A stretch of DNA of 64,000 nucleotides. Source: Medicago truncatula. Its lineage: Eukaryota; Streptophyta; Magnoliopsida; Fabales; Fabaceae. The notes beneath the pieces were generated by a model. That model had not been told where the DNA came from, did no database searches, and saw nothing but the letters and a program-made list of their open reading frames with translations. Location of the stretch: positions 1,514,501-1,578,500 of the forward strand of contig NC_053045.1 of the NCBI RefSeq assembly GCF_003473485.1, written 5' to 3'. Below are positions 1 through 64,000 of this stretch, in pieces (within the stretch, counting starts at the first letter, position 1; every line of letters starts with the position of its first letter). Made by a program: the position numbers and the translations under genes.

Positions 1-433
1 CAAAGCAAAATCTATCAGCAGTTAGCACAGTTACCAAGTAACTTTCTGATACTTTCTAAACCGATAACCAAAGCTTCAAATGAATAAATTTTAGAGGAAA
101 ACAAAACCTTTACCTTGACAAAGTGAAGTAGGAGAGCTGAAGAAGTGTGAACGGAGAAAACCACAGCAATCACAACCACACCACCAAAGGAAAACCAAAA
201 CTACATCAACCAAAAGTTCCATGAGGCCGTGAACTAAAACACAAATACAATGAGGTTCATTGGACAATTACAGACTCCACTACAATGTTATAAAGTCTAA
301 ACAAAAAACCTGCAACAAATATCCTCTCTGTACTAGAAGATAGACACACCACGTCACCACTAATACATAAAAGCCAAAACACAAGAACTCCAATGCTAAG
401 TAAGTTCCAATATACAAAAATCAGAGAAACTAA

Positions 434-1766
434 GGGCATGTTTGATTCCCTTCTTAAAAACAGTTTTTTAGTTTTTTAAAATAAAAAATTTAAAAACTTG
501 TTTGGCAATCCAATTTTAGAAGAGTATTTTTGGAAACTGTTTTTTATTTATTGGTTTTAAAACTAAAAAAGCAAAACAGGTTAAAGGTATTTTGCTTCTC
601 AATTTTCCAGTTTTTGAAAAGCAAAAACACGGAGAAGCATGCAATTTTCATTAATGGCATTTCTGTAATATTGTACAACCTGAAAATATAAGATGAAAAA
701 GTTGATTTGCTCTATGAATGAAAAAACTGATTTATGTAATTTGTGTTCTAGCTCCCTCGTGTTATGTACAATGAGTCAACTACAAACCATTTTTGCTTTT
801 TTTTACGCAATTTTTTTTCCTTCTTCCATTTCTAGATTGAACTTTTTTTATTTACATTTTAAAAAAAAATAACTTTCCATTCTTGGTTAAAAATTTAAAC
901 CGTCAAAGAGCGATTTAGTTGATAAAATTTGACTCATTCGTAAAGTTGTGGGTTTAACTCCGCTGTTTATGTGAAGACCTCTTTGATGGATGATCTGTAA
1001 ATATTTTTTTGAGTCTTGAGGCATATATTATCTCTAGCGAGCCTCCGTAGTTTAACTTATCTAAACTTTCTGATAAAAAAATTATATTGATTAAGTAAAA
1101 GATCCTTATAAATATCTATGATTTAATTTTCAATCACTACACACAAAAAATTGCATTTTTTAATCACTGTAACATTTTTCTTTAAAATTTCTATGGAACA
1201 AAAATGCTGACGAAATTGTTTTTCGGGGCTAAAAATGCTAATAAATTTTTTTACAGGAACTAAAAATATTGACATAAAATGTTACAAGAAATAAAAAATA
1301 CGATATTTTTTAAGGATTAAAAAGGAAATTCGGGATGTTTACAGCGACCATTTATTTAACTAACAAAAAAACTAATTAATATCTCATGTTTTGATAATAT
1401 AATAACTCAATTACACCTCTAAAAAAACTTAATTAAAGTTTGGTCCTTTATTTCTAGTCGTGGAATTCAATTGAGTGAGTTATTCAATTTAAGGAACTAA
1501 AATGAGATATAAAAACTGAAATATGTATCCAACAATATTTTGTAGTTTTCAAAATATATTTTGAAAGATAATTAAAAAAAAAAAAGATATTTTAAATGTA
1601 ATAGTACCAAACAGGTTTTATCATTCTCTCGTATTTAAAACTGTTTCCAAAACTAAGATTGCCAAACAACTTTTATTTTTCATTTTCTTCTTAAAAACAG
1701 TTTTTAAAATTGTTTTGTAAAATAGATTTCAAAAACTAAAAATCAAAACACATTCAAACAGGCCCC
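434..1766. mobile_element. Decayed TIR element, PIF/Harbinger-like ends
   Basis: The left end begins gggcatgtttga and the right end, read on the minus strand, begins ggggcctgtttgaatg. Both continue into related A/T-rich sequence containing 'cttcttaaaaacagttttt' and 'tgtttggcaatc', so the ends are imperfect inverted repeats over roughly 100 bases. The left flank is 'taa'; the right flank 'aaa' is only a weak match to the 3-bp TAA duplication expected of PIF/Harbinger. There is no transposase ORF, so the element is non-autonomous. A different repeat (1090-1365) appears nested inside it. Confidence 0.5.
1090..1365 (-). repeat. MITE-like repeat, second copy at 58190-58432
   Basis: On the minus strand this reads as 'aaatggtcgctgtaaacatcccgaatttcc...', then 'atttttagttcctgtaaaa', then 'gattaaaaaatgc'. 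The same order of phrases occurs on the plus strand at 58190-58432 inside an intron of the glycosyltransferase gene. The two copies are diverged. Family assignment is uncertain. Confidence 0.45.
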
Positions 1767-2274
1767 AAATAGTTCTTTATGGATTTTTCTAATAGTTCCT
1801 TTGCTTTTAACTCTAGAACTATCCTCTATTGTATCCACCCTAATAACTAGTGGCTGCTCATGTCTTCTCTTTGTATGACATAACCAAACAAGGCAACATT
1901 CAATGAAGTCTAGCCCCTCTTGTGAAAAGACAAAATACATAGAACAGACACACAGATTGATTCTTTCCTTTTGAATAAACTAGCTAGACATCCAGTAAAA
2001 TCTATTAAGTAATCAACACCATTCCCGTCAATTTGTCTTAAAATTAGCAGTTAAAATTAGAAGTTCATCATCAAACAATTATGCAGCGAGGTGTGGTGAT
2101 ATCAAGATTGATGTGGCTAGAGATACAATTCAAAAGCAAATAATTTTCAAATTTCCACAATCCATATAGAGATAAAACTATCAAGTGGTGCAATGCATTA
2201 GAGTACCTCTATTATCACTTATCAGCAAAATTGGAGTGATATGCAATCTTGTAGCCTCAAGCATCTTTGAAACC
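1767..2274. other. Intergenic stretch, no supported gene
   Basis: Unique-looking AT-rich DNA. An open frame on the minus strand (1743-1940) has no recognisable domain and overlaps the end of the transposable element, so it is not called. It could be a downstream exon or intron of the possible gene whose first exon lies at 2275-2523. Confidence 0.4.
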
Positions 2275-2523
2275 TCATGAGCAATGAAAGTACCAACGCA
2301 GCAAAGGTGGTGGAGCTTCATCTTCTTCATCCTCTAATCTTATACTGCTATTCACGCCTCCAGCACCAACGCTATCCACACCCCCACCAACACCAACGTT
2401 TCTATTACTTCTTTTCCTCAAAGAGCCTTCATTCTCTAATTCTTCATCATCCTCCTCCTCAAGAACGGGCTTGGGCTTGGGCATGGGCCTAGGATCAGGC
2501 TTATTGATCTTGATTTCAGACAT
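2275..2523 (-). CDS. Possible first exon of an unrecognised acidic, low-complexity protein
   Basis: The frame starts with ATG at 2523 and reads MSEIKINKPDPRPMPKPKPV, then a run of acidic residues (EEEDDEE), a glycine/valine-rich linker and a second acidic patch (EDEEDEAPPPLL). It is 82 codons to a stop at 2275. GC content and codon periodicity are higher than in flanking DNA, and the region just upstream (2530-2690) is also GC-rich with Pro/Ser-type codons, as expected of a 5' UTR or an N-terminal extension. A GT usable as a splice donor lies near 2292, so the stop may be in an intron and the gene may run toward lower coordinates. I do not recognise the family and found no convincing next exon. 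It could equally be a small orphan ORF. Confidence 0.3.
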   Translation of the reverse strand: MSEIKINKPDPRPMPKPKPVLEEEDDEELENEGSLRKRSNRNVGVGGGVDSVGAGGVNSSIRLEDEEDEAPPPLLRWYFHCS

Positions 2524-2897
2524 GGAAGCAGCAAGTTGAAGAGGTGAAGGGGAGAGAAATCGGGAAGTGATGGTGGAGGAAGAGGGTTGTCGAAGGGTTT
2601 TTGAGGTGGTGGTATGTAGGAATTATCACCGGCGGTGGTGCCGGTGCCGATGCCGATGCCCGTGGTGGTTGATTGAGGATTACATGACACGATGAATGGG
2701 AGAAGATAATGAATTTGGGGTAAATTTCCGAATGTTTAAAATTGGCAACTATTAAGACATTTTAAAGTTTAAATCCAAATGGATGGTTAGATGTGTGACA
2801 AGTCACATGGGTAAGGAAACCCACCATAGTGACGTGGGTAACAAAGAATTTCCCTTTTTATAATATAATTAATTAAAAAATTAGTTGAAACAAGTCA

Positions 2898-3034
2898 GTT
2901 CCGTAAGCACAGCTCAGTTGGTAGGACAACACATTATTATATGCAGGGGTCGGGATTCGAACCCTGAACACTCCACTTATTCACCTTATAAGGTGAATTC
3001 TAGTCATTAAGTTACCTGACCAAACAAAAAAAAA
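2898..3034 (+). mobile_element. tRNA-derived SINE, copy 1
   Basis: It has a tRNA-like head with an A-box (agctcagttggtagg) and a B-box (ggattcgaaccc) spaced as in RNA polymerase III promoters. A short hairpin (caccttataaggtg), the tail 'ttacctgaccaaac' and an A-run follow. Imperfect target-site duplications flank it: ttagttgaaacaagtca on the left and ttagaaacaagcca on the right. Its arrangement matches the copy at 37985-38122. It is not a functional tRNA because there is no acceptor stem or anticodon arm. Confidence 0.8.
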
Positions 3035-3960
3035 TTAGAAACAAGCCACAAAAATTTTAAAAATATTTTGTTTTCGCGTTATCATTTTTTTTACTATTTT
3101 ACCCTTTATTTAATTATTTTTTATCATTTTATTGTTCATTGTCAATAAAAACGAAAAGACTGACACCTTAATGCTCGTCTTGACTTTAGTTTACATGATA
3201 AGAGTCGAAGAAATGTTATTCGATAGTACAACTTAATGCTCGTCTTGACTCTAGTTTACATTGTAAGAGTCAAAGAAACGTTATTCAATATTGCAAAATT
3301 GAGAAAGAAATACAATAAGAAACATACTAACATCATAAAAAAATCAATTAGAAACCTTAATTTTAGTTTTTTGGTAGTAAAATACAAATATATATATTTA
3401 TGTATTAGATCTCCGTTACGTATTAATAATGTACCCACAAGTATCCAAATTTTAATTTTAGAATTAATTTTGGTATGCCCTCACGAGTATCATGAAAACC
3501 ATGCATGGAGGAAAGGGTAAATATAAAATAACTGAGGGATAAAATATAATCGTAACTTCATTGCATTTCATTTCTTCACTTTTGTTTAAACTGTTTCAAG
3601 TAGCATTCAGCATTAGTCATTTGATTGATGTTAATCTTTGCATCACTAAAGAAAGTCGCGACTCTCTTGATTAACATAACATAATTGAATGACATTTAAC
3701 ACAAAAGGCATACATAAAATAAGATGAATGTTATTTAAACAACTATTTTTGAAACAACTTATTGAATAACTATACAAAGAAATGTAAGGATTGACATAAA
3801 AACCAAAACAATAAAGAGAGAAAGTAAGAATACAATGTAAGTATAAAAAAAAAAGTTGTGACAAAATAGTTGTTTAAATACCATTTCTCTAAAATAATAC
3901 TCCCGTAAGTGTAACATATATTTGTAATAAAGTCTCTTTTTCACACATAGTATAAAATTA

Positions 3961-4134
3961 AGGAGAAAACTTAGGTACAATTCCTTAGGTGCTTTTTGTA
4001 TGGTTCTTAACTAAAAATACATATTTTTTGGATATAACAAACTTTGAGAAAATTATGGATTTGAGAAAATCATGGTGAATTTAGTTAAGAACCATAAGAA
4101 AAGCACCTAAGGAATTGTACCTAAGTTTTCTCCT
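3961..4134. mobile_element. Palindromic MITE with long near-identical TIRs
   Basis: The left arm begins aggagaaaacttaggtacaa and continues 'ttccttaggtgctttt..tatggttcttaactaaa'. The reverse complement of the right arm is almost identical over about 55 bases, leaving a central loop of roughly 65 bases. Total length is 174 bp. The target duplication is unclear (flanks 'aaaatta' and 'ataagt'). The high arm identity suggests a young insertion or hairpin-driven correction. The superfamily is not assigned. Confidence 0.85.
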
Positions 4135-4849
4135 ATAAGTAATATTGCACATATTTTGCTTTATTGTTTAATTCTGATTGGTAATTATTAAAATCTTGTT
4201 TACACTGATAAAATACTTTCAATTTAGATTTCTTAGAAGATATTTTAAACGAATTGTATCTCTACCTATGACATTTTGGGAATAAATATAGTAATAATGC
4301 TTCTAATAGTGCATTAAACAACCACTAGGTTAATTAAGAGCATCGAACATGCAACCTATGTTCATGTTTACTTTTTGCACTTAAATAAAAGTGTGTGTCT
4401 AGTCACAAGGTTACTTGGCAAAAACAAAACACACAAACAATTTCATCTAAAAATGATATGATAACCATTAAAATATCAATCCTCTAAGTAGCAAAATATT
4501 CTTAAAAGAAACGATCTACCAAAATCAAGTAACTTGAAAGTGAACGTATACTTCGTCACATATGATAAATTATGAGAGCTGAGATGGCAATAAACTTAAT
4601 ACATGGCATCGTTATTCAGTTGAGGAACATCAAATGTGAAACCATGACCGAATAAACTGTGTAATAAACAGATTCACTGGCCGAAATCATACCAAAACTG
4701 GCCATGAGCAACATCGCCAAGTATTGCGGAAACATGTACAAATGCACCAACCAACATATACTCTGCATGCAGCAAACTCTTCTCTATATCCATTGAGAAA
4801 GATGGCTTCAACAGGGAAAAAAGGACTATCTTATAGGTCAAGGCATCAA
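4135..4849. other. Intergenic, downstream of the ABCE gene
   Basis: AT-rich DNA with scattered short repeats. An open frame at 4674-4895 (minus) has no recognisable domain and runs into the duplicated 3' end of the ABCE gene, so it is not called. Part of it may be the ABCE 3' UTR. Confidence 0.4.
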
Positions 4850-5190
4850 ATAAATTAAAACTGGGAAGCTCAAATTGTTGAGTTGTTGCATTCACAAAAG
4901 AGCAGGCTGCAACAACAGAAAACAGAGTCGGTTTTCAGTTGCCGCGAAAGCAAAAGTGTTCCAAGAGCAATAGCAAATGCAAAAATAAAAATCAAACCTG
5001 AACTCAGTCATCAAGGTAATAAACTAAAACTGGGAAGCTCAAATTGTTGAGTTGTTGCGTTGGTAAAAGAGCAGGCTGCAACAATAGAAAACAGAATCAG
5101 TTTTCAGTTGCCGCGAAAGCAAAGTGTTCCAAGAGCAATAGTAAATGCAAAAATGAACAAACAAACCTGAACTTAGTCATCAAGGTAATA
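4850..5190 (-). repeat. Tandem duplication (about 169 bp x 2) spanning the ABCE 3' end
   Basis: The phrase 'ctgggaagctcaaattgttg' begins at 4861 and again at 5030. It is followed in both copies by 'gagcaggctgcaacaa', 'ttttcagttgccgcgaaagc' and 'catcaaggtaata'. The upper copy includes the true last codons and stop of the ABCE gene. The lower copy repeats those codons about 169 bp past the stop, where they are untranslated. Copies differ by a few substitutions and small indels. Confidence 0.8.
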
Positions 5191-8100
5191 ATAAGTCCCA
5201 GCAAGCTTTTGCTCTCTATCCTTGGTTGAATCAAGTTTGTTGATCCTTGGGCGGAAATTAGTTGGATCTCTTCTAAATGTGATATCAAGATGCTGCAACG
5301 ATTATTACATTAGACATTTATTACAAGCAAGTACCACGAGAGCAAAACATAATTTTTAAATTTTAACATGCATGATACTTCAATTATTTTTAAAATAACG
5401 AAACCATTGAAAAACAATGACACTTACTGATAAGAAAAGGTTCATCCCAGTCAGCAGTGATTGTGGAGAATTTGCAGTACAGTCAATTGAAGGTTGACCC
5501 TCATAAACAATAACTCTGTCAGCAAGATAAGTTGCCATGATGAAATCATGCTCAACCACAAAGGCTGTTTTCTTTGCATGAAGAATAAACCTCTTGATAA
5601 CTTTTGCAGCAATAATACGCTGTTCGGAATCAAGATATGCACTTGGCTCATCTATCAGATAAATGTCTGCAGGCTGTTGTGGTAGGACGATAGCAATTGA
5701 TTAGAAAACTGTAAATACTATTTCGTTTGAAATAAATAGGAGTGCACATCTCAAGTAGCAAAACAAAGACACAACAAAGCCAAGAGATATAGTTCTAAAA
5801 ATCTTGCCATGACGTCAGCACAAATAGATGTCTGCAGGCTACTGTCGTAGAACCGTAATGGATCAGGAATTCAATTAATATTTATTTTGAAATAAAATGT
5901 ATACACTTACGAGATAAAAAAAAAAAAAAAAAAGAACAATCTCAACAATCCATGTTTCCAAAAAACTTGACATGGGAGCAATTAACTCATTTTCATTATA
6001 TGGAAAGAAATCCAGCTGATATCACCAACATGGATTTGGCTTCTCTAAAGTAGGAGAGTACAACTCATCAACTATATAGACAAAATATTAAACGGTTGAT
6101 GCACATTCATAACAAAATCATAAAAAATCATAGATTTCATAAGATATAATCCCTTGATTTTGACATCACTCTAAGTAAATCACTCACACTCTAAAAGACC
6201 GAACTTCGACTGGCATAAAGGAAACTATGAAGCTTCAAGAATGTAAAAAGGAAAGAAAAAACAGGGCAGACACTAGAATTAAGGTGCGCAAGCAATCTTA
6301 TGCAGTTTTCAAGGATGAAACTTAAAATACCTTTCCAAGACAAAGACATAAGTAAACTCTTTGCAACTCTCCACCAGAAAGATTCAAAACTTCTTTGTCC
6401 ATCAGCTGTTCAATAAGTAGTGGTTTCATCACATCTGATATAAACTGGGGATCAGTATAAGATTTATGAATTCTTTCATGTAACAGGTGTCTAACAGTTG
6501 ATTTGAACTTTGGGGTAATTGTCTGAGGTTTGTAAGAAATATTGAACTCAGGCATCTCCAGATCAGATCCACCTATAGTGTCAGGTTTCAATGAACCAAC
6601 CTGAATAAAAGGAGGTGGTGAATAGATGTGAGAAAAATTATGCAATATTGCAGTTTGTTAAAGAAACAGATAAGACTAAAAGAATACCAGCATACGAATG
6701 AATGTTGTCTTTCCCGTCCCATTCTCACCAATCATAACAACAATCTGAGAATCCGTAAATTCTCCTCCAGCTACACGAAGCCTGAACTTGCCTTGAGTTT
6801 TGGTCATGGTTGGGTACTTGTACCGAGCATATGTTTGAGCTTCATCAGTTTCATGTGGAGTCTCTGCAACCTAGACACAACATTAAAGCAGGGTTAATTT
6901 GATAAAATTTGCGTGTTTTAGCTTAAACAGAACTGAAATTCAGAGTAATGAAAATAAACCACCAATATCTAATTTATAAGAATATTTTAATTTTGAGGTG
7001 CTGAAAATTAAAAACCAATATCTAAAAGTTCTAACAAAATAAAAGCACTTCATAATACAATTTAATCTAATATAAATGATGCATCGCAAAAGGAAATAAT
7101 TGCCATGAGTTTATTTGAATAAAAATATACTCAGTCAGAAACCAAATATTTTCGGCACTACTTTTCTCAATTCTATTGTTGGTATGATTAAACAAACACT
7201 ACTCAATCAATCTCAGTATTGTTGGTATGTTTAAACAAACACCACTCAATCAATCTCAGTGCTGAACTCTTCATTTTACCACCCAAATTGGCTTTATATT
7301 ACATAAATGGGAGTTAGGAGATAGATTATTTATACCTTGAAGGTAAGAGAGTCCTCCCGAAACCTAAGATTTTCTGTTGGAACAAAGCCAGACAAGAAGA
7401 TATTAATTCCTTCTCTGACTGAGAAAGGAAGTGTTACGACTCCATATACACCAGGTGTTCCATACAAACAGCAAATAAAGTCTGATAAGTAGTCCAAGAC
7501 ACTAAGATCGTGTTCAACAACAATTACATAGCTGAAAAAAAAAATTGAAAAAAAAATTAAGATTTATCTTGACTGGAAATCAAGGAAAGTGTGCATAGTG
7601 ATATTGACAATATTTAAAGCAGAAGCTACAGATATAAAATAAACAGACCTATTATGCCTTAGCAATGACCGGACAACTTGGGCAGCTTTCAGCCTCTGTT
7701 TCACATCAAGATAACTAGAAGGTTCATCAAACATGTATATCTCCGCATTTTGGATGGCAATACCTGCAATGGCAAACCTTTGAAGCTCACCCCCTGAAAG
7801 ATCAACAACATTACGATCTATAACTTGATTAAGCTCAAGAGCAGCACAAAGCTCTTCCTTCATATCTCTCTCATTCTTTTGGTCTAGCGCCTGCCCAACA
7901 TTCACTTGCTCCTTTCTTCGAAAGTCATCAACATACTGAGGCTTGATGATAGCCTGTATTATAACATATGTTGAAATAAGCACATTAGAAACCAAAAGGA
8001 AGAACCTTTTTTAAGTGACACGCTATCTTATCAAAACAAATTTCAAAAACAGCTTAATTGAAAGATAAAAATGTTTTTCAAAATTAAAGGATAAAGAATT

Positions 8101-9917
8101 CTGTAATGAGTGTTATAATGCTACATTTACAGAGTGCGAGAATGCTACATTTACTTCAAGTCTAGAACAGAATCAGTACTGAAACACAAAATCTTATATA
8201 CTACTTTTGTCCTTGTGTATGAGATGCTCTTGCAAAATCTCATTGCCCCTTTTATAAGACCCTTTTGAAATTTCAAGATGCATTAATTGTGTTTTTCACA
8301 CAACCACCCACCTAATCAAATGAAAAGAACGAAAAGACCAACCATTTCTCCCATTTATTAATTCAAGGATGATTTTGGAAATAGAATGAACACTATAGAC
8401 AGATTTAATGTAAAAACTATTTTCCTTAATGCTTGTGATTTGATCAATAGGGTCTTGCACATAGGGACAGAGGTAGTAACTAAATACGGATTACGATGCA
8501 TTCAAAAAATGTTTATATTCTGCATTGCAAGGCTTTCAAATTTGTATTACTGTAGCACTTTTATGATATGGTTAACAACAGTATCAAAGTTGAACTTGGC
8601 TTTTTTCTCCGCCTCTTCAAAGATTATCTATCTATGCTGTAGTTTCTACATAACACTCACAAATCACAATCACAACATATCCCTGAATTAGTGCATCCCT
8701 TCTCAATTAAAGAAATGCGCTCACAAATCACAATCACAACATATCACAGTTAATGCAACGTCAACATGATATACCGTGATTTAGTGTATCCCTTCTCAAT
8801 TAAAGAAATTCTACAAGACTATAGGTTCATAACCTCTAACATTACATAATAATTGATAAATGGTCCAATAAAAAAAATCAGAAAAACCAATTTGTAAAAT
8901 AAAAATAAAAATTACAGGTTAGAGAAACACAATCATTGTTGTTTTACACAGCCACCGAAGTCTAAATCAATAAGATAACTCTACATATGTACAAAACGAT
9001 ATTAAATACGTAAACATCACCTTCAAACCTTCCCCTCGAAAGCGAGTAAAGTAATTCTGCAATTCAGATCCCCGAAAAAAAGTCAAAATTTCCGGCCATT
9101 TAGGGGGGTTCTGCAAACCAGAAGCAGAGTTAAAAGTGAATGCAGTAAAACCTCAAACATGTCTGTCCACTTGACGGTATAAAAAAACAAAAAAAGAGTC
9201 TAATTTTGGTTCTTACGGTGAAACGACCCAAATTTGGCTCCAACTCTCCAGCCAAAACTTTAAGGGCAGTGGACTTCCCAATTCCATTTTTCCCTACCAA
9301 ACCAAGCACTTTCCCCGGCCTCGGAATCGGCAACCTATAATACACAATTCTCTTGATAAAAATAAAATAAAAAATACGTATTTGAAGAAGAACATATTAA
9401 CAGACTTTTCAGGTAAACGCAGCTAAAAGGCGCACCTGTGTAGCTTAAAAGTATTAGGACCATATCTATGAGTTGTTTCTTTGTCCAAATTCTCCGGCAA
9501 GTTGATAATCTTAATTGCTTCAAAAGGACATTTCTACACCAATGCAAACAAAAAAGCTCATCATATAAACCCAGATTATTGTTGCAAGATCATATTCATC
9601 AACTAGATTACAACAGCATAGCTGCACCTCTCAATACCTTAACACAAATACCACATCCATTGCACAATTCCTCGGATAGGTAAGCAATCTTCGATGCAGA
9701 ATTAACCTCAATACACAATTTTCCTATAATTACACGCATAATCATTTGATCATCAAAATTAAGACACATAATTAAACGTTAACATAAAATTTCAGAAAAT
9801 AATAACAACAAAGTATCTAATCATACCGGTTTTGACGACAGGGCAACTCTTCTTACACTCCTGTCGACACTTTTTCGGCTTGCATCTGTCTTCATTGACA
9901 ATGGCAATACGCGTCAT
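5173..9917 (-). CDS. ABC transporter E family protein (RNase L inhibitor-like, ribosome recycling factor)
   Basis: Eleven exons on the minus strand: 9827-9917, 9638-9723, 9436-9533, 9217-9334, 9021-9110, 7649-7953, 7336-7531, 6688-6870, 6331-6600, 5428-5673 and 5173-5292. They sum to 1803 bases, giving 600 residues, close to the ~605 of plant ABCE proteins. ABCE/RLI is a soluble Fe-S ATPase that splits ribosomes after termination and takes part in initiation. The N-terminus has the eight-cysteine, two-cluster ferredoxin-like domain ([34 protein letters not shown]). NBD1 has Walker [10 protein letters not shown], signature LSGGELQR and Walker [16 protein letters not shown]2 has [17 protein letters not shown] and [12 protein letters not shown]. 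Both H-loops (VVEHD) are kept, so catalysis should be intact. Several normally invariant neighbours are altered ([11 protein letters not shown] after the second signature; LCNGC in the cluster; a changed segment after QYVDDF), suggesting a diverged paralogue. A 5' UTR intron is likely (acceptor near 9943, donor near 10217). Confidence 0.95.
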
Positions 9918-10445
9918 GTTGCAATAAACCACCAATATTCAACTGAAAGATAATTGATGATTACATATAAAAATTGTGTCAGCAAAAAAAATAAAAATTG
10001 ATAAACATAGAAATTGATGATTACATATAAAAATTGTGAAAGCTAAAAAAAGCATAGAAAACTATACAAAAGTTCATATGCATACACACTGTTTCAAATT
10101 CAATTTCAACTTTCATCAATCACAAAATTTAATCTTATCGTAAAAACATAAATTTCACAAATAAATAGACAGAAGAATCAAAATAAACACAATCACGAAG
10201 CTGATCGGGAAGAGACCTGTCGGTGAATAGAGAGGGAGGACGGTGAAAGGTGAGCCTCGCTGGACGGGAAAGGTGCGACGGCGCAATCGCAAGGAGAGTG
10301 GAGGGTTTGTGAAACTGTTGTCTTTTACCGCACTGTAACTAGTAAAAAATATCGTGGCAAGTAACTAATTATATATAAAAAAAAAAAAAAAGAGAATTGT
10401 TCTTCCCACATATAGTATGGCTGTGCACACGAGTAAAATATGTCT

Positions 10446-10465
10446 TTCGGCAGTTAACTGCCGAA
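10446..10465. repeat. Perfect palindrome inside the left TIR
   Basis: ttcggcagttaactgccgaa is its own reverse complement. The matching 22-bp palindrome of the right TIR lies at 14226-14247. A second palindrome (tttcctcggcagttaactac plus cgaggaaa, one mismatch) occurs only in the right TIR at 14163-14190; the left arm diverges there. Confidence 0.9.
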
Positions 10466-10988
10466 GTTTTGAGTAAACCGGCGGCAGCATACTACCGAGG
10501 ATTTCCTCGGCAGTTGGAAATGTTTCATATAGTAGTGTTCAGATTTGACTAGACAACTAAAACTTTGTCATTAGTAATAAAATACTACTACTACACTTTA
10601 GGATAAAAATAACGATCACGTCTCATTGAAAATTGCTTATTATCAATACATGAAGTTACAAGAACAAACTTTAATTTTCATGCCGATTAAATCTTCATCA
10701 TTCTAAAAAACATTTCAATGTCATTCTAAATTATTTTAAAAGCCAGATTTTTACAAAAACGTTTAAAATTCATCATAACGGTTTAAATAGCAAAAAAATA
10801 TTGGTGCAAATGCACAACTTAATTAAACCAACAATTTTGTACATTAAACAAAGTAAAAAAAGCCCATGAAATTAAAAATAATGTCATCAAAGTAGAAATA
10901 TACAAATATACAAATATACAAATATACATAACTCAATGTCATCAAAAGACTAAAACTAAAAAATAAGTCCTAAAAAAGGAAAATAGTA

Positions 10989-13439
10989 CTACTGGTCCTG
11001 ATCCTGATGATGGTGCCTCCTCCTCGGCCTCTGGGCTCTCCTCCTGGTCAAAATCGGCGCGATCTGCTCCCTCATATGGGTCATGGCCTCAAACCACTGC
11101 TGAGGGGTCATGCTCATGACCTCCTTCTGGCCTAACTGCGCATCAGCGTAGGCAACAGCGCCACTAACCATGTCATAGGTGTCAGGCGAGCTTCTCGCCT
11201 CTTACCGCTGCCACTGCTCTGCAATGATCTACTCTTCATTTGCAGGCCTCGGAAGATCTCCTGGAATAGGTGGCAAGATCTGAGGGTGAGACACCCTAGT
11301 GTACCACAGGACATAGCCATCCGCCACCCGCGCCATGTATCCTCTCCTACCTGCTCACCCCGAGCGTCCGCCTTAAGCGTGTGAGTGCGGAAGTCGACGA
11401 ACATCTGCACAATGGAAGGCGGGGGGAGGTCCCTAACATCAGTCGGATGTCTGGGGATGGTCTGCACGTATCCGTACTGCCTCAAAACCCTCTCGGGCAA
11501 GTGACGGTACACCCTACGGACGCCGCACATAATCCATCCAGAATACCAGAAAACCTCCTCGAAGTCCTGGATCTCTCTGTGCTCCTCGTACGGCCGCCAG
11601 CATACATCATCTAACTGTATACGATCGAGCAGTGACCGATACGTGATCCCCTCCCCATGACCCTTTTGGAGCTTCCACCTCGCTGCAACCGGATAGTTTT
11701 CCAGGTAGTCAGTGTTGAGATCAACACTGAAAAACTCTGGAAAATGCGCCAAAAACCATGCCTGCACAAACCAAACAAATAACATTTATAAATTATTACG
11801 CACGGAAAAATATAACAAAAAATTAAAAGTTCACAAAATAATAAAGTTAACATAAATATAAAATTTCATTTTTCTTACAGTGAGCAGTGTCACGCTTCCC
11901 CCAAGCGCTCTGTGTCCAGGCCTACATGCATCCGTCAACTCGCCGTATAGGTAGGCGAGGGTCATAGCTCCCCAGGAATAATTACGCATCCCTGCGTAGC
12001 CGTCCGCCATGGTCGTCAAATATATCAGCTCGATGCGCTTGTTGCTTCTATCGCCAAACAACAAGCATCCGACCAAGTACAGAAGGTAACACCGGACGCA
12101 GTATGACCTGACCCTCGCCAGCTCCTCAACCTCCTCAGGATCCTCCGTATCCGCCAATACGTTGGCCCTACCAAGGTACGAGGTATAGAAGTCCCTCAGC
12201 CTGGGGTAGCTAATGTACCCACCGTACTCCTGGTTGCAGATCTTCTCAGCCTCATGCTGGGCCACACCCAGATACGTCATCAGCAGTGCCGCTCCCTCAT
12301 GCTTGGGCATCTTCTTCCCATGATCCAACATCCGCCCCTCAATAGGAAGATGCGTGAGACATGCGACATCATCCAATGTCACAGTCATCTCCCCCATCGG
12401 CATGTGGAATGTGCTGGTCTCAGGATGCCAGCTCTCGCATAAAGTAAGCAGCAGGGCATGAGGCACGGTGGAGTACCCCAAGTAGACCAAATCATGTAGC
12501 CCGCTCTGCTGAAGCGCATCCCAAAACCAATTCTCATTCCCGTTAGGGCGTCCGAGAGTGAGAATCTTCGCCCCATGATTAATCGGTTTAAGCACGCGGG
12601 TCTTACGAACCTGAAATAATAGAAAAATAAATATGGATATAATAATTAAACATAAAAACACATAACAGTGTATATAATAATTAAAAACACATATAAACAA
12701 AACAATTAAACATAAAAAATAGAATTAAAAAAATAAACATATAACAGTGTATATAATAATTAAAACAAACACACATTTAAAGAAAATAATTAAACATAAA
12801 GAAAAAGAATTAAAAAAAACACATATAGAGGTGGATATAATAATAAAAACAAACACACATTTAAAGAAAATATTTTAACATAAAGAAAAATCAATTAAAA
12901 AAAACACATATAAAAGTGGATATAATAATTAAACAAACACACATTTAAATTAAAGAAAATATTTTAACATAAAGAAAAAACAATTAAAAAAATACACTTA
13001 CATTATTTGAATTATACCAGAGTGGCAACGCCACATGACCGGCATAAGAGTGGAGCAAGGACAAGTCAGCCGGTCCACTAGGAAAGGGAGGGTCCGTAGG
13101 TAACACCTCCGGTGCAGCAGCTGCTGCAATGTCATCCTCGTCTCCTGCATCCTGCTTATGTGGTATATGATCCTGGTCATATCCACCATCCGTCACATCA
13201 TGTTGTACCTGATCCTGATAGTTCAGGTACTCCACCCCAGTCTGGTGAACAGGCTGTGACGGGTCAACAACCTGTGACTCTTCAGGCTGTGTAGCCTGAG
13301 AGCTTCCTGAGCCATCTCCCCTCCGACTTCTACCCCTCTTTGGGATGTGGCCGCTCTGTCTCTCCCTGCGGTGGCTCTGAGTCATGGCACGCCTACCACC
13401 AATCATCTTCGATGGATCAATGGGGTCCTGATCGACCAT
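10989..13439 (-). pseudogene. Plant mobile domain (PMD) protein gene, frameshifted; 'Ser/Thr phosphatase 7 long form homolog' type
   Basis: Exons: 13002-13439 (146 codons; hydrophilic, Ser/Gln/Asp-rich, basic RRERQ and RGRSRRG stretches), 11879-12610 (244 codons) and from 11761 downward. Splice sites are canonical. Exon 2 carries the PMD core: LHDLVYLGYSTVPHALLLTL, ESWHPETSTFHMPMGEMTVT, LDDVACLTHLPIEGR, then WGAMTLAYLYGELTDACR. Exon 3 continues AWFLAHFPEFF and LLDRIQLDDVCWRPYEEHRE. Near 11340 the natural sequence changes frame (MARVADGYVLWYTRVSHPQI lies in another frame). That frame then meets TAG near 11235 and TAA near 11205 before the C-terminal MTPQQWFEAM and the H/Q/D-rich tail ending at 10989. 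PMD proteins such as MAIN and MAIL1 act in meristem maintenance and silencing; transposon-borne relatives have no proven role. The gene is inside TIRs and looks recently broken. Confidence 0.85.
12650..12995. repeat. Diverged tandem repeat in PMD intron 1
   Basis: The phrase 'tataataattaaaa..aaacacacatttaaagaaaat' recurs about every 80-84 bases (near 12671, 12750, 12834 and 12918) with 'aaacataaagaaaaa' between. It is AT-rich and intronic. Confidence 0.65.
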
Positions 13440-13499
13440 ATCTACAAAAAAAATAATAAAATTAACATCATTTCAATAACCTAATCAAACACATTAAAC

Positions 13500-14040
13500 C
13501 TAAACTAAACTAAACTAAACATAATTAAACCTAAACTAAACAAAACATAATTAAACCTAATTAAACATAAACATAAACATAAACACATTAAACATAAACA
13601 CATTAAACCTAAACTAAACATAAACAAATTAACATTAACATTAAAATGAACATAATTCTCGTGTAACCTAAACTAACTAAAAAATCAAAATAAACTTAAC
13701 CAAACTATAATTAACATCATTTCTATCATTTCCATAACTAAACTAACTAAATAATCAATAAAATTGTCATTGAGACATTTTATCGAACACTTTGTGTGCA
13801 AAGTATAAAACATATTCAAATTGTGTTCATTTGCCACCATTCAAAGCCACATTATAATTTAAACTACATATGCAACATCTACATTCATTTATCAATACAT
13901 AAACTACACATGCAATGATGAAATTGTCAATTCATTTATAAAACCTAACCACATGCAAACTACTCAATTTTTTTAAAAAACTTAACATAAACAAATTAAC
14001 ATTAACATTAAAATGATTGACACAACTTACTTGTGATAAT
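13500..14040. repeat. Low-complexity 'ctaaactaaac/ttaaacata' tract upstream of the PMD gene
   Basis: Short iterations of cctaaactaaac and attaaacataaac fill 13500-13640, and looser versions run on to about 13740. They lie inside the transposon between the PMD start and the right TIR. No gene was seen. The pattern resembles, but is not, a telomeric repeat. Confidence 0.6.
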
Positions 14041-14319
14041 GTGCACTTGATTTGCTTGCAATTCGTGAAAATGGATTTGGTGAAGATTGGAGAGAATTTG
14101 AGAATTTTGAATGTTTTTTTGTAAATGGGAGGTTCTGGTTCTGCGTTCTGGTTATGTCCAGATTTCCTCGGCAGTTAACTACCGAGGAAAACCTCAGTAG
14201 TATGCTGCCGCCGGTTTACTCAAAACTTCGGCAGTTAACTGCCGAAGGGCATTTTTGTATTTTACTCGTGTGGCACAACCATACTATATGTGGGAGCAGC
14301 AATTCTAAAAAAAAAATTA

Positions 14320-14683
14320 GGGTTAACGTGTTTTTTGTCGAATAAATATATATTAACATTTTGTTTTAGTAAAAAAAAAATTATTCAATTTTTAATTCCG
14401 AAAGTTTTCTATCTTCAATTTTTTTGCTCTATTTTTAAAGTAAATCACATGTCCTTTTAAAAAAATAAAAATAAACTCGTACGTATAATTCATATTTTTC
14501 AATACAATGTTGCATAAAAATTTATAATATTATAAGAATTTTTTAACAAAATATGAATTGAATATGAATTTTTATATTTTTGGCGATTAGAAATTCATAT
14601 TTAATTCATGTTTTGTTGAAAAATTCTATTTTTTTAAAAGATTTTTACAATATTCTACCCAATTTTGTTAAATAATACATTTG

Positions 14684-14744
<61 letters not shown>

Positions 14745-14872
14745 TTGACTTAAAAATATAGACAAAAAGTTGTGATTGAAAATGTTCTATGGATTAAAAG
14801 TCAAAGGACAATTTTACATGGACTAAAATTAAAAGTTGATATATTTATAAGGACCAAAAACATATTTAACCT
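14320..14872. mobile_element. Candidate Mutator-like MITE next to the PMD element
   Basis: The left end reads gggttaacgtgttttttgtc. The reverse complement of the right end reads aggttaaatatgtttttggtcc, the same terminal family as the element at 22135-22658. Nine-base flanks aaaaaatta (14311-14319) and aaaaaatca (14873-14881) match at 8 of 9 positions, but they are A-rich. A (TA)n run at about 14686-14736 sits inside. The left TIR is weak. Confidence 0.5.
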
Positions 14873-15189
14873 AAAAAATCATGAATAAATGTGTAAACAT
14901 TCTAAAAATCTAAAGATGACAATTCGACCCAAGTCCAATAATGGACACCCGCAAAATATACACATGATGGTTTTAAGTTTGGATAATTATTCGTAAATTC
15001 GAACGGATAGAGGCACGAATACCGACACTCTGGTGCCTAGTAGTCAGTCTCACATCCACACATTATATTTATATATACACACACTATAATTGTAATTTTA
15101 CGTAATATTAAAATTAGTTAATTAATCTTAAGTCCTTGATATTTATTGTAATATGCATTTGTTTTTTATATTTTTGATCATTTATAGAT

Positions 15190-15485
15190 AGGAATAGCAA
15201 AGTGGGTCGGCTCGTCCCATTTAGATCTGTCTCGCGCCTAAGTTCGCCAAAAGCAGGATGAGATGGACTCAGTCAATTTAGGTGACAAAGTCAAACATTC
15301 TATTTCGTCCCGCTTTATGGTGGGTTAACGAGTTGTTGGGCTCGCCCGTCCTGTTTAGACATGTTTCGCTTAAGCCTGCAAAAAAAAAAAAAGACGAGAT
15401 GGACCGAGTCGATTTAGGTAACAAAGTTCAAAATTTCATCTCGTCATGCCTTACGGCGGGGTAAACGAGTTTGCGGGCTGGTCCA
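15190..15485. repeat. Two diverged ~140-bp GC-richer direct repeats
   Basis: Phrases around 'tcggctcgtccc..tttagatctgtctcgc', 'gagatggactcagtcaatttaggtgacaaagt' recur at about +140 as 'gggctcgcccgtcc..tttagacatgtttcgc', 'gagatggaccgagtcgatttaggtaacaaagt'. Style resembles subterminal repeats of hAT elements. No TIR pair or ORF was found. Confidence 0.5.
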
Positions 15486-15562
15486 TTAAAAAAACATGAT
15501 TTTTAATGCGTTTTATTAACAAGTTTATTGTTTTAAAAAATATGTGGTTGTTATTTATAAAA

Positions 15563-15720
15563 GAGTTAAATATGTTTTTATCCCTATAAATATATAAAAT
15601 TTTTGTTTTAATTCCTCTAAAATTTTCCTTCGACTTTTAGTCCATGTAAAATTTTCAATCACTACTTTTGGTTCCTATTTTTAAGTTAATTCATGTATTT
15701 TTTTTAATGAAATGTGTAGT
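15563..15720 (+). repeat. Solitary Mutator-like terminal sequence
   Basis: Begins gagttaaatatgttttta and shares 'ttttagtccatgtaaaattttcaatcac' with the minus strand of 14740-14872. It is one end of the same family with no matching partner found downstream, so it is a truncated copy. Confidence 0.45.
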
Positions 15721-17379
15721 ATATTCAGGGTCGGGATGTGCATAAATGTGTAGTATGTTAAGTCTTAAAGCGAAAGTTTAGATGAGGTCTTTAAATAAAA
15801 AAAAAAAAAAATTTTTGGTTGAGTTATTTAATTTTATTTCTTGAGCCAATAATGATGGTGAAGATAAATTACAATAACTATAAATTATAATGATGATTAT
15901 AAAAAAAAAATTATAACGAATCTTGACTTATTAAGTACTTTCTGTCAATTACATGGAACAAGTCTATATTATTTCAACTGGAGGCCAATTTTAAAGAACA
16001 AAAAATTTGGGAGTCTAAAGCCCTTGCACACACAGCTCTCCAATGAGTGTTAGACCTTCAATTTAACAACGTGGATTTCGCCTTTGATTCTAAACGAGTT
16101 GTTGATCATGTTAATTATGATGTAAATGACTTTAATGAGTTTGGTTTTATAATTTTTGCTTATAGATGGTTGTTTTTTTTTTTTTGAACAAGCTTATAGA
16201 TAGATGGTTGTTACAACAGAGTTTGTAGAGCTCTCATGTTGAGTTTAATAGGAGGTAAGTCAATGAGGTCGCTCACGAGTTAGTTCAGACAACCTTATTA
16301 AATCTTAACTTTCATATTATAGATGGTGCACCTTTATGCATTTGAAACATTTTACCTAATAAAATGAAATGAATTTCTTTCCTAAAAATTGTGGTCTTTT
16401 GTGGAGGACGACGGGCCTTATTAGTGACGGCGGAATATGCTTGCTGAGTCTGATTCGTTGTCTCTGAATATTGACAAACACAATTAACCCCTTTATCATC
16501 GTATCCTATAATAGATCCAAAAAAATGATAAATTGATTTGAAACGTATATTTTACAAATTACACTAAATATTTGTTAATTGACCCTTTTATTCACGTTTT
16601 TAGATCCAACAAGCGTGGAAATTTGAGAACCACAACAACCTTCTCTTTAACCTTATGCATGCATGGTCCCCAACTAAGTGATGTATTCAGACAAATTTAG
16701 TAAAATAACGTGAATGAAATGCTATTAGCTAGGAGCTAGCTTACGTGAAATTTGCATAACCTTACGATTTACATGGGTGTAAAGGGAAAACAAAATGCTC
16801 AATCAAGATGATCCTTAATCCAATGAAATTTTTTCCAACACTCACATTTGGATATGCGTTATCATGTAAAATCTCACGTCCAATGTAAGTTGGACGCGAT
16901 ATTCATATGAAGCTACAACATGTAGCTTGTGTGTTGCCATGAGATTTGATCATATTATTTGTCAAAATTCAATGTGGATTCAAACATTTTAAAATTTTTG
17001 TAACAATTTTTTTTTCTATCTTTTCATTGATTAAAAACAATGAAGAGGAAGAAGAAAAGTAAGAGTAAGAGAATGAGTTGTATAAAAATTGTTGAAAAAT
17101 ACTAATTAATTTAATAAAGAAAAGCATGCATGAATATAAAAATGAAAACGTGGAGGAAGGAAGTATGCAAAAAGATAGAGAATAGAGATAGAACCGGTTC
17201 TTCCCCGTAACAAAATACTATAGTAAAAGTGAGAAAGAACGAACGAACGAGTGGCTTATATGATATGAATGCGATACTGAGTGATAACGAAATTGATATA
17301 AAAACAAACTCAACAAAAAGAGATAACATGTCCTCATCATCATTGCTGCTGTTAACAGCAATCACTAGCATTATTAGCA
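15721..17379. other. Intergenic, upstream of the Rossmann-fold gene
   Basis: AT-rich, with short A- and T-runs and no supported coding region. 15990-16400 contains phrases resembling a decayed LINE 3' reverse-transcriptase/RNase H tail but too broken to call. The last few hundred bases should hold the promoter of the gene starting at 17380; no TATA box was clear enough to mark. Confidence 0.4.
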
Positions 17380-19821
17380 ATGTCTTTCTCTCTCTTTAGC
17401 TTTTCTTCCACTCTTACAACAACCACCGCCACACCGCTTCCAAAATTCAGATTCAGAGTCTCTTCCGTCATGGCATCCACTGTAACCACCACTAAAGTTG
17501 CTCCGGCCGTCATTGTCGGCGGTGGAAGAGTTGGAAAGGCTTTAGAAGGTATGGGAGATGGTCAAGACCTTCTTGTCAAACGTGGTGATTCAATTCCTCT
17601 TGATTTTGAAGGTCCTATTTTGGTTTGTACTAGAAATGATGATCTTGATTCTGTTCTTCAAACCACTCCTCTTTCCAGATGGAAAGGTACGTGTAAATGC
17701 TCATTATTTCACTGTTTCCGACAACTTATGGAAACAAACAACTTATTATTACCTCTTTTCAGAATACCTTATTCAGTATACAAAGACAGTTTGACTTAAT
17801 TTTATAATGTCTTATAGAATTAGCTTATTCACAAGCATTTATGCTATAAGGTGCAAATTATCTTGTTTATCTAAACGGATTTAAGATATTGAGTTACAAA
17901 AAAATGTAACCTAAGCTATAAACAGTTTTCATGGTCTATCTTGGAGAGTTTATGGAAATAAGCTGAAAACAGTTTATGAATATGTAATAAGTTGTTTTCG
18001 TAAACTCTATCAAACAGTCACACACATGCTTATGCCAGTAGATAAGTGCAAATAAGTCAATCCAAAAAAGCCATTAGTTCCATAAGTATCACAACCTTCA
18101 GGGTAAACATCTTAATTAAGTGCTTATAACATGATTTTTTTATCGTATCGTCAAATTGTTTTATGCGTTGTAAAGTTATAACTTATAAGATGTTTTCATT
18201 GGCAATCTTAGAGAGCTTTTGAAAATAAGCTCAAACCAGCTTACGCCAATCATAGAGAGCTTTTGAAAATAAGCTGAAACCAGCTTACAGACAAGTCATA
18301 AGCTTTCCAACAGTCTCACAAGTGCTTATACATGTAGATAAGCTCAAATCTGTTATCTAAAAAGGCCTGACTCCATGATATGTTACAAACTGTACACTTC
18401 AAATGGAAGTTCTGTACGAGTGTTTGATATTTGTACAATATCGACACATGTGATTGTAGAAAATCAATTTCACCTTTTCAAGTTATTATCTGTGTTGATG
18501 TTTGTGTCTTTTCTGGTGTCAACACTTGACAAAACTACAATTTAGCACTTCTTAAATGTTAAGAGATCGTTTATTATTTTTAATGACATAAAAGTGAGAG
18601 GGATTTTTGAGGAACTAATTATGGATTTAGTTTTAATTTTTACTATTGATTGTTGGAAAAAGTACTAATGAGTTGTTACTATTGTTTGGTGTGGCAGATT
18701 TGGTGTTTTTCCAGAATGGAATGTTGGAACCGTGGCTTGAGAGCAAAGGTTTGAAAGATGGGAACCAAGTCTTGGCATATTTCGCAGTGTCAAAACTTGG
18801 AGAGTCCCCTATTGATGGTAAGACTGATACCAATCCTGAAGGATTGACAGCTGCTTATGGCAAGTGGTCTTCGGCTGTTTCTGAAAGATTGCAAGCTGGA
18901 GGCCTCTCTTGCAAGGTAGTATTCATTTTTAATTAATCATATCTTGCCATTTGCAAAGTTTTCTTGTTTTGGTTTCTTTAATAAAACCATATTTTACGTC
19001 TCTTTTTTCTTTTTGGGAGATATTAGTGTTTTAATTCTCATGTGTTATTGTATTTATGAATTGCTTAACAATTTTTCTGGTTTGATTACGCGAGTATCAT
19101 TGGGGTCCATTTAAGTCAGAATCTTTAGATGAAGATCATTTGGCTCATGATTTGAGATTTGTAAATCAGATTTGAAAAATAAACTTGAATTAGGAGTCAT
19201 CCAATCTTCATTCAGCGGTTTTGATTTAGCGACGGCATGAAAGGAGTGTTTTCTCTGACTCTGATAATTCTCATCCGTTATTTTTCTATCTTAGATGTTG
19301 GTTTCCTAAGATTAGAGGGATTTATTTTAACAAAAAATCTATTATTTAAAGAATTTACATTTATAAATGTTAATTTTTTTTATCAGTGTTTGTTGAGAAT
19401 TTTTTCATAATTAACTTGAAATAGATAAGTCATGTGCTGATCTGTCTTGAAAGCCAGGTTTTGGATAAAGAAGCATTTCAAAAGCAGATGTTAGAGAAGC
19501 TCATATGGATTTGTTCTGTCATGCTTGTTGGAGCGCGTCATGGAGGGGTTTCTGTTGGTGTTGTGGAAAAGGAATTCCACCTTGAAGTAAGTAAGCTTTG
19601 CTATTGCCATTTTCTCAAAGTTAATATGTGCTTATTTTGTCAATCAACATTTGGTTGGATTAAAGAAAATTTTATAACATTCACATGCATGTATTGAAAT
19701 TGTGTATTTAAGATAGTTGGAGATTGCAATCAGTGAGTTGGATTAGGGAAATTCAATGTTTATAATGAATTATTAAGCGGAGTAAATCATCTGAGAGTTA
19801 CTCCTACTGTCAACGTATTAC

Positions 19822-19854
<33 letters not shown>

Positions 19855-20982
19855 CAACACACACACACAAACATTGTGTCAGTGTTATCATGTATGGTCA
19901 GATGCATGTAACTATGTACATTTTTCTTCTTTTGTCCAAAAGTAAAATTCAGTGTTCTTTATCATTTTAGTATTGCTATATGGGTCATATTTTTAATTTT
20001 TAAATGGTTTTTACTTTGTACTCTATCAATTCCTGTGTGCAAATAAGGGTAAGGAACAAATGAATAGGTAGCAGGTTCTATGTTTTGGGTGAAACCAAGT
20101 TAAAATGAAATATGTTCAAAGTTCAATCTATTTATTCATTTGTTGGTCTCTGTTTGAAGAGTTTGATCTTGTATCTAAAGAGCCTGTGTTAAAAATTGAT
20201 TACCTATGCGTTTTAGATAAAATCTAAAAGCTTTACAGAACACAGATGAACCATGTTGCAACTGTGAAAATTGAACATAATGAAAAACACAATCAGAACT
20301 GAACTAACTGATGTTTGCACTTTCAGTTATGTAGCCTGATAGCAGAACTAGCATCAGCAGCAGCTAGTGAAAAGGGGTTAACGTTTGAACAAGCCATGGA
20401 AGACCGTTTGTGTGCGTACTCCCGAGCTGTTGCTCACTTTCCCACGGCAGTTAAGGAGGTAAAGATGAAACATTTATAATATTTGCAAATTGCAGACGTC
20501 GATTCAATATATTGCATATAACCATACTGATAATTTGAGAATAAATTAGAGGTGTGTGTACCTGCCATAGTTGTATGATGATCTAGGATCTTTAGTCGAC
20601 ACAAAGAAGAAAAGATTGTGAGAGAATTTTGTTCTTTATCCGGTGAGGTAGGTGGCTAAGCCAGTCTTATAATTCCCAGATGAGGGTAAAGAGACCTCTT
20701 AGCACTTGGCAGCCTAACCAAAGAATAATCCTATTCATCACATTTCATTCATTAAATAAAGCCCAATTGCAATATTCATTTATAATTAAGTGCATTGTTA
20801 TAAATAAGAATTTATATGGTTAAAAAAAAATATTAATGTTTTAATCAATATCTATGTTATGTTTGCAGTTCAAATGGAGGAATGGTTGGTTTTATGCTCT
20901 TTCTGAGAAGGCTATTGCCCAAGGCAAGCAGGATCCATGTCCTCTGCATACCAAATGGCTTAAAGAGTTGAAAATTGTATAA
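17380..20982 (+). CDS. Plastid-targeted Rossmann-fold protein, ketopantoate reductase (ApbA/PanE)-like
   Basis: Five exons: 17380-17686, 18698-18915, 19458-19586, 20327-20458 and 20869-20982, total 900 bases, 299 residues. The first ~40 residues are Ser/Thr-rich with few acids (SFSSTLTTTTATPLPKFRFR), a typical chloroplast transit peptide; an internal Met (VMAST, codon 31) could begin a cytosolic form. The mature part opens with a beta-strand and glycine loop, VIVGGGRVGKAL, of NAD(P)-binding type. Then come VCTRNDDLDSVL and VFFQNGMLEPWL, and a helical C-terminal half (KLIWICSVMLVGARHGGVSV, ELASAAASEKGLTFEQAMED) resembling the C-terminal domain of ketopantoate reductases and 6-phosphogluconate-dehydrogenase-like folds. 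No enzyme activity is established from sequence, and the usual reductase lysine/glutamate pair could not be placed with confidence. Intron 1 (about 1 kb) is filled with repeat sequence. Confidence 0.9.
17800..18360. repeat. MITE-derived sequence in intron 1, with a short tandem duplication
   Basis: The intron contains recurring 'aagctgaaaacagtttatg', 'ataagctcaaa' and 'caaacagtcacacacatgct' phrases typical of one abundant MITE family, related to the sequence at 38278-38545. Inside it, 'gagagcttttgaaaataagc' occurs at about 18211 and 18255, a direct duplication of about 44 bp. Ends are too diverged to delimit. Confidence 0.5.
19819..19872. repeat. Compound microsatellite (CT)n(TA)n(CA)n
   Basis: A run of tctctctc, then tatatata, then acacacac lies in the intron between exons 3 and 4 of the Rossmann-fold gene. 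Confidence 0.9.
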
Positions 20983-22134
20983 GACTTGAAATTGAACTCT
21001 CACGTGTCACTAGGTCACTAGCTTCTAATAGCTATATATGTGTAGACTTTTAGTGACTAGCTTGAAAGAGTAAATTAGTTACTTACAGGCTTGTAGAATT
21101 TATCCACATGTAGATAACGATGTCCATTTTCATCATATTAGTACTTCAAAACATTGTAGTACTCGTTCTTTGAAAAATAAATAAAATAAGATTTGTATTT
21201 TTTTTTTACATGAGATGAGAGGTTTTTTCTTTTAAACCTTTAAAACAAGTGTGGGGGCTGATATTGGTTGGGAGATGCTATCTTTTGTGGTCCTTCCCCC
21301 TCATATGCTTGCTACAAGAAAATTTTACTTCATACCCCCATTGATAATCCTTATACCTCCACATTTTCACCAAATTACTTCATACCCCTATTAGTTGATT
21401 ACTAAAACAAGTAAAGTAAATTGAAATTATTTGACCAAGTTGTTAATCTTATCTTATCTTATGTTTATATTTATCCAATGTGTAAAAGTGGCAAAATGTG
21501 AGAGATAAGAATCCGTGATGGAAGAAAAATGGGGTCCCGTACCCGTGCGCGTTCAATGTCAAAAACAAATAAGTGAGTTTTCCAAATTAATAATTTTTTT
21601 TGCATCCACCAATCTAAACAATCCACCTACGTACACTACCAGTATACTAATCCATCGTAAATAAGAGTATTTATTTTATTTTATTTTGGGTCTAAGTAAA
21701 TAAGAATATTTATTTCCTTAAAAAAACACTTTTTTTTAGGGAAAATAAAGAGTATTTATTATTCAGAGTAAAAAAAAAGAGTATTTTATTAGTATTATTT
21801 TTTAGCAACATAATGTGACAAATAGCTCGGAGGAAATGTTGAAAGAAAATTTGAATTTGTAGATAAATTCAAATGAGAGTTAAGATAAAAAGTGATAGAT
21901 ATTTTGATTATTATTATTTTTTTTTTATAGATATTTAGATATCTTAAATATTTGATCTCTAATGTTATATTATATATCAGCGTATGACCATATTTTGGGG
22001 TGCTTGCATTGCATTGCATATCAACTATGGATCTGAAATGAATCATCTGCTGCCTACTCCCTTCCTAACCTGTCTGCTCTGCTGCCACTTTATATGTCTC
22101 CTTCTCTCTTGTCATTACCTCCTCATTTATAATT
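20983..22134. other. 3' UTR and intergenic
   Basis: The first ~200 bases are likely the 3' UTR of the preceding gene ('aaaataaataaaataag' near 21173 could serve polyadenylation). The rest is AT-rich with no supported gene; open frames at 21795-22184 lack any recognisable domain. Confidence 0.4.
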
Positions 22135-22658
22135 GGGTTAAATATGTTTTTGGTCCCTACGTTTTGCACGATTTTGAGAATTAGTCCTTACATTTCAATA
22201 AATGTTTTTAAAATCCCTACATTTTTCCTGAGTTAGTGTAAATAGTCCATATTGTCAAATTTCTAACGTGATGCCAATGTTGACGGTTCAATCTCGCCGG
22301 AAAACGGCGAAGAACTTCACCACGAACTTTCTCCGCAGCTTCGTAGATGCGGATCGCCGGTGTTCCTCACACTTCCGGTGAAATATGTTGGTTTAGAGGG
22401 GAAGATTTGGAGGCCGAAAGCGATGATGTTATCGTTGAAAGCGCTTGTTGTTGCGGGTGTGGAAGTTGTTGTGGTGGAGATTTGGTGGGGTGGGGTTGAA
22501 CTTGTTATGATGGCCTGTGTTTCATCAACATGACACTGATGGCAGGGACCAATTGCACTAACGGAGAAGAAATGTAGGAATTTTAAAAACATTCATTGAA
22601 ATGTAGGGACTATTTTCAAAATCGCGCAAAATGTAGGAACCAAAAACATATTTAACCC
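22135..22658. mobile_element. Pack-MULE-like element with captured beta-amylase fragment
   Basis: The left end reads gggttaaatatgtttttggt then 'ccctac'. The reverse complement of the right end reads gggttaaatatgtttttggt then 'tcctac'. Similarity continues past 'aaaatcgtgc/cgcgcaaaat'. Flanking 9-mers are tttataatt (22126-22134) and tttttaatt (22659-22667), 8 of 9 identical, as expected of Mutator-like transposition. Length is 524 bp. The interior is distinctly GC-rich and holds gene-derived sequence. Confidence 0.85.
22306..22500 (+). pseudogene. Beta-amylase exon fragment inside the Pack-MULE
   Basis: One open frame of about 65 codons reads SPVFLTLPVKYVGLEGK, then IWRPKAMMLSLKALVVAGVE, then VVVVEIWWGGVE. 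This matches the start of the glycoside hydrolase 14 (beta-amylase) domain, where PVFVxLPxD, the KAMxxSLxALxxAGVEG helix and the WWGxVE strand are hallmarks. The element has K where the family usually has the LPVD aspartate, and V for the glycine in AGVEG. No intron is seen inside. The rest of the ~450-residue domain is missing, so it cannot be an enzyme. The source gene is not in this window. Confidence 0.8.
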
Positions 22659-23348
22659 TTTTTAATTTTTGGTTTCTCTCCTCACAGTTACGAAATCACC
22701 ATTTTGTTTTGTTAAGAGAACCATGTTACCAACTCTCTCAATATTACCGGTGTTTCTTCTAAAAAAAAATGCCTAAGGTGTGATTTATCTACCAATATTA
22801 AGTTGATTAAACACTTTTTTTTTTTATTTTTTTTTTTATTTTTTTTTTAAGGAAGTTGATTAAACACTTTTAATGGGATCTCTTTTTCCACTTACATTTT
22901 TCCTCCATGCATAAAACTTGAATCCCATAACTTATATATTTTGAATCCAATTATATTAATTAGATTATGATTTTCGCTGACTTCTAAAGATAAAGATACA
23001 TGTTAAAATACTCAAAAGAACAATTTGTATTGAAAAAAAAGTTTTTATATTATTAAAATTGATACAAGATTTTTAAAATAGAATTACTCTTTATAGTTCT
23101 TTGACATAAGATGGATGATCGAGGATACATATTAACATTTTCCTATATATATATATATATTATATACATTTAATTGATATCTACCATTAATATTAATGAT
23201 CTTTTACGCATCACAAATTCTCTCATTTTGATTTTTTTAAGGTAATTGAGATTATAGTTTTAATTATATGTACAAAAAAAATCTTAAATTTCTTTTTCAA
23301 AGGAAAAAAAATCATTAACCCAGCTGTCTATGAGAATTAAACTCTATA

Positions 23349-23409
<61 letters not shown>

Positions 23410-23590
23410 TTTAAATTAATAAACATAGATCATACATAATGCATTTCCTCAATTTTATTTTATTAATTTCTTCACATAACCAAACCAAACATACATGAAA
23501 ACAATTTTGTTGTGTCTCATCTCTCACAAATCACAACACAACGTTAGATTCTACAAGTCACAAATTCTTTCTTTCTTTCTTTCTTTGTTT
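22659..23590. other. Intergenic and upstream region of the At1g16860-like gene
   Basis: Very AT-rich, with T-runs near 22815-22850 and a long (TA)n tract at about 23354-23405. No gene was seen. Confidence 0.5.
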
Positions 23591-23594
23591 ACTC

Positions 23595-23600
23595 TATAAA
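23595..23600 (+). promoter_or_regulatory. Probable TATA box of the At1g16860-like gene
   Basis: 'ctctataaaacaac' lies about 60-70 bases before the splice donor of a leader exon. It is preceded by a (ctttctttctttcttt) pyrimidine tract and followed by a CA/CT-rich leader. It fits a plant core promoter; transcription start is expected near 23627. Confidence 0.5.
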
Positions 23601-23664
23601 ACAACAACATCACACTTTCACACTCACACTGTTCTTTTCTCTATACTTGCTTTCTGTACCCATC

Positions 23665-23691
23665 ATGATGTTTCTTCCAGATTTCAGATAG
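23665..23691 (+). CDS. Candidate upstream ORF of eight codons in the 5' leader
   Basis: Two adjacent ATGs begin MMFLPDFR and stop at TAG (23689-23691). The stop's last base is the final base before the GT donor (23692) of the inferred leader intron. After splicing to 25100 this uORF would precede the main ATG by about 90 bases. Function is inference only. Confidence 0.35.
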   Translation: MMFLPDFR

Positions 23692-25190
23692 GTATGCATA
23701 CCCTTTTCACTCTTCTCTCTTAGATCCTTCAAATTTCTCAAATTTCATATCTTTTTTCTATAAAGTGCAATTTTCAACTCTCTTTGACTCTTTTTTCTTC
23801 ACTGTTTCTGGTTTTTTCTTATGCTTATATTTGATTTTTTGATCTTGTTTGCTGAGAAAATTAACATAGCATTATTGAAATTTGATTATTATACTCATTG
23901 CTTTTGAGATCACAGTTTCATTCTCTAGATCTTCTTGTTTATAAATTTGACTTTTTTAGTTCAATTTTGTATGATATTCATGCTTTTCTGCTCTAAAATT
24001 CATAAGGGTACTTTGAAAGTTTTCATTTTTTTTGGATGCTTGTTTTCATGCGTGATTGATGGGTTGAAGTTGAATAGTCATGGAAGTTTCCCTTTTTTAA
24101 ATAATATATTTGATTTGTCAATCTTAGGGAATTATTTAGTCTACTAAAATAAATTTAAATGCCAACTTGTAATTATGTGTGACTCCAATTTTTTAATATG
24201 AAAAAATGAATCCAGGTTTTCAGTCTGGCACAAGTTTGAAAAAAATCTTTTGGATGTTGACATGGTATTAGTCTTTTCTCCTAGTGTAGATTTTGTTTTT
24301 TGTGAGAGGAAAAGCTCAACAATTTGAAACTAGTCATCGAGATTTACCTTTGTGCACCAAAAATTGTTCCACACCACAATTTTCTCTGCATATAGATTTT
24401 AGTAGTAGCTCTCTTTCATTAATGCATTCAATTATTAGTGTTCTGTTAAGTAGAGAATGAATGAAAATTGGGAGGACAGTGGTTATGAACTATAATAGAA
24501 TGTGTGTGGATAAACATTTATAGACATGTAGGTATGCCCTTTTTATAGGTATGTAATTAGTTAAGAACTGTTGAACATTTATGTTCTTTCGGTCTTATTT
24601 TGTTTTATTGATTCTTTGTCTTCTGGTAATGATGTTGGGGTAGTTGATATGCTATTTATCTTCATTTGTATGTTGACTAGGTAGTTGACTATCATAGACT
24701 TTAATTCGTCTTGTTTATTTCTAGTTATTCAAGTGATAATACACGCAAGATTTTCTTGCTTCATGATGGAAAACGGTTGTTTTCATGCTTTTGTTGCTAC
24801 GTTACATTTGGAATATTATGTGTTCGCCTTGAATGAATTAATTTTAAACACGACTCACTATCTTCTCAGGGATTTGATTGACAGTCTACGTTTATGTCAA
24901 TTGAGAATATAAGGCGCCAAAGTTTTTTTTTAAAGCTTAATGTTGCTCTCATCATTATTTGAGTTTTGTTTTATTCGATAGTCATATACTTTTTCTGATA
25001 CCGTTACTACTACACGACATGGAAATTTATTGCAAACAACTGACTTTGGTTTATTACTAATTCTATTCCTTTTGTGGGTTTTAATTTTGAAACTTCCAGT
25101 ATTGCTTCGACAATTTGACTAGTCCAGTACCGAGTTCTGGAAATACAATCCCGCGAGATCTCAGACGAGTCTTCTGTAGAAGGTAGATAG

Positions 25191-28126
25191 ATGGGTTCTA
25201 GAATTCCATCTCATCAGCTTAGCAATGGCCTATATGTATCAGGGCGGCCAGAGCAGCCGAAAGAAAGGGTTCCGACGATGACCGCAACGGCCATGCCATA
25301 TACCGGTGGAGACATAAAAAAGTCAGGAGAATTGGGAAAAATGTTTGATATTCCTACTGATGGCTCAAAATCTAGAAAATCTGGACCAATAACAGGCGCA
25401 CCATCACGAACAACATCTTTTGGAGGAGCCGGTTCACATTCCGGACCAATTCATCCTAATTCTGCTGCTCGGGCTATCTATACTACTTCAGGTTCCATGT
25501 CTATTGGTGGCGCGGCTGGTTCCAATTCACAAAAGAAATCTAATTCCGGGCCGTTGAGTAAGCATGGGGAACCGATTAAAAAATCTTCTGGTCCTCAGTC
25601 TGGTGGAGTAACTCCAACTGGACGTCAACATTCTGGACCTCTTCCTCCTGTTCTTCCGACAACAGGTCTCATTACATCGGGGCCTATATCATCTGGCCCG
25701 CTAAACTCTTCTGGTGCTCCAAGGAAAGTGTCCGGTCCTTTGGAAGCGACAGGTTCGATGAAGTTGCAAGGTTCTGCTGTTCCTGTTCACAATCAAGCTG
25801 TCACGGTTCTCAATCAAGGTGATGAATATTCCTTTAGAAGGAATTTTCCAAAGGCCATGTTATGGTTATTAATTCTGCTTTTTGTCATGGGTTTCATTGC
25901 TGGCGGTTTTATTCTTGGAGCCGTGCACAATCCTACTCTCCTTATTGTGGTTGTGATTCTCTTTGGCTTAGTTGCTGCGTCTTTCACTTGGAATACTTAT
26001 TGGGGAAGAAGAGCTATTATGGGCTTCATTGCCAATTATCCAGACTCCGAGCTTAGAACTGCAAAGAATGGACAATTTGTGAAAGTCTCTGGGGTAAGTT
26101 TTGCTTCTCTTGACTAAATTAAACTTCAAAGAAATTATATGATTGTCAAGCTAGAGAACATGATACTACTAATAAATAGCCTTTTTGGCTTCTTCAAAAA
26201 AATTAATAAATAGCCTTTACCAGTTTGGAGAAGACACTTAAGGCATCAATGACAAGGGTAGACTAGAGGAAGGATAGTTTGGTAGAGATAAAAGGTGATT
26301 GAGATAAACATAATGGTCTAATAGATTTAAATGGTCAAAATTGATAAGTTTTTAGATTTAAATGGTCTAATAGTCTATCATTAGACATGACTTGTGACAG
26401 GAAATTATGACGATGTTTGATACATGTAGCCGATCCCATTTAGCGAAAAAGGTCCTGGCAGTGGCTGTTATAGTTTCTTTCAGACATGACATGATCTCAA
26501 ACGAAACAAAAATATAAATAAAATAAGACAAAAATATCATCATGAACGGAGAGCCTTTAATTTGGTCTTGGCTGTTTGAAATAATTTTATTTTCATTGAA
26601 TGAGCTTCAAATGATACTTAATGATAGCATTTAGGTTTGTGTTCCTTGTTTGCACACTAAACCTCTGGAGCTGCTACTTTTATAAACTGTGACAGGTATC
26701 AGACACGTACTTGGTAACCGTACATAGTTGGCCCACCTGTGATATGTAATGATATATGCATCAAAATCTTAAAAATTAAAATTTGGCCCACCTGTGTACT
26801 TTTTTTATTCTTTAATACTGTGTTTGGTTAATACAATAGTTCTTTAAATTTTCATCATACTGTTTTTACAACAATCTATAATTATTCTACTCATTTTATA
26901 TTTAATGTTATCAGCGGTTTCAAATATTGGTGTCAGTTTTTAGGCTCTCCACCATGCCCAATTTCGACTGATATGGCAGGATTTTCCACCATAATCCGAT
27001 ATGACGGCACCACAAATCGGCCGGTGTGGCGGGATTTTGGCTCTCTGCCATGGACTGCCATCCGCCATCGATAACACTGAATGTTATTAATTTTATACTA
27101 TTAAATTAATGTATTATTTTCTTCCATCCAATTTTGTCATAAAGCAAATATATGTGCAGTATCACTATTATACTTCACTCATGTCTTATGTTGATTAGGG
27201 ATTTTCGAAGTAATATTTTGCCTCAGAACATCCAGTTATGTTGATGAGCAGCTTGCACTTGATTGGTTCAACATGTACACATCTTAGCAATTAATTACAA
27301 TAAATGACAGTAATGTTTGGTTGTGATACTGTAGGTTGTTACTTGCGGTAATGTGCCTCTAGAGTCATCTTTCCAGAAAGTCCCCAGATGCGTATATACA
27401 TCAACAAGTTTATATGAGTATCGAGGATGGGACTCAAAAGCTGCGAATCCTACACATCGGCGACTTTCTTGGGGCCTTAGATTGCTGGAAGTGAGTTACT
27501 TAATTTTTTATTATATTTTTAAAATACTTGTCTGATGTCTTATGATGAGATTTAAATACTTTAATGTCTTGTTGTTTTGAGAATATTACTTCTGTTTCAC
27601 TTGATTGACCGGGATATATGTCATGTGACAGAGGCGTGTGGTTGATTTTTACATCTCAGATTTCCAGTCTGGTTTAAGGGCATTGGTCAAGACTGGTCAT
27701 GGAGCAAGAGTGACCCCTTATGTTGATGACTCGGTTCTCATCAATGTAAATCCAACCAAAGAAGAGTTATCTCCAGAGTTCATTCGGTGGTTGGGAGAGA
27801 GAAATTTGTCAAGTGACGACCGCATCACGCGGCTGGAAGAAGGGTAACTTTTTTATCTATTTTTTGAATATATTAACTAACCTTATCTTGACCAAGAGAT
27901 GATATAACTTGTGTAACTTCTTTTTAAATTCAGGTATGTTAAAGAAGGAAGCACGGTGAGTGTAATGGGGGTTGTTCACAGGAATGAGAACGTGCTTATG
28001 ATTGTTCCTCCACCAGAGCCAATTACAACAGGTTGCCACTGGCTCAAATGTATTTTTCCTGCTAGCTTGGAAGGTATAGTCTTAAGATGCGAGGACACGT
28101 CCAAGAATGATGTCATACCGGTTTAA
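25191..28126 (+). CDS. Two-pass membrane protein of the At1g16860 type (uncharacterised)
   Basis: Four coding exons: 25191-26093, 27335-27490, 27632-27843 and 27934-28126, total 1464 bases, 487 residues, close to the ~474 of Arabidopsis At1g16860 as recalled. A leader intron runs from 23692 to 25099. The start codon opens MGSRIPSHQLSNGLYVSGRP, a conserved N-terminus in this family. Residues ~60-210 are a Ser/Gly/Pro-rich low-complexity region with repeated SGP motifs (KSGPI, HSGPI, NSGPL, SSGPL). Two hydrophobic segments follow (MLWLLILLFVMGFIAGGFIL; LLIVVVILFGLVAASF, roughly residues 223-265). A soluble C-terminal domain contains CGNVPLESSFQKVPRCVYTS and the conserved YVKEGSTVSVMG. The family is sometimes labelled 'ubiquitin-specific protease C19-related', but no protease motif is visible. 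Function unknown. Confidence 0.93.
26906..27073. repeat. Repeat in intron, hAT-like ends (weak)
   Basis: The left side reads tgttatcagcggtttcaaat. The reverse complement of the right side reads tgttatcgatggcggatggc. The inside is rich in 'ggcgggattttgg..ccatggactgccatccgcc'. No 8-bp duplication is evident, so the class is tentative. Confidence 0.35.
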
Positions 28127-28794
28127 CATAATGTTGATCAAGAATGTTTGTTGCATCATCTAATTGGTGATTCTTAGATAGTATTCTTTTCCCCTCTATT
28201 ATTAGCGGTGGTGGAATATAATATTGACAGATTATTATAGATTAAGATGGCAGAAATTGTGTGTATGCGTTTATTTGTTTATTTTTCAAATATATTTAAA
28301 TAGTTGTATAGTTATGGCTAGCTGGTTTGATGTTCTTTTAGGATTTGTAAACTTTGGTAATGTTTGATGCAGTGAAAATTCTTAAATGTTTGAAGCATAT
28401 TGTGATGATGCTAACATGCTAAATAGAATACAAGCTTTCTTGTGGTTTTTGCAAATGGTTTCTTCTTCTCTGCCTTGTCTTGCAACAGGTTGTATATCTT
28501 ATCTATTTTTTCACACCTTGTGCATGAATAGAGCTTCAATATTAATTTGGCTTATTAAAAAGAATGATTTCTTGACTAGTCAGATAACTAACATACTTGC
28601 ACATCTATTTGCTTCATTATAAACTAGCGTTCAGATGGGTATTCCGTGTCTGACTGTCAGTTCTTTTTTATTGCGTTAATGCATTTGATTTTGATTAAAG
28701 TATAAGCCTAAAAATTAAAGTATATGATTTGTGATTTTATTCCTCTGCAATTAGAATAGGTGTGTCAATTGAAATCTTGGATTCAATTTAAAAA

Positions 28795-28898
28795 ATTAAA
28801 AAACTTGAGGGACCAAAATTGCGGATTTAAAAAAGGGGGGACCAAAATCCAAAAATTGAATAAAAAGGGGGACCAATACCGCAAATAAGCCTAAAAAT
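28795..28898. repeat. Truncated Mutator-like end
   Basis: 'gagggaccaaaattgcgga', 'ggggggaccaaaatcc', 'gggggaccaataccgcaaat' and 'aagcctaaaa' resemble the right half of the complete element at 56346-56683. No left end is present. Confidence 0.45.
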
Positions 28899-28987
28899 TA
28901 TTTATACCTATATGTCAATTCAATCATATTTTAGCAAAAAGATAAGTGTGAGTAACTAATATATCAAAAATATATAAAAAAAAAAAA

Positions 28988-29128
28988 ATGAAATTGGGCC
29001 TGGCTGACCCATGGCCCCACGGATCGGGCCGCGCTCTAGAACGAGTGGCTCAATTTCAAATGGGCTGGCCCATTTATGCCATCGGGCCTCTTAGGCCGTA
29101 CCAAGTCAGCCCATTTGACACCTCTACA
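28988..29128. repeat. End fragment of a second hAT-like element
   Basis: On the minus strand it begins tagaggtgtcaaatgggctg and continues with repeated gggccc-type motifs (cggcctaagaggcccgatgg), a style typical of hAT termini. The neighbouring complete hAT (29129-30150) sits exactly at its outer end, so the flank and one target site are shared. Confidence 0.45.
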
Positions 29129-30150
29129 TAGAGCTGTCAAAACGGGCGGCCCGACCCGGTCGGGCAACGAGCTTTTTAGGGCCGGACTGAAAAGCCCGGT
29201 TTGAATATGAACTTGAAAAATGGAGCCCGAGTCTGGCCCTATACGGGCTAACGGGCCAACCCTGGCCCGTTTTTTATTTTATTTTAAAAAAAGCAAAAAA
29301 TAATTTTATTAAAATAAATAGCATCATAAAGCATAAGAAACGCTCAACAGATGCAAGAAATAAAACTGTACAAAAACAGTGATAGGTATGAACCCCTCAA
29401 AAAGCCTCCAGCAACAATAACAGGAAAAAAAAACACCTAAAATCAAAGAATAAAGCAAGAGTTAATGTAGAACATAAAAGCATGACCTAATATAAGGTAT
29501 GCATAAATATAACTTAACTATTTGATTGTTTATTTTTTTCATAAGCAAATTTCAAAAAGAATAAACAGTTTACTATTGAAAACAATAAACAGTGCATAAA
29601 TATAACTTAACTTTCATCATAACAGAATAAATAGTATGCATAAGTAAGAATGAAGTTTAGAAAGGAATTCCAATAGTATGCATAAGTAACTAATGTATGT
29701 AACTATTTTTTTTATAAACAATATGCATAAGTAAATATTTATTTATTTAATCTTAAGAATGAAGTTTAGAATAAATGGAATTTCATCGGAACATAATACT
29801 ATTGAAAACAATTTAGAACTTATTTCACAGAATTTTCAAAGCAACAGTGGTGTACAAAAATAAACTCAGAAAGGGAACAATATAGCAGATAGCCCCTAGT
29901 GTAAAAATTTAAAAACAATAAAAAAAAAACCCCACTTGGGTTGTCCAGTAAGTAACACACACAAACCACACAGAAACAAAAGAAAAAAACTACTTGAAAT
30001 TTTGGCGGGCTGCCCGTAGCCCGAACGGGTTACGGGCTGGGCTAAAAAGCCCTGGAAAAATTCGGGCTCTAATTTTTCAGCCCAAGCCTTACATTTTATT
30101 CGGACTTTCGGTCCGGTCCATATGGTCCGGCCCTCGTTTTGACAGCTCCA
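29129..30150. mobile_element. Non-autonomous hAT element, 1022 bp, perfect 8-bp TSD
   Basis: Left TIR tagagctgtcaaaacgggcg; right TIR on the minus strand tggagctgtcaaaacgaggg. The 8-bp target duplication cctctaca is exact at 29121-29128 and 30151-30158. Both subterminal regions (about 140 bp) are GC-rich with many gcccg/cgggc motifs, the probable transposase binding sites. The AT-rich interior has no transposase ORF. Confidence 0.9.
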
Positions 30151-30329
30151 CCTCTACATATAATTGGTTCGAAATATCTCTCCATGCACATTATTTGTTG
30201 GAAGTTTGACATGTCATCTAAATTAAAAAAGATAAACAGGATTTGTTACGGTAAATAAACATGATTTGTTACAGTAAATTACAAATATCTATACATATAA
30301 TTCCAATCAAAATCTAAATTTCATAAAAT

Positions 30330-30985
30330 ATCTCTTATTACTTAAAGTTAACCCGTAAGCAATATTTTGCTTTAGATTTACCCTAATTACTCTGCTTAAT
30401 TTTACTATATTAACCATATCTCTTCTATTATCTCTTATTACTTAATTAAAGTTAATCCGTAAGCAATATTTTGCCCTAGATTTACCCTAATTTCTCTGCA
30501 TAATTTTACTATATTAACCATACCTCTTCTATTATCTCTTATTACTTAAAGTTAACCCGTAAGCAATATTTTGCCCTAGATTTACCCTAATTTTGATTAT
30601 CTGCTTAATTTTACTATATTAACCATATCTCTTCTGTTATCTCTTATTACTTAAAGTTAACCCGCAAACAATATTTTGCCCTAGATTTACCCTAATTTCT
30701 CTGCTTAATTTTACTATATTAACCCTATCTCTTCTATTATCTCTTTACTTCAAGTTAACCCGTAAGCAATATTTTGCCCTAAATTTAACCTTATCTCTCT
30801 GCTTAATTTTACAATATATTAACCCCACCTCTTATATCATCTCTTATCTCTTATTACTATTTAAAGTTAACAAGTTAACCCGTAAGCAATATTTTGCCAT
30901 AGATTTACCCTAATTTCTCTGCTTAATTTTACTATACTAACCCTATCTCTTATTAATAAAGTTTAACCCGTCTCGCTATTATGTT
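30330..30985 (+). repeat. Tandem array of ~100-105 bp unit, about six copies
   Basis: 'gtaagcaatattttg' (one copy gcaaacaatattttg) begins at about 30355, 30459, 30559, 30664, 30762 and 30882, spacing 98-120 bp. Each unit reads 'tctcttattacttaaagtta', 'acccgtaagcaatattttgc', 'cctagatttaccctaatttc', 'tctgcttaattttactatat', 'taaccatatctcttctatta'. Variation is mainly substitutions and short insertions in the last unit. Confidence 0.9.
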
Positions 30986-31406
30986 AGTCAAATTATGTTC
31001 CTAATTTCATTGATAATCGCATTTATTGTTCATTCCAATTAAAAGATCAAAATCTCTGTCGGGTCGATGTCATGTTACAATATCAAGGTCGATGTCATGG
31101 TCATAATATGATATGATATAGTACCAATGTCTATGATAATTAATATTATGAATTTAATCAGAACAATTATGACATTCAACTAAACTATTTTGTTACATGT
31201 TACTGTCAAATATTACCTTCGATATGACGCGTGCGATAGCACGGGTCGATGGTCTAATTATTTATAATTTATACACGTTGGTATAATAAAAACCCTAAAC
31301 GCTAGTAGACCATAAGCTCACAACCGTTTTGTTTGTCACAAAACAAAGTACTTTGGATTGCACGCTTACAGAGAATTGGCTTCAGCTTTGACAAAGAAAT
31401 CCATCC

Positions 31407-32615
31407 ATGGCTACAAAAAGTGACAAGGTTAGCAACACTAGCTATATTGCTGATGACATTTCCTTCTCTATTCTTTCCAAATTACCTCTCAAATCTCTCA
31501 AACGATTTACGTGTGCATGCAAACCATAGTCTCTTTTATTTCAAAACCCTTATTTCATGCCTATGTTTCGCACCAATTTCATATCTATGCATTGTTCACT
31601 GTACAATGACACATATCTCTTCCTTAATATAAAGGAGATATTGCCACATCCACAAGAAGGTTCAGAATTGTATTTGCTCTCTGGTGACAAATTTGAGAAT
31701 AGGGTCAATTTGAAATGGCCAGTTTCATTTCAACAGGATGAGGTTTATAGTTATACTAATATGTTGGATTCTGGTATTAACGACGTTCTTTGTTTATCTG
31801 ATCGTGATCATGAATTTGTTGCATTATGGAATCCAGCTACTAAGGAATTGGAAACTGTTCCTTCTAGTTCGGCTCAGTTTTTACCTTTTAATACTGTTTG
31901 GTTTCATCTTCATGGATATGGTTATGACCCTGTTAATGACGACTATAAGATCATTCGACGTGTTTATGTTAATCAATATAAACCTAATGACAATGTTGAT
32001 TGGAATTATCTTCCAACCACGCCACAACCTTTTTGGGAGATTTATAGTGTAAGAAGTCATTCTTGGAAGAGACTTGATTTGTATATGCCTATAGATATAG
32101 GTCGTAAGGTGTACTTGAATGGAATGTGTCATTGGTGGGCGAACACGAATGTAGCTGATGCATACATGGTTTCTTTTAACTTGAGCAATGAGAACTTCTT
32201 TACTACGCATTTACCGTTGGATATGCAAGATAGCTATCCTAATGAGTGGGTGAAGATAGAAACTGATCCTGACGAGTGGGTGAAAAGGTACTTTGACTTG
32301 GTGGTGTTAAATGGGTTCGTTGCTATGATCTCAAAGCATGTAAAGACATCTTCTTTTCACATATATGTTTTGGGCGAACTTGGTGTTAGAGAATCATGGA
32401 CTAAACTCTTCATTGTCGGACCCTTGCCTGGCGTGGAGCGTCCTATTGGAGCAGGAAAAAAAGGCGATATATTCTTTCTAAAAAATGACAATGAAGTAGC
32501 TTGTTTTGATTTAAATACCCAAACAATTGAAGATTTGGGTGTTAAAGGGGAGCCTTTTTTTTGTCACTTTGCAATTTGTAAGAAAAACCTTTCGTTTATC
32601 GGAATTAGGAATTAG
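31407..32615 (+). pseudogene. F-box protein with F-box-associated domain, in-frame stop at codon 41
   Basis: A single-exon frame opens at ATG 31407 and reads into a typical F-box: DDISFSILSKLPLKSLKRFT, CACKP, then TAG at 31527-31529, then SLLFQNPYFM in the same frame. The F-box consensus has Trp at the stop position (C-K-x-W), so one base change (TGG to TAG) explains it. From 31557 the frame is open to 32615 (352 codons): LWNPATKELETVPSSSAQF, FHLHGYGYDPVNDDYKIIRR, WEIYSVRSHSWKRLDL and YLNGMCHWW define the F-box-associated interaction domain used for substrate binding in SCF ubiquitin ligases. Without the F-box the product could not bind SKP1. The otherwise intact 350 codons suggest a recent loss, a sequencing error, or translation of an F-box-less protein from 31557. 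Confidence 0.85.
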
Positions 32616-33696
32616 GTGTTTTTGTATCCCAAGTTTATAGCTTTCACCCAAGAGCTTTATGAGTATTCTTGTTGTTAGGATTTAAGATTTTATTACCAAG
32701 ATTTTGTTAGCAAGTTGAATATTCTGAAGCCATTTCAATACAAATTGGCTTTCTGTTTTCCCTTAATATATTTACTAGCAAGTGTACGAGAAAGAAACGT
32801 TTGTGATATGAACCTTTCTTTACCATTATTATTTCAATGCTCTACTCTCTTACCTATTGCATATTGGTCTTTTGATTCCAATTTTCCTGTAGAAATAGCG
32901 TACATTTTGGAAACTTTTGCCAACTGTTTGAACCTAACGGAACCATGTCTGATTTATTTTAATTATTTGTATGTTCCAAGTAAATTAGCTGGGTTGTACA
33001 TGCTATTTGATTTCTTAATCAATCAAGCTCAGGAAATTTTGTAGTGGCCAAAATTTAGATTTCAAGTATCTTGTACAAGCTTTTGAAATACTATGTACTG
33101 ACGGTAATACAGTACTCTCTGTGAGAGGATAGATATTTGGTGAAAAAGAGCATGTAGATCCTTATTAAATAAAATAAACAGAACATTTAAATTTATTATT
33201 AACTGCACAAGTTTAAGGATAAGAGTACATGTATGTCATGGATTAGACTATTACACCGCAAATCACAATTAACACGTGTGATAGAGTAGACCGATAATTG
33301 GAATTCTTTGCTGATTTTGTATGCGTTTGGTTTAGCTTTTCTAGTGTTAGACATACGTTTAGCATGTCATTTTACCGTGAATTTGTGAAGCTAGAATTTT
33401 CAGCTTCTAGTAGATTTGTGTTAATTACTGCCGCTCACATTCTTCTATCTTGTAGATGATTTTTTTTCAACCTCACTGCAATTCCATTATGCATGGCTGT
33501 AGATATATATTATTGGATTGTTTTACCTCATTGATCAAAAGTAGGTAACTAATAAAATATATACAGGCATTAGCAGTATGTTTTGTAGCAGAATTTTGTT
33601 TAGATGTAATAGAATATTCAGTCCACAACTCAAGAAGAGAACGGAGGCATTTTCCTATTTATATTGTTTTTCCTCTCTAAGTCTCGGTGAAGAATA
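32616..33696. other. 3' flank of the F-box gene
   Basis: No supported gene. The segment 32630-32890 is repeated in diverged form downstream of the F-box fragment at 33976-34290. An open frame at 32715-33044 has no domain. Confidence 0.4.
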
Positions 33697-33775
33697 CAAC
33701 AACAACAACAACCAAGCCTTATCCCACTAGGTAGGATCGGATACATGGATCAAATTACCACCATAATTATAACAC
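33697..33775 (+). repeat. RTE-type LINE 3'-end-like tag
   Basis: (aac)n followed by caagccttatcccactaggt and 'aggatcggatacatggatca'. This phrase is recalled as a very common plant repeat associated with 3' ends of RTE-class LINEs and SINE-like derivatives. No reverse transcriptase is attached here. Confidence 0.4.
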
Positions 33776-33975
33776 ATTTTTTCTATGGCCATAGTGTTGG
33801 CATCTTTGTTGAACTGTTGTTATACATGTTAACTAATAATATAAAATGCTTTTTATGTGGATCCTCATTTCAGGAAGAAAAAAAAGTGGTATAATTGTAT
33901 TCACCTGCATAAATGTTTACATAAACATATTATTCTTGACAATCATACAGTCACTCGTTATATGGAATTTGGATA

Positions 33976-34290
33976 AATGACAATGGATTAGCCTGTTTTG
34001 ATTTAAATACCCAAATAATTGAAGGTATGGGTGTTAAAGGTGAGTCTTTCTGTTGTGAGGTCGCAATTTATAAGAAAAATCTTCTTCCAATTGGCCGAAT
34101 TAAGAATTAGTTGTATTTGGATCCCAAGTTTAAAGCTTTCATACTGTTAGATTTTTTTAGTTTATTATGACGTATGAAGTGTATGAAAAAGAAACATGTA
34201 GCATATGATTTGTTCTTAAGTCTTTACCATTTCTATTTCCACGCTCTTCTCTCTTTTCTATTGCATAATGTTCTTCTATCCATTCCAATT
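33976..34290 (+). pseudogene. Duplicated 3' fragment of the F-box gene
   Basis: 33976-34110 reads ACFDLNTQIIEGMGVKGESF and IYKKNLLPIGRIKN then stop. This parallels the last ~45 codons of the gene at 31407-32615 (ACFDLNTQTIEDLGVKGEPF). Similarity continues into the 3' flank ('atcccaagttta.agctttca', 'gaaagaaac', 'ctttaccat'). The 5' nine tenths of the gene is absent, so this is a remnant of an ancient local duplication about 1.5 kb away. Confidence 0.8.
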
Positions 34291-34998
34291 GTAAGCATGG
34301 TATTTTATCTTTATTGAATGCTCGCAATTGCAAGTCTGTGGAACTTCAAAAGAAACCAGTAATTTAGAATCTGCTGCATGATAAAGTGGCAGTGAACTCA
34401 ATTGTAATATTTTTGTTATGCTTTTGATATTAATCTCTTGTTTCTGGTTTTGTGCCATGCCACATTGTCCTGATTCAGCTGTCAAGGTTTAGACACTGCT
34501 CTCGAGTTTGTATGATTTTGATCAACAAGCAAGCAGTCAGTGTTCTTTGATTTTTCTCAATATGTTTTGATTTAAAGATACTAGCAATTTAGAAAATGTC
34601 CAGTTCCTTGTTTTATGTAGAGTGGAGAACTAGGTTGTATGTGACTCAACGCACAAACAACTGTGCTTTGATTGTGACAGTAAGTAATATGAGTAGAAAC
34701 TACATGACTCCAGGCTCTGGATGTGGAGTGTTTTGACCTTTTATCATCACTATCATAGGTCCAACTAGCATTACAAAATGCTGGCAGACTAAGGCAAGTT
34801 TGTTGGCTGCTAAACGAGACCAAAATTAGTGGTCCCATTGAGATATCAACCTGAACATGCTTGTAACACTTTTGCAAATTGTATTGACAAACTGTTGATA
34901 TCACGACCGAATGACACTGTCGTTGCTACTTCTGTTATGTCTTAGGAGTTGGTCGCTGCCACAATCATCTATTTGTGCAACTTGTCTTTACTCTTTAT
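34291..34998. other. Intergenic, nothing recognised
   Basis: Minus-strand open frames at 34276-34904 have no motif and no codon bias; not called. Confidence 0.4.
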
Positions 34999-35880
34999 GG
35001 TTTTTTTGTTTTGTTTTGAAACATCATAATTATTAAACCAACAACCCATACAAGACGTAATAGTTGTGGACGAGCATAAACAATACAAGAAAAAAACCAA
35101 ACTCCAGGCAGTAAAATACACGGCTATCATGGAACACCAAAACCGTGCCAACATGGCGCTAACCGCAGACCCTACCCCCAGCTCTGAAAACAGAAGCAAC
35201 TAATAACAGCAACTCTCCCTAGAAGCATAAGCAAAACAGTAAAAAAAAACCAGCAGTAGGAGCTGAAAGCACCCACCGACCCACAAAAATCTCCTCCACG
35301 ACACACACCAGCAACAGCGCTGTCAATATACACAGAAACTCGAGAAAAAACTCCAATTATCAGGTAAGGCATCCTTTTGGGTTCCAACACCATTCATAGA
35401 ATAAACATGCCGACACTTTAGTTCTATCCAACACCCAACTCCAAGACCTTCACTTCCTCCACCAATTCATCCACCCTCCTTACCACATTCTTAAAGATTA
35501 AGCTATTTCTAGCATTCCAAATAACCCAAAGTGCCGCGTGCCAAATAAGCAAAAGACCATTCCGGTGCAGCTTATTTCTCGTCTCCCTACTCCAACATTC
35601 CCAATGAATAAAGAAATTTGGTGGAACAACGAAGAACTCCAGCCAAGAAAACAAGTTAGCCCAAATTTGGCAAGCCACCTCACAATGTAGAAAAATGTGA
35701 GAAGATGTTTCAATTGTAGTATTGCACAAAACACACACATCCGATGCGCCCGGCGGTAAAATGTTACACACTAAGAGGTTACTTTTCGTTGGAATCCTAT
35801 CCTAAAGAAGTTTCCATGAGAAAGCCACCACTCTTTAGGGAACCGGACTTTTCCACAAAAAAGTAAAAACTCACTTCTTA
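34999..35880 (-). pseudogene. LINE remnant: zinc-binding (zf-RVT) end of a non-LTR reverse transcriptase
   Basis: On the minus strand from about 35880: WKSPVP, VVAFSWKLL, DRIPTKSNLL, then CNILPPGASDVCVLCNTTIE, TSSHIFLHCEVACQIW and LLIWHAALWVIWNARNSLIF. This order (K-S-P-V-P, SWKLL, DRIPTK, CxxC...H...C, WxxWxxRN) is characteristic of the zf-RVT region at the C-terminus of plant L1-type LINE polymerases. In-frame stops interrupt it (after VP, after WKLL and near 35424), and a frame change is needed near 35440. Sequence to 34999 probably represents the 3' UTR, ending at a T-rich tract (A-rich on the element strand). The reverse transcriptase and endonuclease domains are missing. Confidence 0.8.
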
Positions 35881-37256
35881 CTATCACTCCACCTCTCCTC
35901 CCAAATCATGAATCACACAATGTGACCAAGTTTGTTATGAGCACAAAAAGTAAATTTTATATAAAGAATCACACAAAAAAACACCTAAATTTTTGTCTTT
36001 TTTAAAATTAGTTTTTTTAGGAGAAAATTGTTCAAATTTAAGAGTAATTCATTCATATATCACATTGAGTTTTAGTGATATTTGTTACATTAGTGTATTT
36101 TGATAAGAGAGAATGTTATATGAATGATTTAAAATAAAATAATTTTGATTAGAGAGAGTGATTGGTTACGAGAGAGATAGACACAATGTCACCAAAATTC
36201 AATATCACCCAATTACAACCCTATTCTTAACATACAAAAGAGTCATAATGTGTTCTTTTAAGTGTAATTATCTGTATATATATTTAGTATATATAAATTC
36301 CTATTTTTATTATTAAAAAACTAGTGTCAATACGTATATAAACGTGTCTGTCTTTTCGCTTTTTTTATGAAAATAATCGAAGTTATAGATTTATCTAATG
36401 ATTTAAAAGAATTAAGTCATTTACTTGATAAGGAACTATATAATGTAAAAGAAATTAGCTAAGAATAAAATTGAAAGAAAAAATGAACAATTTCTTTTTC
36501 TTTTTCACATAATACGTTCAATTACTTTTGACAAATAAGATTAAAATAAGCTTTCGTTATAATGTCAAATATAGTTTTTATTGCAGTGGACTTGTTCTTT
36601 TTTATAATGGCATTGAACTATATTTTTAAGTAATAATTTAAATGATAATATAAAAAGGATACAATAGTAATTGAAATACTTTAAATGGAAGACAAAAAAA
36701 GGTAGGAAACCCAAATTAATAGAGTTGTATTGTATTGTCTCTGTATATTGGCATAGATAGATATACATTGCTAAATGGCTAGCTAGTGACTTTTTTTAGG
36801 AACATCATTAGTGACTTATCATATTATTATTCATTTTTTTTTTAAGAAAGATTATTATTCAACTTAAAATTTAAACAAAAATAAACTTCATGTTGAATCA
36901 TAATGTGTGATAAGAGTTAAGAGGTGTTTGTTTCAAGTTTATTTTTGAAATTTAGTTTTCATAAACTACATGAATTGAAATTTTATTCTGAAATAATTTT
37001 AAAATTATTCTTAGTCAACATTTATATTATTCTTGAAAATTAGTTTAAGAGAGATGTTTATGATTAAACATGAATTTATTTTCTTCTTCACGAAAACTTT
37101 TTTTTCACACTTAATAAAACATTTATTTAACGAATCTCTTTTTTCATCATTTATTAATATTTATAAACATTTTAACTTTTCGTTTTACTTCTTCTAATTA
37201 GTTAAAATATTTATAAAAAATAATAATAATAATTAGTTGAATCGTTAAACTTTCTT

Positions 37257-37258
<2 letters not shown>
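35881..37258. other. Intergenic, AT-rich
   Basis: No gene was seen. Short diverged repeats ('gagagagtgattggttacgagagag', 'aggtgtttgtttcaagttta') look like MITE debris, but the ends could not be paired. Confidence 0.4.
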
Positions 37259-37304
<46 letters not shown>

Positions 37305-37306
37305 TT
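37259..37306. repeat. (TA)n(CA)n microsatellite just upstream of the kelch gene
   Basis: About 19 TA units followed by cacacaca, roughly 120 bases before the start codon at 37422. It probably lies in the core promoter or the 5' leader. Confidence 0.9.
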
Positions 37307-37421
37307 AAACTCAAAAAAATAAACAGAGAGAAACCACGAAGATGCAAGAAAAACATATAAAAAGTGAATTTCTTCAACTTGACACAGAAGAATAAAAGTT
37401 TTTCTTCCGATTGTAACGACG

Positions 37422-40400
37422 GTGGTGAATGACATGGTTCGTCCGTCGGTAAAACTCGGTTCCGCCAAATTGGTTGTGATCTGCGTCAGTCTTCTAGGTT
37501 TCGCTCTCATTGCCGATTTTCTATGGGCATCTTCATCTCCATCTTCTTCTTATTTCCCTCGTTCCACTTTCAAAACCTCCACAATCATCATCCCCAAAGA
37601 GAAAGAACAAAAGAAGAAAAATTCTGTAAGATTACTTGCAGATGCTTATGCAGATTTACCTGCTCCTCAACTCGTTTGGGAAAAGATGAAAACTTCACCT
37701 GTTCCTAGACTTGATGGTGCTGCTATTCAGATTCGTAATCTTTTCTTCGTTTTTGCTGGTTATGCCGACATTAATACTGTAACTATCTCTCTCTTTTCAT
37801 TTCTTTTTTTATTCCCAAAATTATTCATTTTTTCTTAGTTCTCAAGAGTTTAGTGGCGAAACTCACACACATTAGAATTAGTTTATGTTAGTTGCAAGTT
37901 AGTTAATTACAATAAGTGTGGGGTGATCTTTATATATAGATCCAAAAATAACTAGAAGACCTAACTAGAAACTAATTTAACTATCCCTATAAGCTTAGCT
38001 CAATTGGTAGGGACATTGCATAATATATGCAAGGGCTGAGTTCGAACCCCAGACACCCCACTTTACCACGTTTAAAACGTGGGAGCTCCAGCAACTAGCT
38101 ACTTGACCAAAAAAAAAAAAAACCCAATGTAACTAACTTGCAACTAGTCTAACTGGGTCTTTTATCATTGAGTTATACTTACGGGACAAATCAATTGCTT
38201 TATTATTCGACTCAATAACATTTTGAAGGATTGTTTTGATATATAGCTTAGTTAATGACTTATTGAATAAGGGTTTGTTTGGATAAATAGATTAAATAAG
38301 TGTTTATCATGTAAGCGCTTTTTATACAAGCTGTTTCTGTAGTCAATGAGAAAATATGGTAAATTTGTTTTTCGTTTAAGCTATAAGGTGTTTTTTGAAG
38401 CTATTGTGGAGAGCATATCTAAATTAGCTGAAAATAGTTTATGGACATATTAGAAGCTATTATTGTAAGCTCTTTCTAACATCTTGTTGAGTGTTTATGA
38501 TAGTAAATAAGCCTAGATAAGTTGTTCGTAAGCAAATCCAAATGTAGCCTTAACTGTTTGTCGTATATAAGTGATTTTATGTATAAGCTGTATTAGAAAT
38601 CGTGGTTGGGTCTAATACAACCCTACAAAACCGACTTGTGAGGTGAGGACTGCTCCCCCACTTACAAACACTTGTTCAGGCCATCTCTCAACAAATGTGG
38701 GACTCTTTCACAAGGTCTTTCTTACAAGCTTAGTTAAGAATGGATAGCATAAGTGTTAATTGTACAAGATCTTTTATGTATAAGCCGTTTCAAACAAGCT
38801 TTTATTTTATAAGCACTAAATTGTTTCTAGAGTCAAACTTTTATTGTGTAAGAGAGAGCTAAATTGTTTCTAAAGTCAAGCTTTGCTTTTATGTGTGTGT
38901 TGTTTTTAACTAATAAGTTGCTTCTAACATTGAAGGGAAACAATAGCAAGCTCTGGGTGAGATGAAAATAGCTTACAAAATAAGCTAAATAGTACAGAAA
39001 TGTCCCGAACTTTTTCATAAGATCATCGAAACACTTAATTGACTTTGCTTAATTTGTCCATATAAGTTCTTTCAAACATGTCTGAGTGGTTTTTGTTATA
39101 TTATTGCGTTTTTCAGGTACATTCTCATGTTGATATATATAATTTTGATGATGGAACTTGGGGAGGACGTTTTGACATGCCAAAAGAAATGGCACATTCA
39201 CATTTAGGAATGGCGACAGATGGAAGATACATTTATATAGTCAATGGGCAGTATGGCCCACAATGTAGAGGTCCCACCTCTGATACCTTTGTACTTGACA
39301 CAGAAACAAAGCAATGGAGCGGTCTCCCTCCTTTGCCAGTCCCTAGGTATGTATATACGAATGTATGGACTTACTCTCTCAAATTACCACATTTTTTTTT
39401 TTTTTTTTTCTTTCTTTTTTTTTTATATTTCTTTGTAATGGACATGCTTCAAATTGTTGCCTGATGTAGGATATTGATATCAAAGATGTTTTTTATTTCC
39501 ATTTTATAGTTCTTTATGTTGCTTTAGGAGGTGGTAAATACTGGGTCTATCATTTACTAGCATATTTTAGCCATTAAGAAAGAAATTACCAGTGCTGAAT
39601 CTTGATCTCCCTTGAATATCATGATAGATCAGTTGGATGTGCAGAGGTGTCTGAAAGGCCCATCTTATCTATGTACTCTGTTCATCAAAATTATCTTCAA
39701 CTATTTGAGTTGGGAAGTTGAATTTTCAAAGAAGTTATGGCCTTATGGGAATATACATTTATCTTCAACTATTTGAGTTGGGAAGTTGAATTTTCAAAGA
39801 AGTTATGGGAATATACACAACAGCACAGCAAAAGATATATAATATAAAATGAATTGTAACATTTATGCAACATAATTTATATTGTTAACTACTCCGTCTC
39901 TGAGAACCGAATAGACTAAGCTTAAAAATGTCATTCTTTCTAGTTTCAGTCAGGTTTCACTAGTTTGACTTTTAGTGGACGTAGAGGGAGACATGGAAAA
40001 ACATTTAAGGTGCAGTTTGATCCATTTAGTCTTCCCCTCTTAGTAGGAAAATGGCTTTGTTGTTTATCTGTTTACTTGTCTGACTTATTTTTTGGCTATA
40101 AGAAAATCGTGGTTTTGGATGATCTGTCTTTAGATGTCATTTGCTGGGACATTATGGTGTTGATTCATGTAGTTGACTCTGTCACGTGGAAAAAGGCTTT
40201 TACCTTTGTTGCTCACTAGTCTGCTTTCATGAATGTAATTTTTCTTGTATCTGGTTTTGGATGGAAAAGATTTTGACAATGTTATACTCAATTTCAGGTA
40301 TGCGCCGGCAACTCAACTTTGGAGAGGTCGATTGCATGTAATGGGTGGCAGTAAAGAGAATAGACATACACCTGGATTAGAACATTGGAGTCTTGCTGTC

Positions 40401-42507
40401 AAGAATGGAAAAGCATTAGAAAAGGAGTGGAGAAGTGAGATACCCATTCCCCACGGAGGACCTCACAGGTTTGTTGCTTTATAGTATACAATTCATTTAA
40501 TTGCTTTTGAACCATTTTGGTCTGGTCAGAAAAACTACATTGCTTCCTTTTTAACTCCATATTCATTTTAATTTCTCCAATGGGATATGTACATTTCTAA
40601 TTCAGTGTGTTATGAATTTTTTAGTGTGTGGCAACATGGTTAGCATCTTATTTTTGTTGTATTTACATGCACTATCATCTTTTGTCATGTTCTCTTATCC
40701 CTAATGGTTCATTTAAATTGTGTTAAACCGTGTAGTACTGGGGAAAGAAGTTTGGTACAGTTTTTCAAGGGATTAGGGTACAAAGTTTAGATATTAGAAA
40801 CAACAGACCTATCATTGGAGTCCATCAAATTCTAATCTTTATTTATATGCATTTTCTTATGTGAATGTCAAATGTATTATGTATGTGTCACCTACTATTT
40901 GTTGCTGATAAATATCATATTTTAGGGCTTGTGTTGTGGCTAATGATCGTCTTTATGTTCTTGGTGGTCAAGAAGGTGATTTTATGGCCAAACCTGGGTC
41001 ACCTATTTTTAAGTGCTCGCGTAGGATGGAGGTAAGTTGCTGATATAATTGTTATGATTCTTGTCTTATTTAGTCCTATTGTGATCAACCTAACTTTCTT
41101 CTGCGATGCTGTTTTATTTAGTCCTTATTTAGTTCATTGTTTATTGTTATGTCAGGTGGTCTATCCTGATGTTTACATGTTGGATGACGAGATGAAGTGG
41201 AAAGTGCTACCTCCAATGCCAAAACAAAACTCACATATTGAATTTGCATGGGTGCTTGTAAACAATTCCATTGTTATTGCTGGAGGCACAACAGAGAAGC
41301 ACCCTGAAACTAAGAAAATGGTTTTAAATGGAGAAGTGTTCCAGTTTAACTTGAATACTTTGGTACACACTTCTCTTATAAAGCTCTTAGGAAAATTGTT
41401 TTTGTTGCTGCATATTTGTTCTTACTCAATCATTTACACTGACATACTTTCTCATATGCATTTAACTCTTTTATATGCAAGTGGCTATACAAAGAAAGAT
41501 CCCATTTCAGTTATTTCAGCATGTCACTCACTTGATCCCTGAAATCGGGATTTAACAGCAAAATATCTCTAGTTCTCTTCCACAGCTATGGAGCTTTTAT
41601 AATTTGGAACTAAACTCACGTTTTACACTTTCTCTATATTCTGAAATCATATTGTTGTTCACTCTGTAGAACCGACACTTCTAATCTACGGCGTGTTCTG
41701 TGTTTGACACATGTCAGTATCCGACATGGCAACCGATGCATGTGATTACATTCAATTATGTCATTTTTTTTTCGAATTATTACCGGTATCACGTGCCCGA
41801 TGTCCGGTATCACGTGCCTGATGTCTGTGTCAATGCTTCATAGGTTGTTCATCCAGTGTCAGTGATTTTCCCAGGTTTCAAAATTTTGAATTGCTGGTTT
41901 GAGATCAATAAATATAGTAAGATGATTAGGCACCCTTTGTTTTTATTTATTTTAAACCCAGTCCTACACTTGAATGACAGTATGGGCTTTTGAAGTGTAT
42001 GATTCCACTGAATGCAAGTTTTTATGTTAAGGTTCTTGGTTGCCTTTTCACTCTGTCATATACTGACCATTCAGTGAAATGTCAAAGCTGCCTTTACACC
42101 TCACACGGTGCAAATTGCGGTTCATCTTTTGTACCCTTGAGTCCTTTTTAGTGTCTAGTTCTTCAAAGCACCTTTAAGCTTTAGTATTTCTATTTAGTAA
42201 CTTGTGTCATAACTTATGGTTTGTCATACATTTTTCTCACCTAATTTGCTGTCAATATGCAATAGAAACAAGAAATAATTTATAATGTTTTAATTCAATA
42301 TCTAATAGTTTATTTTCAATATTATCAATGTCGCAGAAGTGGTCTGTAATCGGAAAGTTACCATACCGGGTGAAAACAACTCTAGTTGGATTTTGGAATG
42401 GCTGGTTGTACTTCACTTCAGGACAAAGAGACAAGGGACCTGATGATCCATCACCAAAAAAGGTCGTTGGAGATATGTGGAGAACAAAATTAAAGTTGAA
42501 TGAGTGA
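37422..42507 (+). CDS. Kelch-repeat membrane-anchored protein, At3g27220/At1g51540 type
   Basis: Six exons: 37422-37778, 39117-39346, 40298-40468, 40926-41031, 41156-41362 and 42337-42507, total 1242 bases, 413 residues. A short basic N-terminus (VRPSVKLGSAK) is followed by one hydrophobic signal-anchor (LVVICVSLLGFALIADFLWA, about residues 16-36) and a Ser/Lys-rich stem. Kelch blades follow: LFFVFAGYADIN, HSHLGMATDGRYIYIVNGQY, RLHVMGGSKENR, ACVVANDRLYVLGGQEGDF, HIEFAWVLVNNSIVIAGGTT and LVGFWNGWLYFTSGQ, making a beta-propeller on the lumenal side. The family is usually placed in Golgi or endomembranes; the partner is unknown. Met codon 5 (37434) is an alternative start. Intron 1 (1.3 kb) has absorbed a SINE, a MITE and an LTR-like fragment. 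The gene is convergent with the F-box/kelch gene at 43959-46453. Confidence 0.92.
37985..38122 (+). mobile_element. tRNA-derived SINE, copy 2 (in kelch intron 1)
   Basis: A-box tagctcaattggtaggg, B-box gagttcgaacccc, hairpin ccacgtttaaaacgtgg, tail 'agctacttgacc' and an A14 run. Same family as 2898-3034, with the hairpin in the same place but a different stem sequence. No convincing target duplication was found. Confidence 0.8.
38278..38545. mobile_element. MITE in kelch intron 1
   Basis: Left end gggtttgtttggataaatag; right end on the minus strand ggctacatttggatttgctt. The interior has 'aagcgctttttatacaagctgtttc' and 'gaagctattgtggagagcat', shared with intron 1 of the Rossmann-fold gene. 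Ends are imperfect. hAT- or Harbinger-type termini (gGGxxTGTTTGG) are possible. Confidence 0.5.
38590..38735. repeat. LTR-like fragment in kelch intron 1
   Basis: 'ggttgggtctaatacaaccctacaaaaccg', 'cttgtgaggtgaggactgc', 'cccacttacaaacacttgtt', 'caggccatctctcaac' and 'atgtgggactctttcaca'. This combination is recalled from ends of short legume LTR elements (TRIM-like). No tRNA primer site or partner LTR is present; truncated. Confidence 0.4.
39692..39817. repeat. Tandem duplication of 68 bp in kelch intron 2
   Basis: 'tatcttcaactatttgagtt' begins at 39692 and 39760, each followed by 'gggaagttgaattttcaaag' and 'aagttatgg'. The copies are virtually identical, so the duplication is recent. Confidence 0.9.
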
Positions 42508-43500
42508 GCAATTGCCGTCGAATAGAATCTTTTTGTAGCTTCTTTATCTAACAATCCGAAATTGCAGCAAAGGTGAAGAGGCCGATATATTACATATTCT
42601 TTATCACTAGAATATTCATTGTTGTAATTCAGTATTCACTGAGAATGGCTAATTCAATTCAACATTAATAGTTGTTGTCACAGACCTTATACAAAAGACA
42701 GATTTACTCACCTTTTTTGAGGTGTGCCTTACACCTCCTTTACTTTGTAAAAGACATTGACATCCACACAAACAGTTAGGGTGGTGAGTGTTCATGTAAG
42801 CTATACAAGTAGTGTGCACGCTTCTGATTAACTTTCGTAACTTTGCCCAATTTATACTTTTTATATATCTTGTAATATTATTTCTTCAAATATATGTTCA
42901 TATATCTAAATTGTGAAATCTGATTGACATCTATACTTTACATTATCATTGTTGATGAATTAAAGAATTAAGGTGATTGCTGTTCTTTTACAGCTAAAAC
43001 ACAAATACTTATTTGTGATATTCGAAAGACTTAAACATAGATAGAAGCTTATAGGTATAATAAGTTTCTTAAGATTTTTTTTTAGAAAGTTAACTTTGGT
43101 TGTATGTTGATTATAATTATTTCATGACCCTGTCTATGTCCAAAGACTCAACTCGGTTGGTCACTTGAAAATCTAGAACACCAATCAACAAAGAAAGAAT
43201 AGTCATTGTTTTACACTCCATTGGGGTCCAGCTGGCAGGTGAGGGATATGAAGAAAAATAGATAAGAATAAACAGTGGTCACTAAACTATCACTCTCTTG
43301 TCAATTTAGTCCCTAAAGTATCATGAAAAACAACCAATTTTGTTCATGGAGGGACTACATAGTTGGATGAGAGAATAGTTTATAGACATTTTAGTTGATT
43401 TTAATAGTTTAGGGATTAAATTGGTAAGTGATATATAGTTTATGGACCAAGTTGACTGATTATTCGATAGATAATGTAATAGGAAATGGGGAAAGAAGAA
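42508..43500. other. 3' flank of the kelch gene
   Basis: The first ~150 bases are likely 3' UTR. 43265-43480 has paired 'ggtcactaaactatcac..tttagtccctaaag' and 'tttagggattaaattgg..atggacca' phrases suggesting a decayed TIR element. No gene. Confidence 0.4.
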
Positions 43501-43662
43501 TGTGCAACACATATTTTAACACACATTTTTCAACACTCTCTTTGATTGGTTAAAAATCACATGGATCCCACCAAATTGTATGGGACCCATATAAATTTGA
43601 TGGAACCTATGTGAATCTTAACCAATCAAAGAGAGTGTGTGAAATGTGTGTGTTGCTAACAT
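43501..43662. mobile_element. MITE with inverted arms containing 'ctctctttgattggtta'
   Basis: The left arm has 'aacacactctctttgattggtta' style sequence (43505-43555). The minus strand of the right arm repeats 'cacactctctttgattggtt' then 'aagattcacat'. The two ~50-base arms surround a central 'catggatcccaccaaattgtatgggacccat'. Length is about 160 bp. It lies in the 3' flank between the convergent kelch and F-box/kelch genes. Confidence 0.75.
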
Positions 43663-43958
43663 TTCAACAAATCGATACAAAAAGATGTGCAAGGGGAGAA
43701 AGTGCAAGAATATTATTATTGTTGAACAAAGGCATAAACCTATAATGCTAATAAACAATGCCAAAAGCTTTACAATTTTCACATCGCTTCCTAATTGAGT
43801 AGTTGCTGTATTTACAATAGCATATACTATAACAGCAGCAAATGAAACTAAATAATGCTTATCTGATTGAAAATACATTGATGAAATATGCCACACATGA
43901 CATAGTGGTCTTAACAAAGAGCCAGTGACATAAGATTCATTGTGTCCTTAATTAATCC

Positions 43959-46453
43959 TTAGAGTTGAAGCACAAGCTCCCCAAGAAAAAGCTCCTTATC
44001 AAATCCAAGTCCAGAAGGTTCAACAGGTTGAACTGAACTATCCACCATTCCACCAAACACATACAAATAACGACCAGAAGGATCTACGCAGGCACGATGA
44101 AACGATCTAGACTTCGGTTCATATCCATTTGATTTCCATCGTTTCCACATCCTCGTCAACACTCTCTTTGAACTTGCTGTGGATGAAGGAATGGAACTAA
44201 TATCTAATACCCAAAAGTCATTTTTCCTATGTCTTGATGAGTCTTCTCCTCCATAAATTAACAACCTACCTCCTAAAACCATTGTAGCAGTGTGACCAAC
44301 TCTAGGAAGTGAAATACCATCTGGTATGTTTTGTAAATCATAAAATACTTGAATCCATCTCATGTAACCTTGACAAGTATCCAATAACCATACATCATGT
44401 AGCACTTCATAACCTAAACCTCTTCCTCCAAATAGTATTGTCCTATTTCTTCCAATGCAAGTCAACGTGTGTCCTGAACGCGGCGGAGGCGATGGATGGA
44501 TAGCAATCTCATGCCATGTGCCGAAACAATGACTATCTGACAACTCTAAGATCCACGTGTCCCCTAAACGAAGGCCGTGAAGTCCGATTCCGCCATGGAT
44601 TACCATTCTCTTGTCATCGATGCAACAAGCAGCATGAGCTCCCCTGGGTGGTGGAGCAACACTCCCAACATCAATCATTTTCCATGAAAATGTAATACCT
44701 TTGTTTTCATTGTGTATTACTTTTCCAATCCATGTATCATTTTGACGGTTTCCATGATCATTGATGCCTCCAAAGAGAACAAGGAAATCACCCATTTCCA
44801 CACATGTATGACCAAATCTTCCACTTGGTATGCCTGAATGAACTGTCTTCCATTTCAATATTCTCTGGAAATCTTTACCAATGTATGCCACCCATGTGTC
44901 ATCAAGGTGTCGTCCTAAAACAAAGCACAAACAAATATATTATATATTACCATATAACTACTCAATTGAATCCTCTGAAGCCTCTTTAGTGAAACATCGA
45001 CTGTTTGATTAATCTAACTATTTAGATGAATATATCTCTTATCTTAGATTAATCCAACAGTCGAGATTTGGCTAGAGAGGCTGCAAAGGACTCGTGGTGG
45101 TAACCATAATAGGGGTTTTGAAGTCCAAAAAGGCAGTGTACAAATAATTCATATGGTGGCATATTGTCCAAAAGTGGGACATAACCTAACTTTCAAGAAC
45201 TGTATAGGAATGCACAGGTAAATAAATCCTTCTTATGGTAAGATCAAGTAGAAGTCTCTTGGGCAAGTTGAAATGCTTAAAATCCCAATTTACATCAATT
45301 ACTGTAACAAGACATCAACAAGAAAGCTCATACACATTGATACTTTAATCTTTCAAATAAGAAAAATACAGTGATAACAAATTTGATATGAAAATAACCA
45401 TGAACTCACTTCATCCTCAAATATAAGCCACATCACCTAAACTATAACAAACTTTTAAATTTTCCTTAATTACACTTTTGTTACTCGAGTGTCAGGATTG
45501 TACAATTTTGGTCCTTGTGTTTCAATTGGGCGAATTGGATCCTCCATATAGAAAACTGCCCAATTGTTACAATCAGGTCCTTTCGTCTATTAACGGTCTC
45601 ATTTTTAACACTAAGAGCCTATGTAGCCAATGTTGGTCTAAGTTAGTATCGACTTAAAAATTAGACGGTTAGTAGACAAAGGACCTCATTATAATTTATA
45701 ACAATTACGATACCTAAGTGACTCAAGTCGCTCAATTGGAACTGAGATCAAAATTGCATAATCGTGTTGTCTTGAGACTAAAATAACAATTAATTGAGCT
45801 TTTTAGTATAATATTTTTCTGTTAAATTCCTTTCTCTTTAGGGTAAAGAATTTATCTCTGACATGATACACAAAAAATAGATAAGATTATGATATATATT
45901 ATATATAATGATTACCAGGTTTAAAACTAGAAGCCATGTGAATCACTTATGAAAATACACAGCACAAAACAACAACAAAAATAACCAAAAAAAGAAAGAA
46001 AAAAAAACATGGAAAGTGAAACTAACCTCCATCACAACCACCACCAAACAAGACAAGACAATCAGAAACAAAGTTGAGAGAGTGAGAAGCTCTTGCTTTA
46101 GGAAAATCTAAATCTCCATGAGGGTATGACAATTTATGACAACAAACAGAATCCATCTGATATATTTTCTTATAGAGTTTCATCCATGAAAACTGATGAA
46201 CATGATGGTTGGAAGTATTACAAGACTTGACTAGTGAATCCACACATGTTGAACTCAAGTCTCTCTTGCATAAGGATTTCCATAGCGTTTCAGATGAAGT
46301 TAAAGCTTTGAATCTCTTGCATGTCATGGAAAGAGAGAGAATTGCATCTATAGGGAGAAGAAGGATAATAGTGAAGATGTAATCTTGAGGTATGTTGGTT
46401 ATTGGTGATCCACTATAATTTTGATTATAACTAACACTAGTGGTTTCTTCCAT
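43959..46453 (-). CDS. F-box/kelch-repeat protein, At1g51550 type
   Basis: Two exons, 46027-46453 and 43959-44914, total 1383 bases, 460 residues (Arabidopsis At1g51550 is of similar length as recalled). Residues ~18-62 form the F-box: ITNIPQDYIFTIILLLPIDA, ILSLSMTCKRFKALTSSETL, WKSLCKRDL. It should bind a SKP1/ASK adaptor in an SCF ubiquitin ligase. Five or more kelch blades follow: ARASHSLNFVSDCLVLFGGG, GRFGHTCVEMGDFLVLFGGI, RGAHAACCIDDKRMVIHGGI, RSGHTLTCIGRNRTILFGGR, VGHTATMVLGGRLLIYGGED and HRACVDPSGRYLYVFGGMVD. Each ends in the double glycine typical of kelch. Layout resembles the ZTL/ADO family, but no LOV domain precedes the F-box. The substrate is unknown. The intron (44915-46026) contains a decayed repeat. 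It is divergent in function but adjacent to the kelch gene at 37422-42507. Confidence 0.94.
45470..45805. repeat. Decayed Mutator-like MITE in F-box/kelch intron
   Basis: 'acaattttggtccttgtgtttcaattgggcgaattgga' on the left pairs loosely with the minus strand of the right side ('gcaattttgatctcagttccaattgagcgac'), giving weak inverted arms of the 'aattttggtcc' type. No clean duplication. Confidence 0.4.
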
Positions 46454-47954
46454 GTCTGGTTTTTTTTGTTGATGCTTGTTGGAAGAACAAAGTTTATGTT
46501 TTGTTTTTTTGGTTGGCTTGTGTTTGGCAGAAGACAGGGTTTGTTTGAGGTAGATGGTGTGGTAGAGAATTGGTAAAAACTGGTTTTTGTTGAGTAATAT
46601 GTCATATTGAAGATAATGGTAAAATTATTGCTGTATAAAGACTGATTTTTGACAGGTTAGTGGGGTGCCCATTTTTTCTTGTCGTTTTTATGGAATTATT
46701 ATGAGTCTTGGTTTTTCTTTCAACATGTTTTGGCTTGTTTTATAGCATGTTCATTTTATTAGGATAAGACAAGAGTTTTCACTTTTATTCCAAAAAAACC
46801 TAATTTGAATGAAAGAAGGAAAAAAAAAATCTGACACTGGCAAAAAAAAACATTGTTCATGCATAGATACTATACTACATTAGATATGAGACTGGTTTTT
46901 GATTTACCAATTAATTTTGAAGAGTATGGTTTGTCATGTTGAGTTTTCTTGTCCAAAAGTTGTTGAATTAGACCCTACACATTAAGAAGGTCACGTTGCT
47001 GCTTTTAAATTAGGTTGCATCTACAAATAGAGTTTGGATAGACCTATGAAAATCATTTAAAGAAAATTTGGAATGGAGCAATTTTGAATCTAGCCAATAG
47101 TGCTAGAACGTGTTTAGTGTGAGATAAATAAAGTTTTATCATGACAATGGACCCTCAATTAAGTGCAAGTATGAATCACGTTATCTTAAGGGAGTTTTAA
47201 TCATGACAATAGACGCAAAGTGAATCTGTCAATTAGCATATCTTGAGAATTTTTTCAAAAGATGTGAAATGAAAACCATATATATATGCGCTAATTGTCA
47301 TATTTACAATATAATTTAAGCATTTTAATTTAGAAAACTATACATACATTTTAATTTAGAATATTTAGAAAACCGCAAGTGCACTAATTGATTCATAGCT
47401 TTTGATTATAAGAAAATTTAAGACAAATTTAGCATAGCCTTTGAAGTTTACATCAAATTTTAACTAGCATTTTATAACAGACATGGAAAGTTTATTCAAG
47501 CAAAAAGATTGAAAAAAAGAAGAAAAACATACAACTTATTTCCTCTGAGTTTGGATAAATCATTTCTAGTCGAGTCAGAAATGGATTTGATGCATTCAAC
47601 AGCCACTACAGTCAGTGATGTTGAAAATCAGACGGTTAATTTCAAGTTACTGATTTGCTGAAATCACAAGGTAAATTATCTGGCTGTTTATATCAGCAGA
47701 CTAGTGACTGCAGATATTATTGACAGCAGCAAATCCAGTTATGTCTCATGACCCACCAGCCTAAATAAAATATCCTTGCAATTGCACATATGATACAATT
47801 TCAGGTGCATGTCAGCCACCTTAGCAAAAAGTATAAATTAATGCGTCCAAAAAAGTCGAAGATTATTTGGAATCTTCAATCTTGTCTACTCCTATCAAAG
47901 AAAGAGAGGACAACATTACGCACACGGAACTTCTTATTTCTGCAAATCAACATC
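46454..47954. other. Intergenic between the F-box/kelch promoter and the split-barrel gene 3' end
   Basis: 46454-46640 is likely 5' leader and promoter of the F-box/kelch gene. The rest is AT-rich with no supported gene; the plus-strand frame at 47790-47993 is in the 3' flank of the minus-strand gene and has no motif. Confidence 0.4.
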
Positions 47955-50900
47955 TTATTTATGCAAATTGCACACTTTTCCTTTGTGTATTAATTTCTGA
48001 AGAGCAGCTTTAGCTTCTTCTAATGTTTCTACACTCTGCCCTTCATCAAATGATATCCTCTGAATGTTGAACTGCATGCAAGACATTAAATAATGAGAAA
48101 ATGGGACATGCACAGTCGGTGTGAACTGATTTTACGTGGACGTCAAATGAGAATCCAATATTTAAGTTATTTTAAAATATGGTTACAAAGTGGGTTTACG
48201 TAACAATTGATGAGTTCTTATTAGATATCAGTGTAAAACTAATTAATTTACGCTGACAGTATATCTCTTTTAAACTCTTAAATAATTGTAATAAGAAAAA
48301 CAGCAGCTACATATAGTCAAACTAACAAAAAAAAAAAGATAGTCAAACTAACATTTATAACAAAAGCTTACCTGGGCCCCTTGACGGACTCTAATATCAG
48401 TCCCTTTGCTGTCGATAGATATTAGTGCTGCGTCATCTACCTCAATCTCATTAGATAGCAGTTTCTTTAGGGGCTTTGAGAATATGGCATTGAGTTCCTA
48501 TTGTTTCAAAAACAAAACCAAGCAATGAAGTGTTGTAACTTTGTTAGAGATATACTTGTGTAGCTCAGTATGCAAGAACTAACAGAGTTCAATATAATAT
48601 GAAATACAGAGTTTCTCAGGGATTGCTCTTTGGTAATCTGGCTTGTTTCTCACTTTCAGTTTCTCAGTTTCCCACACTTTCCTTTATTTCTTCACTGAGT
48701 CACTGATCCTCGGATTCTTTTACTCGAGGACAAGTTTTAGATAATCATATCAACAAGTATCTAAATGATGCAATGTCGATGCAAAAGATTTGACCGAAAC
48801 AGGTAGACTTGGACATCAACCTAAGTTTGGTTTGAATGTTATTTTCTGGGAGGGGAGAAATAACTAACAAGGGTTAGGACTCAAGAAAACTAATTTTTTA
48901 TTTATTTTTATCTACATTACTTAGGACATTAGTGAATAAAAGGAAAGAAGTAAAGGCTACCTAGAAACTAATATCCATCCCGAGTGAAGTACGTTAATGT
49001 CCATTTAATTATGCATACATCACTCATTCTAGCTATTATGCTTAAGAAACTATAACCTCCCTTCCAGAAACCAAATCCATAATGTTATTCTAAATCGGGT
49101 AAGAAATAAATAATTTGAGTCAGAATTCAGAAAATTTACCTTCAGATACTGCTCACCACCATCAACTGCAATCTTATCAGGTTGAAGGGTTTCATATTCC
49201 TTTACATCCACCCAAGCAACAGTACCAAAGCCTCCAATGAAATATATGTCACTGCCAAAGATAAAAAAATGACTGAGTTAGGTATGCAAGTTTCGGTACC
49301 GAACAGCAAGATTTGTACTCCCAATTCTGCATCGATTTTATGGTTAATGAGTGCTGTATATTATCTTATAAGGAACTATATAATTTTTATGGGAAATTTC
49401 AAAGGAAAGCAAAAAGTCCTGCATATGATCTTGATGCTTCACCAAACCCCAAAAATATGATTGTTTTGTGACTAACTGAAAAAACTGTTTCTTTTGTCAA
49501 ACTCTACCATAATGAGCTCTTTATTGACAAATATAAACCAGACCAAAGTAAAATGCCCCAAAATGAGTTTGCATATAAGATGATTTGTTCAACACAACAT
49601 TGTTGGAAAGAAGTCAACCTTATATTCTGCATCCTAAAATAGTAGAAGTTGCCCCACTGTTGAGAAGGACCTTGCTGGTGCTTTGCAATGTACTGCTTAT
49701 GCGCCCATTCCTGTTGGTACAAATTGATATGTACAAATAAATCTCAGTCAGAAATATAAAGTGTACATTTTCTGACCCACAAGAATAAATTTATCAGTCA
49801 ATAACCTGTTGATCTTCTGAAAGCGGATAAACATCCCCAAAAATAGTTACTCTTGCATTGGACAAACCACTCCATCCAGGAATCTGATAAACATAACTGT
49901 CAATAAAACTCAGATGGAGAAAAACAGGAAGAACAATAAAAAAATTCAGAAGAGAAGTATGAAATAGCCAACCTGAACAACAAGAGTGCATCTTGGGTCA
50001 GCCAACAAATTCCTTGTGTGAATTGCTAGAGGAGAAAAAGAGAATATTGGATCTGCAAATCAAGAACACAAGGCATGTTTCATACTTCATAGATAAACAC
50101 AATGAACAAACAAGTAAACTATAATAGTTCAGGAAGCCCTGCCAATCTATAACCAACCAAATAAGGTAGTGAACAACATGAAACAGATTTCAGAAATGAA
50201 TCAGTTATGTAATGGAGAGAAACAAATGGAACCATCAAACCAGCACATCCAGGGGAACTTTAGAATGCAAGAATCCTGAGTTGGACTGTCAATTTTCATC
50301 TATTTTTTATTTCTTTTTTGGGTACATTTAGGCCGTATCACTATCATTGACTGTCATTTGGAGTGGAGTTTTCAGTAACTCATGCCCGTCTTCCAACTAA
50401 AGCAGGAACATGATGAAACCCAATACCTCCACATTCTATTCAAATCATATACTGATAGTATGTGTTTATGGTAGAAATGAAGATAGGTTGAATGGGTATA
50501 GTTGGAAGCATATGGGTGAAAGAAGAGGCAGGAGAGGAACTAAAGAAGATGGGAAAGTAAAAGTATAACCACAGCAGAAAATATGTCATGGGAAAGTTTG
50601 TTAGAAGAGAATGAGAAATGGGGAGTCCGTAACATGGATGGCTATCACATGTTGTGTGAAGATACCAGAACAGGTGATGGCAAAAATTAATGCTTCAAAA
50701 ACCTAACTTGACCATCTAGAACTGATTAAGTGTTCCATTCATTTAGCCCAAAAAACCAACCAATATCAAAACCAGTAGAATTGGTGCAAAACCGGTGATG
50801 AAGAGATAGTTTGAACCAAGCAAGACAATTTATAAAGGCCAGTACACGTGAGTTTTCATAATTGGTTTTTCTTTATCTCACAAATCATATAGTATGGCCA

Positions 50901-53160
50901 TTTTACGTTAAGTTAAAATTTGATTTAACTTAAATTTTAAACATTTATGCTAATATATTAGGTGTATATAATATTAAAAATATATATTAATTATCATTGT
51001 TTGGACCAGAGTTGAACTATTCAACTGTGAAACAATGCCTTTATCCGTTCAATGGCCAGTTCGGTTTTTCTAATACTGGCAAAAATGAAGGGGAAGGAAG
51101 ATAGAGAGAGATAGGGGATGAAAGGCTTGGCCAGGCTTGAGTATCCTGCTCGGGTGCAAAATCCCCATTGTATGTTGTTTTCTTTTGCATTTAAGTTTAG
51201 ACAGAGGGATTCGATTAGTAAGTTGTTTAAAGTTTGTAAGACCGCCTACTTTCTACCCAAATCTCCAGCTCTTATCATATTCTCATTCTTTTCTGAGCAA
51301 GAATCAAACCTAGATTGGAAGAATCATCTGTAATCAGGCCCAATTTACAACTATTTAACTATCTCCACTTTCATTAACTTGGTAACCAATACTAGGACGT
51401 AAGAACCGGCTATCAAGAATGCTAAATATCTGGCACCTCGGACCAGCGGACCACAGCTCCCAACTTAATCTCCTATTAATATCATTCAAACCAAGGATAT
51501 ACAGCCCATAACTAAATCCATACTGCATAAAATATTCATAAGTGAATAGGAAAGTCAAATCAAGCAAATGAAGAATTATCAACTTACGGCCCATCGAATC
51601 CGGCGCAAAATCAACTAAAGAACCAAATGGATATCCTTCTCGTCGGTGGTGCATACGAGACATTACAGAGCAAAGATGAGCAAATCTGGCCTGAATTATT
51701 CAAGGAAAGAACAATTGAAAATCAATAAAGGTAATCCATGAATGAACTCAGTGCCAGGTGCAGTTTTACTACAGAATATATGCAATAATCACCACCTTAC
51801 CTGCTCCATCAAATTGCGAACTGCCAAAGCTGGTCTGGGCAAACCATGAGCTGAGGTTGCACTCTGGACACCACCAGAAATTGGAGTTCTGAAAAGTCCA
51901 GCCCTGGTACCGCCACCTGACCCACTTCCTCCTGGAGTCGTAATAGTTGACCATGACATACCCGTTTGTATTTGCTCATGATGTGTATCATCATCATCAA
52001 TACTCTCAGAATGACTTAAATTTTCCTTCATAATTATAAACCCAACTAAGTCAATCAAATGTCAATGATAAACATATTATTTGATCATCTATAACAACAA
52101 GCCAATTACCAGTCACAAATCCTATTATTATGCATCATTAATTTTCCATTAACCATGTAATTAAAGTATGTGTGTTCGGTTCTGTGAGAATCGATTATGT
52201 AAAATAGTTTAAGTATTAAGGGATTTATGCTTGGTTACATTCACATGAAAGTTAGTTGAACAAAAAATTTGAGAAAATCACATTTAGAGACAAAAGTTGA
52301 TTCCCCAATCCCAACTTTGGGATCAAATAGCGGCCAAAATATGTCCCCAATATATCAAATAGCGACCATCCTGAATTCCAAAATCTGGAAATCCTATTTT
52401 CGGGGTTGGCCGCTCCAGTCTGCAAGCCGGGATTGACAACATATCGTAAAATTAAGCTGAACAATACATCCGATGCTAAAAATCAATTTTGAAGGCAAAA
52501 GCTCAAATTTTCAGCATCAAAAAGGCAAAATTAACTCTACTAAAAAACACTCGCATATAACAAAATCAATTCTTTACTTTTGAATCAATTTTCCCCTCTT
52601 TCAAAAGTAAAACAAACGTACACTCACCAATAACTGCTTCAAATTATAATTCATTATAGTTCTAAGGGAAAAAACAGTTATACTTAACAACAGTAGTGCA
52701 TTTTTAGTTTCACTTTCAGAAAAAGCAAATTTGATTGTAAAATTATAGAATTGATTATTACATGAATTTGAACTCACTCACTTTTAAATGCATGTATTGA
52801 AACATAAATCACTTAAACTTGAATTCACATTTCAATTAAATTCAATAAAAATCAATTATTGTTACCGCAGAATCAAACACAATAAAAAGGTAAAAATGGA
52901 ATCAAAAGAGAAGAATTGTTTGAGAGAGATACCTGAGGGAGAGAAGGTAGAGCAGGGAAGGTATTGAGTTCACCACCGTCTTCGTTTGGAAGAGCAGAGA
53001 GACGAAGAGGAGGAGCAACCAATGAGTGTGAGGAGTTTGAAGGTTGGAGTTGATTGATTTTCAGGAAGGAAGGTCGCGGTGCTACTCCGCCACCGACGGC
53101 GACGGAAGAAGCAGTGCGGTGGTGGTGGAGTGTTGAATGAGTCGATGAGAGAGATTCCAT
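47955..53160 (-). CDS. Plastid pyridoxamine 5'-phosphate oxidase-family (FMN-binding split-barrel) protein, At1g51560 type
   Basis: Nine exons: 52933-53160, 51801-52025, 51588-51690, 49973-50052, 49806-49883, 49619-49710, 49140-49251, 48372-48497 and 47955-48071, total 1161 bases, 386 residues. The first ~70 residues (MESLSSTHSTLHHHRTASSV...) are Ser/His-rich without acids, as in plastid transit peptides. Then an acidic linker (SIDDDDTHHEQ), ARFAHLCSVMSRMHHRREGY, PFGSLVDFAPDSMGHPIFSF and SPLAIHTRNLLADPRCTLVV: the split-barrel core. The C-terminal part carries NARVTIFGDVYPL, FRMQNISDIYFIGGFGTVAW and a HugZ/DUF2470-like region ending VRQGAQFNIQRISFDE. Relatives include Arabidopsis PGR7/GluTR-binding protein (At3g21200), so a role in plastid redox or tetrapyrrole control is conceivable but not shown. 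Exon 2 start is chosen because other acceptors give stops. Confidence 0.92.
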
Positions 53161-53670
53161 TGGGATTCGATTATATGATGAAAAGAGATTTCTCTCAGTC
53201 AGTTTTTGGGGTTTTGAAGGTAAGTAAACCCCATTAGCGTTCAGAAACAGAGAATATATACACTTTATTACTTCACTTTGCTCTTCTCTTTTTTTTTTTT
53301 TTTTTTTTTTTTTAGTATTATTATTCCTATTCTGATTTTGATATTGATATTGATAGGGGTGAGTGAGTTAGAAATGACTAGGATACTCGGATTGGCATTC
53401 ACATATACAATGTATTTATTCAACAAAATAAAACAATATACAATGTATAATATATACAAGATTTAATGTTCAAATCCCGGACACCACTAAAAAAACAAGA
53501 ACATTCATGATCATATTCATTAAGATTATGTCATAAAGGACTTAAGATGAAGAATCTTTTATCACTATTCAAGATATGACTTCGGCTAGTTGAAATCAAA
53601 CAAAATAATTTTGATTTTGAGAAAGGTTTCTCACGTTCTTAACATAACATTATTGTCATTTATGTTATTC
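53161..53670. other. Upstream region of the split-barrel gene
   Basis: 53161-53270 is the likely 5' leader and promoter on the minus strand. A T-run of about 25 at 53288-53312 is the A-tract of some element or a simple repeat. Nothing else is recognised. Confidence 0.45.
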
Positions 53671-53917
53671 ACTCCGTCCCATATTAGGTGGCACAATCGA
53701 CCTTGTCACACGTACCAATACAAAATTTTGATCTTAAATAATTTTACTAATCTATTAGAAAAAACTTATAAAAATTTGATATTTTTGAAAATATTCATCG
53801 AGACGAATTCAACGACATCTTATATAATATTATTTATATTTGTATATTAGTAGAAAAATATGTTAGGTCAATAATGCGCGTTTTTAAATATGTCATCTAT
53901 TGTAGAACGGAGGCGGT
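53671..53917. mobile_element. Stowaway-like MITE
   Basis: Left end actccgtcccatattaggtg; the right end on the minus strand reads accgcctccgttctacaata. 'CTCCGTCC/CCTCCGTTC' termini are the hallmark of Tc1/mariner-derived Stowaway MITEs. The interior 'aaaatttgatatttttgaaaatattcatcgagacgaatt' is typical of the group. Expected TA duplication is unclear. Length 247 bp. Confidence 0.7.
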
Positions 53918-56345
53918 AAAAGATTAGAATGTTCACGAGAGAAGATAATGTTATGATGGTTAATAATGCTTTCCACTAAAGGACAAAGATAAAGTAAACT
54001 AGATGAAAACACTAAGAAGACAAACCTTAACATTTGATGTTATGAACGATGAACTATATTCTAAATAAATATATTTTTCAAGTAAGCAAAGCGCCAAATA
54101 TCCATTATGGGCCTTTGCATTAAGAAGAAAAGATTCTAAACAATGCGTTATCAATTTTGATCCTTAAACAAAGAAGTAAAAAGATTTATCTCAAGAAGAT
54201 TCATGCAGATCAATCTGATCATAGCACAAAAAGAATGATATGACATCAACAATCACGTCCCAACAACTACAACTTGCAATTATTATCACTTCCTTGAAGC
54301 AACTACCTGATACTCTAGAATGATCTGGATCTGAGAAGAACGTTCTGGACAAAATTGCAGCATACTTCAAGAGATAGTTATATAAATTTGTTAACATCTT
54401 AGAAAGCATGTCCAACAACTATAAATATCTTTTATGATGTGGCATTTATGCACGCCTATTCTATGTTATTGTTCCAACGATCATATATCAACAACATCCA
54501 AAGGAGAATTTTTTGGCCGAGAAAAATGTTCTGAAAAGAATTAGGCAATACTTTATGAGATAGTTGCAATAGATATAATCAATTTTAAACTTGGTCTCCA
54601 AGCTTCTCATCATCTATAAATACAAGGAAGTTTGAAAGATCAAAGCAAGAGTTTAATCTACATTGAATATTCAACTTGTTCTAAAAAAACTCAACTCATA
54701 AACTACTTAACCAAGAAAACACCAAGCTCTTCAATATATCTCCAAATCGAGTTTGTCTTAAGTCATCTCAAACACGAGTTGAGAAGCCATTAAAGCTAAA
54801 GAGATTGATCTTCAATCATAATCCACTTTCAAGATCCTCCAGCTCATAACAGATTTGTGGATCACATATTTTGAGTGTGTTCATACTTCATATCATCGTA
54901 CCCTCAAATACAAGTTGAATGTAAATTAAATCTCAAACATTTGTAATTTTCTTAAGTATATCTTTAATGTTAGAATGAGAGGTATTTTGTAAAAAAAAAT
55001 CTTTATAGGTGAAATGTGATTATAAAAATCTTTTCTAGGTTGAAAGGTGATTATTAAAAATCCTTTCATGATTGAATGTTGAAAGATTGTACTTGATCAA
55101 TGACTGATCAAGAGAAAAGTTTAAAGTAGATCATTATGGATCGAAGAGAATATTCTGGCTCAAAGCACTATAGTGAAAATCTGATAGTTGTGAATATTGT
55201 GATACTAGCCAATATTGAGGAACTAGTATCCTTCTTGTGTACGATTTCTCTAACTCTACTCCTTACTTTCAGTCTACACAAATCACATTACACTTACACT
55301 TAAGTATTTTTATTGAATAACATTTATATTATTAAGCGTATTTTGGAACATTCAGGAGAATGTCCTCTAACAACTTGATTGTTCTTTCAAGTCCAAACTT
55401 ATGAAATATATTTAAGTGTATGATTAAATTTTAAAAGGATCACATTTGAGACCCTCCATTTTCTGTGACTATTCCTTCCACTTCATATATAACTAATCAT
55501 TAAAAAAAACATTTCTCACTATCAACATCATACACCTCAGGTTCACAACATCGTGTTCAACAATGTACAGACTCCAATCAATGGGAGATTCACCAATGTT
55601 CGATTTCGATTCAACATGAGGTTCAACAATGTTTGGTTTCGACTCAAAACAAAACCAAAAACAATAAATTAAAACATATACAAATAATAGAATATTCAAT
55701 AAAACGATGTAGGTTTTCCAACACAAACGGTCGGTGGTTACGTTATGATCCTGGATCGGTTTGTAATTACCGATTGTGTTGGCTTTGGTAAAAAAAAAAA
55801 AAAAAACAATGTAATTGTTTAAAAGATATATTATATATTCTTTGATACCAAATGAATGTAGTAGTAAGTCTTTATAAATCTAAATGGTGATTTGAGGCAC
55901 AAATTTCGCAAAAAGATTGAATTTTGGATGAAAATAAAAGTAGGGTGTTGAAGAAGTATAGTTCACAAAGGTGGTACCGTATACACGTATGACACAGATT
56001 GGTTCGTAAGACCATATGAAGGTATTTTAGGAAATTTGAGAGTCATGTGTTTAAATAAAGGGGTCTATTGAGCAAGTTCCTAGCGTTGTATAGCACAGAT
56101 CTGGCCCAATAGTAGGGTCTCGTTAGAAGTGCAATTATGGCCCAAATAACGTTAGGCAAGCATATTCATTTCATGTATTATAAGTTTTTTTTTTTTTTTT
56201 TTTGACAAAATGTATTATTCATTTTGATAGACTAATTTTTTTTCCTTATTTGGTTTGAGTTTGAACTAAAAATTTCTACTTCTTTAATGCTTAATTCAAA
56301 CTAGTTGAGCTATCCAACCTCAATTAATTAAATTAATAATATAAA
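53918..56345. other. Intergenic; 54.6-55.4 kb is LTR-like
   Basis: No gene was found. 54610-55400 has an LTR-like arrangement: a TATA motif (ctataaatacaagg, about 54614), a long A/C-rich leader, a repeated 'ggtgaaatgtgattataaaaatctttt / ggttgaaaggtgattattaaaaatcctttc' and 'ctctaactctactccttactttc'. No partner LTR, primer-binding site or coding region was seen, so this is a suspicion only. Confidence 0.3.
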
Positions 56346-56683
56346 GGATTTAATTGCAATTTTGGTCCTCCTATTTTCACAACTTTGCAGAATTGGTTCC
56401 CTTATTTTAAAATTCGACAATTTTGGTCCCTCTATCATATTTTTGAACTATAAAAATGTGATGTGATAAATTTTAAATATCGTGGAATATGATCTGAAGA
56501 TGGAAAAAGATCAACATCGATGAAATTGTAACAAAATTTCCTTGAAAAATTCATTTAAAACAAATCATATCACAATATTTTAGACAAATATTTGATAGAG
56601 GGACCAAAATTGTTGAATTTTAAAATAGGAGGACCAATTTCACAAAATAATGAAAATAAAGGGACCAAAACGACAATTAAGCC
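56346..56683. mobile_element. Mutator-like MITE with perfect 9-bp TSD
   Basis: Left end ggatttaattgcaattttgg then 'tcctcctattttcac'. Right end on the minus strand ggcttaattgtcgttttggt then 'ccctttattttcatt', with further shared 'gacaattttggtccctctatc'. The 9-bp duplication taatataaa is exact (56337-56345 and 56684-56692). Length 338 bp; no coding sequence. Confidence 0.9.
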
Positions 56684-57557
56684 TAATATAAAGCAAAACA
56701 AAAAAATGGGGAGGCTAGATGCAAGATTACTTGAAGCTCCCTTTGAATTTCTAAAATTAGTTGTATATGTAGGGGAGAAAAAGTTTTTTTTTTTTTTTTT
56801 TTATCATAATTTTTTTAAAGAAAAAATTGTAAATTTTATTTTGTTAATCCTTTATCTTCTTGTGTCCCTCGTTTGTTATGATGTCATATTACTTAAGAAG
56901 AAGAAGAATCTTTAAAAAAAAAGCTTAAGAAGAAGAACAGCAAAAACTACTATTTTGTACTTATGATTTTCAATTTTATACATGATGGTTATAAAATTCA
57001 TCATAAATAATATATCAAGTAAATTAGTATTCTGTTTTTTTAGAGTATAATTGACATTTTATTTTTGCAATAATTTCTATCATAATGTAAATGATCCAAA
57101 TAATAAGATTCAGAACTATTGCTTTCATTTCTGTCAAAAAATGTACTATTCTATTCACTTTGACACCAATTCAAAAACTCAAAGATAACATCAATTAATA
57201 GTATAATACCATTTTAGTAACTGAAAACTTGTTCATGTAAACCCCTTTTTCCATTTAGCTTTTAATTAATATATTAATTTCCAATTCCACTTTTGATACC
57301 TTCAAGTACAAGTTTTCAAAGGTTAGGTACATGTTTCAACATCCCTCACCTTTTTCTTTCTCAATCACATTCACACCCTTCTACACTGATTTTTCACCTT
57401 ACTTCTCTCACTTTTAAGCTCAACCATTGATCCAAAACATTATGCTATTAAACATACAAGTTTATCTCAAATCAATGTACCTTCCATCTTTATATTATGG
57501 ACTATCCTATTTGATAAATCTTTGATTCTTTCTCACATCCACAAGACAAACATTTCA
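56684..57557. other. Upstream region of the glycosyltransferase gene
   Basis: AT-rich. The plus-strand frame at 56592-56915 begins inside the MITE and is low-complexity. The final ~200 bases ('tttctttctcaatcacattcacac', 'tttatattatgg') are likely promoter and leader. Confidence 0.45.
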
Positions 57558-60247
57558 ATGAGAACATCAAAATTTGCATGTCTTCTAATTGTTTCTGTTT
57601 GTTTGCTATTATTTGCAACAGTTTCAAGATTGAATATTCCTAATGTTTCTTATTATGCCACAGTCACAAATTTACAAAAACAATACAATGATCCTAAGAA
57701 AGTTCTTGTATCAAAAGGAAAAGGGTACCCTCCAGTGTTTGCATATTGGATTTTCGGCACGAAAGGAGAGAGTAAGAAGATGATGAGATTGTTGAAAGCA
57801 ATATATCATCCAAGAAATCAACACCTACTTCAACTCGATGATTGTTCATCGGACTCAGAAAGAATGGATTTAGCTCTTTATATTAAATCTCATATGGTTT
57901 TTGAAGAATTTGGAAATGTGAATGTTGTTGGAAAGAGTTATGCTATCAATAAGATGGGATCTTCTTCACTTTCTGCTTCTTTACATGCTGCTTCCTTACT
58001 TCTTAAAGTGAACTCAGATTGGGATTGGTTCTTCACATTAAGTGCTTCTGATTATCCTCTCATGACTCAAGATGGTATGTTTTGTTAATGTCTATGTTTT
58101 ATTAACATTTTTGTTCTAATGTTCATGATAATTTAGTGATAAATATCCATGAGTTTTGTCCCAAATTGAAGTCAATTTAAATTTTTGGGTTAATAAAGTA
58201 AATGGTAATATTCAAAATTTCATTTTTAGTCCCTACAGAAAGAAAAAAAAAATCGTACTTTTTAGGCATCTAAAATTTTTTCATCAGTATTTTTAGTTCC
58301 TGTAAAATTTTCTTTGTCCCGAAAAAAGCTACAGAAAATGTTACACGATTAAAAAATGCGACATTTCTTTGGAGGAATAAGAAACGAAATTCTAAATATT
58401 TATAGACATTATTTACTTACCAACAAGATAGTGATGACATTCATATTCAAATGAGCTTTGTGCAGATATCCTTCATGCTTTCACATCCCTACCAAAAAAT
58501 CTCAACTTTATTCATTACACTAACAAGACACTACGTAACGAGTAAGTAATTTCCAAGTTATAAGGTTTGGATTATTTCCTTAATTATAATCCCATGTTAC
58601 AACACAGTTTTAATAACACAATCATAGTGAATGTTGTAAAAAGTGGAACAATAATTTTCAAATATCTCAATCATAGTTATAATGTAATGTAGTTGATGAC
58701 ATTATGCAGGCAACGAAACATGAATCAAATAGTGGTAGACCCAAGCTTACATGAAGAAAAGAGTAGTTCACTTTACTTTGCTGTTGAGGCCAGAGATACT
58801 CCTGATGCTTTTAAGATATTTCGAGGTCAATTTACTTTCAAAAACTTTTCAATTAAAACAAATTTGATGATTGAATACTAACAATCGTTTTTAGTGTGTG
58901 TTTGGATTAGTGGTGAAATTTGCAAATTATGGTCTAAAAGCTACAATTCTTAATATTCACAAAATTAACTTAATTTTGTCAAACTCACTCTCAGTCCAAA
59001 CATACCTAGTCCCTTATGGTGGGTTAACACATCTTAGTTTTAATGGATTAATCACATATTTTTTTTAAAAATTGTATCCAATCGTTAATATATGGATGTT
59101 GCTCTTTAGGCACCTAGGAAAGTTGAACGGTGGTTAATTACTGATTGCTTCACTTTTTAGATCGGTTAAACCGATTATAAAAGTGTCTAACAATAATGCT
59201 CGATAGTGCATGTGAGCAATTGCTGGTAGGATCTAGATATATCTCTTAGGATGAATCAATGGTACTTCCTTCATGGATTTTAAAGGAGAGTTTGGATGGC
59301 TCCTCTCATTTTAGAATATTCAAACAGAACCTTAGCTTTTATTATCTTTTGGTGCATTTCATCTTCCTTATAGGTACCACAAAAAAGATATACCTTATAT
59401 TGATTCTAAAGAAAAACTTGTCTGATTTAAACTTTGTGAATAGCCAAAATATATATACCAAGAATAATTTGAGTGTATTAGTTAATATTGTAAACAAGTT
59501 TTAAGAAATAAAACTATGACATAACAATGCATTGGATATATGTCCATGTGATTTAAGATGCAAATTTCTAGCCACTAAATTGCTTGACTTAAAAAATTAT
59601 ATTGATATATACGACCGTCCATGCTTTTTTATGGAGTATTGTGTAAACAATTTGACGTGTTTTCCATATGAATTTATAGTTGTTAATTAGTAGTAATTTC
59701 TAATGTCATTTAATTAATAGGTTCTCCTTGGATGATTCTTACAAGATCATTTATGGAGTATTGTGTAAATGGATGGGACAATTTACCAAGAAAGCTACTA
59801 ATGTTTTTCAGCAATGTAGCTTATCCTATGGAAACTTATTTCCACACAGTCCTATGTAACTCCCATGAGTTCAAAAACACCACAGTGGACAATAATCTAA
59901 TTTTTAGTTTTTTTGACATTGATCCATCAGAATATCAATTACTTGATATGTCACACTATGATACAATGATGGAAACTGGTGCTGTATTTGCACGTCCATT
60001 TGGTGAAGGTGATCTTGTTCTAGAGAAAATTGATGATTTGGTTCTTAATAGAACTTTAAATGGATTTGTTCAAGGAGAATGGTGTTCAAGTTCAAATTTA
60101 GAGATAAATAAAACTACAAATTTAGTATCTGGTAACATTGATGTTGTAAAGCCAGGAATGTTTGGCATCAAACTTAGAACTCTATTAGGTGAAATTGTCA
60201 ATAGTGGGAGATATAGAGATTGTCAATGTCAATTGCAATTAGTGTGA
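57558..60247 (+). CDS. GT14 family (core-2/I-branching-like, DUF266) glycosyltransferase, GlcAT14-like
   Basis: Four exons: 57558-58074, 58466-58541, 58710-58825 and 59721-60247, total 1236 bases, 411 residues. An in-frame ATG at 57522 would add 12 residues; 57558 (MRTSKFAC) is preferred because the signal-anchor starts right after it. The anchor is LLIVSVCLLLFATV (about 9-22), type II Golgi topology. The catalytic domain has YPPVFAYWIFGTKGESKKMM, RLLKAIYHPRNQHLLQLDDC, VVGKSYAINKMGSSSLSASL, DWDWFFTLSASDYPLMTQD, then GSPWMILTRSFMEYCVNGWD and PMETYFHTVLCNS. These are the signature blocks of plant GT14, whose characterised members (GlcAT14A-C) add beta-glucuronic acid to type II arabinogalactan. 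The C-terminus ends LLGEIVNSGRYRDCQCQLQL. The length is typical. Intron 1 contains a MITE-like repeat. Confidence 0.93.
58190..58432 (+). repeat. MITE-like repeat in glycosyltransferase intron 1
   Basis: Left side aaagtaaatggtaatattca then 'aaatttcatttttagtccc'. Minus strand of the right side 'gtaagtaaataatgtctataaatatttagaatttcgtttctta'. The arms are imperfect inverted repeats. Diverged copy on the minus strand at 1090-1365. Confidence 0.5.
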
Positions 60248-61401
60248 CAAAAAATGTCAATGTTGCTAGAATCACTTTTGATGGTGAATTCATTTTTAAC
60301 CAATTTTAACTAATTGGGCTATTTAGGTTTGCAATTTGTTCATTCAAAAGTAAATTTGCTCATTTTGGTTCTTTTCTATGTTTTTCATGAAAAAATTTCA
60401 TGAAATGTTATATGATTTTCTAAATATTACTCAATTTAAGTTGGAGTTATTTGTACTTGAAATAAGAGTAAATACTCATTTCACTCACAAGAAAACTGTG
60501 ATACGATCAATTTAATTCTGAAAAAAATAAAACCAATTTTACTCTGTAAGAATAAAAAAAAAATTATGACAACTTAGTCTTTACTTGAATCACCATAAAG
60601 AAATGGACAATTTGGTCATCGACAACAATATTTAAAAAGAGTGTGAGACAATTTGGTCATAGAGCAACTTTAGTAGTGGTATTTCAACCCAGTTTCTTAG
60701 GTGGAGTAACCTAATTTCCACATTTTCTCAAGTTCATCCATTGCAGTCCGTATCCTCATTGATCGTTCATACAATCCTTGAATTTTTAAAGTAGCCTTTT
60801 TTTTTATGAAAAGTCAATGATGGAAATGCATTGTTGTAGAAGGAAGAGGAGAGAGTGTGAGACGACCGTGTTAGAAATTGTGAATGTTTGAGGGTATTTA
60901 TAGGGGAAATTTGTGAAGAATGAGTTGCATAGAGTGTAACGACTCTTAATTATGAGTCAAAAGACGTGTTCAAAGGGTTTTACCAGCCATTAAAGCAGGT
61001 AAGACCCTTTGAAAAACGTGTTCTATGAGTTACTCTTGCCGTCCAAAACTCTAACTTATTTCGAACTATACAATCTGAAAATTATCAACGCTTTTCGAAT
61101 TCTATAATCCGAAATGCTTCAATAATAGATAAAAATGAGTGCAACATCACACTTTGTGTAGGATGAGGGATATTTCGGATTATACAATCCGAAATAGTTC
61201 AGGACATCATTTTTTTTATTGGTAGTCCAGCACATGTTTTCATAAGTAGTAAAATCACACCCAAAAAAAATAATCGTCAACATTTTATTTTTAAATATCA
61301 TCAACGTTGTTGATAATAATTTTCTCTTTCAGAGTTACAAAAATTAAAAAACAATAATCGGTGCCATGAAGTACAAGTTGTTGTTTCTTAAAAAAAAAAA
61401 A
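60248..61401. other. 3' flank and intergenic
   Basis: The first ~200 bases are likely 3' UTR. 61050-61200 has three versions of a short palindromic phrase (atttcggattatacaatccgaaat and diverged forms 'tttcgaactatacaatctgaaa', 'ttttcgaattctataatccgaaa'). No gene. Confidence 0.45.
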
Positions 61402-62191
61402 GAGTTTTTCTATTTACACCCCATGTTTTTTTGGTTACACCCAAATTTTCTTAAAAGTTTTTTATAATACCAAAATTGCCCTTTTATATAAATTTTCTTA
61501 AAACCCTAATTTTATTCATTGTCACTGAGTTTCACCCTCTTTCACCCCACAAGCGATCACGAGCAAACAATTTGATGTTCAATATCAATCTCCATGAAAA
61601 TTAAAGAGTGAATCAAAATATTTTTCATCCATACTCAATTGGATATAAGTAATTGAATTTCTTCTTCTATTTGCAAGTTTCAATTTTTTTCCTTCAACTG
61701 CACTGATGCACTGTACGATTACGGTTTTAATTTACATTCGTAAGGTTAACTTAAATTCAGTTTAAGTAGGTTCATGTAAACTTAGTTTACATGAACCTAC
61801 TTAAACTGAGTTTACATGAACCTACTTAAATTAAGTTTACATGAACCTACTTAAACTGAGTTTATATGAACCTACTTAAACTGAGTTTACATGAACCTAC
61901 TTAAACTGAGTTTACAGAACAAGGAAAACACAATCGATTGAAGAACAACACTTGCTAACCTGATTTGCTTCGAATTTTCTTTGAAATCATGAATGGACGT
62001 GAGAAAGTATGGTTTTGAAAATCTTCGCAGAACACAATCGATCGATTGGAGAATTATGGTTTTGGAAGAGGGGTTTTGGGATGTAACCAAGAAAGAAGGA
62101 ATATGCTTTTTGAAAATCAAATTTTATGAAAGGGTAATATTGTCATTTTGGGGTGCAACCATGATTAACTAGGGTGCAAGTAGAAAAACTC
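61402..62191. mobile_element. TIR element with internal iterons, about 790 bp
   Basis: Left end gagtttttctatttacaccc then 'catg..ggttacaccc..aaattgcccttt'. Right end on the minus strand gagtttttctacttgcaccc then 'tagttaatcatggttgcacccc..aatattaccctttc'. The inverted ends share about 15-20 strong positions, then alternate blocks. A-runs flank both sides, so a target duplication cannot be fixed. No transposase; the interior holds the iteron array. Confidence 0.7.
61755..61918. repeat. 25-bp iterons with a leading hairpin
   Basis: The unit aacctacttaaactgagttt + acatg is repeated about five times from 61793 to 61918 with few changes. The first unit is preceded by its own reverse complement ('cagtttaagtaggttcatgtaaac' at 61757-61780), so that end can fold into a hairpin of about 25 bp. 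Confidence 0.9.
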
Positions 62192-62374
62192 AAAAGTTTA
62201 CGCGTGTTAGGCACTAATTTTATCAAATTACCTACATTCAACAAGTTTCCAAAAAAAAAAAAAAAAAATAGGTGGCATAAGTTTGACCATATCATCATTC
62301 ATTGATAATAATTTCCTAAAACAAATTTACTTCAACTTTTTTGTCAAACAAAATAAAAAAAATTCCTTTAGGCT

Positions 62375-62545
62375 TTGTTTGCGAGTTGGGTTTTGGAGGG
62401 GAGGGAAAGGGAAGGAAAGGCTTATGGAGTCAAAACCCTTGTTTGCGAGTTTTAAAAAAACAAGGGAAATGTTTTGGGGGGTTTTGAAGGGCTTCATTTG
62501 TCCAATTTTAAAGTTCCCCCAAATTGGGGGATTTTGGGGGGTTAA
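62375..62545. other. G-rich stretch before the minisatellite, possibly an element end
   Basis: 'tttgtttgcgagttgggttttggaggggagg' and 'cttgtttgcgagtttt' recur in a G-run-rich plus strand (gggggattttgggggg). It may be the outer end of the element whose centre is the inverted minisatellite. The open frame here is an artefact of low complexity. Confidence 0.35.
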
Positions 62546-62629
62546 ACATACAAATTGACAATTTTGCCTTCTTAATAATTCAAAATTTCAATTTTAGACA
62601 TTACTAAAATTATTACAATCTTTTTTTAA

Positions 62630-64000
62630 AAACAACTTATTCAAAACAACTTATTTATATAAAATAGCTTATTAAGTCCTCATTTTCAAAAATCGCTTAT
62701 TCAAAACAACTTATTTATATAAAACAGCTTATTACGATCTCATTTTAAAAAACTGCTTATTCAAAACAACTTATTTATACAAAACAGCTTATGACGACCT
62801 CATTTTCAAAAACGGCTTATTCAAAACAACTTATTTATATAAAACAGCTAAACGGCTTATTCAAAACAACTTATTTATATAAAACAGCTTATTACGACCT
62901 CATTTTCAAAAACTACTTATTCAAAACAACTTATTTATATAAAACAGCTTATTACGACCTCATTTTCAAAAACTACTTATTCAAAACAACTTATTTATAC
63001 AAAACAGCTTATTACGACCTCATTTTCAAAAATGGCTTATTCAAAACAACTTATTTATATAAAACAGCTTATTACGACCTCATTTTCAAAAACTACTTAT
63101 TCAAAACAACTTATTACGACCTCATTTTCAAAAACGGCTTACTCAAAACAACTTATTTATACAAAACAGCTTATTACGACCTCATTTTCAAAAACGGCTT
63201 ATTCAAAACAACTTATTTATATAAAACAGCTTATTACGACCTCATTTTCAAAAACTGTTTATTCAAAACAACTTATTTATATAAAACAGCTTATTACGAC
63301 CTCATTTTCAAAAACTGCTTATTCAAAACAACTTATTTATATAAAACAGGTTATTACGACCTTATTTTCAAAACGGCTTATTCAAATCAACTTATTTATA
63401 CAAAACAGCTTATTACGACCTCATTTTAAAAAACTGCTTATTCAAAACAACTTATTTATACAAAACAGCTTATTACGACCTCAGTTTAAAAAACTGCTTA
63501 TTCAAAACAACTTAAATATATAAAACAGCTTATTACGACCTCATTTTAAAAAACTGCTTATTCAAAACAACTTATTTATATAAAACAGCTTATTACGATC
63601 TCATTTTAAAAAACTGCTTATTCAAAACAACTTATTTATACAAAACAGCTTATTACGACCTCAGTTTAAAAAACTGCTTATTCAAAACAACTTAATTATA
63701 TAAAACAGCTTATCACGACCTCATTTTCAAAAACCGCTTATTCAAAACACCTTATTTATACAAAACAGCTTATTGCAACCTCATTTTCAAAAAAAGCTTA
63801 TTCAAAACAACTTATTTAAGTTGTTTTGAATAAGTTGTTTTTAAAAAAGAGATCGTAATAAGCGGTTTTGCATAAATAAGCTGTTTTGAATAAGAGGTTT
63901 TTGAAAATGAGGTCGTAATAAGCAGTTTTGTATAAATAAGTTATTTTGAATAAGTGGTTTTTGAAAATGAGGTCGTAATAAGATGTTTTATATAAATAAG
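62630..64000. repeat. 60-bp minisatellite array that inverts at a palindrome (63801-63830)
   Basis: The unit is cttattacgacctcattttc + aaaaactgcttattcaaaac + aacttatttatataaaacag (60 bp), about 19 full or partial copies on the plus strand. Two truncated units interrupt it (near 62850 and 63105). At 63801-63830 a perfect 14+2+14 palindrome (ttcaaaacaactta-tt-taagttgttttgaa) reverses the orientation. From 63816 to the window end the units run on the minus strand ('aataagcagttttgtataaa'). The array continues beyond the window. Long open frames through it (up to 212 codons) exist only because the period is divisible by three. Confidence 0.93.

Follow-up and report, generated by a model that had tools for sequence, protein, structure and literature searches.

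The window, a stretch of 64,000 nucleotides of Medicago truncatula DNA, lies at C4:1514501-1578500 in a genome of 429,922,655 bases on 42 contigs. It contains a 524-bp element at 22135-22658, as laid out in Table 1. An earlier note had described an element of this size with matching ends, and its ends, coordinates, and length were all exact, with terminal inverted repeats (TIRs) longer than it had stated. The element is located about 1.1 kb past an apparent gene end near 20,981 (judged by eye), and an open frame at 25191 begins 2.5 kb beyond it. Elsewhere in the window, two frames at 11135-12724 on the minus strand match the plant mobile domain PF10536 (7.9e-16 and 1.3e-27) and possibly belong to a transposon-related gene. 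Long overlapping open frames of a short repeated peptide at 62749-63523 on the plus strand point to a tandem repeat.

Table 1. Parts of the element in the window and its flanking duplications
Feature	Positions	Strand	Remarks
Left target-site duplication	22126-22134	.	TTTATAATT; paired with the right 9-mer
Left TIR	22135-22248	+	114 bp, 86.8% identical to the right TIR
Open frame	22267-22530	+	88 codons, spans the captured part; no sign of selection
Donor block 1 (GH14 exon 1)	22285-22500	+	85% over 228 aligned columns to the C8 donor gene; 12-nt deletion at 22314/22315
Donor block 2	22497-22517	+	42-nt in-frame deletion after block 1, 4-nt overlap; 67/67 short copies
Donor block 3	22516-22542	+	After a 32-nt frame-shifting deletion; 67/67 short copies (34 nt in one)
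Right TIR	22546-22658	-	113 bp
Right target-site duplication	22659-22667	.	TTTTTAATT; 1 mismatch

The structure is that of a Mutator-like element (MULE). TIRs of at least 50 bp were taken as the mark of a MULE, with a library threshold of 100 bp at 80% identity as in PMC3310237, and the TIRs of this element are above both. MULEs also produce target-site duplications of 9-11 bp, for which up to two mismatches were allowed. The flanking 9-mers agree at 8 of 9 positions, a level reached by a fraction of only 0.0008 of random local 9-mer pairs (18 of 22,496), which bears out the near-perfect duplication reported earlier. The 297-bp interior is made up of a short repeat-adjacent stretch and the captured fragment and has no transposase coding, as is expected of a Pack-MULE. 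Its G+C content is 48%, compared to 32-34% in the inverted repeats and 23-29% in the flanks.

The interior matches GH14 beta-amylase. Among solved chains the best match was BAM1 (8j5d, E=1.2e-7, and 1.8e-7 in a repeat search). The Smith-Waterman score was 117, whereas the maximum was 42 for 1000 dinucleotide shuffles and 41 for 419 other stretches of the window. Pfam Glyco_hydro_14 gave E=0.003, under the Pfam cut-off, and this match covers positions 2-43 of the 402 in the profile. The catalytic domain of a functional beta-amylase spans about 400 profile positions, far more than the fragment holds. The earlier note had counted 65 codons of GH14 and had held that a protein search with no similarity to beta-amylase would speak against capture. 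The similarity was confirmed by the BAM1 match, but the captured part is larger than those codons and is interrupted by three deletions. The frame is still open, as had been claimed, but an equally long open frame was found in 380 of 1000 shuffles of the interior. Its length is therefore not unusual and is, by itself, no evidence.

The donor gene

When the genome was searched for GH14, individual exons were matched separately, with 39 matches in all. The parent of the fragment, which the earlier note had proposed to look for among the beta-amylase genes of the same genome, is a gene with several GH14 exons on the minus strand of C8 (L137, C8:46383500-46389500). Its similarity to the element continues past the first block of Table 1 with 21 bases at 95% and 27 bases at 93%, while, among 30 GH14 loci compared, the others match the element at only 73-76% over 38-49 bases. 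Thus, like a Pack-MULE, the element contains a piece of a host gene that is itself found in the genome.

The donor sequence also settled a point about the encoded residues. It had been suggested that the aspartate of LPVD was changed in the element. The donor (LPVKSVGLEGKIWRPKAMM) itself has LPVK; therefore, the LPVK of the element was inherited and no aspartate was lost there. The proposed change of a core glycine is real in the window copy, where GVEG became GVEV, and Gly is kept at this site in the three subfamily consensuses whose frame is intact.

The loop of the donor reads HGTDGD. Among the other GH14 loci, it reads GGNVGD in five and GGNIGD in one (eight loci scanned, one of them without a match). 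The BAM10 clade, which is absent from Arabidopsis, is described as having a heavily substituted GGNVGD loop and features of an inactive enzyme (PMC6394054). From a comparison of the loop with the published description, we infer that the donor is probably BAM10-like. With HGTDGD in place of GGNVGD and LPVK in place of LPLD, the donor may be a BAM10-type, non-hydrolytic protein.

Copies of the element and their stepwise shrinkage

The genome was searched at the protein level with the 88-codon frame. All 74 candidates were scored. Of the 73 matches obtained, 68 belong to elements, four to other GH14 genes, and one to the donor exon. The count of 68 is a lower bound because the first look of the protein search may miss decayed copies. 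In a DNA search of the genome, all 40 of the 293 candidates that were scored were copies of at least 470 bp with 91-100% identity. All 68 element copies were retrieved, and they comprise 67 short forms and one long form (L136, 1,270 bp). The earlier reading of a Pack-MULE-like capture of beta-amylase is supported by the structure, the donor, and the copies, but the element in the window belongs to a family with at least 67 short copies and is not a single captured element.

The short forms are uniform, with a length of 523-525 bp in 57 of 67. Their 9-bp duplications are perfect in 54 and have at most one mismatch in 61 and at most two in 62; the 54 perfect ones, with an A+T content of 94%, have 53 distinct sequences. 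When grouped at a cut of 5.5%, the short forms fall into clusters of 24, 20, 7, and 7 copies, with about 97% identity within clusters, and nine single copies. Being short, non-autonomous, of uniform length, and present in many near-identical copies, they have the features of MITEs.

Ends of this type are common in the genome, where 3,815 sequences differ from the element's first 22 bases at no more than two positions (1,909 forward and 1,906 reverse) and a reversed control gave none. Among the 100 ends listed, there were 16 inward-facing pairs, 12 of which span 499-506 bp. Two elements, L141 (C1:10634584-10635084) and L142 (C1:30037177-30037676), represent another MITE-like family, about 500 bp long and flanked by perfect 9-bp duplications. 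They have only the terminal 25 bp in common with the amylase-carrying family and no captured amylase exon, their one match to the donor locus being 26 bp of AT-rich sequence outside the captured part. The fragment is thus a property of one family among others with these ends. In the window, two further ends that resemble the element's first 25 bp were seen at 14848-14871 and 15565-15586; they point away from each other and so belong to two further, separate elements. No match to the element ends was found in viral contigs or in prokaryote genome contigs, and of 24 stretches of viral contigs that fit the pattern of the encoded fragment none was confirmed.

The earlier note had also asked for copies with and without the fragment, and it reasoned that a fragment present in all members of an older family unrelated to gene capture would count against its reading. 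This is half of what was found. The fragment is in every member of this family that was read (67 short and one long), yet the family was itself born of gene capture, and L141 and L142 have the same ends without it.

The TIRs of the long form L136 (C6:29243532-29244801) are those of the short forms, and its duplication, TTTATTCTT, is perfect. From the donor, L136 retains the start codon, the greater part of exon 1, and 26 nt at the beginning of intron 1; the intron sequence means that the captured material was genomic DNA and not spliced mRNA. Two further long relatives, L138 and L139, have the region of the donor start codon and lack the exon part of the short forms, and a 46-nt deletion just past the donor start codon is common to all three. 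L136 has deletions of its own and lacks some donor sequence that is present in the short forms, which makes it a cousin and not their direct ancestor. In a tree of the fragment, in which 33 of 60 inner branches are weak, a 97/88 branch separates the donor and L136 from all 67 short forms. As a separate observation, the right part of L136 (positions 1360-1800, C6:29244239-29244679) has no convincing donor match. Over a piece of 170 columns it has 83% similarity to C1:34292080-34292243, which may be a second source of captured DNA; a search for such a source did not identify the C1:34292080 stretch as a gene.

All 67 short forms have the 42-nt deletion, and 66 of them have the 32-nt deletion, which is 34 nt in the last one. 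The third site differs among copies. By direct recount of the 67 short copies, 12 nt are lost in 55 (including the window copy) and 10-11 nt in nine, while three have lost nothing (L061, L064, and L066, of 535-536 bp). The two sizes of loss indicate that further shrinkage and amplification took place in no fewer than two lineages.

These observations are best explained by a non-autonomous Mutator-like element that acquired DNA from a beta-amylase-like gene, was reduced stepwise, and amplified as a MITE-like form, to which we assign a probability of roughly 0.93. The element would have taken genomic DNA of one such gene, including its start codon, the larger part of exon 1, and the beginning of intron 1. 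Stepwise loss of internal pieces would have led to a MITE-like element of about 535 bp and then to one of 523-525 bp. This reduced form, represented by 64 of the 67 short copies, would have been multiplied by a transposase supplied elsewhere, presumably of the MuDR type, and its small size may have aided amplification.

Selection on the frame and alternative explanations

The expectation that the frame probably evolves neutrally was examined by counting distinct mutations within the frame against each cluster consensus, with expected numbers from the element's own mutation spectrum and the nine single copies excluded. The four clusters (58 of 67 copies) gave 101 nonsynonymous, 42 synonymous, and 3 nonsense mutations compared to 99.3, 38.7, and 7.9 expected, an N/S ratio of 0.94. 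For the 51 copies left after removal of the frame-shifted cluster, the numbers were 86, 32, and 3 compared to 84.8, 30.2, and 6.0, an N/S ratio of 0.96. The expectation held: the frame evolves neutrally, and the captured piece behaves as neutral cargo, most likely without a protein function.

It is very unlikely that the frame encodes a small protein kept by selection, and this reading was rejected because the substitution tests were near neutral. It could draw on the intact frame in 50 of 67 copies, on the fact that two of the three deletions in the window copy are multiples of three, and on the low number of stops in the 51 copies (P=0.15), a deficit that leaves a little room for weak constraint. 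On the other hand, intact frames in 50 of 67 copies are what recent bursts would leave, the N/S ratios in the other two frames were 1.10 and 0.84, and a cluster of seven copies was amplified even though its consensus has a frame shift. Also, in the three consensuses whose frame is intact, the first Met is not reached until codon 53. It is more improbable still that different elements captured this one gene independently, several times over. This possibility was raised since ends of this type are abundant, and nothing in the data speaks for it, while the 42-nt and 32-nt junctions common to all the short copies (the latter 34 nt in one) and the 46-nt deletion common to the three long relatives go against it.

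Another possible explanation is that the family serves as a source of small RNAs, in which case siRNAs made from hairpin or read-through transcripts of many copies would silence the donor or tune its activity. Of the 67 copies, 66 have one or more exact 21-mers in common with donor exon 1, the window copy 34, and the longest run identical to the donor is 43 nt. The whole element also folds back strongly (z=-16), though the inverted repeats alone account for this, and siRNA reservoirs have been described among the capture elements of maize (PMC13317346). These matches to the donor are expected by descent alone, however, and cover only 66 of the 540 donor 21-mers. The 43-nt block is not unusually invariant: of 216 windows taken across the fragment, 34 show as little variation. 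We regard this role as unlikely, although less so than the other two alternatives. Slightly less likely again is its fullest form, in which an amplified, gene-capturing MITE family would be a genome-wide small-RNA reservoir tuning a single, probably catalytically inactive BAM10-like gene. If true, it would be a dispersed trans-regulator built of captured exon pieces.

Comparison with known elements

Capture followed by stepwise shrinkage and amplification, the reading we prefer, makes the family Pack-MULE by origin and MITE-like now. Both kinds are well known, and this is a clear but ordinary case of gene capture. Pack-MULEs of rice and other plants likewise have long TIRs, 9-11-bp duplications, and a captured host fragment without transposase (PMC3310237; PMC13317346). 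In contrast to them, the element here is very small, and at least 67 short copies have the same cargo. The PM-ZIBP Pack-MULE family of tomato is also a multi-copy family with one captured gene fragment, comprising 13 tandem-TIR copies and one single-TIR copy (PMC3310237). It was amplified as the larger tandem-TIR form, whereas amplification of the present family accompanied shrinkage.

MuTAnT of M. truncatula is likewise a short, non-autonomous, MITE-like MULE with 9-nt duplications and bursts of two subfamilies (PMC4486113). It differs in its ends (search mask GGGGTTTGCTAGAACA) and in targeting TA microsatellites, and the main text of that paper does not mention Pack-MULEs or capture. Pack-TYPE transposons are non-autonomous DNA elements that also contain captured coding DNA; their clusters exceed 100 elements in maize, where the largest are hAT and PIF and not Mutator (PMC8903248). 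The main text of that study does not mention Medicago, Glycine max, soybean, legume, or Fabaceae. In our literature search, four forms of the end sequence were found in no paper, and one wording, with the Greek-letter spelling covered, found no paper that joins Pack-MULE and beta-amylase.

The usefulness of this example lies in its staged series and its copy number. With the donor, a long form, 535-bp intermediates, and amplified short forms in one genome, each stage of the change from Pack-MULE to MITE can be followed. A single donor gene with dozens of dispersed, near-identical matches also provides a clean case for studying a possible effect of captured fragments on their donors by way of small RNAs.
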